47,355 nt of DNA. It comes from Minisyncoccota bacterium. GTDB lineage: Bacteria; Patescibacteriota; Minisyncoccia; Phycocordibacterales; SBAW01. The stretch is from positions 1 to 47,355 of the forward strand of contig JAGOUZ010000003.1 of assembly GCA_018060985.1 (NCBI GenBank), read 5' to 3'. Shown here piece by piece: positions 1 through 47,355 of the stretch. Numbering within the stretch: position 1 is the first letter of the stretch; the number at the start of each line of letters is the position of its first letter. Both the position numbers and the translations under genes were made by a program. The notes under the pieces are model-generated. The model was not told where the DNA came from. It ran no database searches and worked only from the letters and a program-made list of their open reading frames with translations.

Positions 1-1347
1 AGGGCTAAGGTCGCTGTTAGTCTTCCCCACTTTTTTATAACGCTTCTCTTGCGCGTCGCGTGCTTTGCGTACCGCAGCGCGAGCACGTACGGTTTCTGTA
101 CCCTCTTTGCTGCGTTTGCCAAGATCAGAGAGTATGACAGGGCCCATTACCATCCACAGATCAATACGATCGACAATGGGGCCAGATAATTTGCGGCGGT
201 ACCTCTCAAGACTCCCGGGCGTGCATACGCACGCGGTTTCCGGATGGCCCCAATTGCCGCATGGGCACGGGTTCATAGCAGCAACCAGGGTAAAGCGAGC
301 GGGGAAAAGTGCGGTGCCACGCGCCCGTGAGACAGAAACCATTCGGTCTTCAAGCGGCTGGCGTAGCGCTTCAATGACACGACGTTCAAATTCTGGAAAT
401 TCATCAAGAAAAAGAACCCCGCGATGCGCGAGGGTCGCTTCTCCTGGCCGTGGCGTTGCTCCCCCGCCAACAATAGAAACGTATGACGCCGTGTGATGCG
501 GGCTGCGTATTGGCGGCATAGTAAGGAGTTCCCCGCGAAGCAGGCCTGCGACTGAGTAAATGCTATTTACTTCGATAAGTTCGTCGAAGGAAAGTGGTGG
601 CAAAATTGAGGCAAGCGCTCGCGCCAGCATCGTTTTACCAGTACCAGGTGGGCCAAAGAGTCCTAAGTTGTGTCCGCCTGCGGCAGCAATGATCGCGGCA
701 CGTTTTGCCGACTCCTGGCCCCGGATATCTTCAAATGAAAACTGTGTTTCTATATCTTTTTGCTCAAGCGTGGTTTGAGGCGTAGGTACAATCTTTTTAC
801 GCGCCCTCCCTTTTTCTTCGCGCGGAGTTTTGGTGTTGAGATGCTCTAATACCTCCGCGAGGTTGTGCGCTGCAAATATGGTTATGCCTGGTACTAATGC
901 CGCCTCCCGTTCATTTTCTTTAGGCACAAATACGGCCTTTTTGCCTTTGCGCTTTGCCTCGTATACAAGCGGCAATACGCCCGGCACTCCGCGAAGCGTT
1001 CCATCGAGCGAAAGTTCTCCAATAAATACGGTGTCGTCTGGGTCAAACCGTATATCATCCGCAGCAAGCAAGTACGAGAGGGCAATAGGTAAATCAAAAA
1101 GCGGCCCTTCTTTTTTAAGGTCCGCGGGTGCAAGCGATATGACAATTTTCTGATTGCGGCTTTTTGGCGATTCAAAGCCTGCGTGTTTTATAGCTGCTGC
1201 AACCCGGTCACGCGACTCCTCTACCGCTTTGTCTGGCAAGCCAACGACCGAAAAAGAATGTAGGCCACGCGAAAGGTCCGTCTCAACTGAGACAATGTGC
1301 GGGGTAAGGAGTGAGGTTTGTGCACCAAACACTCGCGCGTAGTGCAT
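1..1347 (-). CDS. comM: YifB/ComM family Mg-chelatase-like AAA+ ATPase, partial
   Basis: About 449 residues are visible; the C-terminus lies beyond the left edge of the window. The ATG is at 1345-1347. The N-terminal ~170 residues have the Lon-protease-like fold typical of ComM (start MHYARVFGAQTSLLTPHIVS). A Walker A GPPGTGKT lies near residue 232 and a Walker B VLFLDEF near residue 310, followed by the MNPCPCG signature of the magnesium chelatase ChlI family. In naturally competent bacteria ComM is a helicase that promotes branch migration of incoming DNA. The split ComEC found further along (29.4 and 32.0 kb) fits an uptake and recombination role, which is an inference. The DksA-like gene ends 3 nt upstream, so the two are probably co-transcribed. 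Confidence 0.93.
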   Translation of the reverse strand, partial: MHYARVFGAQTSLLTPHIVSVETDLSRGLHSFSVVGLPDKAVEESRDRVAAAIKHAGFESPKSRNQKIVISLAPADLKKEGPLFDLPIALSYLLAADDIRFDPDDTVFIGELSLDGTLRGVPGVLPLVYEAKRKGKKAVFVPKENEREAALVPGITIFAAHNLAEVLEHLNTKTPREEKGRARKKIVPTPQTTLEQKDIETQFSFEDIRGQESAKRAAIIAAAGGHNLGLFGPPGTGKTMLARALASILPPLSFDELIEVNSIYSVAGLLRGELLTMPPIRSPHHTASYVSIVGGGATPRPGEATLAHRGVLFLDEFPEFERRVIEALRQPLEDRMVSVSRARGTALFPARFTLVAAMNPCPCGNWGHPETACVCTPGSLERYRRKLSGPIVDRIDLWMVMGPVILSDLGKRSKEGTETVRARAAVRKARDAQEKRYKKVGKTNSDLSP

Positions 1348-1350
1348 GCT

Positions 1351-1728
1351 CTACAAAAGCTCTGTTTCTTTTTCCATATGCTCTTTACACGTACGGGCGG
1401 CAGGGTTTACCTCCAGGCGATCTTCCTCAATGGGTTCGCCTGATACTTCGCAGGTGCCGTACGTTCCCTCTTCTATTTTAGAAAGTGCGCGCTTAATATT
1501 GTTGTAGCGAATCTCAAGCTGGTCGGTGATGGCGCGATTTTCAATATACTCTTCCTGCTTGTCTGCAGCTTCGTTCGGGTCGGCGGCAGCACTCATCACG
1601 TCCATTTTTGTTTCGCTGGCTTCCCAGTCCTGCGGATTTTTTGGATTTTGGGTAGCAACGGTGCGAAGTTCCTGTTCAACAGTCTGTAGCTCACTCTGTA
1701 ATTTCTGTTTAAATTGTTCAGTATTCAT
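1351..1728 (-). CDS. DksA/TraR-type small regulator with degenerate zinc finger
   Basis: A 125-residue protein with an N-terminal coiled-coil-prone half (residues 1-85, rich in E/Q/K) and a C-terminal DksA-like finger containing YGTCEVSGEPI and TCKEH. DksA family proteins insert their coiled coil into the RNA polymerase secondary channel. The usual four cysteines (CxxC...CxxC) are here C-S...C-H, so zinc binding is doubtful. The sequence TACAAT sits at 1735-1740 (minus) exactly 6 nt before the ATG and there is no Shine-Dalgarno, which suggests a leaderless transcript. It lies just upstream of comM. Family assignment is fairly sure; the regulatory role is inferred. Confidence 0.85.
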   Translation of the reverse strand: MNTEQFKQKLQSELQTVEQELRTVATQNPKNPQDWEASETKMDVMSAAADPNEAADKQEEYIENRAITDQLEIRYNNIKRALSKIEEGTYGTCEVSGEPIEEDRLEVNPAARTCKEHMEKETELL

Positions 1729-1745
1729 ATCCTAATTGTACTGCC

Positions 1746-2894
1746 TCAAAGTCCGGGCGTCACGGGTGCGCTCAGGCGTGAAATAATTTCGCGGAGCGTA
1801 TATTCGTTGGTGGTAATAATGAGCGTGTTGCGGTCAAGGAATGTCCACAGCAGCAAGATGTCCCCTACGTCGTTGACAATAGCGCGAGTATCACGGTTTT
1901 CAACAATTTTATCTATAAAGTCAGCACGTACCTGCGGTGTTGAGGTAGCCGTTGAGGTTGCAGAGCTTATAGACTGAGTGCGTGGCCGAGGTATGCGACC
2001 AAAGAAAGGAAGCAGCTCATTTCGCATAGAGTTTTCCCAAATGAGCATAGCAGCAAAGGCCTGGTCATATGAGTCAGTGTGCAGAATCATAAATGCCTGC
2101 GGGCCATCAAACACATGGATACCGAGCAAAAATTCTTTCGTAAGCGTACGCACGAGCTCCTCGGGGACCAGGGGGGCTATGGTGGGAACAAAGAGTCCGG
2201 CAGGAATAGCAGTTAGGGTGTCCTGCCCCTCAGCGTTTGGGACGGTTGCTGCAGGAAGTATGCGCTCTATGAGGCCGAGCGGCACGCTGGTTCCTTGCCG
2301 AGCCTGTTCGATTTCCTGCATAAGTAGAACGCGCGTGAGTGTTTCCTGGGGTACTGCTACGACAGTAGTTTTATCAACTGTTATGAATGGTGCAGGCGTG
2401 TCTTGAGGTATGTCTACCGTAGCGGTAAATTGCACATATACATAGAAGCCCAACCCAATAGCGGCCGCGGTAAGGGCCAAACCTCCTATAAGCATTAGGC
2501 TGCGACGAAAGAAAACGAAGATAGGTGACGGTCCTTTTTCAACAGGAACCTCTTCAATGTTAGTTTGTGCCCGTTTTTCTGCTTCGGCCGCCGCTATGCT
2601 CACCATAGAGACGTTCTTGTCTTGTATGAGGCTTTCGATGTCTCCTTTGTAGGTTTGGAGCGGCTGAACAATAGAACGTGGCTGAGGGGGTGCGGATGGT
2701 GCCTGCGGTACAGCAGCTTCTGGTCTTGGGAGTGTTGCGTTTTGCTCCTGCTGAAGAAGTGCACCAGCATTTATGCGCTCGGTGCTTGGAGCAGGACCCT
2801 TTTTAGGTAGGAGAATGGCGTCGAGGTTTATCTCTCCGGGTTTTTGCGGGGGGTTATTCCCGTCTTGGGGGGCGTTCTGTTCTGGTGGGGGCAT
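1746..2894 (-). CDS. Single-pass membrane protein with Pro/Gln-rich cytoplasmic N-terminus, unknown function
   Basis: I do not recognise a named family. From the ATG at 2894 the protein has 382 residues; a TTG at 2930 in the same frame would add 12. Residues 1-130 are low-complexity and rich in Pro, Gln and Ala. One clear transmembrane helix follows (SLMLIGGLALTAAAIGLGFY), and about 220 extracytoplasmic residues end in a Thr/Ser stretch (SSATSTATSTP) and a conserved-looking tail (DILLLWTFLDRNTLIITTNE). The start overlaps the 3' end of pnp by 41 nt, so it is probably translated from the pnp mRNA. It may be an envelope-anchored protein of the Parcubacteria type; that is inference. Confidence 0.75.
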   Translation of the reverse strand: MPPPEQNAPQDGNNPPQKPGEINLDAILLPKKGPAPSTERINAGALLQQEQNATLPRPEAAVPQAPSAPPQPRSIVQPLQTYKGDIESLIQDKNVSMVSIAAAEAEKRAQTNIEEVPVEKGPSPIFVFFRRSLMLIGGLALTAAAIGLGFYVYVQFTATVDIPQDTPAPFITVDKTTVVAVPQETLTRVLLMQEIEQARQGTSVPLGLIERILPAATVPNAEGQDTLTAIPAGLFVPTIAPLVPEELVRTLTKEFLLGIHVFDGPQAFMILHTDSYDQAFAAMLIWENSMRNELLPFFGRIPRPRTQSISSATSTATSTPQVRADFIDKIVENRDTRAIVNDVGDILLLWTFLDRNTLIITTNEYTLREIISRLSAPVTPGL

Positions 2895-5031
2895 TGTTTT
2901 GCGAGGGCGTGAGGCCTTTACGAGACGCAAAGTCAGGATCGATTGCTTTGATAGAAAGGTTGATCCTGCCCTTTTCGTCTATCTCTTTAATCATAACCCG
3001 TACTTTGTCCCCTATCTTGAGGGCGTCGGCTACTTTGTCGATACGGAATGGTGCCACTTCAGATACGTGTACTAAACCCTCAGCATCTTTGCCGGGCCCA
3101 ATCCGTACAAAGGCGCCGAAGTCCATCATGCGGGTAACCTCCCCTTCATACACCTCCCCCGCTTTGTATTCCTTAACTAAGCCTTCGATCATGACTTTTG
3201 CTTTTTGAGCGGAGCCGCCCTGGCCAGTTATATAGATTGAGCCATCGTCTTCTATAGTGATGTCACTTACGCCTGAAACCTCTTTAATGCCATTGATAGT
3301 CTTGCCCCCGCCGCCGATCACGAGACCGATCTGGTCAGGTTTTACTTTCATGGTCAGAATTTCCGGCGCGCGCGAGCTGATGTTCGGGCGAACTGCCGCA
3401 ATTTCTTTTTCTATAACATCAAGAATTTGGTAGCGAGCCTTCTTTGCACCTTCAAGCGCTTCAACTAGTATCGGTACAGATATACCATCGAGTTTAATAT
3501 CAAGCTGAATTGCCGTCACGCCGTTGCGTGTCCCCGCCACTTTAAAGTCCATGCCACCAAACTCATCCTCTGGTCCTTGAATGTCAGTAAGAACGCGGTT
3601 CTCACCGTTGTGAGTCATGAGCCCCATCGCGATGCCGGCAACCGGCGCCTTGATCGGCACGCCGCCGTCCATGAGCGCAAGTGTTGAAGCGCATACCGAG
3701 CCCATTGATGTTGAGCCGTTCGATGCAAAACATTCAGAAACCACGCGAATCGTGTACGGAAATTGTTCTGCAGAAGGAATAACTGCAGAAAGTGCTTTTT
3801 CTGCGAGTGCGCCGTGGCCCGTTGCCCGACGATTAACACCACCCATACGCCCCGTTTCACCGGAAGAAAATGGTGGGAAGTTGTAGTGATGCATGAAGCG
3901 CTTTTTTACATCCTGCTCCTCCATCGTGTCGACAACCTGACTGTCGCCGGGGCCACCTAAAGTGAGCGCTGAAAATACGTGCGTACCACCGCGATAAAAG
4001 ATTCCCGATCCGTGCAATATGTCCGAGATACCTCCTGCCTTAGCAAAGAGTGGACGGATCTGATCAAACGGACGGTCGTCAGGGCGGCGATTGTCTTCTA
4101 TAGCACCGCGATGAATCTCTGCGTCAACTTTATCTTCAAGAAGTCGCTTTGCCATACCGCCGAGCTCAGCAAGTTCTGGAACAGCAGCAACTTTATCTTT
4201 CCACTCGTCTTGTAGTGCGTGGATGGCATCTTTGCCCGCGACACTGCAAAATACTGCAGCAGAAACTTTAGGAGCAATTTCTTTTTCAAACAAAGCGCTC
4301 ATGGCTGCCGGAATTTCCGGCTTTTGTGCGTCGCGTTTTGGCTTGCCCAATTCCTTTATAATCGTTTTTTGCCATGCCAAGATTTTGTCATGCGTTTCAA
4401 CCGCGCGTTTGAAGCCCTCGGCAATTTCGGCTTCGGAGGTTTCCTGTGCGCCCACTTCGATCATGTTAATGGTGGAGTCTTTGCCACAGGCCAAAATGTC
4501 GAGCGTGGTCGCTTCTGATGCGCGTTCAGCATAGGTCGGGTTCACAATAAAATCGCCGCTCCCCTGTTTGCCAATGCGCACGGCAGCTACAGGTCCGTCC
4601 CAAGGAATGTTAGATGTTGCTATAGCAAGCGATGCCGCATTTACTGCGACCATGTCAGGATCATCTTCATCGAGCGAGAGCACCGTAATAACTACTTGGA
4701 TTTCATTGCGAATGTGCGATGGAAATAGCGGACGAATAGTACGATCAACCACGCGGCCAGACAGTATCGCCTGCTCGCTCGGCCTGCCTTCGCGCTTAAT
4801 AAAGCGGCTGCCAAGAATTCTTCCCGCAGCATAAAAACGCTCTTCGTAATCGACAGTAAGCGGAAAGTAATCGATGTCGTCGCGCGTCTTGCTGCTTATT
4901 ACGGCGGTTGCAAGAACCGCGGTGTTTCCATAACGCAGAATGACCGAACCGTTTGCCTGTTCGGCAAGGTCAGTAAACTCAGCGGTCATGGTTTTCCCGC
5001 CGATCTCGAGCGAATAACGTTTGCTTTGCAT
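2854..5031 (-). CDS. pnp: Polyribonucleotide nucleotidyltransferase (PNPase)
   Basis: A 725-residue, full-length PNPase. It carries two RNase PH-like domains (roughly residues 1-150 and 325-470), then a KH domain with the GxxG loop IGGGGKTINGIKEVSG, then an S1 domain (GEVYEGEVTRMMDFGAFVRI) and a short charged tail. It degrades RNA 3' to 5' by phosphorolysis. With RNase Y (12.9 kb) it could form the core of a degradosome. The leader contains the small hairpin GGTCT/AGACC just before the ATG and no Shine-Dalgarno. In other bacteria pnp commonly follows rpsO; here a NYN-domain gene lies between them. Confidence 0.98.
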   Translation of the reverse strand: MQSKRYSLEIGGKTMTAEFTDLAEQANGSVILRYGNTAVLATAVISSKTRDDIDYFPLTVDYEERFYAAGRILGSRFIKREGRPSEQAILSGRVVDRTIRPLFPSHIRNEIQVVITVLSLDEDDPDMVAVNAASLAIATSNIPWDGPVAAVRIGKQGSGDFIVNPTYAERASEATTLDILACGKDSTINMIEVGAQETSEAEIAEGFKRAVETHDKILAWQKTIIKELGKPKRDAQKPEIPAAMSALFEKEIAPKVSAAVFCSVAGKDAIHALQDEWKDKVAAVPELAELGGMAKRLLEDKVDAEIHRGAIEDNRRPDDRPFDQIRPLFAKAGGISDILHGSGIFYRGGTHVFSALTLGGPGDSQVVDTMEEQDVKKRFMHHYNFPPFSSGETGRMGGVNRRATGHGALAEKALSAVIPSAEQFPYTIRVVSECFASNGSTSMGSVCASTLALMDGGVPIKAPVAGIAMGLMTHNGENRVLTDIQGPEDEFGGMDFKVAGTRNGVTAIQLDIKLDGISVPILVEALEGAKKARYQILDVIEKEIAAVRPNISSRAPEILTMKVKPDQIGLVIGGGGKTINGIKEVSGVSDITIEDDGSIYITGQGGSAQKAKVMIEGLVKEYKAGEVYEGEVTRMMDFGAFVRIGPGKDAEGLVHVSEVAPFRIDKVADALKIGDKVRVMIKEIDEKGRINLSIKAIDPDFASRKGLTPSQNNAPTRTERPPRRE

Positions 5032-5124
5032 GACGTGGTCTTTTGTTAGACCCTCAGATTTTAGGGATCAAACTCGAGTTTGAATCCTACTTATCCAAGG
5101 GCCACTAGTAATAAAAAAAGTGTA

Positions 5125-5159
5125 GCAAAAAAGCCCGGCAACTGCTAGGTCGCCGGGCT
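5125..5159 (-). terminator. Rho-independent terminator of the NYN-domain gene
   Basis: On the minus strand AGCCCGGC pairs with GCCGGGCT (5132-5139 with 5152-5159) and is followed by six T. It lies just after the stop of the gene ending at 5173 and before pnp. Confidence 0.88.
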
Positions 5160-5172
5160 ATTTATTGTATTT

Positions 5173-5823
5173 TTATGCTTCTCCTGACATTCGTATTGCC
5201 GGATCTTCACCGTCGGTGTCTTCTGGTGGCTCGGTGTTCTCCGGGCTGGTGTCGGCACTTTGCGCGCGGTCATTGGAGCCGCTTGTAAAGCCTGGCATCC
5301 ACCTGCCTCCGCCGCGATAGCCGATAAGAAAGTTTTTAGGATTGTCGCACATGTCGATAAAGTCATCGACAGACTCTTTGAGCTGGCCTGAGGCCGAACG
5401 GCCAAAGGCGATCACTTCCACTTGGGTTCCTTGCGTGTAGCGCAAGTATTCAACGAGCGGTACAAAGTCGCCGTCACCGGTCGCAAGCACGACTGCATCG
5501 AGTTTTTCAGACATGGCAATTGCGTCTATAGCCATACCAATATCCCAGTCGGCCTTTTTAGCGCCACCGGCAAAGACGCGGATGTCCTTCACCTTAGTTT
5601 CGATGCCAAGCTTGTTAAGAGCTTCAAAGAAACCCTTCTCATCTTCACTTTCGGTACGGATAACGTATGCCACGGCGCGGATGAGCTGGCGCCCCGCAAG
5701 CGCTTCTTTGACTACATTGCCGAAGTTTACCTTTGCTTTATAAAGGTTCTTAGCGGAATGATAGAGATTTTGCGTGTCTATAAAAATGCCGACACGCTGG
5801 CTTTTATGCTTAATGATAGCCAT
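5173..5823 (-). CDS. NYN-domain (LabA/DUF88) putative ribonuclease
   Basis: A 216-residue protein. Residues 8-165 form a NYN/PIN-like domain with the acidic residues expected of the family: GIFIDTQNLYHSA near the N-terminus, DWDIGMAIDAIA in the middle and LATGDGDFVPLVEYLR later. NYN proteins are metal-dependent RNases or RNA-binding proteins. The last ~50 residues are polar and Pro/Glu-rich and probably disordered. It lies between rpsO and pnp on the same strand, which suggests a role in RNA metabolism. The start codon lies inside a hairpin at the edge of a palindromic element (5822-5897), and no Shine-Dalgarno is visible. Substrate unknown. Confidence 0.88.
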   Translation of the reverse strand: MAIIKHKSQRVGIFIDTQNLYHSAKNLYKAKVNFGNVVKEALAGRQLIRAVAYVIRTESEDEKGFFEALNKLGIETKVKDIRVFAGGAKKADWDIGMAIDAIAMSEKLDAVVLATGDGDFVPLVEYLRYTQGTQVEVIAFGRSASGQLKESVDDFIDMCDNPKNFLIGYRGGGRWMPGFTSGSNDRAQSADTSPENTEPPEDTDGEDPAIRMSGEA

Positions 5824-5897
5824 ATAACTTTGTTATATAGCCGTCGCTCGCTCGGAATCAAAAGTAAACTTTTGTTCGTTCGCTTCGCTTGGCTATA
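5822..5897. repeat. Palindromic intergenic element, copy 1
   Basis: A 62-nt core (5836-5897) begins TATAGCC and ends GGCTATA. It encloses the conserved GTCGCTCGCTCGGA, an inner hairpin CAAAAGT-AA-ACTTTTG (5859-5874) and the conserved TCGCTTCGCT. A side hairpin ATATAAC-TTT-GTTATAT (5822-5838) shares bases with the outer stem, so the two pairings compete. A second copy is at 45821-45902. It sits between rpsO and the NYN gene and covers the NYN start codon. Confidence 0.75.
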
Positions 5898-5986
5898 AAA
5901 ACTAACTACTTAATAAAAACGAAATGCTACTGACAAAAACAAAAATGCCTTCTTGCTCAGTATACGACGAAAAAAGAAACAGAATC

Positions 5987-6253
5987 TTACTTCTTTAAAT
6001 CGAGCTTCTTAAGAATCGCATTGTAGCGCTTCTTGTCATTTGCTTCGAGATACTTCAAATGTGAACGGCGATCAGCGACCATCTGGAGAAGTCCACGACG
6101 GCTGTGCTTGTCTTTCAAATGCTTCTTAAGATGACCTGCAAGCTCATCAATACGCTTGGTAAGGATGGCAATTTGCACCTCAGGAGAGCCGGTGTCCTTA
6201 TCGTGGACGCCCACCTCTTTGATCACCTTTTCTTTCTTACGCTTCGTCAGCAT
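5987..6253 (-). CDS. rpsO: 30S ribosomal protein S15
   Basis: An 88-residue S15 starting MLTKRKKEKVIKE, with the family signature region from GSPEVQIA to HSRRGLLQMVADRR. It binds the central domain of 16S rRNA. I chose the ATG at 6251-6253 rather than an in-frame TTG two codons upstream. It gives the usual N-terminus and lies exactly 6 nt after a -10-like TACAGT (6260-6265, minus), as in other apparently leaderless genes here. It is divergent from the Xer recombinase gene. Confidence 0.97.
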   Translation of the reverse strand: MLTKRKKEKVIKEVGVHDKDTGSPEVQIAILTKRIDELAGHLKKHLKDKHSRRGLLQMVADRRSHLKYLEANDKKRYNAILKKLDLKK

Positions 6254-6313
6254 ACGCAAACTGTAGCACAGGCGTGGGTGTTTTGCAAGTGGTGCTATAC
6301 TATTGTGCGACGT

Positions 6314-7225
6314 ATGGCATCTCCTGATATTAAAGGCCTTAAAGTAGAGTTTTTGGAGTATTTAGAGATAGAAAAAGGCCGAAGCGTAAAGACGGTTGAA
6401 AATTATGACCGCTATATCACCCGTTTTTTCATATTTGCGAAGATTTCACATCCCGGCCATATAAAAGAGACTGTCGTGCGTGAGTTTCGTCTCCACTTAA
6501 ACCGCCAAGAAGGGGTTTCGGGGACCATGAAGCATAAGACCCAGAATTATTACCTTATTGCCCTTAGGGCTTTTCTTAAGTTTTTGCGCAAGCGCAATAT
6601 AGAATCCCTTAATCCAGAGCGCATAGAATTAGCTAAGGTGGGAGGGCGTGATCTCGATCTTATCTCCCAAGATGAGTTACATCGCCTTATGCAGAGCCCC
6701 AAAGGCACGGCACTTCAAGCGTTACGGGATAGGGCTATTTTGGAGCTCCTGTTCTCGACAGGTCTCCGTGTATCGGAGCTTTGTGGCCTAGACAGGGACC
6801 TAGACCTCTCCAGGGACGAATTTTCTGTGCGGGGCAAGGGTGAAAAGGTTCGGGTGGTCTTTCTCTCCCTCGCCGCTAAAAAGGCTATAAAAGAATACTT
6901 GGATAAGCGTGGCGACGTTGACGAAGCGCTCTTTGTGCAGATGGGCCGGGCTTCTAAGAGCGCCAAGGACTTACGGCTCACTCCCCGCTCAGTAGAGCGC
7001 CTTATTAAGCAATATGCGACCAAGGCAGGCATTACCCGCAAAGTTACCCCACACGTTATCCGGCACTCCTTTGCTACTGACCTGCTTGAAAACGGGGCTG
7101 ACTTGCGCTCCGTGCAGGCTCTCTTGGGGCATCAAAATATCACCACAACCCAGGTATACACCCACGTTACTGACAAACACCTAAGGGAAGTTCATAAGGC
7201 TTTTCATGGCAAACGTCGTCGGTAG
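6314..7225 (+). CDS. xerC: Tyrosine recombinase, XerC/XerD type
   Basis: A 303-residue protein, the usual Xer length. An N-terminal SAM-like core-binding domain (residues 5-95) is followed by the catalytic domain. Visible catalytic residues are Arg in TGLRVSEL, Lys in the GKGEKVR strand, HxxR in HVIRHSF, His in LLGHQNI and Tyr in TQVYTHV. Xer recombinases resolve chromosome dimers at dif. Many CPR genomes appear to carry a single Xer, so XerC versus XerD is not decided here. The -10 TATACT lies 12 nt before the ATG. Upstream in-frame sequence is open but overlaps rpsO and looks non-coding. Confidence 0.95.
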   Translation: MASPDIKGLKVEFLEYLEIEKGRSVKTVENYDRYITRFFIFAKISHPGHIKETVVREFRLHLNRQEGVSGTMKHKTQNYYLIALRAFLKFLRKRNIESLNPERIELAKVGGRDLDLISQDELHRLMQSPKGTALQALRDRAILELLFSTGLRVSELCGLDRDLDLSRDEFSVRGKGEKVRVVFLSLAAKKAIKEYLDKRGDVDEALFVQMGRASKSAKDLRLTPRSVERLIKQYATKAGITRKVTPHVIRHSFATDLLENGADLRSVQALLGHQNITTTQVYTHVTDKHLREVHKAFHGKRRR

Positions 7226-7239
7226 AGTATTATTGCCGT

Positions 7240-8031
7240 ATGAAGGCTATTTCGTGGAACGTTAATGGCATCCGGGCAGTGCACAAGAAGGGCCTATTTG
7301 TACCTTTTGTTGAGAAGTATCGGCCCGACTTCCTGCTCCTACAGGAGACCAAGGCCGAACAGCATCAAAGTGAGGTGGATCTCCCCGACTATGAGGAATA
7401 TTGGAATTCGGCTGAAAAGAAGGGGTACAGTGGAACAGCTATATTCACCAAGCACAAGCCGCTCAGAGTACTCCTAGGACTACCCGAAGATATCGCTAAG
7501 CGTTACAAACTATCAGACGATGGCTATGGCGATCCTAACTCAGAAGGTCGTATTACTACGCTTGAGATGCCCGAATTCTTTTTGGTAAGCGTCTATACTC
7601 CCAACGCTAAAGATGACCTCTCGCGCCTCACCTTGCGTCATAAGCACTGGGATCCGGCATTTCTTGCTTACATGAAGCAGCTTGAGGAGGAAAAGCCGGT
7701 AATCTTTGCCGGGGACCTGAATGTCGCTCATACCTCTGACGACCTAGCCAATCCTAAACCCAATGTGGGTAAAAAGGGCTTTACCCAAGAAGAACGTGAG
7801 GGTGTCGATAATATGCTCGAGGCAGGGTTTTTGGACACCTTCAGGCTCTTTACTAAAGGCAATGGTCATTACAGTTGGTGGAGCCACTTTGCCAACTCCC
7901 GGGCGCGAAATGTGGGGTGGCGTATAGATTATTTTTTTGTTTCAAAATCGTTAAAAAATCGAGTCAAAAAAGCAGAAATTTTGCCCCAGGTTATGGGTTC
8001 TGATCACTGCCCTGTTACGTTGGAGTTTTGA
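7240..8031 (+). CDS. xth: Exodeoxyribonuclease III / AP endonuclease
   Basis: A 263-residue protein of the exonuclease III family. The catalytic motifs are all present: SWNVNGIRA, LLQETKAE, GDLNVAH, WRIDYFFVS and GSDHCPV. It cleaves the DNA backbone at abasic sites and degrades 3' ends in base excision repair. The start follows the Xer stop by 14 nt. TATTAT at 7228-7233 is exactly 6 nt before the ATG with no Shine-Dalgarno, so it may have its own leaderless transcript. Confidence 0.97.
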   Translation: MKAISWNVNGIRAVHKKGLFVPFVEKYRPDFLLLQETKAEQHQSEVDLPDYEEYWNSAEKKGYSGTAIFTKHKPLRVLLGLPEDIAKRYKLSDDGYGDPNSEGRITTLEMPEFFLVSVYTPNAKDDLSRLTLRHKHWDPAFLAYMKQLEEEKPVIFAGDLNVAHTSDDLANPKPNVGKKGFTQEEREGVDNMLEAGFLDTFRLFTKGNGHYSWWSHFANSRARNVGWRIDYFFVSKSLKNRVKKAEILPQVMGSDHCPVTLEF

Positions 8032-8033
8032 GC

Positions 8034-8064
8034 AAAACAAAACCCCGTCACGGAGGTGACGGGG
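8034..8064 (-). terminator. Terminator-like hairpin on the minus strand
   Basis: CCCCGTCAC (8043-8051) pairs with GTGACGGGG (8056-8064). The T-rich side is on the minus strand (TTTTGTTTT), so it would stop transcripts that run on from cca. On the plus strand no T tract follows. Confidence 0.6.
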
Positions 8065-8331
8065 GGTGTGCGTTGGTATCTTCAAACAAAATTTCGGCGA
8101 ACAAGGTTAAAGTACCGGCGTATCCACAATACTTATGAGTGCGGGATTTCCGTACTCACCAAATGAAATTAAGTTAGAACGTAACGCACTAACTCGAGTT
8201 TGATCTAATGAACCACCAGGGCTAAATGGTTACTAAATCTATTTACGAAAGAACCCACTACAACTAGTGTATTCTTATAAAAGACATTGTAAAGGACAAA
8301 GTGTGGATAAAGGACAAAAGGTCAGAAAAAC
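8065..8331. other. Gene-free stretch with DnaA-box-like sites
   Basis: No reading frame here looks coding. It holds a perfect DnaA box, TGTGGATAA (8302-8310), a near-perfect one, GTATCCACA (8120-8128), and an 8-bp hairpin (GAGTGCGG with CCGTACTC, near 8136-8157). Direct repeats AAAGGACAAA flank the perfect box. If cca transcription ends at 8043, this is also the cca 3' UTR. See the finding on a possible replication-initiator binding region. Confidence 0.4.
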
Positions 8332-9804
8332 CTAGTCAACAAAGTACTTTTTGCGTATGTCTTTTATACTCTCCTCCTCCATCTCGTCTTTCTTCTCTTT
8401 TGCTTCGACGCCAAGAGCTTTCAATTTTTCGTCTGAAATAGTAGAGAGTTTTTTTGCCTTCTCTTCCAAATAGTCGCCGGTATTTTTAATAGGATCATCC
8501 AAAACTTCCTCAAGAAGTGCGTGCAAGATCCACCCAATTCGGGGACCAGGATTCTCATGTGTAACGTCCATCACTCGTTTCCCATCGATGTTAAGCATGC
8601 CAACTGAAATGGGGTCGCGAAGTGCCTGTGCAATCATTGACTGGTATTTCCGGAGTCGAAATGGCTGCTCTTTTGGTCTCCCGGTTCCGATACGATCGCA
8701 GATGCGCAACTGGACGAGATCCTCGATGTTTTCACGACCCACGTTTTTGATGATTCTACGAACGGCGGAGAGAGTTATTTTGTCAGGATCGGAGAAAAAC
8801 ATATGCCACCGGACAAGGTTCTGAGTCTTCTCCACGATTTCACGTGAAAACCTTAAATTTTCGAGTGCTTTCTGGGCGATCTTTGCCCCAACAACGTCGT
8901 GGCCGTAGAAGGTCCAGTCATGTTTCTCCTCAGACCACCTCCTTGTCTTAGGTTTACCTATATCGTGGTACAGGGCTGCTAGGCGTACCTCAAAGGTCCA
9001 GCCCTTATCGGCCGCATGCTGAAGGGATCTCAGATTGTGCTCAAAGACATCAAATGAGTGCGCTTGGTTCTGTTCTATACCTATCCCCTGCTCTATCTCA
9101 GGAGCAATGAACTCCAGTAAGCCCATGCTCTGGGCTAATGCCAGGGCTTTCATGGGTTTTGATGAGTTAATGATGCGAACGAATTCATCTCGGATGCGCT
9201 CTTTAGAGATTTTGGCCAGCTGGGCAGCGTTCTTTGTCATGGCCTCCTTGGTATGAGGTTCGATCGTAAAGTTAAGTTCTGCTGCAATACGAATGGCCCG
9301 CACTAGGCGTAGAGCATCTTCTGCAAAGCGCGCAGAAGGCTCTCCTACCGCCCGAATCATAGTGTCCTTTATGTCCTTTATACCGTCGTAAAGGTCAACA
9401 AGCTTGCTCTGACTAGGGCTAAAGGCCATAGCGTTGATGGTAAAGTCGCGTCTCTTAAGATCATCCTCAAGCTTTTGACTAAATGTAACCTCGTCAGGTC
9501 TCCGGGCGTCGCTGTACTTCCCTTCTAGGCGATATGGGGTTGCCTCTATCACTTTTAAATTCTCTTCCTCCGATTCGGTTACTATGCCCACGGTACCGAA
9601 GGTGTTGGTGTAGTAGGTGTGTTCGAATAGGCCCTGAATCTGCACGGGGGTGGCGTTAGTTGTTATATCCCAGTCGTTCGGTTTACGCTTTAGGATTAAA
9701 TCGCGTACGCACCCCCCTACTACCCACGCCTCATATCCTGCAGCCTCAAGTTTCTCCGTAATAGCCAGCACCTCCTTGGGTATTTGGCTAAGCGCAAGTT
9801 GCAT
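8332..9804 (-). CDS. cca: CCA-adding tRNA nucleotidyltransferase with HD domain
   Basis: A 490-residue class II nucleotidyltransferase. The N-terminal head has VVGGCVRDLIL and NDWDITTNA (the DxD catalytic pair), then RRDFTINAMAF and EDALRLVRAIRIA. An HD phosphohydrolase domain follows (AALYHDIGKPKTR), and the C-terminus is charged. It adds or repairs the 3' CCA of tRNAs. Three tRNA genes of this window lack an encoded CCA, so the activity is needed. TAGAAT lies 6 nt before the ATG on the minus strand (9811-9816). It is divergent from tRNA-Arg. Confidence 0.95.
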   Translation of the reverse strand: MQLALSQIPKEVLAITEKLEAAGYEAWVVGGCVRDLILKRKPNDWDITTNATPVQIQGLFEHTYYTNTFGTVGIVTESEEENLKVIEATPYRLEGKYSDARRPDEVTFSQKLEDDLKRRDFTINAMAFSPSQSKLVDLYDGIKDIKDTMIRAVGEPSARFAEDALRLVRAIRIAAELNFTIEPHTKEAMTKNAAQLAKISKERIRDEFVRIINSSKPMKALALAQSMGLLEFIAPEIEQGIGIEQNQAHSFDVFEHNLRSLQHAADKGWTFEVRLAALYHDIGKPKTRRWSEEKHDWTFYGHDVVGAKIAQKALENLRFSREIVEKTQNLVRWHMFFSDPDKITLSAVRRIIKNVGRENIEDLVQLRICDRIGTGRPKEQPFRLRKYQSMIAQALRDPISVGMLNIDGKRVMDVTHENPGPRIGWILHALLEEVLDDPIKNTGDYLEEKAKKLSTISDEKLKALGVEAKEKKDEMEEESIKDIRKKYFVD

Positions 9805-9830
9805 GGCACAATTCTATCACGCATCAATTT

Positions 9831-9903
9831 GCCCCTGTAGCTCAATGGATAGAGCGCCTGGCTTCGGACCAGGAGGTTCCGAGTTCAAATCTTGGCGGGG
9901 GCG
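9831..9903 (+). tRNA. tRNA-Arg (TCG)
   Basis: The acceptor arms GCCCCTG and CGGGGGC pair, the anticodon stem CTGG/CCAG holds the loop CTTCGGA (anticodon TCG), and the T arm is CCGAG-TTCAAAT-CTTGG. The CCA end is not encoded. Confidence 0.95.
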
Positions 9904-9981
9904 CAAGTACTTACGGTATTTGAAAAAGTAAGTATAATCGGGAGTGTTACAGTAAATTCGTTCACTGGAGCATGTGGTTTT

Positions 9982-10055
9982 GCGGCCATAGTTTAGTGGT
10001 AGGACGGCTCCTTGCCAAGGAGCAGGCGCGAGTTCGATTCTCGCTGGCCGCACCA
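9982..10055 (+). tRNA. tRNA-Gly (GCC)
   Basis: The acceptor arms GCGGCCA and TGGCCGC pair, the anticodon stem GCTCC/GGAGC holds TTGCCAA (anticodon GCC), and the T arm is GCGAG-TTCGATT-CTCGC. Unlike the other three tRNAs here, its CCA end is encoded. Confidence 0.96.
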
Positions 10056-10109
10056 GGTAAAAGACTTTTCTGAAGGAGGACAACAGGTTTGTTGTAAAAT
10101 AAGGGTTTT

Positions 10110-10204
10110 TTTAGGACATGTGTGGATAAGACTGGGGAAATGTGCATAAAGGACGTCCTTAATGACCTTGAATCATAACGTTACATATGAAACGTTACAC
10201 ATGA
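10110..10204. other. DnaA-box-like pair and tandem 14-mer repeat
   Basis: A perfect DnaA box TGTGGATAA (10121-10129) is followed two helical turns later by TGTGCATAA (10141-10149). Then come the palindrome AAGGACGTCCTT (10149-10160) and a tandem direct repeat of two 14-mers, AACGTTACATATGA and AACGTTACACATGA (10177-10204), ending 8 nt before the yraN start. The sequence before the first box is AT-rich. No gene is seen here. Confidence 0.5.
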
Positions 10205-10212
10205 AATAGCCT

Positions 10213-10587
10213 ATGCCCAGCGATAAAAGAAAGCTCGGTGATATAGGTGAAGGCGTTGTGTGCAGGTATCTCGAGCGCAGGGGGTATAGGGTAGTAGAGA
10301 GGAATTACTGGAAGCCGTGGGGAGAGATAGACATTGTTGCTGAAAAGGGCGAAAAACTCTGTTTTATAGAGGTAAAGTCTATTTCACATGTAACAGTGGG
10401 GGCTATTCGTCCTGAGGAGAATCTGCATCCTGGTAAGATGAAAAGGCTCAGTCGAGTGGTTCAGACCTATCTGGTGGATAGGAAAATTGGGGAGGACAGG
10501 GATTGGCAGATAGATCTTGCCTGTGTTGTACTTGACCTTGAGGCAAGGGTGGGGAAAGTGGAGTATTTTGAGAACATTGTCCTCTAG
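10213..10587 (+). CDS. YraN/UPF0102 family putative endonuclease
   Basis: A 124-residue protein with the UPF0102 pattern: GDIGEGVVCRYLERRGYRV near the N-terminus, then NYWKPWGEIDIVAEKG and LCFIEVKS. The GEIDIV...FIEVK stretch is a PD-(D/E)XK nuclease core (D, then ExK). The family is thought to act in DNA processing or recombination, but its exact role is not settled. It starts just after a tandem repeat and DnaA-like boxes, without a Shine-Dalgarno. Confidence 0.9.
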   Translation: MPSDKRKLGDIGEGVVCRYLERRGYRVVERNYWKPWGEIDIVAEKGEKLCFIEVKSISHVTVGAIRPEENLHPGKMKRLSRVVQTYLVDRKIGEDRDWQIDLACVVLDLEARVGKVEYFENIVL

Positions 10588-10616
10588 GTGTCCTTTATTC
10601 GATTTTCTCTGTATCA

Positions 10617-10687
10617 TCGGGCCGCTGGGAATTGAACCCAGTCTGTCTGCTCCCAAAGCAGATGTACTACCGGTATACTACGGCCCG
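10617..10687 (-). tRNA. tRNA-Pro (TGG)
   Basis: On the minus strand the acceptor arms CGGGCCG and CGGCCCG pair, the anticodon stem TCTGC/GCAGA holds TTTGGGA (anticodon TGG), and the T arm is CTGGG-TTCAATT-CCCAG. The CCA end is not encoded. Confidence 0.95.
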
Positions 10688-10718
10688 TATGGGCTATGGA
10701 CTAGCATAGAATATACAA

Positions 10719-11585
10719 ATGGAACGAACTATATTAACGACCCACCCCAGTTCAGGTTATGAATTGCTTGATTCAGGTGGAGAAGAAAAACTCGAGCGGT
10801 ATGGACAGTACCTGCTATCGAGGCCAGATCCGCAGGCCTTGTGGGATAAAAAAGAGGGGGGTGCATGGACTTCCGCCCACGCGCGTTATACCCGCTCAGG
10901 AAAGGTGGGGGAGTGGCAAGTTGATAAGGATATGCCAAAGCAATGGGACATTGCGTTTGGAGGCCTTACCGTGCGTATTAAGCCCACTTCTTTTAAGCAT
11001 ACGGGTCTATTTCCTGAACAAGAGCCAAATTGGGACTGGTTACGCAAAACAATTACTGATGCAAACCGTCAGGTATCGGTAATTAACCTTTTTGGGTACA
11101 CGGGGGGTGCTTCGCTTGCAGCCGCTCAAGCTGGGGCAGAGGTTACTCATGTGGATGCTTCCAAAACCGCCGTTGCGTGGGCGCGAGAAAATGCAGAGCT
11201 CTCGGGGTTGGCCGGAAAGCCAATTCGCTGGATAGTGGATGATGTATTGGTATTTGTTAAAAGAGAAATCAAACGGGGTAGTCGTTACGACCTTATCCTC
11301 ATGGATCCACCCGCCTTCGGGCATGGTCCCAAGGATGAGCTCTGGAAGATAGAAGAACATTTTCTTGAGCTAGTGCATCTTTGCGGTGAATTACTTTCAG
11401 AAAAGCCATTGGGAATGCTCATTAATGGCTATGCGGCAGGGTATTCGCCTTTGGCGTTCGCCTACAATCTTGAGCCGTTTGTGGTTAAATTTGGCGGCGT
11501 ACTCCAGTATGGGGACCTTACCATTGCTCAAAAGGACGGTAAGCTCTTACCTGCTGGCATTTTTGCGCGTTGGCAGGTAACCTAA
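10719..11585 (+). CDS. Class I SAM-dependent methyltransferase, RlmI/COG1092-like
   Basis: A 288-residue protein with a Rossmann methyltransferase core. The SAM-binding strand is VINLFGYTGGASLAAAQAGA, followed by VTHVDASKTAVAWARENAELSG, and the catalytic-loop motif is LILMDPPAFG. These match the 23S rRNA m5C methyltransferase RlmI group, but the N-terminal PUA domain of RlmI is absent. Short PUA-less forms exist, so the rRNA substrate is inferred. TAGAAT (10707-10712) is exactly 6 nt before the ATG, suggesting leaderless expression. Confidence 0.88.
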   Translation: MERTILTTHPSSGYELLDSGGEEKLERYGQYLLSRPDPQALWDKKEGGAWTSAHARYTRSGKVGEWQVDKDMPKQWDIAFGGLTVRIKPTSFKHTGLFPEQEPNWDWLRKTITDANRQVSVINLFGYTGGASLAAAQAGAEVTHVDASKTAVAWARENAELSGLAGKPIRWIVDDVLVFVKREIKRGSRYDLILMDPPAFGHGPKDELWKIEEHFLELVHLCGELLSEKPLGMLINGYAAGYSPLAFAYNLEPFVVKFGGVLQYGDLTIAQKDGKLLPAGIFARWQVT

Positions 11586-11594
11586 ACGTTGTTT

Positions 11595-11665
11595 GCGGGA
11601 TTAGTTTAGTGGTAAAACGACAGTTTTCCAAACTGTAGTTGGGAGTTCGATTCTCCCATCCCGCA
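11595..11665 (+). tRNA. tRNA-Gly (TCC)
   Basis: The acceptor arms GCGGGAT and ATCCCGC pair, the anticodon stem ACAGT/ACTGT holds TTTCCAA (anticodon TCC), and the T arm is GGGAG-TTCGATT-CTCCC. The CCA end is not encoded. Confidence 0.96.
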
Positions 11666-11687
11666 CTTGGTGTGTTATAGTCGCCCC

Positions 11688-12431
11688 ATGAAGATACTCA
11701 TCGGGTTAGTCGCTCTCATAGCCATAGGAATTATTGGCTTTTGGGGGTGGGGGACCAACTCTATCGTTCCTCAGACAACTTCACTTAACGAGGATGAGAT
11801 GTACTACACGATTATGGTTGAGGAGCCGGCAACTACACTGCTTACCAGTGAGTCTGCAGATACCAAGGCACGTCAGACAATGCATGATGCCCTGGTGGCA
11901 GTTGTGGCTCAGTTTAAGAATGACAGTGGTCTTGAAAGCCTGACGCCTGAGGATATTGAAATACAGGGGCTAGGAGAAGATAGGAAATATGCTCTCGGTG
12001 GAGAATATGACGAGTACCAAGGGAAAAGCACTGTCTCCTATGTCTATCGCATCTATATGGACACACTAGGAGCCCATCCTAACCATTTTTATCACACGTT
12101 TACATTTGATGAGGCAGGGAATGAGCTCATGCTCCAAGATATATTTGCAGCAGGTGCACCCTACCTAACCCGACTTTCGGAAGAAGCTTACAAAAAAGTT
12201 GTTGAAGAGCTTACGGTTCGGGCAAATGGGGAAGTATACCCAGAGATGGAGGATACTGTACGTATGGGAACCGCCCCTTCTCCTGAGGCGCTGCAATTCT
12301 TCTACCTTACTGAGACTGACCTTCACCTCCTTTTCCCGCCCTACCAGGTTGCCGCATACGCAGCAGGCTCATTTGATATAGCCATACCGCTTAGTGAATT
12401 AGGGGACGTACTCAAGGCTGAATACCAGTAA
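11688..12431 (+). CDS. Membrane-anchored DUF3298 (RsiV-like) extracytoplasmic protein
   Basis: A 247-residue protein. Residues 1-22 are a signal anchor (MKILIGLVALIAIGIIGFWG). The C-terminal ~100 residues (from HFYHTFTFDEAGNEL to LHLLFPPYQVAAYAAGSFDI and IPLSEL) match the DUF3298 pattern found in RsiV and related envelope proteins. RsiV binds lysozyme in Bacillus; whether this one does is unknown. The ATG at 11688 was chosen because TATAGT (11676-11681) lies exactly 6 nt upstream. It ends at a bidirectional terminator shared with hupB. Confidence 0.8.
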   Translation: MKILIGLVALIAIGIIGFWGWGTNSIVPQTTSLNEDEMYYTIMVEEPATTLLTSESADTKARQTMHDALVAVVAQFKNDSGLESLTPEDIEIQGLGEDRKYALGGEYDEYQGKSTVSYVYRIYMDTLGAHPNHFYHTFTFDEAGNELMLQDIFAAGAPYLTRLSEEAYKKVVEELTVRANGEVYPEMEDTVRMGTAPSPEALQFFYLTETDLHLLFPPYQVAAYAAGSFDIAIPLSELGDVLKAEYQ

Positions 12432-12436
12432 TAAAC

Positions 12437-12464
12437 AAAAAATCCCCTTACGAGGGGATTTTTT
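12437..12464. terminator. Bidirectional terminator
   Basis: AAAATCCCC pairs with GGGGATTTT, with A and T tracts on both sides. It serves the DUF3298 gene (plus) and hupB (minus), which converge here. Confidence 0.93.
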
Positions 12465-12482
12465 GTTTCGAGAGGATCAGTA

Positions 12483-12755
12483 TTAGCGAACCGCTTCCTT
12501 AAGGGCCTTTGCTGGCTGGAATTTCGGTACGCGCATTGAAGGTACCTGTACGGTTTCTCCAGTGCGAGGGTTGCGGGCTGTACGAGCAGCACGCATCTTG
12601 GTCTTAAAGATACCAAGTCCTGCGATAGAGACTTCCTCGTTCTTTGTAAGCGCCGATACGACAGCCTCTATCATGGCTTCAACCGCACGCTCAGAGTCGG
12701 CCTTAGTGCCACCAAGGACACTGTTTACCTTCTCTGCGATGTCTTGTTTATTCAT
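12483..12755 (-). CDS. hupB: HU family DNA-binding protein
   Basis: A 90-residue HU protein, the standard length. It starts MNKQDIAEKVNSVLGG and shows the beta-arm region GLGIFKTK followed by RTARNPRTGETVQVP. It bends and compacts DNA as a dimer. Its promoter is at 12803-12830 on the minus strand, leaving a leader of about 40 nt. Confidence 0.97.
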   Translation of the reverse strand: MNKQDIAEKVNSVLGGTKADSERAVEAMIEAVVSALTKNEEVSIAGLGIFKTKMRAARTARNPRTGETVQVPSMRVPKFQPAKALKEAVR

Positions 12756-12802
12756 ATCTAATGATTAATTGACGAATAATGGCGAATAGCCCTGTGTGAG
12801 GT

Positions 12803-12830
12803 AGTATATGCTCTTCAAAAAACGTTGCAA
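12803..12830 (-). promoter_or_regulatory. Promoter of hupB
   Basis: On the minus strand TTGCAA (12825-12830), a 16-bp spacer and TATACT (12803-12808). An inverted repeat TTTGAC-AATTCC-GTCAAA lies further upstream (12854-12871), just after the rny stop. Confidence 0.7.
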
Positions 12831-12881
12831 TAGAGCCTTCGGGATACGAAAAGTTTGACAATTCCGTCAAAAGTTTCCGAA

Positions 12882-14411
12882 TTAACGAGCGAATTCAATC
12901 GAACGAGTTTCGCGGATCACCATTACTTTGATTTCGCCAGGATATTTGAGCTCATTTTCGATACGGAGGGCTATATTGCGCGCCAAATCACGAGCGGCGA
13001 GGTCGCTCATATCGTCAGGTTTGACGAATACACGCACTTCGCGACCGGCTGAGATGGCGTAAGACTTCTCTACGCCGGTAAAGGAATTGGCAATACCTTC
13101 GATATCAGAGAGGCGCTTGAGGTAATTCTCTACAGAGTCGCGGCGGGCACCTGGACGGCCGCCTGAAATGGCGTCTGCAACCTGCACAATGACCGATTCG
13201 ACAGTTTCGTAAGGGTATTCCTCATGGTGAGCCTGCATAGCCTTAATAACCTCCTCGGAAACATTGAACTTCTGGAGGATGCGGCGGCCGATCTCGACGT
13301 GAGTACCCTGTACTTCATGGTCCAGGGCCTTGCCGATGTCGTGGAGAAGGGCACCTGCACGTGCAACTTGCGGGTTAGCACCAAGTTCCTCAGCGATCAT
13401 GCCGGCTAGGTGAGCCATCTCGACGCTGTGTTGAAGCACGGACTGACCATATGAGGTGCGGAAGTTAAGACGACCCAATATCTGTATCAGGCGAGGGTCT
13501 AGGTTAAGCACGCCAGCCTCAAATGCGGCCTGTTCGCCTTTTTCTTTAATAATTTTATTTACTTCTGCCTTTGCCTTCTCTGCAGTTTCTTCGATCTTTG
13601 CGGGCTGGATGCGGCCGTCGATGATCAAGTTTTCTAGGGTTACGCGAGCAACTGCGCGGCGGATAGGATCATACGAAGAAAGCACGATAGAGCCGGGAGT
13701 GTCGTCAATAATGACTTCGACACCGGTAGCGCGCTCAAACGCTTTGATGTTGCGGCCTTCTTTGCCGATAATTTTACCCTTTAGGTCATCGTTCGGAATG
13801 GTAATAGCCGTTGCCATGGTGTCAGAGGCTACAGAGTTGCCAAGGCGGTGGATAGCGGTAGTAAGGATTTCGCGAGCGCGGCGCTCAAGCTTTTCTGCAC
13901 CGTCACGATCGAGCTTGTTAAGGCGCACCATAATATCCTCGCCAGATTCGCGCTCAAGTTCGGCCATAAGGAGGTTTTTAGCCTCTTCTTTGGTAAGACC
14001 GGCTACGCGGGCAAGTTCGTCTGTGCGCTCACGAATAAGGTTATCGGCGCGTTCTTTTATGGTCTTTATTTCCTCGATGCGGGCTTTAACGCCTTCAATT
14101 TCACGATCGAGCTCGGTCTGCTTCTTGTCGAGAGACTCTTCGCGTTTAAAGACGCGCTCCTCGGCCCGGGTGACCTTGTCTTCTTTTTCCTTTAGAGACT
14201 CTTCGGCAAGGGCGATAATCCTTTTGCCTTCTTCCTCTGCTTCTGCGGTGATGTGTTTAGCGTCTTCGCGTGCGTTAAGCAGGATTTGCTTAATTTGCAC
14301 TTCAACAGAACCTTTCTGCGAGAGGCCATAGAGCCAACGAAAGACCCAGCCAACGCCAACGCCAAGAAGGCCTGCGAGGCCCATGAGTATTAATGCATAT
14401 GTAAGCGACAT
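12882..14411 (-). CDS. rny: Ribonuclease Y
   Basis: A 509-residue RNase Y with the standard plan. It has an N-terminal transmembrane helix (TYALILMGLAGLLGVGVGWV), a long charged coiled coil to about residue 180, a KH domain (GKIIGKEGRNIKAFERATG) and an HD domain (ARAGALLHDIGKALDHE). It is the membrane-bound endoribonuclease that starts mRNA decay in many bacteria lacking RNase E, and pairs functionally with PNPase (pnp at 2.9-5.0 kb). The gene stands alone, between hupB and clpP on the same strand. Confidence 0.98.
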   Translation of the reverse strand: MSLTYALILMGLAGLLGVGVGWVFRWLYGLSQKGSVEVQIKQILLNAREDAKHITAEAEEEGKRIIALAEESLKEKEDKVTRAEERVFKREESLDKKQTELDREIEGVKARIEEIKTIKERADNLIRERTDELARVAGLTKEEAKNLLMAELERESGEDIMVRLNKLDRDGAEKLERRAREILTTAIHRLGNSVASDTMATAITIPNDDLKGKIIGKEGRNIKAFERATGVEVIIDDTPGSIVLSSYDPIRRAVARVTLENLIIDGRIQPAKIEETAEKAKAEVNKIIKEKGEQAAFEAGVLNLDPRLIQILGRLNFRTSYGQSVLQHSVEMAHLAGMIAEELGANPQVARAGALLHDIGKALDHEVQGTHVEIGRRILQKFNVSEEVIKAMQAHHEEYPYETVESVIVQVADAISGGRPGARRDSVENYLKRLSDIEGIANSFTGVEKSYAISAGREVRVFVKPDDMSDLAARDLARNIALRIENELKYPGEIKVMVIRETRSIEFAR

Positions 14412-14610
14412 AAACGGTTTTTACCCGTGTCGCTCTAAACCGCTACTGACGGTTGCTGTGACTAAAGCGCTTTTCGAACAAAGTGAGCTGATTTCACAGA
14501 AATAATCATTAGTTGAGGAGAGAGCAGACCGGGGAAGAATAAAATGTAATTAAAACGTAAGTTGAAGGGTGAACCGGAAACAAGCACAGCCAAACAATAC
14601 CAGCAAAGTG

Positions 14611-14638
14611 CAAGCGCCGCAAGGGTGTGCGGCGCTTG
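14611..14638 (-). terminator. GC-rich hairpin downstream of clpP
   Basis: CAAGCGCCGC (14611-14620) pairs with GCGGCGCTTG (14629-14638). It follows the clpP stop on the minus strand but is not followed by a clear T tract, so it may be a weak terminator or a 3'-end stabiliser. The rest of the 249-bp gap up to rny shows nothing definite. Confidence 0.45.
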
Positions 14639-14660
14639 AGAGAACGGTTGGGGAGAAGTG

Positions 14661-15275
14661 CTATTTCTTACCTCCTTGGTGGGAGAAAATGTCGTCTATG
14701 ACACCGTACTTTTTAGCCTCTTCAGCGCTCATGAAGTAGTCGCGCTCGACGTCTTTCTCGATCTTTTCGAGGTTTTGGCCCGTTGCCTTTGCCAAGATTT
14801 TGTTCAGGCGCTCGCGGGTGGCAATGATGTGCTTTGCGGTAATCTCGATGTCTGTAGCTTGGCCTTGTGCGCCGCCCCATGGCTGGTGGATCATCACTTC
14901 GGCATTAGGAAGCGCGAAGCGCTTACCCTTGGCACCTCCTGCGAGCATGATGGCTGCACCGGATGCGGCAATGCCTACGCAGACGGTCGCAACATCCGGT
15001 TTGATGTGGTTCATGGTGTCGAGCATAGCAAGCGTAGCTGTAACGCTTCCGCCAGGGGAGTTGATGTAAATTTGGATGTCTTTTTTAGGGTCTTCTGATG
15101 CCAAAAAGAGAAGCTGGGCGATAACCAGGTTCGCGGTGTGATCCTCGATTGGGCCGCCAAGAAAAATGATTCGCTCTTTGAGAAGGCGAGAGTAAATGTC
15201 GAATGCGCGCTCACCGTACGGGCTCTTTTCGATCACCATCGGTACAAGCTGGTTGCGTATATCGTTGTTTTGCAT
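14661..15275 (-). CDS. clpP: ATP-dependent Clp protease proteolytic subunit
   Basis: From the ATG at 15275 the protein has 204 residues, the family norm. The catalytic Ser is in [12 protein letters not shown], the His in [11 protein letters not shown] and the Asp near VERDYFMS. It forms the tetradecameric serine protease barrel that works with ClpX or ClpC, neither of which is in this window. A longer in-frame start exists 20 codons upstream. However, the promoter TTGAAG-17-TATACT places the transcription start at the chosen ATG, so clpP appears leaderless. Confidence 0.96.
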
Positions 15276-15281
15276 GGGGAG

Positions 15282-15310
15282 AGTATACTCTTGACGCACC
15301 ATAACTTCAA
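15282..15310 (-). promoter_or_regulatory. Promoter of clpP, leaderless geometry
   Basis: On the minus strand TTGAAG (15305-15310), 17 bp, then TATACT (15282-15287). Six nt separate the -10 from the ATG at 15275, which puts +1 on the start codon. Confidence 0.75.
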
Positions 15311-15395
15311 GCGGATAATTTACAGTCCAGGGCATGTGCTCATTGTTCTTACATAGCCAATCGCACTAAGCGAACGGCACACCAGGAGATTCTTC

Positions 15396-15611
15396 ATGGA
15401 TGAGGCTTATGAGCAGGTTGTTAAGGAAGCGCAAACTTCCTTTTTGGCCAAAGGGCTGTCGGCGCAGCGTGCTGAAAAGCGCGCTCGTAATGGGGTCGAG
15501 CATGCTGTCCAAGTGGCAGCTGATCAACCCGACCCTTACTACTTCTTTCAGACCCTCGGGGTTTCGAAAGAAGCCTTCGACCGTCTCGAGGCCGCCACCA
15601 AGGTCTCCTAG
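15396..15611 (+). CDS. Small helical protein, related to the product at 21247
   Basis: A 71-residue protein of unknown function with no signal peptide or membrane helix. A ribosome binding site (CAGGAGA) precedes the ATG and a strong terminator follows the stop, so it is a complete one-gene unit. It shares a pattern with the 96-residue protein at 21247: RAEKRAR versus RAAKRAR, and FFQTLGVSKE versus FFDTRGVSKE. The two appear to be paralogues of a small family. It sits between clpP and tig, which are on the opposite strand. Confidence 0.7.
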   Translation: MDEAYEQVVKEAQTSFLAKGLSAQRAEKRARNGVEHAVQVAADQPDPYYFFQTLGVSKEAFDRLEAATKVS

Positions 15612-15635
15612 ATCTGAGCGATCTTCGGATTGCTC

Positions 15636-15674
15636 AAACCGCCCGCATCTCACGATGTCGGGCGGTTTTCTTTT
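15636..15674 (+). terminator. Terminator of the small gene at 15396
   Basis: AAACCGCCCG (15636-15645) pairs with CGGGCGGTTT (15659-15668), followed by TCTTTT. It overlaps the 3' end of tig on the other strand. Confidence 0.88.
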
Positions 15675-16695
15675 ACTTAGTCTCTTCTGATTTTTCGAGC
15701 AGCTGCAGTGTTTTTTCGTTTCGGAGAACAGTTTCAATATGGATTTTTACGAGTTCAGGGCGCGCATCGGGGAAGTGGGAGATAGCATGCTGCATTTCGT
15801 GTTCTACCGCTTCTGCCTCAGGCTCAATTTTTTCGTCCGCGGCTATCTTGTTGAGTGTTAGCTGTAACTTGGCGCGCTTTGAGGCTTGCTCACGAAACTC
15901 TTCGCGCAGCTGCTCCACCGTTTTATTTATCTGTTTGAGGTAGTCTTCGTATGTAACACCAAAACGCACCACATCTTCTTGCATCTGTGAGATGATCTTA
16001 TCGAGTTCTGCCTCTACAAAGATGCGCGGTACTTCCAGTTTAGTTTTCTCAAGCAGTGCATCGATGATGTTGCCGCGGCGTTTGTCGCGTGCGGCGCGAA
16101 CCTTTTCTTCTCCAATGCCTTTTTTCATTTGCTCTTTGAGCGCATCCAAACTTTCAAACGCGCCAATGCTCTTAGCAAACTCATCATTTAGCTCGGGTAC
16201 TACGTCACCTGTTTTGCGGCTCTGACGCAGTTGCTCAAGGGTTTTGGCAACTTCTTCGTCGGTGGCATCCTCTGCAGGCTCAAGCGGGATTTTTTGTGCA
16301 ATGTCCTTCCAATTTTTTGGGAGCGTTACTTCAGGGTAGAGTGCAGCTTTAAACGTAAGCCCTATCGGATTTCCCGGAGCAAGCTTAGTGATTGCGATGT
16401 TGGGGCGACCTACTACATCGAGCTGATGCGTTTCGACAAGCTCTGGGTAAAAGTCGCGGACAAAATGTTCCACCGCTTCTTCGAGTATGGCTACTTCACC
16501 CACGCGTTTAAGTACCATGTCCTGAGGGACGTGGCCCTTGCGAAAGCCGGGCACCTCTAGTTCTTTAGCGATATCTTCGAGGGCGTGAGCGTGATACGGC
16601 AAGATGGCGTCAAAAGGCACTTCGCCAACAAGTTCGACCTCCGAGTGAGGGAGGTCTTTCTTAGTAAACGCCTTGGTTATCGCTTCAAATTTCAC
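15673..16695 (-). CDS. tig: Trigger factor without PPIase domain
   Basis: 340 residues, against about 430 in typical trigger factors. The N-terminal ribosome-binding domain carries the signature VPGFRKGHVPQDMV (the GFRxGxxP loop). The text then runs from VAKTLEQLRQSRK almost directly into LNDEFAKSIGAF, where the FKBP-type PPIase domain would normally sit, so that domain is missing. The C-terminal chaperone arms are intact. It binds ribosomes and shields nascent chains. The start is GTG at 16693-16695, with TACACT 7 nt upstream (16703-16708, minus), again a leaderless geometry. Confidence 0.93.
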   Translation of the reverse strand: MKFEAITKAFTKKDLPHSEVELVGEVPFDAILPYHAHALEDIAKELEVPGFRKGHVPQDMVLKRVGEVAILEEAVEHFVRDFYPELVETHQLDVVGRPNIAITKLAPGNPIGLTFKAALYPEVTLPKNWKDIAQKIPLEPAEDATDEEVAKTLEQLRQSRKTGDVVPELNDEFAKSIGAFESLDALKEQMKKGIGEEKVRAARDKRRGNIIDALLEKTKLEVPRIFVEAELDKIISQMQEDVVRFGVTYEDYLKQINKTVEQLREEFREQASKRAKLQLTLNKIAADEKIEPEAEAVEHEMQHAISHFPDARPELVKIHIETVLRNEKTLQLLEKSEETK

Positions 16696-16714
16696 GAGGG
16701 CGAGTGTAGCACAA

Positions 16715-16882
16715 TTACTGCCCGTTTGTCTCCTCTGTCGAAGGTGTCGGCACTTCCTTGTTTGTTTCCATCAGAAGGAAGTACACACCACCAATCAGCA
16801 TGATGGCAACGATAATAATCACTCCCGCTATGGGCCCAACCCCGTGTTCTTGCTTCTGTTCTTCTTGGGGAGGGTTTTCCAT
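16715..16882 (-). CDS. 55-residue single-pass membrane protein
   Basis: A short gene between tig and ppa. The protein has a charged Gln/Glu-rich N-terminus (MENPPQEEQKQEHGVG), one transmembrane helix (GVIIIVAIMLIGGVYFLLM) and a polar Thr/Glu-rich tail. TACAAT (16889-16894, minus) lies exactly 6 nt before the ATG, the same leaderless geometry as neighbouring genes, which supports it being real. No family is recognised. Confidence 0.72.
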   Translation of the reverse strand: MENPPQEEQKQEHGVGPIAGVIIIVAIMLIGGVYFLLMETNKEVPTPSTEETNGQ

Positions 16883-16896
16883 ATTGCTATTGTAAC

Positions 16897-17433
16897 TTAC
16901 TTACCAAACTTATCCTTGTAGATCTCTATAGATTTTTTTACGGCTTCGATTGCTTCCGCCTTGCCTTTAACGCCGCGGATTTCTACAGGTGCAGGTTTAC
17001 CTTTAAGGAGTTTGTAGGTTTCAAAAAAGTGCTGGAACTCTTTAAGCGTGTGCTTATTGATGTCGCTAAGGTCTTGCACATCCTCCCAGCGCTTGTCTTC
17101 AACCGGTACAGCGATAACTTTGTAGTCAGACTCGTTTGAGTCGATCATTTCCATCACAGCAACTGGGCGAACTGCAACCAAAATACCCGGATGGAGTGCA
17201 TAGGTGCTAAGCACAATAACATCGAGCGGGTCGCCATCTTCCCACAACGTCTGTGGCGCAAAGCCATAGTCAAACGGAAATGCCGCGTCAGAGTAATTGG
17301 CGCGGTCGAGCTTGATCATGCCCGTATCTTTATCTACTTCGTATTTATTGTGTGAACCCTTGGGGATCTCAACAATAACGTTTATCTCATTTGGGACATT
17401 GCTTCCGAGCGGTACATCGTGCCACAAATTCAT
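16897..17433 (-). CDS. ppa: Inorganic pyrophosphatase
   Basis: A 178-residue family I soluble pyrophosphatase. The motifs are present: NVIVEIPKGSHNKYEVDK near the N-terminus, YPFDYG-like FPFDYGFAP, and DGDPLDVIVLS with the metal-binding aspartates. It hydrolyses PPi and so drives biosynthetic reactions. It begins 6 nt after the nusA stop and is probably co-transcribed with nusA. Confidence 0.97.
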   Translation of the reverse strand: MNLWHDVPLGSNVPNEINVIVEIPKGSHNKYEVDKDTGMIKLDRANYSDAAFPFDYGFAPQTLWEDGDPLDVIVLSTYALHPGILVAVRPVAVMEMIDSNESDYKVIAVPVEDKRWEDVQDLSDINKHTLKEFQHFFETYKLLKGKPAPVEIRGVKGKAEAIEAVKKSIEIYKDKFGK

Positions 17434-17439
17434 ATGAGT

Positions 17440-18627
17440 TTATTCTACTGTCTTTTCTTTTGCCTCGCCAGTCTCAGTTGCTTCTGCAACGGTTTCGCCT
17501 TTAACAGACTGGATGTCGATGCGCCAGCCGGTGAGCTTTGCAGCAAGGCGGACGTTCTGTCCACCGCGGCCGATAGCAAGACTCTGCTGGTCCTCGGCTA
17601 CTTTAATAGTTGCTTTGTGTTCTGTCTCATCAAGTTCTACTGAGGCAACACGTGCAGGGGAAAGTGCCTCTTCGATAAAGTGTTTTGTATCTTCAGACCA
17701 CTCTACGATGTCGATCTTCTCGCCACCGAGTTCGGAGGTAACGGTCGAGACGCGTACACCGCGCTGGCCAACGAGTGAACCAACCGGGTCAACGTGTGCA
17801 TCGGTTGATGCAACAGCAACTTTGGAGCGGGAACCAGCTTCGCGGGCGATTGCTTTAAAGACAACGGTGCCGTGTGCAGCTTCGGGCGCTTCCATTTCAA
17901 ACAATTTTGCGAGGAAGTTAGGGTGCGCGCGGGAGAGGCGGAGGTAAATGCCGCGAGGAGACTCTTCTACTTGGTAGAGGAGCGCGCGAATGCGCTCACC
18001 CTGGCGGTAGCGTTCGCCTGGAATTTGCTCTTCGTACGGCAAGATGCCGGTTGCGCGGCCAAGGTCGATATAAATATTGCCACGCTCCATGCGCTGCACC
18101 GTGCCAGACACGATGTCGCCCTGACGTTTACCAAACTCGGCAACGACAGAAACCTTTTCTGCCTCGCGGATCTTCTGGATAATTACTTGTTTTGCGGTTT
18201 GTGCAGCAATGCGGCCGTAATCGCCCTTAATTTCAAGCGGGAAGACAAGCTCCTGGCCCACCTCGGTGTCACGCTTTATAAGCTTCGCATCGGCAAGAAG
18301 GATGTGTTGCTCTGGGTTAAAGCGGGGAAGCTCAGCAATGGGGTTGCCCTCTGCATCAAGTTCAGGTTCTTTTTTTTCTTCTTCCTCTTCACCCTCTTCA
18401 ACAAAACGAACCGTGCTTTCATCCACAACTTCTTTTACCTGCACAAACTCCGGCGTACCGGTGTCCATGTCGAGGCGTGCGCGGATTATCTGCCCCTTTT
18501 TTGCATATTCTTTCTTATAGGCGGTCGCAAGGGCAGCCTCAATAGCCTCGATGACTTTTTCACGCGGAATACCACGCTCCTCTTCGAGCTCGCCCAAGAC
18601 CGAATTCATTACTTTTAGGTCAAACAT
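17440..18627 (-). CDS. nusA: Transcription termination/antitermination factor NusA
   Basis: A 395-residue NusA. An N-terminal RNA polymerase-binding domain is followed by S1 (GDIVSGTVQRMERGNIYIDLG) and two KH domains (DPVGSLVGQRGVRVSTVTSELG and SLAIGRGGQNVRLAAKLTGW). The N-terminal domain contains an acidic insertion of roughly 30 residues (EEGEEEEEKKEPELDAEG and following) that I do not expect in canonical NusA. The C-terminal acidic repeats of proteobacterial NusA are absent. The leader contains a terminator-like hairpin, suggesting autoregulation. Confidence 0.97.
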   Translation of the reverse strand: MFDLKVMNSVLGELEEERGIPREKVIEAIEAALATAYKKEYAKKGQIIRARLDMDTGTPEFVQVKEVVDESTVRFVEEGEEEEEKKEPELDAEGNPIAELPRFNPEQHILLADAKLIKRDTEVGQELVFPLEIKGDYGRIAAQTAKQVIIQKIREAEKVSVVAEFGKRQGDIVSGTVQRMERGNIYIDLGRATGILPYEEQIPGERYRQGERIRALLYQVEESPRGIYLRLSRAHPNFLAKLFEMEAPEAAHGTVVFKAIAREAGSRSKVAVASTDAHVDPVGSLVGQRGVRVSTVTSELGGEKIDIVEWSEDTKHFIEEALSPARVASVELDETEHKATIKVAEDQQSLAIGRGGQNVRLAAKLTGWRIDIQSVKGETVAEATETGEAKEKTVE

Positions 18628-18648
18628 GTGTGTTTTCTGTAGCCTTTT

Positions 18649-18676
18649 AAAAACCGAACCGCCCCTCGGGGCGGTT
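18649..18676 (-). promoter_or_regulatory. Terminator-like hairpin (attenuator) in the nusA leader
   Basis: In the nusA 5' UTR, AACCGCCCC pairs with GGGGCGGTT (18657-18676), followed by CGGTTTTT (minus strand). It lies between the promoter (18689-18717) and the ATG (18627), so it would have to be read through for nusA expression. Confidence 0.65.
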
Positions 18677-18688
18677 ACAGATACTCAT

Positions 18689-18717
18689 ACTATACTCTTC
18701 TGTTACAATAGAGTCAA
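18689..18717 (-). promoter_or_regulatory. Promoter of nusA, overlapping a divergent -10
   Basis: On the minus strand TTGACT (18712-18717), 17 bp, then TATAGT (18689-18694). A plus-strand TATACT (18691-18696) overlaps the same -10, and TACAAT (18704-18709) lies 8 nt before the divergent ATG at 18718. Confidence 0.75.
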
Positions 18718-20385
18718 ATGCAGGTGGATGACGTGGGGTTAGCAGATTTTTTGCTCTCATCGGGCGCTATATCGAGGCGCAGCTTAGACGAGGCGCTCTC
18801 ACAGTATGATGGGGGGCGAGAGTTGGGGAGTGCCCTAGTATCTCATGGGTACATAACCGACGACGATCTGCGCCGCGCTATTGCGGGCGTATTGGGGCTC
18901 CCATTCGTTACACTTAAGCGCGAAGACATAGATCCGGCCGCACTGTTGATAATCCCTGAGCCAATTGCGCGTAAGCACAACCTATTGGGTTACCGCATAA
19001 CAGGCGACAAGCTTGAGGTGGCACTGTTAAACCCCGACGATGCTCAGGTACTACAGAGCCTCAACCTTACCCACCCACCTTTACTGCGGGTTACTACCGA
19101 ACACACTATAAAACACGGTCTTTTGTACTACCAAAAGCTGCTTAAAGAGCAGTTTAGCAAGGTGTTAGAGAGTAGCGGCCACGCAGTAGAGGCGTTTTTG
19201 CACCATGTACTCCTTTCGAACGCCAATGGCGTACATATAGACCTAGGAACGGCAGGAACTATTGTGCGCTATCGCCTAGGGAGCGCGCTCCATGAGGCTA
19301 TGCGCTTACCGGTACACATAGGAGGTGCCCTTACGGAACGGTTAAAGCAGCTCGCCAAGCTTATGCCTACCTCGAGCACCCTCCAGGAAGGGCGATTTAA
19401 ATTTGAAAAGGACGGCGAGCGTCATGCGGTACACGTTTCCGCCCTCCCTACACTTGAGGGCGAGCGACTGGTTCTGCGTATAGCTCGCGAACATGAGGGT
19501 CATAGCGGATTTGCCCTACCCAGCTTGGGCCTCCATGGGGAAGCGCTTGAGCAGGTGCATAAGTTCGTTAATGAACGCGCTGGCCTGATACTCGTTGCAG
19601 GGCTAGAGGGCGGCGGCAAGACAACGGCGCTCTATACACTCATAGATCAGCTGCCCAGCCACTCACTTTCTATCGCTACCGTAGAGAAAAAGATTGAACA
19701 TAAGATCCCGCACGTAGCACAAACGCAAATTAAGCCCCAGCTAGGCCTTGGTGGAGCCGCAGCCCTACGTGCGGTACTGCGTACTAACCCAGACGTTGTA
19801 CTTATAGACTCGCTTTCTGATGCAGAAATGACTTCCTTGACCCTACGGGCGGCAAACATGGGCGTATTGGTTATGGCGGGCATAGAAGCGCCCTCGGCTA
19901 TTATGGCGATTGACCAGCTGCGCGCATGGGGTGCACAGCCTCAGCTCCTTGCCGCAACGCTGCGGGGCGTCATAGGAGTAGACGTTGCTGGGCGCCTTTG
20001 CCCACACGAGAGGGAAGACTACAGGCTCTCCCGGGCCGAAAGTGCCCCGCTAGAGCCCTTGGCCGACTTTGGCCGCGTGCTCAGTACTCTTAAAGAAGAA
20101 GGGGTGTTAGAGCAGGATAAGCCTTGGAAAGAGCTCCTATTCCCTAGGGCTACGGCCTGCGCTGAGTGCCAGGGGGGCTATATAGGTATAGTGGGGGTAC
20201 AGGAAGTGCTCCCTATAAACCAGACCATTAAAGATTTGATACTACAGGGCGCCCCTATACAAGATATAGAGGGGGTCGCAAGGAGGGAGGGGATGCTCAC
20301 TATAATAGAAGAGGGCTTGGTTAAGGCGGCCGAGGGAATCACTAGTATAGAGGAGGTTTTTCGCCTAGCTTCTGATAGGCAATAG
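18718..20385 (+). CDS. PilB/GspE-like secretion ATPase with degenerate motifs
   Basis: A 555-residue protein with the layout of a type IV pilus assembly ATPase. An N-terminal MshEN-like domain (residues 5-145) is followed by the ATPase core. The P-loop is GLEGGGKTTALY where PilB usually has GPTGSGKTTTLY, so GKT is kept. The Walker B region reads DVVLIDSLSDAEM where GEIRDxET is usual, losing the catalytic Glu and Arg. The Asp box is HIDLGTAGTIVRYR. Cysteines remain as RLCPH and CAECQGG. It may be a structural or weakly active paralogue. No other pilus gene is in the window. Confidence 0.85.
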   Translation: MQVDDVGLADFLLSSGAISRRSLDEALSQYDGGRELGSALVSHGYITDDDLRRAIAGVLGLPFVTLKREDIDPAALLIIPEPIARKHNLLGYRITGDKLEVALLNPDDAQVLQSLNLTHPPLLRVTTEHTIKHGLLYYQKLLKEQFSKVLESSGHAVEAFLHHVLLSNANGVHIDLGTAGTIVRYRLGSALHEAMRLPVHIGGALTERLKQLAKLMPTSSTLQEGRFKFEKDGERHAVHVSALPTLEGERLVLRIAREHEGHSGFALPSLGLHGEALEQVHKFVNERAGLILVAGLEGGGKTTALYTLIDQLPSHSLSIATVEKKIEHKIPHVAQTQIKPQLGLGGAAALRAVLRTNPDVVLIDSLSDAEMTSLTLRAANMGVLVMAGIEAPSAIMAIDQLRAWGAQPQLLAATLRGVIGVDVAGRLCPHEREDYRLSRAESAPLEPLADFGRVLSTLKEEGVLEQDKPWKELLFPRATACAECQGGYIGIVGVQEVLPINQTIKDLILQGAPIQDIEGVARREGMLTIIEEGLVKAAEGITSIEEVFRLASDRQ

Positions 20386-20444
20386 GCATCTCGGCGAAAT
20401 ATCTATATTTTAAGCCATATTCTGGCGACACATAGCCCATATAC

Positions 20445-20473
20445 TTGACAAATGTCAAGGATGGGAGTATAAT
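20445..20473 (+). promoter_or_regulatory. Perfect consensus promoter with overlapping operator-like palindrome
   Basis: TTGACA (20445-20450), exactly 17 bp, then TATAAT (20468-20473). The inverted repeat TTGACA-AA-TGTCAA (20445-20458) begins at the -35 and could bind a repressor dimer. It is the best match to the sigma-70 consensus seen in the window and faces the accessory island. Confidence 0.85.
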
Positions 20474-20479
20474 ATACGG

Positions 20480-20619
20480 GTACGCTTGAAATAGGTAAGG
20501 GTAAGCAGCTTTTAGAGGAGGCGGCACACCAGATCACACTATATATAGCCCTTGGGCTCTATATATGAGGCGATTGGGGAGCACTTCTTTAAGAGGAGTA
20601 CTGCCCAGTCGCCTTTTTT
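20480..20619 (+). ncRNA. Putative ~140-nt non-coding RNA or attenuated leader of the island
   Basis: It would begin about 7 nt after the consensus promoter. There is no convincing reading frame. A strong Shine-Dalgarno-like AGAGGAGG near 20512-20522 has no start codon behind it. An AU-rich hairpin pairs ATATATAG (20541-20548) with CTATATAT (20559-20566). A long terminator hairpin (20568-20614) pairs AGGCGATTGGG with CCCAGTCGCCT, contains an inner 7-bp stem and ends in six T. It may be a stand-alone sRNA or a leader that gates transcription into the genes that follow. I could not match it to SRP, 6S or RNase P RNA. Confidence 0.6.
20568..20619 (+). terminator. Intrinsic terminator of the putative ncRNA
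   Basis: An 11-bp outer stem with one G-T pair, an inner stem, then TTTTTT at 20614-20619. Between here and 20866 lie two more hairpins (GACAT...ATGTC around 20632-20672, and CGCTACGAC...GTCGTTGAGCG) and no convincing gene. Confidence 0.85.
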
Positions 20620-20866
20620 AGTCCAGTTGGGACATATTGTGAAGAAGAGCTTCTTCTCAACAATGTCCTCGCTACGACAGAATGTGTAGTCGTTGAGCGA
20701 AGATGGTCTCTGACAACAGAATAGCAATTAGGAACAAAGTGAAAAAACTGCTCGTAAGAGCGATCACCATGTTGTTCTTCGTTGCCGGACTGACCCCACC
20801 TGGGTTGGTACGGTACGAAGCACCGCATACCGCGTGTGCTGTAAGTTCCAACAGGAGGGAAGTACA

Positions 20867-21142
20867 ATGTTCAATCTCTTTGTTCGTTTTTTCGGTCATG
20901 GTCTGGTCCAGCTCGTGCTCGGCGTCACGCTTGTCGTCGTCGGTGTCAACGTCGCGTTTGCGGCGGAAGACGAAAACCCGACGACGATCGAAGAAGCGAT
21001 GGAGCGTCTTGCCAAAGAACGGCTCGCCGCCTCCGCCGACGCATTAAGAGATCTTTCGTTCTGCAAGAAGTTCCTCGGGCCCGAAGGAAACTGCTCGCAC
21101 GAGCAGGAAGCTTTTCTGGAGGCTATCGAACAGCAGCAGTGA
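20867..21142 (+). CDS. Small secreted protein, island gene 1
   Basis: A 91-residue protein starting at the ATG that follows ACAGGAGGG by 8 nt. Residues 1-32 form a signal peptide (FVRFFGHGLVQLVLGVTLVV then GVNVAFA, with cleavage expected before AEDENP). The mature part is about 60 residues, acidic, helical and with two cysteines (LSFCKKFLGPEGNCSHEQ). No family is recognised. It is the first gene after the ncRNA terminator. The stop is followed within 8 nt by the first double-hairpin module. Confidence 0.7.
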   Translation: MFNLFVRFFGHGLVQLVLGVTLVVVGVNVAFAAEDENPTTIEEAMERLAKERLAASADALRDLSFCKKFLGPEGNCSHEQEAFLEAIEQQQ

Positions 21143-21150
21143 AGTATCTC

Positions 21151-21210
21151 GGCGGTCGCAAATGACCGCCGCCCATTCAAGTTTTTGGACAGTCGAAAAT
21201 TTGAACGGGC
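21151..21210 (+). promoter_or_regulatory. Double-hairpin module 1 (between island genes 1 and 2)
   Basis: Hairpin 1: GGCGGTC (21151-21157) with GACCGCC (21164-21170). Hairpin 2: GCCC-A-TTCAA (21171-21180) with TTGAA-C-GGGC (21201-21210), a single A/C mismatch, and an inner TTTT/AAAA. No T tract follows either hairpin. Confidence 0.75.
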
Positions 21211-21246
21211 CACAAGGCTCGAATGTTCACACAAAAGGAGGGCCAA

Positions 21247-21537
21247 ATGGCCACGTTCAACGAATTGGAAGAAAGGGCGGTCGCTGAAATCGCGACTGCA
21301 CTCAAGAAGAAATCGCCGCAGATGTCAGACGGACGTGCTGCAAAGCGTGCTCGTGAAGACCTCTCCTTTGCCATTGAACAGGCAAAGAAAATAGTGGCGG
21401 TCAAACTGGAAGTGGAGCGCAGGGCTGGGGGAAAATTTTCCCCAGAACAAATTTTGTTCTTTTTCGATACCCGTGGGGTTTCGAAGGAAACCTCTACTGC
21501 GCTTGCGGTGGAGATGATCGAGGAGTTGCGCGGGTGA
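21247..21537 (+). CDS. Small helical protein, island gene 2 (paralogue of 15396)
   Basis: A 96-residue protein with the ribosome binding site AAAGGAGGG 5 nt before the ATG. It is predicted helical, with no signal peptide. Residues around RAAKRAREDLSFAIEQA and LFFFDTRGVSKE align with the 71-residue protein at 15396, so a small gene family is present at two separate loci. It is 25 residues longer, with a longer N-terminus and central loop. Function unknown. Confidence 0.7.
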   Translation: MATFNELEERAVAEIATALKKKSPQMSDGRAAKRAREDLSFAIEQAKKIVAVKLEVERRAGGKFSPEQILFFFDTRGVSKETSTALAVEMIEELRG

Positions 21538-21548
21538 CTGCGCAGCTC

Positions 21549-21623
21549 GGGTTTTGAGCGAAACCCTTACAAAATAAATCGCTCCCTATCCAAACGCTTA
21601 AATACGTTGAGCGTTTAGATAGG
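21549..21623 (+). promoter_or_regulatory. Double-hairpin module 2 (between island genes 2 and 3)
   Basis: Hairpin 1: GGGTTT (21549-21554) with AAACCC (21561-21566). Hairpin 2: CCTATC-C-AAACGCT (21585-21598) with AGCGTTT-A-GATAGG (21610-21623), a 13-bp stem with one C/A mismatch. Confidence 0.75.
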
Positions 21624-21658
21624 ACTACAAGCGGTGTGGTCCAGATACGGAGGAGAGG

Positions 21659-21871
21659 ATGGCATTGTTCGTTGATGAAGAGCCGCTGTCGTCGAAAGAC
21701 GATGCAGCTACGTTCTTCGACCGAGCGGCGGATGCGGCTCGGCTCGGAATGCTCAAAGAGGCGATCAATTTCGCCAATTTGGGAACCGCGCTCCTGCTCA
21801 GGCAGGAAGAGCGCGCCGGGAATGGCCCGCAAGTCGTCGTGTGGCCCGAAAGAAAGATCACGCAAGCGTGA
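21659..21871 (+). CDS. Small helical protein, island gene 3
   Basis: A 70-residue protein with a ribosome binding site (CGGAGGAGAGG) just before the ATG. The middle (DRAADAARLGMLKEAINFAN) is strongly helical and resembles a single TPR-like hairpin, but one repeat is too little to assign a fold. No signal peptide or membrane helix is seen. It lies between modules 2 and 3. Confidence 0.65.
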   Translation: MALFVDEEPLSSKDDAATFFDRAADAARLGMLKEAINFANLGTALLLRQEERAGNGPQVVVWPERKITQA

Positions 21872-21875
21872 ATGA

Positions 21876-21949
21876 GGGGCGTCTCTTAGTAGACGCCCCC
21901 TGACTTTAGCTTCTAAGGTGACCTCTACACTTTGGAAGCTCAAGTCAGG
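21876..21949 (+). promoter_or_regulatory. Double-hairpin module 3 (between island genes 3 and 4)
   Basis: Hairpin 1: GGGGCGTCT (21876-21884) with AGACGCCCC (21891-21899). Hairpin 2: CCTGACTT-T-AGCTTC (21899-21913) with GAAGCT-C-AAGTCAGG (21935-21949), a single T/C mismatch. The two hairpins share base 21899. Confidence 0.78.
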
Positions 21950-21986
21950 AACAATAGTGTTTCTGAAATTCGTTGAGGAGGTGACC

Positions 21987-22406
21987 GTGCGTCAGTTTAC
22001 CGATATGAACGGTCATCTCTTCGAAGAGGTGACCTTGGGCGTGTGCCTCGTTGAGTATCACGGATACCTGACCTGGCAGAAGGCAGCAGAGCAGGTGCGC
22101 ACGCATCAGCCTTGCACCCATCGCCCGGCCGCACGGCGCCTCCATGCGGAGGTTGCAAAGCGGTTTGGAAAGTGTGCGTCGGCAGTGAAGTTCTACACTG
22201 CCGTGCACTCGCCCCTGGACATGTTCCATGGGGTGGACTGCTTCTTTGAATTCCGTGGAGTAATGGTGACTATCGACGTTACCATCAACCCAGGAAAGAA
22301 CTCTGGGCGGGCAGATGTGGTCGTCCAGGCGGACGACTTCGAAAACCTACCCGTGTTGGCGGCACGCATCAGCGGCGTGTTTGCCGAAAAGATCCGGAGA
22401 GGGTGA
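21987..22406 (+). CDS. Unknown protein, island gene 4
   Basis: A 139-residue protein. I chose the GTG at 21987 because a strong Shine-Dalgarno (GAGGAGGTGA) precedes it; an ATG at 21918 in frame falls inside hairpin 2 of module 3. The C-terminal half (MFHGVDCFFEFRGVMVTIDV followed by TINPGK) has the D...E...D.T..K spacing reminiscent of PD-(D/E)XK nucleases, but this is only suggestive. Three cysteines are present. The next gene starts 4 nt after its stop, the only tightly coupled pair in the island. Confidence 0.65.
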   Translation: MRQFTDMNGHLFEEVTLGVCLVEYHGYLTWQKAAEQVRTHQPCTHRPAARRLHAEVAKRFGKCASAVKFYTAVHSPLDMFHGVDCFFEFRGVMVTIDVTINPGKNSGRADVVVQADDFENLPVLAARISGVFAEKIRRG

Positions 22407-22410
22407 GCCA

Positions 22411-22662
22411 ATGAGTACCATCAAAAGCCCGCCTCGACCGATGCACTACTTCTTCCGATGTGCTACCTGCGATACCTACCTCGTGTCGGAAGAAACTGCA
22501 AAAAAGTTCCTTACGAGTAGACTACAGAAAAGGCTCGACGAGAGTATCCGCGAGGGAGCACACGGAGCAATCCTGACCTTCCATAATGGATGCCCGAACT
22601 GCACGCCTGACAACAAGGCGGCAGAGATCAAACTGTCGGCGCTTATGCCGAAAATAAACTGA
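22411..22662 (+). CDS. Small zinc-ribbon-like protein, island gene 5
   Basis: An 83-residue protein. Two CxxC pairs, FRCATCDTY near residue 17 and NGCPNCTPD near residue 67, are spaced as in a zinc ribbon interrupted by a helical insert (ETAKKFLTSRLQKRLDESIR). A ribosome binding site overlaps the stop of gene 4 (GGAGAGGGTGA). The ribbon suggests nucleic-acid or protein binding. Function unknown. Confidence 0.7.
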   Translation: MSTIKSPPRPMHYFFRCATCDTYLVSEETAKKFLTSRLQKRLDESIREGAHGAILTFHNGCPNCTPDNKAAEIKLSALMPKIN

Positions 22663-22723
22663 GGCGTCTCAAGTAGACGTCTCTCCCTTAAAGCACTTAA
22701 AAATTATTTGAGTGTTTCAAGGG
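22661..22723 (+). promoter_or_regulatory. Double-hairpin module 4 (between island genes 5 and 6)
   Basis: Hairpin 1: GAGGCGTCT (22661-22669) with AGACGTCTC (22675-22683). Hairpin 2: CCCTT-A-AAGCACT (22685-22697) with AGTGTTT-C-AAGGG (22711-22723), one A/C mismatch. Hairpin 1 begins inside the stop codon region of gene 5. Confidence 0.75.
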
Positions 22724-22728
22724 GACCT

Positions 22729-23100
22729 ATGGTGGGGACCAAGTCGAGCATGGTGCTCGGCGTATTGAAAGAGGACGACTTGAACATGCAGGAACACGTT
22801 TTGGTTCTGAATGGCAACGGATTCATGGCACTCCAGCGGATCGCCGCTCCGGAGCGCGAGGGCGGTCTCGACATCCTCCGTCCGGTGTCGGCCGGCAAGA
22901 CCCAGGAGGTCGTGGATGAGCTCAGCCACACCATCGACGGCATCGTTGCCAGCAAGAACAAGGACGGACGTGCCGACTTCGCCAAGATGCGGACGCCGGC
23001 CGGTTTCTTCCGGAGCACGTTGGGCTACGTCGCCTCGAGTTCGGGCGGCGGACAGTGGGGCACCACGAACCGGCGTGCCGCCGGTCGCGGCTGGAGCTAG
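22729..23100 (+). CDS. Unknown protein, island gene 6
   Basis: 123 residues from the ATG at 22729; in-frame ATGs at 22750 and 22786 are also possible, and the last, preceded by AAAGAGGA, would give 104 residues. The protein has no membrane helix. It ends in a Gly/Ser/Arg-rich tail (GYVASSSGGGQWGTTNRRAA) that looks flexible. Part of it (LDILRPVSAGKTQEVVDELS) is helical. No family is recognised. Base composition is visibly GC-rich compared with nearby housekeeping genes. Confidence 0.62.
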   Translation: MVGTKSSMVLGVLKEDDLNMQEHVLVLNGNGFMALQRIAAPEREGGLDILRPVSAGKTQEVVDELSHTIDGIVASKNKDGRADFAKMRTPAGFFRSTLGYVASSSGGGQWGTTNRRAAGRGWS

Positions 23101-23148
23101 CGGGGCTCAGGGAGATACAACAACTCCTTAACAATTTGTTGTTCAACA

Positions 23149-23220
23149 GGTGGCAACGTAAGTTGCCGCCCCTTTCAAACACTTGATCCATCCTCTATAC
23201 GATCGAGTGTTTAAAAGGGG
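23149..23220 (+). promoter_or_regulatory. Double-hairpin module 5 (between island genes 6 and 7)
   Basis: Hairpin 1: GGTGGCAAC (23149-23157) with GTTGCCGCC (23162-23170). Hairpin 2: CCCCTTT-C-AAACACTTGATC (23169-23188) with GATCGAGTGTTT-A-AAAGGGG (23201-23220). The two share bases 23169-23170, so they cannot both be fully formed. AGTAG follows directly, as in modules 6 and 7. Confidence 0.82.
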
Positions 23221-23266
23221 AGTAGCGCGATGCGAAACCCATTCACCCAAAAAAAGGAGAAGTGAC

Positions 23267-23581
23267 ATGACCGGAACTGCGCTGATGTCGCCCAAAGACC
23301 AGTTCATGCTGGGGTGGGTGGCCGCTGCACATCTGCAAGGCAGAGGTGACCGTAAATATCCCGACGTGTTCTCTTGGAGCGCGAGGGGGTGGTTCGGCGG
23401 AGGCCTCTCCTCCATGAACGATGCCGATGAGGCGTGTCGGAATCCTGACGAGGTGTGGAAGCGCGTGTCGGCGGCAGACGAGATCGTCCTCAAAGCCGAC
23501 AAAGGGCAACACCAGCACTACGTGAACAACGTCCTTCTGTGGAAAGTGGCATTCAACGAGTGGCCTCCACAGCCACACTAG
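23267..23581 (+). CDS. Unknown protein, island gene 7
   Basis: A 104-residue protein with ribosome binding site AAAAGGAGAAGTG before the ATG; an upstream in-frame extension runs through module 5 and is rejected. It is rich in Trp, Gly and His (WSARGWFGGGLSSM and KADKGQHQHYVNNV). It has no signal peptide or membrane helix. Function unknown. Confidence 0.65.
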   Translation: MTGTALMSPKDQFMLGWVAAAHLQGRGDRKYPDVFSWSARGWFGGGLSSMNDADEACRNPDEVWKRVSAADEIVLKADKGQHQHYVNNVLLWKVAFNEWPPQPH

Positions 23582-23597
23582 TCCGATAAGGACTTCT

Positions 23598-23659
23598 GCT
23601 CGTGAGTTTACTCGCGAGCCCTTTCAAGCTCTTGAAGCAATTCGAGACTTTGAAAGGGG
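23598..23659 (+). promoter_or_regulatory. Double-hairpin module 6 (between island genes 7 and 8)
   Basis: Hairpin 1: GCTCGTGAG (23598-23606) with CTCGCGAGC (23611-23619). Hairpin 2: CCCTTTCAA (23619-23627) with TTGAAAGGG (23650-23658), continuing inward with one C/C mismatch. The 29 nt that follow are nearly identical to those after module 5 (AGTAGC...GCGAAACCCATTCACCCA). Confidence 0.82.
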
Positions 23660-23705
23660 AGTAGCAAGACGCGAAACCCATTCACCCACAGCATGGGAGA
23701 ATAAA

Positions 23706-23933
23706 ATGGAAATGTTTGCATGGGGAATGATATTAGGAAACTTCTTTCCAATCATTCTCGTTATCCTGGTCGTTCTCCTTGTCGTGGCTGGCCTCGTGGT
23801 CGCCAAGACAGGAACAGTCATTCTCACCTTTCGTGGATGGAGAGGGGAAGCGGTTCTTCTTGGCGGAGCGGTCCGTCGCGCGTTCTTCTGGACGCTGATG
23901 TTCGTCATGGTGGCACTTATCGCGCTGCCGTGA
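23706..23933 (+). CDS. Small membrane protein, island gene 8
   Basis: A 75-residue protein with two hydrophobic segments (FFPIILVILVVLLVVAGLVV and AFFWTLMFVMVALIAL) joined by a basic loop with three arginines. The ribosome binding site is GGGAG, 6 nt before the ATG. It is the last coding gene of the island and is followed by module 7. Membrane location is certain in outline; function unknown. Confidence 0.72.
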   Translation: MEMFAWGMILGNFFPIILVILVVLLVVAGLVVAKTGTVILTFRGWRGEAVLLGGAVRRAFFWTLMFVMVALIALP

Positions 23934-23938
23934 CGAAT

Positions 23939-24006
23939 GGGGTCGGCGAACGTCGACCCCTCGTTTCAAGCGCTTTAGGTCCAAGGCCTAGAGAATTTGA
24001 AAGGGG
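23939..24006 (+). promoter_or_regulatory. Double-hairpin module 7 (after island gene 8)
   Basis: Hairpin 1: GGGGTCG (23939-23945) with CGACCCC (23954-23960). Hairpin 2: CCCC and TTTCAA (23957-23969) with TTGAAA and GGGG (23997-24006), with inner TAGG/CCTA. CCCC at 23957-23960 belongs to both hairpins. AGTAG follows. Confidence 0.8.
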
Positions 24007-24279
24007 AGTAGTTCCCTTGTTCTCACGCAGCCCCCCTCCTAAACGCCAGCGGGATAGGAGAGTGAGAGGCGCGGAGGCGCGTGGCGGTCGCTTAGTAACT
24101 GGACCAGGTAACTGCGTACCAGTGAACAGCGGCCGCCCGCTGCCTATTAACAGTTCTTTGTTTTGCGTGTGGTGTTTTTTGTGGCCGCTAGTGTGCTGTA
24201 AACGGATCCTCTAATGCACTCAACTTCGGTTGAATGCATCCGCTTGCAGCACTGTGGCGGTCACGGCCAATAAGCAAAC
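24007..24279 (+). other. Structured non-coding tail of the island (possible ncRNA)
   Basis: No plausible gene. It contains a 10-bp stem GGCGGTCGCT (24083-24092) with AGCGGCCGCC (24128-24137) enclosing ACTGG/CCAGT (24098-24102 with 24119-24123). A UUCG-capped hairpin is built from TCAAC and GTTGA (24214-24239). A terminator follows at 24280. It is preceded by module 7 just as the coding genes are, so it may be a non-coding member of the array. Confidence 0.45.
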
Positions 24280-24307
24280 GCCGCTTCCGAAAGGAGGCGG
24301 CTTTTTG
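24280..24307 (+). terminator. Terminator closing the accessory island
   Basis: GCCGCTTCC (24280-24288) pairs with GGAGGCGGC (24293-24301) around a GAAA loop, followed by TTTTT. Confidence 0.92.
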
Positions 24308-24343
24308 CGTATCCAAATAATCAAAAAATGATATAGTTGCGGA

Positions 24344-25102
24344 GTGAAGAAACGTCTTGTTGTCGGTAACTGGAAAATGTATGTCGAAAATCCGCAGGAG
24401 GCGCATGCCTACGCGCTCCAGCTTAGGCGCAAAGTGCGCGGCCTCTCGGGTGTAGAAGTGTGGGTTGCTCCTCCGTACCCATTTGTGCCGGGCGTTGCCA
24501 AGGTGCTCGAGAGCTCGCCGGTACATGTGGGCGCTCAGGATGTCGCCCCCTTTGAAAATATTCCGCACACTGGAGCAGTTTCTGCAAAGATGCTGAAGAA
24601 CTCTGGCGCGCTGTTTGTGATTGTCGGCCACTCGGAGCGCCGCGCACAAGGGGAGAGCGAGCAGGATGTGCGTGCCGCTTTAGAGCGCGCTGCTGAAGCG
24701 GGCCTTGCGCCGATACTTTGCATTGGCGAGACCGAGCGCGAGAAAGACGGCGAACATGTAGCGGTGCTTGAGCGTCAGCTTACAACTGCGCTCGACAAGC
24801 TCGCTCCCGCGGCACTTAAAAAGTTGGTCGTGGCGTACGAACCCGTGTGGGCGATAGGAAAGCATGGTGTTGACGCTATCGACCCTGCAGGACTTGAAGA
24901 GATGGTTATTTTTATTAAGAAAGTGCTCACTGAACTTACCGACCGCACTCGCGCGCTTAAAGTACCGATACTCTACGGAGGCTCGGTTGAAGCGGATAAT
25001 GCCGCGGCGCTGCTACAGGGCGGAGGTATTAACGGATTTTTGGTGGGGCACGCAAGTACTAAGTTAGAAACCTTTTTCCCAATAATACAGGCATGCAAAT
25101 AA
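24344..25102 (+). CDS. tpiA: Triosephosphate isomerase
   Basis: A 252-residue TIM starting with GTG. Catalytic residues are visible: Lys in VGNWKMY, His in IVGHSERR and Glu in VAYEPVWAIG. The phosphate-binding YGGSVEADNAAALL and GFLVGHAS are also present. It interconverts dihydroxyacetone phosphate and glyceraldehyde-3-phosphate in glycolysis. TATAGT (24332-24337) is exactly 6 nt before the GTG with no Shine-Dalgarno. Its partner pgk follows. Confidence 0.98.
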   Translation: MKKRLVVGNWKMYVENPQEAHAYALQLRRKVRGLSGVEVWVAPPYPFVPGVAKVLESSPVHVGAQDVAPFENIPHTGAVSAKMLKNSGALFVIVGHSERRAQGESEQDVRAALERAAEAGLAPILCIGETEREKDGEHVAVLERQLTTALDKLAPAALKKLVVAYEPVWAIGKHGVDAIDPAGLEEMVIFIKKVLTELTDRTRALKVPILYGGSVEADNAAALLQGGGINGFLVGHASTKLETFFPIIQACK

Positions 25103-25132
25103 GGCTACGTAAAAGCAAGTTCTCAGGAACGC

Positions 25133-25158
25133 GGAACATTTCCTGGTAGAAATGTTCC
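25133..25158 (+). repeat. Perfect inverted repeat between tpiA and pgk
   Basis: GGAACATTTC (25133-25142) and GAAATGTTCC (25149-25158) with a 6-nt loop. There is no T tract, so it could be an operator or an RNA hairpin. Confidence 0.6.
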
Positions 25159-25228
25159 TAAGTTTCGCGCCGTCGCGCTCACTACATTCCTTCAAACCTC
25201 TTTTTCTCCGCCGCGATATACTACCTAC

Positions 25229-26308
25229 ATGCAACTAAAGACTGTCAGAGATGCAGATGTTACCGGAAAGCGCGTGTTGGTACGTGTGGATTTTAATGTA
25301 CCGCTTAAGGATGGCCTGGTTGTAGACGATGCGCGCATTAAGGCGGCGATCCCCACAATTAATTTACTTAAAGAAAAAGGTGCGGCACAAATTTTATTGC
25401 TCACCCACCTCGGCCGCCCAGACGGCAAAGTGGTAGAAGAACTTCGTACTGCCCCTATTGCTAAAAAGTTAACCGAGCTGGGAGTAACTGGTGTAGAGAT
25501 GCTCGAGAATATTCGCTTTGAAGCTGGGGAAGAAACAAATGACCCTGCGCTCGCACAACAACTTGCAAGTATGGCCGATGTATTTGTAAACGATGCCTTT
25601 GCAGCAGCACATCGCGCTCATGCCTCGACCGTGGGTATTACCAAACTGCTGCCAAGCTACGCGGGGTTGTTGATGGAGGGCGAAGTAGAAAAACTTTCAG
25701 CAGCGCTTACGCCGCCCCAAGGCGCCATTGCCATAATTGGTGGCGCTAAATTTGAAACCAAGCAGCCTTTGATAGAAAAATTGCTCACTATGTACAGCAA
25801 AGTGCTTTTAGGTGGCGCGCTTGGTAACGATGTTATTAAGGCGCGCGGACACGCTGTCGGTGCCTCGATGGTCTCTGTGGTACCAGTGCCGGTGCCCCTT
25901 GCGATTAACGACAGCCTCGTAGTGGCTGTCGACGCTGTAGTGGGCGAGCCGAACAGTAACTCCGAGCGCACGGCACTCATTAACGATATCCGTGCCGTTG
26001 AGGGCATTGTAGATATTGGCCCCAACACGGCGGCTGCCTGGGCGCGGGAGATTGGCCAGGCACCCTTTGTGCTATGGAATGGCCCTATGGGCGTGTATGA
26101 GCGCGGATTTACTCGTGGCACCGATGCGCTCGCTCAAGCACTTACGACTGCAACAACACCTGCAGTGGTTGGCGGCGGCGATACTATTGCTGCAGTTTCA
26201 AAATTTTCTTTTGATCACTCGCGCGTATTCCTTTCGACCGGAGGGGGAGCGATGCTGGAATTTTTAACTAGCGGGACCTTGCCAGCATTGGAGCCGCTTA
26301 AAAAATAA
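25229..26308 (+). CDS. pgk: Phosphoglycerate kinase
   Basis: 359 residues, shorter than the usual 390-400 but with all core motifs: VLVRVDFNVPLKDG, LTHLGRPDG, FVNDAFAAAHRAH, IGGAKFETK, LWNGPMGVYE and VGGGDTIAAV. It makes ATP from 1,3-bisphosphoglycerate. TATACT (25217-25222) lies exactly 6 nt before the ATG. tpiA and pgk are consecutive but each appears to have its own promoter. Confidence 0.98.
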   Translation: MQLKTVRDADVTGKRVLVRVDFNVPLKDGLVVDDARIKAAIPTINLLKEKGAAQILLLTHLGRPDGKVVEELRTAPIAKKLTELGVTGVEMLENIRFEAGEETNDPALAQQLASMADVFVNDAFAAAHRAHASTVGITKLLPSYAGLLMEGEVEKLSAALTPPQGAIAIIGGAKFETKQPLIEKLLTMYSKVLLGGALGNDVIKARGHAVGASMVSVVPVPVPLAINDSLVVAVDAVVGEPNSNSERTALINDIRAVEGIVDIGPNTAAAWAREIGQAPFVLWNGPMGVYERGFTRGTDALAQALTTATTPAVVGGGDTIAAVSKFSFDHSRVFLSTGGGAMLEFLTSGTLPALEPLKK

Positions 26309-26324
26309 AAAAGTTGTGCACAGG

Positions 26325-26352
26325 TTGCACTCTTAAATTCGATGAGTATAGT
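26325..26352 (+). promoter_or_regulatory. Promoter of the small gene at 26400
   Basis: TTGCAC (26325-26330), 16 bp, then TATAGT (26347-26352), about 48 nt before the start codon. TTGTGCACA lies just upstream. Confidence 0.65.
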
Positions 26353-26399
26353 GTGAATAGGCTGGGCGCTTGTACAAAAACCCATACGGGGGAATCGTG

Positions 26400-26558
26400 A
26401 TGAACGATAGAATGTTGAACTACTCGGGAGTGTCAACGGACACTGGGCCGTATCCTCCCGAACGCGCCATGCGGCGCAACGATCTCCTCGGCTTCCTCAA
26501 GGGAGCTGTCGCGGTGGTGGTGTTCATCGGCATCATCGCCCTTTTTCTGCTCGCTTGA
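26400..26558 (+). CDS. Small tail-anchored membrane protein
   Basis: A 52-residue protein from the ATG at 26400, chosen because ACGGGGGAA precedes it. A polar N-terminus (MNDRMLNYSGVSTDTGPYPP) is followed by one C-terminal transmembrane helix (GAVAVVVFIGIIALFLLA). It is a complete one-gene unit with promoter, ribosome binding site and terminator, like the other accessory genes in the window. No family is recognised. Confidence 0.72.
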   Translation: MNDRMLNYSGVSTDTGPYPPERAMRRNDLLGFLKGAVAVVVFIGIIALFLLA

Positions 26559-26581
26559 TTTCTGGGCGCGGTGCCAAACTT

Positions 26582-26613
26582 CCGACCACTCTTCATGGGT
26601 GGTCGGCTTTTTT
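26582..26613 (+). terminator. Terminator of the small membrane protein gene
   Basis: CCGACCAC (26582-26589) pairs with GTGGTCGG (26599-26606), followed by CTTTTTT. Confidence 0.92.
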
Positions 26614-26941
26614 ATAGCGCTACTGCTTTTGACATGCCTTCGCGCGGAAGGAGGTGGATGTGCGTATGCGGCACATCTTTACCAACAATAGAAAGCTGAA
26701 CGTAGCCAATCTTAGTATCTTTCTTCATATCTGTAGCAAGCTGTTTTGCAACACGAAAAAGTTTGTCCGAAAGATCATCGGGCAATTCCTCAAACCAGGT
26801 GTAGTGCGCTTTAGGAATAAGGAGTGTGTGGCCGGGAACTTTTGGATGAATATCTAAAAAGGCAATAGTGTCAGCGTCTTCGTGCACTTTGTTTGACGGA
26901 ATCTCGCCCGCGGCAATTTTGCAAAAAATACAATCAGTCAT
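26612..26941 (-). CDS. HIT family nucleotide-binding hydrolase
   Basis: A 109-residue histidine triad protein. It starts CIFCKIAAGEIPSNKV and carries the triad HTHIHLLPR near the C-terminus. HIT proteins cleave nucleoside phosphoramidates or dinucleotides. It is divergent from recJ, and their -10 elements overlap in the palindrome at 26947-26956; TATACT is 6 nt before the ATG. Confidence 0.95.
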   Translation of the reverse strand: MTDCIFCKIAAGEIPSNKVHEDADTIAFLDIHPKVPGHTLLIPKAHYTWFEELPDDLSDKLFRVAKQLATDMKKDTKIGYVQLSIVGKDVPHTHIHLLPREGMSKAVAL

Positions 26942-26946
26942 GGCTC

Positions 26947-26956
26947 TAGTATACTA
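26947..26956. promoter_or_regulatory. Shared palindromic -10 for HIT and recJ
   Basis: The 10-mer TAGTATACTA reads TATACT on both strands. It lies 6 nt from the HIT ATG (minus) and 7 nt from the recJ ATG (plus). No good -35 is evident on either side. Confidence 0.65.
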
Positions 26957-26962
26957 AACCCG

Positions 26963-28624
26963 ATGAAACAATACCGTGTGCGCTCGCGCGAGCATCCAGA
27001 CCTAGTTACTGACCTCCTCCAAGCACGCGGCGTCATGGGCGAAGCGGCACAGGAGAACTTCTTAAACCCCTCGTTTGAGCGCGATAGCCATGACCCGATG
27101 CTGCTCCCCGACATGGAAGTGGCCGTTGATAGAATTCTTGCCGCAAAGAAAAACGGTGAGCACGTGTGCGTGTGGAGCGACTACGACTGCGACGGCATTC
27201 CGGGCGGCGTGATGCTTACAGAATTTTTGCGCGATATTGGATTAACGATTACGCACTACATACCGCATCGTCACAAAGAAGGGTTTGGATTAAACCGCGA
27301 CGGGATAGATGAGCTGAAAGAAAAAAATGTGTCGCTCATTATTACTATCGACCTTGGCACCAGCGAGCACGAAAATATTGCGTACGCCAAAACGCTGGGG
27401 ATCGATGTGATCGTAACCGACCACCACTTGCCGTCGCATGAGCTCCCGCCTGCGCTGGCGGTGATTAATCCAAAACGTTCGGACTCGAAGTATCCGTTTG
27501 ATAGTTTGTGCGGTGCAGGTACCGCGTGGAAGTTGGTGCAGGGCATTTTGACAAAAGACCGCACCGGCTATGCTGACGGAAAAGAAAAGTGGCTGATAGA
27601 CTTGGTTGGTATTGCAACGCTCTCTGACATGGTGCCCTTGGTGGGCGAGAACCGGATGCTCGCGCATCACGGACTCCTCGTTATACGCAAAGGCCGCCGC
27701 CCGGGACTTACGGCACTCTTAAAATTATTGCGCATAGCACCACGCACACTAACCGAGGACGACATTGGCTTTATGGTTGCGCCGCGCATCAACGCCGCGT
27801 CGCGCATGGACAATCCAAGTATTGCAGCGCGGATGCTTGCTGCTAAAGAAGTGGATGAGGCAACGGCGCTTGCCAAAGAGCTCAACCATATTAACGACGA
27901 GCGCAAAGGGGTGGTGGCTGCAACGGTTAAAGAAATAAACCATCGCATTAAAGAGTCGGCACATTTGATTGAAAGCCCGGTCATTGTGATGGGTAGCCCA
28001 AAGTGGCGCCCGGGCGTATTGGGCCTCGTTGCAAACAAACTCGTCGAGACCTATCACAAGCCGGTATTTTTGTGGGGGAGGGAAGGCGGCGAAGTGCTAC
28101 GCGGCTCGGTGCGATCGCCCGACATAAACATTGTCGACCTGATGACCGAGGCCAGTGATGCGTTTTTAGAATTTGGTGGACATCATGCCTCGGGTGGATT
28201 TTCTGTTGGCGAAGAGCGCGTGCATGAACTTGGTGCGCGATTAAGCAAAGCGTATGAAACGCTTTCGCAGGGTGCCACGGCAATGCCAGACGTTATTCTT
28301 GATCGCGAGCTTTCTCTTGCAGAAGTGCCGTTTGCCCTGCGCGGGCTCACTACCCTTGCCCCTTTTGGCGAAGGGAACCGCAAACCGTTATTTCTCTTTC
28401 CTCGCGTTTCAATAACGTCGACACGTGTCTTTGGTAAGCAGCAGAACCATCTAGAAGCGATGCTCTCCGATGGATACGATGCGCCGATCTCCGGGATTTC
28501 ATTTTTCTCTACACCGGAATCGTTTCAGAAACCGCTGGCAGCAAATACGCGCGTTGATGTTGTGGGACACGTAGAACGTGATTGGCGCGGTAAGCCCAGA
28601 GTGCGTATTGTAGAAGTACTATAA
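26963..28624 (+). CDS. recJ: Single-stranded-DNA-specific exonuclease RecJ
   Basis: A 553-residue DHH/DHHA1 phosphoesterase. Motifs: WSDYDCDGIPGG, VTDHHLP (DHH), GAGTAWKL, and the DHHA1 signature FGGHHASGGFSV. The C-terminal OB-like domain ends DVVGHVERDWRGKPRVRIV. It degrades 5'-tailed single-stranded DNA in recombination and repair. RNase H starts 6 nt downstream, so the two probably form an operon. Confidence 0.96.
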   Translation: MKQYRVRSREHPDLVTDLLQARGVMGEAAQENFLNPSFERDSHDPMLLPDMEVAVDRILAAKKNGEHVCVWSDYDCDGIPGGVMLTEFLRDIGLTITHYIPHRHKEGFGLNRDGIDELKEKNVSLIITIDLGTSEHENIAYAKTLGIDVIVTDHHLPSHELPPALAVINPKRSDSKYPFDSLCGAGTAWKLVQGILTKDRTGYADGKEKWLIDLVGIATLSDMVPLVGENRMLAHHGLLVIRKGRRPGLTALLKLLRIAPRTLTEDDIGFMVAPRINAASRMDNPSIAARMLAAKEVDEATALAKELNHINDERKGVVAATVKEINHRIKESAHLIESPVIVMGSPKWRPGVLGLVANKLVETYHKPVFLWGREGGEVLRGSVRSPDINIVDLMTEASDAFLEFGGHHASGGFSVGEERVHELGARLSKAYETLSQGATAMPDVILDRELSLAEVPFALRGLTTLAPFGEGNRKPLFLFPRVSITSTRVFGKQQNHLEAMLSDGYDAPISGISFFSTPESFQKPLAANTRVDVVGHVERDWRGKPRVRIVEVL

Positions 28625-28630
28625 AGAATT

Positions 28631-29344
28631 ATGTCTGACATACTCATATACTCCGACGGTTCATCCAAAGGGAATCCTGGCCCTGGTGGTTGGGGAGCTA
28701 TAGTGGCAGCGCACGATACGGTGCGAGAGCTTGGGGGGAGAGCGGAACATACTACCAACAATAAAATGGAGTTGCTGGCCGCTTTTGAAGCGCTTAAGTC
28801 TATACCTCATGACCCCACCATTTCAGTAGTGATTCGTACGGATTCCAAATATGTTATGAGTGGTGCCACTATGTGGCGGTGGGGTTGGCTAAAGAGTGAC
28901 TGGAAAACAAAAGAAGGAAAAGATGTAATTAATCAGGATCTCTGGAAACCATTCTCCAGCTTATTACATACGTGGGGCAAACAGGTGCAATGGGAAAAAG
29001 TTGGCGGACATGTTTCTATACCGGCAAATGAGCGGGTGGATGACATTGCACAGTCCTTTGCCGCAGGTGAGCCTATCAAACTATATTCCGGTTCTCGAAA
29101 AGAATATTCTGTTGATGTTACAAGTGTTGAGGTAGATACGGAGCGACAAGAAAAAAAGAAAGAAGTGAGCGGCAGATCAAAGATTGCAGCGTACTCTTAT
29201 ATTAGTGAAGTCGACGGTACGGTACTGACTCACAAGACGTGGGCGGAGTGCGAGGCACGGGTAAGGGGAAAGAGGGCACGCTTTAAGAAAGCTATCTCAA
29301 AGGATGAAGAGGGGCAGATAATAAAAGAATTTTCAAAACGGTGA
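28631..29344 (+). CDS. rnhA: Ribonuclease HI with extra C-terminal domain
   Basis: A 237-residue protein. Residues 1-145 are a complete RNase HI with the catalytic residues visible: Asp in YSDGSSKGNPGPGGWG, Glu in NNKMELLAAF, Asp in IRTDSKYV and Asp in NERVDDIA. After a charged linker comes a ~50-residue domain (AAYSYISEVDGTVLTHKTW and ECEARVRGKRARFKKAIS) that resembles the viroplasmin-like hybrid-binding module, but placed at the C-terminus rather than the usual N-terminus. It removes RNA from RNA/DNA hybrids. Confidence 0.92.
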   Translation: MSDILIYSDGSSKGNPGPGGWGAIVAAHDTVRELGGRAEHTTNNKMELLAAFEALKSIPHDPTISVVIRTDSKYVMSGATMWRWGWLKSDWKTKEGKDVINQDLWKPFSSLLHTWGKQVQWEKVGGHVSIPANERVDDIAQSFAAGEPIKLYSGSRKEYSVDVTSVEVDTERQEKKKEVSGRSKIAAYSYISEVDGTVLTHKTWAECEARVRGKRARFKKAISKDEEGQIIKEFSKR

Positions 29345-29368
29345 TGTTGAGGGTAGGGAGTAAAGGCA

Positions 29369-30853
29369 ATGCTCGTCTATAATGTTGCAGCAGGAATTTG
29401 TGTAGGTATTGCGAGCGTATTTTTATTTGGAGTTGGGGCATGGGTTGGTGTGGCGGTATTAGTGCTTGGAGCCGGCGCATTAAGTGCCGGCTTTTTGTAT
29501 AGATACACAAATTGGATTTTTGTGGCTCTACTGCTTTGTGGCGTGTCGCTCGGCATTGCACGCGCGGAGCTATACACAAATTCTGAAAACAATCAGACGC
29601 TGCAAACGTATGCCGGCAAGGAAACGGTACTTGAGGGGAGGGTGGTTAACGACCCCGAGCGGCGCGAGACCTCGCTCCACGCACATGTGTTGGTTGAAAA
29701 AGTGGGGGACGCAGAAGCGTCGGGCAAACTACTCGCCATACTTGCACGCGACACGCAAATTAATTTTGGCGACCGTGTAACCATTAAAGGCAACATTGTT
29801 TTGCCCGAAAGTTTTGAGACTGATACCGGACATTTGTTTGATTACCCGGGATACTTGCGGGCGCGCGGTATCCAAACACTGATGCGTTACGGAAGTGTTG
29901 CTAATGTTGAGCCAGGTAGTTTTTCTCTCCGCACAATATTATTCAGCATTAAACACACGTTCGAGCGTGCCATCGAACGTTCGCTCCCCGAACCCGATGC
30001 GTCGTTGATGGAAGGCATGCTCTTAGGCGAGCGGCGCGGCATACCAAAAGATTTGAACGACGCACTAATTGTCGCGGGCCTGATACATATTGTCGTACTG
30101 TCTGGGTACAACATTTCAATTGTTGCCGAACAAATTCTACGACTCTTTGGTTTGGTGGCGCGAAAAAGAGTTGCACTCATACTCGGCGCTGCAGCAATTA
30201 TTTTATTTGTCGTGATGGTTGGTGGCGGTGCAACGGCGGTGCGTGCCGGCGTGATGGGTACTATCGCCATACTCGCGCGCTATGTTAATCGGCCCGCAGT
30301 AGCGCTACGCGCACTTGCAGTTGCTGCAACAGGAATGATTGTGTGGAACCCGACTACACTGCTTTACGACCCGTCCTTTATTTTGAGTGTGCTCGCAACC
30401 TTTGGGCTGATTACGTTAAGCCCCTCCGCAGAAAAGTTTGTAAAATTTTTTCCTGAAGCATTTGGCTTGCGCTCCATAGCCGCCTCGACACTAAGCGTGC
30501 AGGTGTTTGTACTGCCGGCGCTCTTTTACTACACCGGCATCTTTTCTGTGTGGGCATTGCCGGCAAACCTGTTGGCGCTGCCAACAGTGCCACTCGCTAT
30601 GTTGAGCGGGTTTGTAACCGGAGCAGTGGGGCTTGTAAGCAGCTTTTTGGCCCTGCCGTTTGCCTTGCTGGCGCACCTGTTGGTGGAGTGGCTGGTGCTC
30701 GTAGCCAACATGGCCGCAGCCATGCCGCTTAGTTCGTTTACCATCGCCGCCTTCCCAGCCTGGGTGCTCGGGTTGGTGTATATACCCTTAACCGGGTTTG
30801 CTATTTACAGCTATCGAAACGCTGTGCAATCACACCCCAATTCAAATTTTTGA
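29369..30853 (+). CDS. comEC: ComEC/Rec2 competence membrane protein, channel part
   Basis: 494 residues with an N-terminal pair of helices, an OB-like soluble domain (about residues 75-165) and then the Competence domain with many transmembrane helices. The signature GLIHIVVLSGYNISIV is present. The metallo-beta-lactamase domain that normally follows is absent; a separate protein at 32004 supplies it. ComEC forms the inner-membrane channel for transforming DNA. A weak ribosome binding site (GGGAG) precedes the ATG. The end overlaps the SOD gene on the other strand by 53 bp. Confidence 0.93.
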   Translation: MLVYNVAAGICVGIASVFLFGVGAWVGVAVLVLGAGALSAGFLYRYTNWIFVALLLCGVSLGIARAELYTNSENNQTLQTYAGKETVLEGRVVNDPERRETSLHAHVLVEKVGDAEASGKLLAILARDTQINFGDRVTIKGNIVLPESFETDTGHLFDYPGYLRARGIQTLMRYGSVANVEPGSFSLRTILFSIKHTFERAIERSLPEPDASLMEGMLLGERRGIPKDLNDALIVAGLIHIVVLSGYNISIVAEQILRLFGLVARKRVALILGAAAIILFVVMVGGGATAVRAGVMGTIAILARYVNRPAVALRALAVAATGMIVWNPTTLLYDPSFILSVLATFGLITLSPSAEKFVKFFPEAFGLRSIAASTLSVQVFVLPALFYYTGIFSVWALPANLLALPTVPLAMLSGFVTGAVGLVSSFLALPFALLAHLLVEWLVLVANMAAAMPLSSFTIAAFPAWVLGLVYIPLTGFAIYSYRNAVQSHPNSNF

Positions 30854-31391
30854 AAAATGCCTCAATATATTTGCCTTTGCCGCTTGCACCATAGTCGAGT
30901 AGGAACGCGTGTTCCCACACATCGAGCGCAAGTATAACGGGGAGGGTGGCGAAGTGCCCTTGGTGCTGCTCGCCGCTAAAGCCAGTGAGGAATTGCTTGG
31001 CAACCGGGTCCCAATACAGGAGCGCCCAGCCCGGGCCGCGCATCTTGGCTATTGCCGTAAGGTAGCCAACCAAATGGTCCTGCTTCATATACTCGGTCTC
31101 GATCTGCTTCATCAGAGGACTGTCTGCCGCAAGCGGCGCAGGGCCGCCCTCAAACTGGCTAAAGTAGAGTTCGTGCAGGCGCATGCCGCCAAACTCGAAC
31201 GAACGGCGGCGTACCAGCTCTGAAATGGCGTGGGCGTTCTTCTCGGCATCCTGCGCGTACTCGGTGAGTAGAGCAGACATGTCGTTAAAGTTCTTAACGT
31301 ATCCGGCATAGAGGCCCAAGTGCTCCTCGATAGACTTTTTAGAAATTCCATCGAGCTCGGGAATGTTGAACGTTTGTGCTTCGTATTTCAT
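30801..31391 (-). CDS. sod: Superoxide dismutase, Fe/Mn family
   Basis: 196 residues from the ATG at 31391 (start MKYEAQTFNIPELDG). Metal ligands expected for the family are visible: His in SIEEHLGLYAGYV, His in MRLHELYFSQF, and Asp and His in LALDVWEHAFLLDYG. The second His of the usual HHxxHH stretch is replaced by Tyr/Leu. It removes superoxide, which is notable for a presumably fermentative host. It converges with and overlaps the end of comEC. A TATACT lies 10 nt before the ATG. Confidence 0.93.
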   Translation of the reverse strand: MKYEAQTFNIPELDGISKKSIEEHLGLYAGYVKNFNDMSALLTEYAQDAEKNAHAISELVRRRSFEFGGMRLHELYFSQFEGGPAPLAADSPLMKQIETEYMKQDHLVGYLTAIAKMRGPGWALLYWDPVAKQFLTGFSGEQHQGHFATLPVILALDVWEHAFLLDYGASGKGKYIEAFFKNLNWGVIAQRFDSCK

Positions 31392-31529
31392 ATATAGCGT
31401 AAGTATACTCGCGCTTTGATGAAGATGAAGCGAACAGGCACTCTTCTTGCAAAACACATATTGGTGTGGGATTATGGCGCCAGATAGCTTTCTAGGGCGC
31501 CGCTATGCGGCAAATGCGGGGAGTGAATC

Positions 31530-31928
31530 ATGATCCGGCTTTCTCTGCAGGTATTGGGGTGTGTGTTGGTGCTCAGCGCTTTTGCCTATGCTGCAACCAA
31601 CCCCATCGAGAATCCCTACGAACTGAGGCGTTCAGTGCCGTCACAGGCGGGTCAGGTCGATCGGACTCACAAGACCAATCTCGATCTGTTCGACATGCCG
31701 CTTGGCATAGTCTTCATCAACGAGGACGAGAGGCCGGCCGTCGAAGGTCCGCTTCCGGCCTACCGGGCTCACCAGCTCGCCGAGCAGAAATATCCAGACG
31801 CCGACCCGACCATCTTCATTGAAGGGACGGCTGAATACGACTACGCACTTCGGCTCTGGGTCGATATCTATCGTTCCCACTACCAGCTCTATCCGGTGGA
31901 GGAATGGGATTTTGCTCAGTCCAACTAG
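31530..31928 (+). CDS. Secreted protein of unknown function
   Basis: A 132-residue protein with a clear signal peptide (MIRLSLQVLGCVLVLSAFAY, cleavage near AYA-ATNP). The mature part is polar, with Tyr and Asp clusters (YRAHQLAEQKYPDADPTIFI). A ribosome binding site (GGGGAGTGA) precedes the ATG and a strong terminator follows, so it is an independent unit lying between the two halves of ComEC. Codon choice is GC-rich compared with its neighbours. No family is recognised. Confidence 0.75.
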   Translation: MIRLSLQVLGCVLVLSAFAYAATNPIENPYELRRSVPSQAGQVDRTHKTNLDLFDMPLGIVFINEDERPAVEGPLPAYRAHQLAEQKYPDADPTIFIEGTAEYDYALRLWVDIYRSHYQLYPVEEWDFAQSN

Positions 31929-31948
31929 CTTCAGACAGCGAAATACGA

Positions 31949-31984
31949 GGGCGGGTTCCAGATGGAACCCGCCCTTTGCTATTT
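31949..31984 (+). terminator. Terminator of the secreted protein gene
   Basis: GGGCGGGTTCC (31949-31959) pairs with GGAACCCGCCC (31964-31974), followed by TTTGCTATTT. Confidence 0.87.
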
Positions 31985-32003
31985 CTACCCGTATACTTTT
32001 TGT

Positions 32004-32873
32004 ATGAAGCACCTCTATCGTTACCGTCCGTACATTGCGCTTGGGGTGCTTGCCGCTATTACGCTCGCTATCTGGATTGCCGTTTTTGCCGAGCAAAGAA
32101 CCGGAGTGCTCACGGTTGCCGTGATGGACGTCGGCCAAGGCGACTCTATTTATATACAGTCACCAACCGGCATCGAAGTGTTAGTAGATGGCGGGCCGGA
32201 CTCATCAGTCTTGCGCGAACTTCCTACACTTATGCAACCATTCGACCGTTCCCTTGATGTAGTAATTGAAACACACCCAGATGCCGACCATATTGCAGGG
32301 CTAGTAGATATTTTTATGCGCTACAACGTGGGCGCATTTATAGAGCCCGGCGTGCCTAAAGAGACAGCAACGTTTAGCACTCTTATTGAAGAGGTAGAAG
32401 AAAAAGATACGCCGCACTTGTTAGCACATCGCGGCATGAAGCTTGAACTTGGTGGAGGAGCAACGCTAGACGTGTTGTATCCGGACCACGATGTCTCAAC
32501 GCTTTCGCCAAGCAAAGCAAATGATGGCGGCATTGTGATGCGGCTTACCTATGGCAAAGCAAGCATGCTCCTCACCGGCGATATCTCAAGCAAAGTAGAG
32601 GCGCGGCTTATAAAACTCGATGGGTCTGAGCTTGATATAGACCTACTAAAAGTCGGACATCACGGCTCGCGCACCTCGACTAGTGATGCATTTGTTAAAG
32701 CAATGACTCCAGCTGCGGCAATTATTTCAGTCGGGAAGAGTAATCGCTATGGCCACCCGACAGAGGACGTATTAAAAACGCTTTCGAACAACAATATAAA
32801 AACCTTCCGCACCGATCAGGAGGGGACCGTGGTGTTTACCTCAAACGGAGGAGAGTTTGTACGAGCTCAATAA
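32004..32873 (+). CDS. ComEC-type metallo-beta-lactamase domain protein
   Basis: A 289-residue protein with an N-terminal transmembrane helix (YIALGVLAAITLAIWIAVFA) and an MBL fold. Motifs: VAVMDVGQGDSIYIQSPTG, IETHPDADHIAGLVD (HxDxDH), MLLTGDIS and LLKVGHHGS. It matches the C-terminal nuclease-like domain of ComEC/Rec2 and probably works with the channel at 29369. The ATG at 32004 is chosen because TATACT (31992-31997) lies exactly 6 nt upstream. Confidence 0.92.
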   Translation: MKHLYRYRPYIALGVLAAITLAIWIAVFAEQRTGVLTVAVMDVGQGDSIYIQSPTGIEVLVDGGPDSSVLRELPTLMQPFDRSLDVVIETHPDADHIAGLVDIFMRYNVGAFIEPGVPKETATFSTLIEEVEEKDTPHLLAHRGMKLELGGGATLDVLYPDHDVSTLSPSKANDGGIVMRLTYGKASMLLTGDISSKVEARLIKLDGSELDIDLLKVGHHGSRTSTSDAFVKAMTPAAAIISVGKSNRYGHPTEDVLKTLSNNNIKTFRTDQEGTVVFTSNGGEFVRAQ

Positions 32874-32924
32874 TGTCCACATCGCCCCAGTCTAGGCATA
32901 TAAAGGGTGAGAGAATAAGAGCAC

Positions 32925-34577
32925 ATGCGAAGTACTAAGCGAAAAACGTCACGTACGTCTTTTACTCCTAAACAAATCATCGTTACTATCGCGGCAGTTC
33001 TATTTGTTGCGGTACTTTTTTCGAACCACGCTTCTCCCCATGGAGAGGTGTCGATAGCGGAAGCCGCTACCGCAAAGAAGTGCCTTCTCGATGGTGCGAC
33101 AGTGGCTCATAACGACACGCGCAAATTTTTTAGCGCGAAGAGTGTAGCGTCTAACAAGAGTTGCGACGACGTAAGTCTTAAGCGCCAATGCAAAGACGGC
33201 AAGCTTTCTGGAAACGACAAGTTCAAATACGCTTCTTGTACAAAAGAAACTCCTCCGCTTGGAGTGCAGGGGGCCGGGTATGTCTATATGCAGGACTCTT
33301 TTAATAAAGAAGGGGCTACGTCGCCAGCTAGGTTCTCGGACAAGTGGGGTACTGGTCCGTGCTCAGTAGAGCCACATTCGTCTTCTGCAAGACCAGGCTC
33401 TGTTGTTCGGTCAGGGTCGTGCATGCTTAAGCAAGAGGGTGGAGATTCTTTTGTGCGCTTCACGGTATATCCTTTTGATGTGCGCAATACCGACGAAGAT
33501 GATGGCGAGTGGGGCAAGGGTGGCGGCGAGACAACGCCAAGAAATACTATTGAGAACGCGTATGGATATGCGCCAAATAAAGATGCAGCCGTAAATAAGA
33601 AAGGTTGGGATCTGGCAGGTAAAAAATATCTTGTTGAGGGTAACACGGTGCGATACAGCTGGAATTTTCGTATTAACGATGTAAGTCTACTTGAGCCAGT
33701 TTCGGTACCGGGTGATGGGGTTGGGGGCGTTTGGGCGACCAGGCCGCTTGTACCCTCTGCCGTGATAGGTCAGTTTCATAGTCAGGGAAATTATCTTAAC
33801 TTTACCAACGGCACCGCGCTGTCATGCGGCACGACCGTAGAGAGCTCTTCACCCTCGCCAGGTCTGTTTATAACAAAAAATGGTACGGATCTTATTTTTT
33901 CTATGACACTCAAAATGGAAGAGGGTCTTATGCCCTCGTATTTATCTTCCGCATATAAAAATAATTGTGAGACACAGTCTGACAGGTATGGCAGAGGGGG
34001 GACCAAGAGGATGTGCACCTTCTCGGTTTGGTCTGCCAGGATTCCGAAAACAGACGTGCTCAATAAATGGTTTACCGTTCAGGTGGATACAAAGATCGCA
34101 GCGAGTGCCTCAGGCTCAATCAAACTTGCATTTGGTCGCACTGACCTCAGTTCAGGTGCGGCGGCAGGCTTCAAAACCCAAAAATTCCTCGGAGGCTCGA
34201 AAGACATTCTCGATTCTATTCCCACTAAACAGAATAGTTGTCCCAGTGAGCCGCGCATAGGCGTGTATGCCCTTAGGTATAACCCGCTCTATTACGCAGA
34301 TTATGAAAATAATGCTGCGACTACAGAGTTTGACGAAGATGCAATGAAAGCGTTTCGTGAGAGCCAGTCTCGAAATTGGATAAGCAATGCGTATGCCGCA
34401 ACGTTCTTGAAGCCCGGAGACAATCCACTTGCAGCTCCACGATTCATCATCGACTACGACAATTTCAGCATCACTCAGCAAGCAGGGCCTGTAGCAGCCT
34501 CGCAGGGCTGGTGGTCTAACGTGGCAAGCGTATTCTCGGGATGGTTTGGCATGTATCCAGCGGAAAAAGAAATATAG
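32925..34577 (+). CDS. Secreted Cys-containing protein, polysaccharide-lyase-like
   Basis: A 550-residue protein. After a basic N-terminus a signal anchor (IIVTIAAVLFVAVLFSN) is followed by a ~55-residue Cys-rich module (KKCLLDGATVAHND to YASC). The rest shows a pattern like concanavalin-type polysaccharide lyases: VRYSWNFRINDVS, VIGQFHSQGNY, WFTVQVDTKIAASASGSIKL and RIGVYALRYNPLYY. Lyase activity is a tentative reading; no catalytic residues are proposed. It probably acts at or outside the cell surface. Confidence 0.68.
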   Translation: MRSTKRKTSRTSFTPKQIIVTIAAVLFVAVLFSNHASPHGEVSIAEAATAKKCLLDGATVAHNDTRKFFSAKSVASNKSCDDVSLKRQCKDGKLSGNDKFKYASCTKETPPLGVQGAGYVYMQDSFNKEGATSPARFSDKWGTGPCSVEPHSSSARPGSVVRSGSCMLKQEGGDSFVRFTVYPFDVRNTDEDDGEWGKGGGETTPRNTIENAYGYAPNKDAAVNKKGWDLAGKKYLVEGNTVRYSWNFRINDVSLLEPVSVPGDGVGGVWATRPLVPSAVIGQFHSQGNYLNFTNGTALSCGTTVESSSPSPGLFITKNGTDLIFSMTLKMEEGLMPSYLSSAYKNNCETQSDRYGRGGTKRMCTFSVWSARIPKTDVLNKWFTVQVDTKIAASASGSIKLAFGRTDLSSGAAAGFKTQKFLGGSKDILDSIPTKQNSCPSEPRIGVYALRYNPLYYADYENNAATTEFDEDAMKAFRESQSRNWISNAYAATFLKPGDNPLAAPRFIIDYDNFSITQQAGPVAASQGWWSNVASVFSGWFGMYPAEKEI

Positions 34578-34582
34578 AAAAT

Positions 34583-34616
34583 AAAAAGAGCGGGGGATAC
34601 CCGCTCTTTTTAATTT
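34583..34616. terminator. Bidirectional terminator
   Basis: AAAAGAGCGGG (34584-34594) pairs with CCCGCTCTTTT (34600-34610), with T or A tracts on both sides. It serves the lyase-like gene and the convergent rpmB. Confidence 0.93.
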
Positions 34617-34629
34617 ATGTAAACCAGGT

Positions 34630-34872
34630 TTAGATAACCCCTGCTTTCTTAAGCGTCTTATAGGCGCCGTTTTTGTTGATGGTGCGGATGCCCTGGGTGG
34701 AGAGAGTAACGACAACGGTGCGGTTAAGCTCAGGGACGAAAATGCGCTTCTTCTGGAGGTTTGGCTGCTTGCGGACACTGCCTGTTGGGTTGAATTTGGT
34801 AGCACGAATACGGTTGCTGTAGCCGCCAGCAACCTTCGAACCTTTCTTCGTAACAGGGCAAATCTTGGCCAT
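34630..34872 (-). CDS. rpmB: 50S ribosomal protein L28
   Basis: An 80-residue L28 with MAKICPVTKKGSKVAGGYSN at the N-terminus. The CxxC pair of zinc-binding L28 forms is reduced to a single Cys. It is a single-gene unit, divergent from the M50 protease gene; ATGATATCAT between them could provide -10 elements in both directions. Confidence 0.95.
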   Translation of the reverse strand: MAKICPVTKKGSKVAGGYSNRIRATKFNPTGSVRKQPNLQKKRIFVPELNRTVVVTLSTQGIRTINKNGAYKTLKKAGVI

Positions 34873-34909
34873 ATATTGAGCCCGGATATGATATCATTAT
34901 TTTCTAACT

Positions 34910-35545
34910 ATGCAACCCGGAGATATATTCCAGATAGTCGTCCTTATATTCTCTGTAGTCCTACACGAGGTGGCCCACGGCTATATGGCCAACTACCTTG
35001 GCGATCCAACTGCCCGTCTCCAGGGGAGGCTTACCCTGAACCCGCTTAAGCATATCGACCCCATGGGCTCGGTGTTTCTGCCTCTTATCCTTAAGCTAAC
35101 CGGTTCGCCCATACTTATTGGCTACGCCAAGCCGGTGCCCTACAACCCCTACAATCTAAAGGGGAAGTGGGGAGAGGCTCTAGTGGCCTTTGCCGGCCCC
35201 GGGACCAATATCCTTCTCGCTCTTATATTTGGCCTGATCATTAGGGTTTTTGGTGGCGTAATCGACCCGACGCTCCTCGGCGCCTTTGCCATCATCGCCT
35301 TTATCAACATGCTGCTCGCCCTCTTTAACCTGATTCCGATACCGCCCTTGGATGGCTCTAAGATACTTTCTGAACTTTTGCCGGGGGAACTAGGTCGGGC
35401 CTATGGCCGCTTTCGCGAAAGTTTTGAGCGTCTTGGCGTCTTAACCGGCACCCTTATAATCTTGGTATTGTTTTACTTCCTCTCGCCGTACTTCGGTGCC
35501 TTTCTGGGTCAGCTCTTCGGTCTTTTGACAGGTCTCTCTTTCTAA
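34910..35545 (+). CDS. Site-2 protease family (M50) membrane metalloprotease
   Basis: A 211-residue protein with the zinc motif HEVAHGYMANYLGD at the N-terminus and the second motif NLIPIPPLDGSKI near residue 140, embedded in about five hydrophobic segments. M50 proteases cleave within membranes, often to release signalling proteins. This short form without a PDZ domain resembles the widespread YwhC-like group. The substrate is unknown. It lies directly upstream of the rpsL-rpsG operon. Confidence 0.93.
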   Translation: MQPGDIFQIVVLIFSVVLHEVAHGYMANYLGDPTARLQGRLTLNPLKHIDPMGSVFLPLILKLTGSPILIGYAKPVPYNPYNLKGKWGEALVAFAGPGTNILLALIFGLIIRVFGGVIDPTLLGAFAIIAFINMLLALFNLIPIPPLDGSKILSELLPGELGRAYGRFRESFERLGVLTGTLIILVLFYFLSPYFGAFLGQLFGLLTGLSF

Positions 35546-35587
35546 GATAGATTACAGGCAACGCGATCACGCGCGTTTTTTGTAGAA

Positions 35588-35998
35588 ATGGCTCGTATAT
35601 CACAACTCGTCCGTAAAGGACGCAAAAAACAAGTAAGCAAGTCTAAGTCGCCGGCCCTCCAGCGCGGCTTCAACACGCTCAAAAATCGCCCTATCTTCTA
35701 CCCGTCGCCCTTTAAGCGCGGTGTATGCACCAAGGTGACCACCACGACTCCCCGCAAACCTAACTCAGCTATCCGTAAGATTGCCCGCGTTCGCTTGACC
35801 AACGGTCAGGAAATCACCGCCTATATTCCAGGCGAGGGTCACAACCTTCAGGAGCACTCGGTGGTGGTAGTACGTGCCGGCCGCGTGAAGGACATCAACG
35901 TTCGCTACCAGGTAGTGCGCGGCAAGCTCGACGCAGCAGGCCTCGACAAGCGCCGCGTGTCTCGCTCTCGCTATGGTTCTAAACGTCCTAAATCATAA
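35588..35998 (+). CDS. rpsL: 30S ribosomal protein S12
   Basis: A 136-residue S12. It shows [20 protein letters not shown] and the decoding-centre loop [13 protein letters not shown]. The N-terminus has a slightly longer basic stretch than in E. coli. rpsG follows 8 nt downstream, as in the canonical str operon. Confidence 0.98.
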
Positions 35999-36006
35999 AA
36001 TTTTAT

Positions 36007-36477
36007 ATGCGTCGCCCAGTAAAAAATAGAAATATCGTTGGTCCGGACCTCAAGTACAACTCTGCCCGCGTGGAGAAGTTTATTAACTCGGTCATGCTCT
36101 CGGGAGAGAAGGCTACTGCCCGCAAGATTGTGTACACCGCACTCGACATCATTAAAGAGAAACAGAAGGTAGAAAGCCCACTCGAAGTATTTGAAACGGC
36201 TATTCGCAACGTAGGCCCTGCGATGGAGGTACGCTCACGCCGTGTCGGCGGTGCTAACTATCAGGTGCCGCGCGAGGTTCGCCCTGAGCGCAAAAACGCA
36301 CTCGCGTTCCGCTGGATACTCATTGCTGCTCGCGGCAAGAAGGGTAAGCCAATGGCAGAAAAGCTCGCCGAGGAAATTATGCTCGCAGCCAACAACGAAG
36401 GCTCTGCAATTAAGAAGAGGGAAGATACGATAAAGATGGCAGAGAGCAACAAAGCCTTCGCCCACTTCGCCTGGTAA
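36007..36477 (+). CDS. rpsG: 30S ribosomal protein S7
   Basis: A 156-residue S7 with RRVGGANYQVPREVRPERK. It nucleates assembly of the 30S head. A terminator follows at 36499, so the rpsL-rpsG transcript ends here instead of running into fusA, which lies 2 kb further on. Confidence 0.98.
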   Translation: MRRPVKNRNIVGPDLKYNSARVEKFINSVMLSGEKATARKIVYTALDIIKEKQKVESPLEVFETAIRNVGPAMEVRSRRVGGANYQVPREVRPERKNALAFRWILIAARGKKGKPMAEKLAEEIMLAANNEGSAIKKREDTIKMAESNKAFAHFAW

Positions 36478-36498
36478 TACTCAAGAAATATTTGCACA

Positions 36499-36527
36499 AA
36501 GGCCGCCCCCGGGCGGCCTTTTGCTTG
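36499..36527 (+). terminator. Terminator of rpsL-rpsG
   Basis: AAGGCCGCCC (36499-36508) pairs with GGGCGGCCTT (36511-36520), followed by TTGCTTG. Confidence 0.85.
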
Positions 36528-36579
36528 TCGGTAGCGACTTCACTCCCGCTTCAGCGGGACTATTGGATACTGTTTCCTT

Positions 36580-36657
36580 ATGAAAGGAATAATATTATGG
36601 CTCTTCGGAGTCCCGGTAACCATTATCATATTGCTTTACCTGCTCAACATACTATAG
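36580..36657 (+). CDS. 25-residue hydrophobic membrane peptide
   Basis: MKGIILWLFGVPVTIIILLY followed by LLNIL and a stop. It is almost entirely one transmembrane helix. A TACTGT is exactly 6 nt before the ATG, matching the leaderless geometry seen elsewhere, and the inverted repeat CCCGCTTCAGCGGG lies upstream. The clean helix and the start geometry support a real small gene. No function can be given. Confidence 0.55.
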   Translation: MKGIILWLFGVPVTIIILLYLLNIL

Positions 36658-36660
36658 CTA

Positions 36661-36689
36661 TTGACATTATACGTTAAGTATTATATTGT
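36661..36689 (+). promoter_or_regulatory. Promoter of the GlmM-like gene
   Basis: TTGACA (36661-36666) with TATATT 15 bp (36682-36687) or TATTGT 17 bp (36684-36689) downstream. Confidence 0.65.
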
Positions 36690-36733
36690 ACCCGGCGGTA
36701 CGTATTCAGAACACAGCGAAGGAAGGGCCCCAG

Positions 36734-37654
36734 ATGGCACAGGAAGTACAGACACTTTTCTCCGATGGTCGGGCGTATGTGGAGGGCATCGTGAACACGG
36801 GCCTGCTCATGCCCGAGAACATCACGAAACTGGGTCAGGTTGCGGGACTCGTGTTCCGCAACGGTGGCAACCATCACCGGGTGCTCATCGGCAAAGACAC
36901 CCGACTCCCGAACTACGGGATCGAAAAAGGGCTCGGGCAAGGGCTTCTTGCTGTCGGGATGGCGGTCGTAGAGACCGGGCCCATTCCGCGGCCCGCAATC
37001 GCCATGCTCACCAGCTCGATGAACTGCGATATCGGCATCATGATCGGCGCCTCCGAAAAGAGCTTCGATCATAGCGGGATCGAGATCTTTGGTCCCGCCC
37101 ACCACGCGCTCTCAGCCGACAAGCTGGAGCGAATGGAGGCGCTGTACCGCACCGACCTCTCGAAGAAGCTTTCCTTGCCTAAGGACTTGGGGAAGGCAAA
37201 GCGTATCGAGAGTGCGCAGGGTCGATATGTTGAGTATGCCAAAGGCACTCTGCCGAACGGCATCTCGTTCAAAGGCCTTCGCGTGGTGGTGGACTGCGCT
37301 CATGGCGCCGCCTACCAGGTGGCTCCGGAGGCGTTCATCGAGCTTGAGACGGACCTGTTCGTGATCAACGTCGCACCGGATGGACTCAACATCAATCACG
37401 AGTGTGGTACCGCCACACCCCGTGCGCTCAAGGACAAAGCGCACTATCACAAAGCAGACGTCGGCTTTGCCTTCGATGGCAGCGGCAGCCGCCTCTGCTG
37501 CGTGGACGAAGCGGGCACCGTTGTCGAGCACGATGCGCTGCAGGCATTCTTTGCCGACAAGGCTTGGAAGGACGACCCGCTCGTGATGGCACTGCAGATC
37601 GCGGCGCTGATCAAGGGAAAGGGTGTTCCGGCCAGTCAGATCTTCCCGAAGTGA
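36734..37654 (+). CDS. Truncated phosphoglucosamine/phosphohexomutase-like protein, probable pseudoenzyme
   Basis: A 306-residue protein homologous to the first two-thirds of GlmM and related phosphohexomutases: RVLIGKDTRLPNYGIEKGLG, VETGPIPRPAIAMLTSSM and VVVDCAHGAAYQVAPEAF. The active-site loop, normally SASHNPxxDNGIK, reads GASEKSFDHSGIEIF, keeping the Ser. The metal loop, normally DGDGDR, reads DGSGSRLCCVD and has lost two aspartates. Domain 4 and part of domain 3 are absent. Catalysis therefore looks impossible by the known mechanism. It has its own promoter, a GGAAGG ribosome binding site and a terminator, and interrupts the str cluster. Confidence 0.83.
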   Translation: MAQEVQTLFSDGRAYVEGIVNTGLLMPENITKLGQVAGLVFRNGGNHHRVLIGKDTRLPNYGIEKGLGQGLLAVGMAVVETGPIPRPAIAMLTSSMNCDIGIMIGASEKSFDHSGIEIFGPAHHALSADKLERMEALYRTDLSKKLSLPKDLGKAKRIESAQGRYVEYAKGTLPNGISFKGLRVVVDCAHGAAYQVAPEAFIELETDLFVINVAPDGLNINHECGTATPRALKDKAHYHKADVGFAFDGSGSRLCCVDEAGTVVEHDALQAFFADKAWKDDPLVMALQIAALIKGKGVPASQIFPK

Positions 37655-37659
37655 CTACT

Positions 37660-37698
37660 AGCCCCCGCCGAGCGAATGCGTGGCGGGGGCTTCTTCTT
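37660..37698 (+). terminator. Terminator of the GlmM-like gene
   Basis: AGCCCCCGCC (37660-37669) pairs with GGCGGGGGCT (37682-37691), followed by TCTTCTT. Confidence 0.85.
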
Positions 37699-37710
37699 AC
37701 CCAAGAACTA

Positions 37711-37738
37711 TTGACAAATAGCGTATTTATAGTATTAT
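37711..37738 (+). promoter_or_regulatory. Promoter of the RTX-repeat gene
   Basis: TTGACA (37711-37716), 16 bp, then TATTAT (37733-37738). Confidence 0.8.
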
Positions 37739-37802
37739 ACCCCCGACGTTCGGCGTTCCTTAAAACTTAACGCAACTCAAAACAGAAGCAGGAGACGACA
37801 CC

Positions 37803-38327
37803 ATGCCTATTTCATTGACGCCCAACAAAGATATCCTGGGCGGGGAAGATGATGACCTCATCAAGGGGAAGGCGGGCGCCGACCATCTTGATGGCGCCGC
37901 TGGCAACGATCAGATCTACGGCGGCGATGGTACAGACACCCTCTACGGCGGCGAAGACGACGACTACCTCAAGGGCGGCAAGGGCGACGATATCCTCTAT
38001 GGCGGCGATGGCATGGACACGCTCCATGGCAGCGCCGGCAAGGACAAGCTCTACGCTGGTGCGGGCGACCATGTCGGTGGCGGCAAGGGTGCCGACACCT
38101 TCTACTTCGACGAGGACCTCATCGGCGGCACGGCGACCATCGGAGACTTTACCCTGCAGGACAAGATCGACTTCAGCGATGTTTCGGGTCTCACCATCGG
38201 GAGGTTTTCGGTGGTGCCGGGCGGCTGGGACATCGACCTCGACCTCGACGGCACCGCGGACGCCCATCTGCAGGGGATCTCTATTTCCCCGCAGGAGGCC
38301 TATGACACGGGGGTTCTGATTCTCTGA
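37803..38327 (+). CDS. RTX (hemolysin-type) calcium-binding repeat protein
   Basis: A 174-residue acidic protein. Residues 10-105 are about ten nonapeptide repeats of the GGxGxDxLx type (for example IYGGDGTDTLYGGEDDDY and LYGGDGMDTLHG), which fold into a calcium-binding beta-roll. A C-terminal capping region (DFTLQDKIDFSDVSGLTI) follows. There is no signal peptide, as in type I secretion substrates, and no enzyme domain. A type I secretion system is not in the window. The ribosome binding site is CAGGAGA. It interrupts the rpsG-fusA junction and may be transferred. Confidence 0.87.
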   Translation: MPISLTPNKDILGGEDDDLIKGKAGADHLDGAAGNDQIYGGDGTDTLYGGEDDDYLKGGKGDDILYGGDGMDTLHGSAGKDKLYAGAGDHVGGGKGADTFYFDEDLIGGTATIGDFTLQDKIDFSDVSGLTIGRFSVVPGGWDIDLDLDGTADAHLQGISISPQEAYDTGVLIL

Positions 38328-38339
38328 GTGCAGGAAGTG

Positions 38340-38373
38340 GGGCCGCTGGCAATTGCTGGCGGCCCTTTTTGTT
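38340..38373 (+). terminator. Terminator of the RTX-repeat gene
   Basis: GGGCCGC (38340-38346) pairs with GCGGCCC (38359-38365), followed by TTTTTGTTT. The T tract doubles as the -35 region of fusA. Confidence 0.85.
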
Positions 38374-38397
38374 TGCTTTTTGGCCTAATTCTAGTAT
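38369..38397 (+). promoter_or_regulatory. Promoter of fusA
   Basis: TTGTTT (38369-38374), 17 bp, TAGTAT (38392-38397). The leader begins with a small hairpin (CGCC-AATG-GGCG) followed by seven T (38424-38430), a possible attenuator. Confidence 0.5.
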
Positions 38398-38446
38398 CTT
38401 AGGGGTACGCCAATGGGCGCCTATTTTTTTAGTTAATATTTAATAT

Positions 38447-40597
<2,151 letters not shown>

Positions 40598-40615
40598 CAC
40601 ATAAGAAGATAAAAT

Positions 40616-40650
40616 AAAAAACGCCGCGGGGAAGTCCTCGCGGCGTTTTG
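40616..40650. terminator. Bidirectional terminator
   Basis: AAACGCCGCG (40618-40627) pairs with CGCGGCGTTT (40639-40648), with A and T tracts on the two sides. It serves fusA and the convergent gene at 40653. Confidence 0.92.
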
Positions 40651-40652
40651 CG

Positions 40653-41006
40653 TCACCTCTTCCCATAGTGGATCTGAGGTGGGGGTGTATAGCTGCTCCA
40701 CTTGGCGTGCGGTACGAAATGCCAGGTTACCTTGACCAAGAACTCGTCCTGACGGCCGAGGATATCCTTGGGCAGTTGGTTAAACAGAGACTGTATCAGG
40801 GTTGATGAAATAGATATCCGGTTACAGCGGGTCGGTCGCACGACCAAGAATTTAACGAAACGGTCGGGCTGGTAGGCAAGGAAGTCGCGCGCGTGTCTGC
40901 GAAAGTGCTCGGGCACGTCGATGATGGCGTAGCCGCTCTCGGCCATAAGGACTTTGAGCTTAGTGAGCGTGAGCAGTTGGGCAGGCGACACCCGTGTAGA
41001 CACCAT
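40653..41006 (-). CDS. Unknown protein inserted between fusA and tuf
   Basis: A 117-residue basic protein preceded by GAGGGAGG 6 nt before the ATG on the minus strand. It contains a helical start (SPAQLLTLTKLKVLMAESGY) and an arginine/histidine-rich middle (PEHFRRHARDFLAYQPDRF). It has no signal peptide or membrane helix. It runs opposite to the surrounding ribosomal cluster and ends at the shared terminator. No family is recognised. Confidence 0.65.
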   Translation of the reverse strand: MVSTRVSPAQLLTLTKLKVLMAESGYAIIDVPEHFRRHARDFLAYQPDRFVKFLVVRPTRCNRISISSTLIQSLFNQLPKDILGRQDEFLVKVTWHFVPHAKWSSYTPPPQIHYGKR

Positions 41007-41189
41007 AGGAAACCTCCCTCGTTAAGTGACTGAGCAAATCTGGGAGTACCCTAGCATCAAAAAGTTGTCCACACCACCCACTTGTGGGGTAGGGCAGGAA
41101 TGGTAAATTTACTGTCTAACAGGGCACCAGCGAAAGCTGGGGCCCTTTTCTCGTTCGAAATTATTAGTTCTTTTAAAGTCCTTATTATC

Positions 41190-43058
41190 ATGACCCGCGC
41201 TCTCGTTCTCAACGTGCTCTCGACAAAGACCATCAAGCTTATGCTGGTCTCGTTCGTCTTTTTTACACTCTTTGCTGCTGTGATGCCCTCACCGGCACGC
41301 GCAGCAGAACTCTCGACTGCTCAGATGCAGTCTATTCTTTCGCTTTTGCAATCGTTTGGGGCTAGTCAGAGCACCATAAGCAAGGTGAGTGCGGCGTTGG
41401 GGACTGAATCCTCCACAGGGGTTCCGACCATTGAGGTCGTCGGTCTCACAAAAGACTACATAAAAGCTCCGTATAGCAATATGCCGTCAGAGACCATCGT
41501 GCGGTTTCAAAATGCTTCCACAGGTGCCCTTATTGAAAATATAGGTACGCTCATTAGGGAAGAGGGTAGCGGTACAATCGAGCTGCCTTACACAGGAACC
41601 TTTTATGTCCCGTCAGGAAAATATCGTTTGCGTGCAGCAAACTACAACAATCAGGATGTAGTGTATGCAACAAGTAATAACTTTACGATTACCCAACCAA
41701 GTTCTGCGGCATCAAGCACTTCTCCGACATGCAAACCAGTGCCTGCAGTTGATTGCGGTGTTGGATCTAAGCCAGTGTCACAGGGGACTGATACCAATGG
41801 CTGCAAGTTAGCAGACAAATGTGTAGCGACGTCCCAGAGTGCTGCCCCAACCTGTACTCTTGTTGCCAACAAGAACCTGGTTCAAAAAGGGGAGACCGTG
41901 ACTCTTTCATGGACGAGCAAAAACGCTACGTCTGCAAGTAAGACCGGTACAACCGATGTTGCCAAAGGCTCTGTCAAAGTGCAGCCAACAGAACAAATGG
42001 TTTATAAAAAAACGTTTAGCGGACCTGGCGGTTCAGTAAGCTGCCAAGTAAAAGTAAATATTTCAGGGTCTGGTAGTTGGCAGTCAGAAAAAGAAGGTCA
42101 GCAGATAGTGCAGGGTGCTCCGATAACCGCACAGTCTCTCGTTGCATCTGTCGGAAGCGGAGTCGCTGCGTTGGTGTCAACGCCGCGCGACATGTTGGCA
42201 CAATTATTCAACTTCCAGCCACGCAACAACGTGAAGATGGAACAGCAGGAAAAAAAGTTCCGTGAGCTAAAAGAACGTAATAAGCAGATGAAGGCAGGCA
42301 TGGCTTCAAGCACAATGTCTGAGCAAGAGCCGAAGGATCTGGAGAAAAATAATTTCCCAGGTAACTCCGCGTGCGCGTTCTTAGTGCGCAACTTAAAGCG
42401 CGGAGCAACAGGTGAAGACGTTAAACAATTTCAGGAATATTTACAAACGACCGGTGATCTCAAAGAAAAAGCAGACGGCCTCTTTAACGAACAAACTGAA
42501 GAAGCCCTCAAAAAGATCCAAGCTCGCTATAACATCGTGACGTCGGGTGATGCCACTACAACCGGGTTTGGTGCGGTAGGTCCTCGCACACGCCAGATAC
42601 TTATGGCGCACTGCAAGGCTCTTAAAGAACATAACGAAGGTCGTAAAGAAGACCGTAGAGAAAACGCAAGTTCTACTCGTTCATCAGTAAACGTAAACGC
42701 AGGCGCTCCAACATGCACTCTTACTGCAAATAAAAGTGAGGTGGCAGGTGGGGAAGCGGTAACGCTCACGTGGACAAGTACTAATGCAACATATGCAAGC
42801 ATGCCGCGCGGAGAGCGTGGACCGGCAAACGGTTCGCTCACTGTTACTGCAGCAGAAACAGCCACGTATCAAAAACGCGTCTATGGCCCCGGAGGGGAGG
42901 GCACGTGCCAAGCCACTGTTACCGTTACGGGCGATACATCGGCGCCTGAAGTAAAAGTGGTGCGCGCATCGATGTTAGATCAGATGTTTAGCACTGCTGG
43001 TCAACAACTAGCTGCTGGTATAACCGCCTATTTTGACTTCTTTGGGGTTAGTTTCTAA
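41190..43058 (+). CDS. Large secreted protein with Ig-like and peptidoglycan-binding domains
   Basis: 622 residues from the ATG at 41190. A signal peptide (LMLVSFVFFTLFAAVMPSPA, cleavage near ARA-AELS) is followed by a helical segment and a Cys-containing module (PTCKPVPAVDCGVGSKP). Two homologous Ig-like repeats follow: PTCTLVANKNLVQKGETVTL near residue 225 and PTCTLTANKSEVAGGEAVTL near 510. Between them is a PG_binding_1-like domain (LKRGATGEDVKQFQEYLQTT through VGPRTRQILMAHC). It is probably a cell-wall-associated surface protein. Upstream, a hairpin GGGC-A-CCAGC-GAAA-GCTGG-G-GCCC with TTTT (about 41131-41153) sits in the leader. Confidence 0.82.
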   Translation: MTRALVLNVLSTKTIKLMLVSFVFFTLFAAVMPSPARAAELSTAQMQSILSLLQSFGASQSTISKVSAALGTESSTGVPTIEVVGLTKDYIKAPYSNMPSETIVRFQNASTGALIENIGTLIREEGSGTIELPYTGTFYVPSGKYRLRAANYNNQDVVYATSNNFTITQPSSAASSTSPTCKPVPAVDCGVGSKPVSQGTDTNGCKLADKCVATSQSAAPTCTLVANKNLVQKGETVTLSWTSKNATSASKTGTTDVAKGSVKVQPTEQMVYKKTFSGPGGSVSCQVKVNISGSGSWQSEKEGQQIVQGAPITAQSLVASVGSGVAALVSTPRDMLAQLFNFQPRNNVKMEQQEKKFRELKERNKQMKAGMASSTMSEQEPKDLEKNNFPGNSACAFLVRNLKRGATGEDVKQFQEYLQTTGDLKEKADGLFNEQTEEALKKIQARYNIVTSGDATTTGFGAVGPRTRQILMAHCKALKEHNEGRKEDRRENASSTRSSVNVNAGAPTCTLTANKSEVAGGEAVTLTWTSTNATYASMPRGERGPANGSLTVTAAETATYQKRVYGPGGEGTCQATVTVTGDTSAPEVKVVRASMLDQMFSTAGQQLAAGITAYFDFFGVSF

Positions 43059-43070
43059 AAAATGACAAAA

Positions 43071-43110
43071 AACCACCCCGGCACCATTGCCGGGGCGGTT
43101 TTGTGTTTTT
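43071..43110 (+). terminator. Terminator of the secreted Ig/PG-binding gene
   Basis: AACC-A-CCCCGGCA (43071-43083) pairs with TGCCGGGG-C-GGTT (43088-43100), followed by TTGTGTTTTT. Confidence 0.88.
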
Positions 43111-43161
43111 CATGAACAGTGATTGAATGGAGAAAGAAGAGTGGTTTAGGAGGGTTCTCTG

Positions 43162-43608
43162 ATGGAAGCTCTTAACCAAGTGGTTGAATATCTCGAACAA
43201 CACGATCTTTCGTACAAACGCGGCGCTACAGTAGTGATCATGGCCCAAACAAGTCCTGACGATTTTCCAATCGTCTTTACCGAAGGCAAATACCCCGGTT
43301 GGGTGTTTGCCACATTTTCCTTCGCCTACGGGGCGGCAGATGGGCCGAGTAGTGTTGAAGGGCTTCGTAGTCTCCGAAAGGAGGCACAAGAGAAGTTTGG
43401 CAGAAGGATTGAAGTCTTCTGCGAAGGTCGCGAACTCTGTATCGTGGGACGGCTCAAGTCAGACCCACAGCGCCTGAGGGAGGAAGTTGACGACTATGTG
43501 CAAGCTTGCAGGGAGATCTACGATCTTCTCTGCACGGCTATAAAGATTGGGCAGTGGAAGCAGGACTGGAACTCGCTTGCCTTCGGGCATACCGTCGGTA
43601 ACGCCTAG
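43162..43608 (+). CDS. Unknown protein upstream of tuf (possibly YbjN/CesT-like fold)
   Basis: A 148-residue soluble protein with ribosome binding site TAGGAGGG before the ATG. An alpha-beta pattern is visible: helix (MEALNQVVEYLEQHDLSYKR), strands (TVVIMAQTSPDDFPIVF; WVFATFSFAY; ELCIVGRL), then a long helix (REEVDDYVQACREIYDLL). This order recalls YbjN or type III chaperone folds, but sequence support is weak. It is a stand-alone unit with a terminator, inserted between fusA and tuf. Confidence 0.65.
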   Translation: MEALNQVVEYLEQHDLSYKRGATVVIMAQTSPDDFPIVFTEGKYPGWVFATFSFAYGAADGPSSVEGLRSLRKEAQEKFGRRIEVFCEGRELCIVGRLKSDPQRLREEVDDYVQACREIYDLLCTAIKIGQWKQDWNSLAFGHTVGNA

Positions 43609-43623
43609 TTTCGAACCATTCGT

Positions 43624-43659
43624 ACCGCCGGGCCATGGCCCGGCGGTTGACCTTTTTTT
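43624..43659 (+). terminator. Terminator upstream of tuf
   Basis: ACCGCCGGGCC (43624-43634) pairs with GGCCCGGCGGT (43637-43647), and a seven-T tract follows after TGACC. The end of the hairpin overlaps the tuf -35. Confidence 0.85.
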
Positions 43660-43674
43660 AGGGTTTGCTAGTAT
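43647..43674 (+). promoter_or_regulatory. Promoter of tuf
   Basis: TTGACC (43647-43652), 16 bp, TAGTAT (43669-43674). The ~100-nt leader starts with two small hairpins (ACGCA/TGCGT followed by GGCTTTTT, and TGTCC/GGACA). Confidence 0.7.
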
Positions 43675-43777
43675 GGCCATAACGCATCAGTGCGTGGCTT
43701 TTTATTGTCCACTCGGACATTAAAAATAGGGCAGGGCATTAATTAGTAATTATTCATTAGTAGTAGATATATAAGGT

Positions 43778-44971
43778 ATGGCAAATTTTGATAGACAGAA
43801 GCCGCACATGAACATCGGCACCATCGGTCACGTCGACCATGGTAAGACGACGCTGACGGCCTCAATCCTCCACGTGCTCGACATGGCGAAGGATCAGGGC
43901 TTTGGCGCACGCGTAGAAGGTGTAGACGGCATCGACAACGCTCCTGAAGAAAAGGCGCGCGGTATTACTATTGCGCTCCACCACTCGGAGTACTGGACGC
44001 CAGAGCGCCACTACGCTCACATCGACGCCCCAGGCCACGCAGACTATATTAAGAACATGATCACGGGTGCTGCCCAAATGGACGGCGCTATCCTCGTGGT
44101 TGCCGCAACTGACGGCGCAATGCCTCAGACTCGCGAGCACATCCTCCTTGCTAAGCAGGTGGGCGTACCGAAAATCGTAGTCTTCTTGAACAAAGTAGAC
44201 ATGGTTGACGATGCAGAAATGGTTGACCTCGTAGAGGCCGAAGTGAAGGATCTCCTTGCAAAGCAGGGCTATGCTGACGCTCCGGTTATCAAGGGTTCTG
44301 GCCTTAAGGCACTTGAAGCTAAGGACCTCAATGATCCTTGGGCAATGAAGGTGCTAGAGCTTATGAAGACCGTAGACAGCTACATCCCGCTCCCAACTCG
44401 TGATACTGACAAGCCGTTCCTCATGGCAATTGAAGACATCTTCTCAATTGAAGGCCGTGGCACCGTGGTTACGGGCCGCATCGACCGCGGTATCGTAAAA
44501 GTGGGTGAGGAAGTCGAGATCGTTGGTCTCGTTCCTACTGCTAAGACGACAATTACGGGTATCGAAATGTTTAACAAGCAGCTCCAGGAGGGTCAGGCAG
44601 GCGACAACGCCGGCATTCTCCTCCGCGGTACTAAGAAAGAAGACGTTCACCGCGGTCAGGTGCTTGCTAAGGCTGGCTCAGTAACTCCTCACACCGAATT
44701 TGAGGCAGAAGTATACGTACTTAACAAAGAGGAGGGTGGCCGTCACACGCCGTTCTTCACTGGCTACAAGCCTCAGTTCTATGTTCGCACCACTGACGTA
44801 ACTGGCGAGGTAACCCTCCCACAGGGTACTGAAATGGTTATGCCGGGCGACACTATTACCTTTAAGGTAAAGCTCGTAGCGCCGGTAGCACTTGAAGCGC
44901 AGAGCCGCTTTGCAGTCCGCGAGGGTGGCAAGACCGTAGGCGCAGGTGTTGTAACAAAGATCATTGCGTAA
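43778..44971 (+). CDS. tuf: Elongation factor Tu
   Basis: A 397-residue EF-Tu with GTPase motifs [39 protein letters not shown] and [10 protein letters not shown]. Domains II and III are complete ([34 protein letters not shown]). It delivers aminoacyl-tRNA to the ribosome. rpsJ follows 77 nt later without a terminator, so tuf-rpsJ are probably co-transcribed. Confidence 0.99.
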
Positions 44972-45048
44972 TAACTAACTTAATTGGAGTAAGCACAACC
45001 GGGTATAGGTTACGTGGCAATCGCCAGGAGAACTAGACCCAAACAACT

Positions 45049-45426
45049 ATGGCTACCGAACCTAAAGAAAAGAAACCAGCAGCAAAGCCGCGCGCCAAGA
45101 AGGCGTCGGCTGTTGCTGCAGTACAGCGCCTCCGCATTAAGGTCCGCGCCTATGAGCACAAGGTGCTTGATGCATCAGTAAAGCAGATCTTGGACACCGC
45201 CCTTCGCTATGATGCAAAGGTTGCTGGCCCAATACCGCTCCCGACTGAAATTAAGAAATACACGGTCAACCGCTCAACATTCGTCTACAAAGATGCACGT
45301 GAGCAGTTTGAAATGCGCATTCATAAGCGCGTTATCGATATCCTCGACCCGACCCCTAAGGTCATTGAGGCTCTGACGAATCTCTCGCTTCCATCCGGAG
45401 TGACGATCGACGTCAAAATGGCCTAA
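45049..45426 (+). CDS. rpsJ: 30S ribosomal protein S10 with basic N-terminal extension
   Basis: 125 residues; the S10 core starts near residue 27 (LRIKVRAYEHKVLDASVKQI) and includes GPIPLPTEIKKYTVNRSTFV. The first ~25 residues form an Ala/Lys-rich extension (KEKKPAAKPRAKKASAVAAV) not found in E. coli S10. A terminator follows directly, separating it from rplC, with which it is normally contiguous. CCAGGAGAAC upstream is the only ribosome-binding-site-like sequence. Confidence 0.97.
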   Translation: MATEPKEKKPAAKPRAKKASAVAAVQRLRIKVRAYEHKVLDASVKQILDTALRYDAKVAGPIPLPTEIKKYTVNRSTFVYKDAREQFEMRIHKRVIDILDPTPKVIEALTNLSLPSGVTIDVKMA

Positions 45427-45434
45427 GCAGAAAG

Positions 45435-45454
45435 TCCCCGCAAGGGGATTTTTT
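45435..45454 (+). terminator. Terminator after rpsJ
   Basis: TCCCC-GCAA-GGGGA followed by TTTTTT. Confidence 0.88.
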
Positions 45455-45474
45455 GTTATGGGGAGAAACTAGTA

Positions 45475-45503
45475 TTGTCCCGCTTGATCAAGTTTTATAT
45501 ACT
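45475..45503 (+). promoter_or_regulatory. Promoter in the rpsJ-rplC gap
   Basis: TTGTCC (45475-45480), 17 bp, TATACT (45498-45503). It starts a transcript that meets a terminator at 45561. The 14-bp palindrome ATGTTCGCGAACAT (45532-45545) lies just downstream. Confidence 0.65.
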
Positions 45504-45560
45504 TAGAAAAAGGTGCTCATTGGTTAGGGTAATGTTCGCGAACATACAGTAGCTATTTCG

Positions 45561-45588
45561 TCCGATGCTATAGATCGGATTTTTTATT
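45561..45588 (+). terminator. Leader terminator 1 in the rpsJ-rplC gap
   Basis: TCCGAT (45561-45566) pairs with ATCGGA (45574-45579), followed by TTTTTTATTT. It lies about 50 nt after the expected transcription start. Confidence 0.82.
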
Positions 45589-45589
45589 T

Positions 45590-45820
45590 GGCACACACGC
45601 TTCAGGGCATGAATGCAGGCCAAGTAAAGAAATGCAGCGAAAAAATCCCCGCGCGGGGATTTTTTCGTATACAATTATGTGTGCCCGGTTCCGGAGAGTC
45701 GAGAAGAGAGGCGAAAGCCTTGAATCAACACGTCGGAAAACGGCGGCTGTAACTATAACAGCCCAACAAGGGGTGGTAGGGAAACCTGCCACCCTACTTT
45801 CTTGCATATTTGTGACCCCT
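45590..45820 (+). promoter_or_regulatory. Structured leader upstream of rplC-rplD-rplW
   Basis: No gene. GGCACACA (45590-45597) can pair with TGTGTGCC (45678-45685), enclosing a second terminator (45640-45665, AAAAAATCCCC with GGGGATTTTTT). Then come AGGCGAAAGCCT (45709-45720), CGTCG-GAAAA-CGGCG (45731-45745), GGCTGT/ACAGCC (45745-45763) and GGGTGGTAGG-GAAA-CCTGCCACCC (45771-45794). The dense run of tetraloop hairpins before the L3/L4 genes suggests a ribosomal-protein-binding regulatory RNA. Confidence 0.6.
45640..45665. terminator. Leader terminator 2 in the rpsJ-rplC gap
   Basis: AAAAAATCCCC-GCGC-GGGGATTTTTT, perfectly symmetrical and active-looking in both directions. Confidence 0.82.
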
Positions 45821-45902
45821 GTTATATAGCGCTTCGCGATATAACCGTCGCTTGCTCGGACGCAAATGCCAGCACTTGCATCTCTCGCTTCGCTAGGTTA
45901 TA
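45821..45902. repeat. Palindromic intergenic element, copy 2
   Basis: A 63-nt core (45840-45902) begins TATAACC and ends GGTTATA, enclosing GTCGCTTGCTCGGA, an inner hairpin GCAAATGC-CA-GCACTTGC (45862-45879) and CTCGCTTCGCT. A side hairpin GTTATAT...ATATAAC (45821-45845) competes with the outer stem. Compared with copy 1 (5836-5897), the outer stem changes G-C to A-T on both arms, a compensatory change. Confidence 0.75.
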
Positions 45903-45960
45903 GTCTCGTGGACTCTCGAAATAGAGTTGCCCACGTCCCCCGAGGGGACCAATAGACAAC

Positions 45961-46578
45961 ATGAAATTCATTCTAGGCACCAAGGGCCCTATGACTACCG
46001 TATTTACGGATGAAGGTCGCGCATATGCGGCGACTATTATTGCTGTAAAGCCAAACGTCGTTACCCAAATTAAAACCACTGAAAAAGATGGTTACTCTGC
46101 CGTACAAATTGGCGGTATTGAGGGCAAAGAAAAGCACGTAAACAAAGCGCAGCTCGGCCACACCAAGGGTAAGGCGCTTAAACACTTCCGCGAACTTAAT
46201 CTCAAAGGCGCTGCCGCCGATGTAGAGGTTGGTGCAGTAGTAGACGTTTCTATGTTTACTGTAGGAGACAAAGTAGAGGTCTCAGCGATCTCTAAGGGTA
46301 AGGGCTTTCAGGGCGTGGTTAAGCGCCATGGCTTCCATGGAGGTCCGCGCTCTCACGGTCAGAAGCACAGCGAACGTGCGCCGGGTTCTATCGGCGGTTC
46401 AGGCGGTCGCGCAGGCGGTCGTGTTGCTAAGGGTATGCGCATGGCAGGCCGCACAGGCTCAGACCGCATCACCGTTCGCAACCTTGCAGTACTTCAGGTA
46501 CTCCCAGAGAGCGGTGAACTTTTGATCGCTGGCGCAGTACCGGGCCGCAAAGGTACGCTCGTAGAAATCCGCGGCTAA
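45961..46578 (+). CDS. rplC: 50S ribosomal protein L3
   Basis: A 205-residue L3: MKFILGTKGPMTTVFTDEGR, then the signature GFQGVVKRHGFHGGPRSHGQ. It binds near the peptidyl transferase centre. It starts the rplC-rplD-rplW part of the S10 operon. The GGGGAC before the start is in a hairpin (GTCCCC-CGA-GGGGAC), so ribosome access may be controlled. Confidence 0.98.
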   Translation: MKFILGTKGPMTTVFTDEGRAYAATIIAVKPNVVTQIKTTEKDGYSAVQIGGIEGKEKHVNKAQLGHTKGKALKHFRELNLKGAAADVEVGAVVDVSMFTVGDKVEVSAISKGKGFQGVVKRHGFHGGPRSHGQKHSERAPGSIGGSGGRAGGRVAKGMRMAGRTGSDRITVRNLAVLQVLPESGELLIAGAVPGRKGTLVEIRG

Positions 46579-46586
46579 ACATTTTT

Positions 46587-47249
46587 ATGGAATCAAAGAT
46601 TTACAACATACAAGGCAAAGAAGCAGGGAAGATCACGCTCCCTGAAGGTATCTTTGGCCTACCGTGGAATGCCGACCTCGTGCACCAGGTGGTTACCTCG
46701 ATGCAGGCAAATGCTCGCCAGCCTTGGGCACATACTAAGACTCGCGGTGAGGTACGCGGCGGCGGTAAAAAGCCATGGGCACAAAAGGGTACTGGCCGCG
46801 CACGTCACGGCTCATCACGTTCACCGATCTGGGTAGGCGGCGGTATTACCCACGGCCCTCGCAACGACAAGGTCTATACACAGAAGATCAACCAGCAGGC
46901 TCGCCAGAAGGCACTCTTGGTAACGCTCTCACGCAAATACAAAGACGGCGAAGTTATCTTTGTCGACAAGCTTGAGATGACTGAGCCAAAGGCCAAACTC
47001 GCTAAGGGCATGCTCGGCGCACTTGCAAAAGAGTTCAGCGGTATGGCAAAGAGCAAAAACGCAGCACTCATTGCGCTTCCAACCGCGCACAAGCCAACAC
47101 AGAAGTCATTCGGCAACTTCGGCAACGTTGAGGTCATTGAAGTACGCAATCTTAACCCAGTGTCGGTTATGAGCGCCAAGTACTTGGTGATTGCAGATCC
47201 GGCAGCGGCTATCGAGATGCTCTCGAAAAAGCGTGTCGTAAAGAAATAA
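46587..47249 (+). CDS. rplD: 50S ribosomal protein L4
   Basis: A 220-residue L4 with ARQPWAHTKTRGEVRGGGKK and KPWAQKGTGRARHGSSRSPI, the conserved loop that reaches into the exit tunnel. In E. coli L4 represses its own operon by binding the S10 leader; here a structured leader lies upstream of rplC, so a similar role is possible. It follows rplC by 8 nt. Confidence 0.98.
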   Translation: MESKIYNIQGKEAGKITLPEGIFGLPWNADLVHQVVTSMQANARQPWAHTKTRGEVRGGGKKPWAQKGTGRARHGSSRSPIWVGGGITHGPRNDKVYTQKINQQARQKALLVTLSRKYKDGEVIFVDKLEMTEPKAKLAKGMLGALAKEFSGMAKSKNAALIALPTAHKPTQKSFGNFGNVEVIEVRNLNPVSVMSAKYLVIADPAAAIEMLSKKRVVKK

Positions 47250-47250
47250 T

Positions 47251-47355
47251 ATGAAACAGGATACTTCTCACATACTTCTTTCTCCGCGCATTACTGAAAA
47301 GGGTGCCTACCTCTCCGCAATCGGCGCGTACGTCTTTAACGTTGCTGAGGGAGCA
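47251..47355 (+). CDS. rplW: 50S ribosomal protein L23, partial
   Basis: Only the first 35 residues are in the window (HILLSPRITEKGAYLSAIGA and YVFNVAEGA); the rest lies beyond the right edge. This is the typical L23 N-terminus (LxxPxITEK...VFxV). The ATG starts 1 nt after the rplD stop. Confidence 0.93.
   Translation, partial: MKQDTSHILLSPRITEKGAYLSAIGAYVFNVAEGA

Follow-up and report, generated by a model that had tools for sequence, protein, structure and literature searches.

A small-gene array in a Patescibacteria chromosome, probably transcribed like an rRNA operon and processed at conserved double hairpins

Intercistronic hairpins of the REP/BIME and puf types can stabilise the mRNA upstream of them. 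In prophages, type III hammerhead ribozymes have been described between single genes or short blocks of genes (Perreault et al. 2011, PMC3088659); the identity of these genes is variable, one being an anti-restriction gene, and processing into single-gene mRNAs was proposed, with hammerhead cleavage shown in vitro and in vivo (PMC3088659). The boxA element is known to control protein genes, namely suhB and a ParE-like toxin gene (PMC5725501). Ribozyme-separated prophage genes are the closest precedent for the locus described here, which lies in a 47,355-nucleotide stretch of a Minisyncoccota bacterium chromosome (hereafter the window); searches of the literature on boxA, hammerheads or small-gene arrays in Patescibacteria yielded nothing with this layout. 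The host is a parasitic-type, ultra-small bacterium, and the best reading of the sequence is that eight unrelated tiny genes would be transcribed together as if they were rRNA. The array is probably a polycistron antiterminated in the manner of rRNA, with cutting or end protection at each junction.

The eight small open reading frames, all on the plus strand, are credible genes, as the preliminary description had held. A Shine-Dalgarno sequence precedes 8/8, weakest for g6, whose start is uncertain; codon usage scores best in the gene's own frame for seven of the eight, an antisense frame coming close for g1; and, compared with their homologues in a related genome, G012, g4 and g5 show differences at 0.57-0.61 of third codon positions versus 0.29-0.36 at other positions. 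The array comprises g1 (20867..21142; 91 aa, with an N-terminal signal or membrane segment), the orphans g2 (21247..21537; 96 aa), g3 (21659..21871; 70 aa) and g7 (23267..23581; 104 aa), g4 (21987..22406; 139 aa, 53% identical to the first gene of the G012 island), g5 (22411..22662; 83 aa, zinc-ribbon-like CxxC...CxxC, with a homologue in G012), g6 (22729..23100; at most 123 aa, starting at 22729 or 22786) and g8 (23706..23933; a 75-aa membrane protein). Family searches assigned none of the eight to a Pfam, PHROGs or PADLOC family, and AlphaFold models of g4 (pLDDT 49) and g7 (pLDDT 46) were too low in confidence for a fold search.

The island had been placed from 20867 onward, a start that did not hold: the transcription unit begins at 20445, with a promoter (TTGACA, 17-base spacer, TATAAT) at 20445..20473 (+). 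In nearly all homologous loci, too, the leader is preceded by a near-consensus promoter. Leader 1 (20510..20619, +), aligned with five relatives, contains the conserved motif TTTAGAGGAGG and an intrinsic terminator (20569-20619, +; GGCGATTGGGGAG...CTGCCCAGTCGCC-TTTTTT); it is among the strongest folds of the window, and its exact core occurs in two genomes. A hairpin follows at 20630..20669 (+; GGACAT...AATGTCCT), the same motif being found upstream of the leader in several loci, and then a putative boxA-like antitermination element at 20707..20724 (+; TCTCTGACAACAGAATAG), recognised through its resemblance to the bacterium's own rRNA leaders, near-matches elsewhere in the genome being as frequent as those of a reversed-pattern control. 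The boxA-like motif also precedes the host's own 16S (C7:50450) and 23S (C7:35519) genes, where an intrinsic terminator lies just before boxA as it does in the island leader, and it is kept in nearly all homologous leaders, after a strong promoter. Downstream lies the hairpin domain of Leader 2 (20770..20829, +), a conserved RNA represented by model R3 (20707-20829). Across 20 loci, 95.9% of cells are paired and 10 of 23 pairs show compensatory change, a result equalled in 0/500 shuffles. Covariance searches, which scored the best 8 or 12 leader or module candidates per genome, placed this RNA in at least 15 of 35 genomes of the genus and in at least 18 of 397 genomes of the order, 12 of these belonging to ten other genera (E down to 9.5e-19); the leader hairpin RNA is absent from Rfam. 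At the other end of the unit, a conserved and strongly folded 3' RNA element (24181..24263, +; GCTGTAAACGGATCC...GCATCCGCTTGCAGC..TGGCGGTCA), aligned with G001, G007 and G045, precedes the unit's intrinsic terminator (24276..24306, +).

These features suggest a single transcription unit with the layout of a ribosomal RNA operon: first a strong promoter, next an intrinsic terminator and then a leader RNA containing boxA. The leader would recruit Nus factors and make RNA polymerase resistant to termination, such that the whole array and the structured 3' element could be transcribed in one piece. Each double hairpin after a stop codon, or after the coupled pair, would mark the border of a cistron; the transcript would most likely be cut there, with the hairpins shielding the new 3' ends, and the outcome would be several stable mRNAs, separate from one another and each carrying a Shine-Dalgarno sequence of its own.

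Seven double-hairpin modules had been reported at the junctions, and all seven lie at these positions and fold as described by minimum free energy and shuffle test: module 1 at 21151..21210, module 2 at 21549..21623, module 3 at 21876..21949 (the strongest, z -7.4, although missed by model R1), module 4 at 22661..22724, module 5 at 23149..23220, module 6 at 23598..23659 and module 7 at 23939..24006 (its B arm nearest to the modules of G007 and G045), all on the plus strand. In pieces of 76-105 nt their folding energies range from -32.7 to -46.4 kcal/mol (z -3.95 to -7.4), and 0/200 dinucleotide shuffles were equally stable for each. One refinement concerns module 2, where the hairpin at 21585-21623 (CCTATC...GATAGG) stands, but the first element (21549-21584) is more plausibly an H-type pseudoknot (GGGTTT-GAGCGA-AACCC...TCGCTC), and G045 has it too. 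A GC-corrected, regression-based scan of the whole window found folds at least 3 sd below expectation in 31/373 island windows versus 18/4354 outside the island. The 110 nt downstream of module-bearing island stops score z -3.0 to -6.1 and those after the coupled g4/g5 junction z -1.3; since the median z behind the stop is -1.8 for 36 ordinary genes of the window, 10 of which fall below -3, a single stem is unremarkable, and seven consecutive ones of one conserved type are extraordinary. In the host genome, a single hairpin behind a stop codon is a common feature.

Stable hairpins behind stop codons could also be terminators or attenuators that grade expression down the operon and are overridden by a boxA antitermination complex. 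Antitermination would need something to override, and a true intrinsic terminator does precede boxA in the leader, as in the host's own rRNA leaders. This explanation is nevertheless unlikely: sequence inspection found no T-run behind any of the seven modules (U-tract in 0/7), the conserved sequence and internal mismatch of hairpin B are unneeded for termination, and self-cleaving ribozymes occupy the same place in sister arrays.

Conservation across genomes was assessed on 15 modules, drawn from seven genomes in the genus Ca. Adlerbacteria and gathered by covariance model, as MAFFT on unequal cuts had misaligned modules 2 and 3. Of the cells, 88.8% are paired, and compensatory change is present in 15/24 pairs, with 0/500 shuffles equalling any of the measures and a sharp loss upon a one-column slide; because a model of the same fold served to find and align the modules from other genomes, the test favours that fold. 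Covariation is strong and the modules remain linked to small-gene arrays, contrary to the two outcomes that the preliminary description had named as refuting it. The preliminary description had the modules differing in sequence while keeping their pairing; the pairing is indeed kept, but the second hairpins are also alike in sequence (consensus YYTTTCAAGC.CTT...GAG..TTTGAAAGGGG), and hairpin B, with consensus TTTCAAGC...TTTGAAAGGGG, combines conserved sequence with a conserved internal mismatch. The module pairs include two invariant G-U pairs, and G-U cells outnumber A-C cells across modules (45 vs 12). Near-identical modules occur inside one genome, three in G007 and two copies in G049. Matches of model R2 in G101, G238 and G268 were doubtful on sight, and those in G013:C11, where a transposase-like gene is surrounded by many repeats, were set aside.

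A third hairpin, formed with the GGGG of hairpin B, is found in G007, G012, G045, G042 and G018; several modules also have bases common to both hairpins, which would allow alternative folds. Both observations would suit hairpins that act in translation, for example as switches hiding or exposing the next ribosome-binding site. We regard such a role as very improbable: most Shine-Dalgarno sequences of the window lie 20-40 nt past the module and are unpaired within it, and the third hairpin is missing in modules 4-6; as a general feature of the window it is unsupported.

Ribozymes bear on the preferred reading, a processed polycistron. Type III hammerheads with an intact core lie between array genes, on the sense strand, in seven related arrays (Rfam, E 1.4e-5 to 0.012; 31-41 bits, below the Rfam gathering cut-off of 48.5 bits), and a further sense-strand match to the hammerhead core stands directly before the boxA leader of G136. 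Homologous arrays would assign the same junction task to a self-cleaving ribozyme. In the window, no hammerhead was found at E<=1 in 18000-26000 and the core motif is absent throughout; the most likely event at its double hairpins, cleavage, therefore rests on analogy. Rfam 15 covariance models likewise gave no relevant match to leader or modules at E<=1 in 18000-26000, and the leader and double-hairpin RNA families appear to be new. The earlier suggestion of an RNA-processed polycistron accordingly receives strong, indirect support from the boxA leader, the covarying junctions and the sense-strand hammerheads at related junctions. Self-cutting RNAs at the same spots in relatives point to an undescribed way to pack and cut a swappable set of genes.

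Small-gene arrays stand behind the leader in related genomes, and their genes turn over almost completely. The island occupies the pilB-tpiA site in six genomes of diverged species with nearly all genes different, and species-level comparison shows array genes that differ within borders that are kept. The cargo would then be small unrelated genes exchanged quickly between species, the RNA frame being retained. Such turnover had prompted the idea of a cassette array with folded recombination sites, and the turnover is indeed cassette-like; the recombination mechanism is unsupported, with no integron integrase above the cut-off in the 24 array genomes and, by eye, nothing like attC core boxes. 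An integron-like array, in which a gene and its double hairpin would form a cassette and the hairpin, as single-stranded DNA, a tyrosine recombinase site, could account for the almost wholly different gene content of congeners between conserved borders, the near-identical modules within G007 (three) and G049 (two), a common upstream promoter resembling the integron Pc, and the covariation, which folded DNA sites would show too. We nonetheless judge it improbable: integron integrase (TIGR02249) exceeded its cut-off in 0/24 array genomes, the recombinases present are Xer-like only and of the same kind as in 14/14 control genomes, RYYYAAC/GTTRRRY core boxes were not seen by eye in the 15 modules, the G-U excess points to a fold in the transcribed strand, the opposite one from that in which attC folds, and hammerheads stand in for the hairpins in sister arrays.

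The proposal of a phage-derived block gained no support, there being no PHROGs, viral-contig or plasmid match and six relatives keeping the island at one fixed place in the chromosome. Its broader form, a defective prophage, satellite or other mobile element with surviving early genes, would fit small orphan genes behind a strong promoter, the gene-separating hammerheads of prophages (PMC3088659), and the different chromosomal sites of the arrays in G042, G018 and G043. It has little probability, given that PHROGs matches are absent, leader patterns have no viral-contig match and the 5' part no plasmid match, no integrase or structural gene adjoins the array, and six diverged species share the pilB-tpiA site.

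Some sister arrays carry ring-nuclease and DHH families, including Csx20 and AAA-Csx3, which degrade cyclic oligoadenylate; these Csx20/Csx3 families are not among the genes of the window's own array. Cas10 (PF22335) was found in 0/24 array genomes. Csx20 and AAA-Csx3 in genomes where no Cas10 was found raise the prospect that part of the sister-array cargo may counter nucleotide-signalled defence. We tentatively propose, as a possibility short of an even chance, an undescribed class of Patescibacteria chromosomal arrays that are boxA-antiterminated, cut at double hairpins or hammerheads, and carry exchanged small genes for host interaction or counter-defence, including cyclic-oligoadenylate degradation without a type III CRISPR system of their own.

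If these readings are correct, minimal host-dependent bacteria devote special, highly transcribed loci to small proteins that change fast, applying ribosomal-RNA-type control to protein genes and using natural ribozymes as gene separators. Leader and double hairpin, both conserved RNA elements that appear to be new, could then serve as a marker for many unannotated small genes and would open a testable way towards the accessory, and perhaps anti-defence, proteins that Patescibacteria encode.

Relative to known systems, the prophage hammerhead arrays (PMC3088659) lie near integrases, and boxA leaders or double-hairpin modules are not reported for them; the present arrays are chromosomal, belong to Patescibacteria and in some genomes, the window's included, have double hairpins only. 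Integron cassette arrays are similar in placing promoterless small genes behind one promoter, with folded imperfect hairpins between them and fast turnover; the island differs in having a structured leader RNA and a 3' element, both conserved. Hairpins of the REP/BIME and puf types differ from the island's two-hairpin, sequence-conserved module, which recurs within one operon at every junction except one. Ancillary loci of type III CRISPR share the ring nucleases Csx20 and Csx3 with sister arrays (PMC12409355) but differ in their association with Cas10. The boxA-controlled suhB and ParE-like genes (PMC5725501) likewise place boxA on protein genes, including a toxin-antitoxin gene, but are single genes without arrays or junction elements. 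Ribosomal RNA operons, the host's own 16S and 23S units among them, are alike in having a strong promoter, an early terminator, a boxA, a structured leader and a conserved structure at the 3' end; their product is rRNA, whereas that of the island would be a set of small mRNAs.

The array of eight small genes (g1–g8) is flanked by a gene for a pilB-like T2SSE ATPase (18718-20385) and by tpiA (24344-25102), in the initial 47 kb of a 115.6-kb contig from a 722-kb patescibacterial (CPR) genome. The island outlined in the preliminary description is real but was drawn too small: the unit starts at a consensus promoter (20445-20473). In the leader that follows, an intrinsic terminator occupies 20569-20619; next come a hairpin with arms GGACAT and ATGTCC, the boxA-like element at 20707-20724, and a hairpin domain of 60 nt that stops at 20829. 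Downstream, the unit extends to a structured 3′ element (24181-24263) followed by the terminator that closes it.

The leader element TCTTTGACAACTGAATAG also occurs upstream of the 16S (C7:50450) and 23S (C7:35519) genes of the same genome, both times in the order promoter, terminator hairpin, TCTTTGACAACTGAATAG; from its sequence and position, we infer that it is boxA. A boxA-like leader likewise precedes a gene for a secreted, peptidoglycan-binding or S-layer-like protein (G000:C7:27014, L067), pointing to rRNA-type control of at least one other protein gene in this genome. In Enterobacteria, boxA controls protein genes, a toxin gene among them (PMC5725501). A covariance model built from eight leaders (R3) detected the leader in at least 15 of 35 genomes of the genus and at least 18 of 397 of the order, 12 of these outside the genus in ten genera; the counts are minima, as few candidates were scored per genome. 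Over 20 loci, 95.9% of leader hairpin cells were paired and 10 of 23 pairs compensated, with a near-consensus promoter upstream at nearly all loci and no matching Rfam family. At one locus (G309, L116), the leader is followed by genes for a RecJ/DHH-type protein and a DEAH RNA helicase (HrpA/HrpB-like), larger than is usual for leader-headed arrays.

All seven junction modules fold as two adjacent hairpins, A then B, as originally described (z −3.95 to −7.4; for each, 0/200 shuffles as stable). Hairpins are also frequent 3′ of ordinary genes in the window, but the island junctions fold more strongly than these flanks, and 31 of the 49 strongly stable windows in a window-wide scan fell within the island, 8% of the sequence. 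An H-type pseudoknot (GGGTTT-GAGCGA-AACCC..TCGCTC) occupies the place of the first hairpin of module 2 (21549-21584) and recurs at one G045 junction (L041 about 4800-4840). Terminator function is disfavored, as no U-tract follows the modules.

A covariance model built from five modules (R1) found modules in six further genomes of the genus and, under strict filters, in none of 25 outside it. The pilB–tpiA gap also houses modules in G001, G007, G012, G045 and G049, and those of G042 lie at a different site; a second model (R2) located single modules within arrays of small genes in other families, most clearly in G376 and G080. The proposed covariation was borne out across 15 modules from seven genomes, with 88.8% of cells paired and 15 of 24 pairs changed on both sides, values inflated to some degree by fitting the alignment to the model; 0/500 shuffles were as good, and the signal collapsed once the partner column was shifted. 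G-U cells exceeded A-C cells (45 versus 12), the pattern predicted for folding of the transcribed strand, with most of the excess coming from two nearly invariant G-U pairs. Some relatives have a third hairpin that uses the GGGG at the end of hairpin B (GGGGTTGCA..TGTGATCCC, for instance; L037 2535-2560, L039 2855-2880, L041 5580-5610, L042 3610-3640, L094 3640-3665). It suggests alternative folds and would fit modules acting as translational switches, but it is absent at most window junctions. The G042 array carries, twice in place of hairpin A, a long near-identical repeat (L042 2890-2970, 4040-4135) containing a tRNA T-arm-like hairpin, GCGACGGG TTCAATC CCCGTCGC.

The eight genes have Shine-Dalgarno sequences and mostly coding-like codon usage, and match no family in Pfam, PHROGs or PADLOC. 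Comparison with relatives, as initially suggested, revealed that leader and 3′ element are kept while the genes between them differ; only g4–g5 have recognisable homologues, in G012, with divergence biased to third codon positions. The stretch HG.D.FFEF.G..VTIDVT.NP.K, conserved between g4 (21987-22406) and its homologue, might represent the core of a PD-(D/E)XK-type nuclease, which the AlphaFold model of g4 is too weak to judge. Beyond its short island, G012 also has a gene for a small secreted protein (L039 3300-3551) and, on contig C1, has a second double-hairpin junction before a glycine-rich surface protein gene (L096 1706-3200). Genes turn over between relatives much as cassettes do, and one genome can carry near-identical modules, in keeping with the earlier suggestion of a cassette array with folded recombination sites; nonetheless, no integron integrase passed the cut-off in 24 array genomes, and inspection of the modules by eye showed no attC boxes. 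A Xer-like tyrosine recombinase ~14 kb upstream (6104-7225) is probably housekeeping, since the same kind occurs across array genomes. Nor did searches of PHROGs, viral contigs and plasmids return any match supporting a phage-derived block, the other origin first considered.

Downstream of leaders in other genomes, small genes again stand with structured gaps; of 52 selected stop codons, among them those at the window junctions, 28 precede folds with z < −3. Seven arrays (G080, G136, G390, G083, G005, G016, G006) each contain a type III hammerhead in one gap, with E values from 7e-4 to 1.4e-5 in six cases and of 0.012 in the seventh, all retaining the catalytic core and scoring below the Rfam gathering threshold. 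A core-motif scan added two more, one immediately ahead of the G136 boxA leader and one in G018 that precedes the promoter by ~100 nt; all hammerheads found are on the sense strand. The double hairpins take the same junction position and, by analogy, are most likely processing or end-protection sites. On G013:C11 (L093 2200-4980), a transposase-like gene (MSRIIGIRHRTKM...) sits among dozens of short, mutually similar hairpins (GCAGACGAT...GTCTGCA type) that seem to form a structured repeat system of their own.

Several cargo families are common to arrays of different genera. Sister arrays encode AAA-Csx3 (G043, 1.3e-44), Csx3-type AAA proteins (G166, G083), Csx20-like proteins (G390, G212), a DHH_CorA protein (G390, 4.5e-35) and RNA polymerase alpha-CTD domains (G080, 3.5e-13; weakly G001). 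Csx20 has been confirmed as a ring nuclease (PMC12409355), and Cas10 was found in 0/24 array genomes, making counter-defence cargo plausible for some sister arrays; g1–g8 match no such families.

Together, these results are best read as an array of small, exchangeable genes whose transcript is antiterminated in the manner of rRNA and then processed. The RNA-processed polycistron originally entertained gains strong but indirect backing from the TCTTTGACAACTGAATAG shared with the genome's own rRNA leaders, the covarying modules and the sister hammerheads, whereas processing at the double hairpins themselves is argued by analogy. Both the leader and module families appear to be undescribed, and that the array forms a class of its own is possible, though less likely than not. 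In prophages, hammerheads lie between genes, with cleavage shown and processing of long transcripts proposed (PMC3088659); these hammerhead-flanked genes are the closest precedent for the mechanism.
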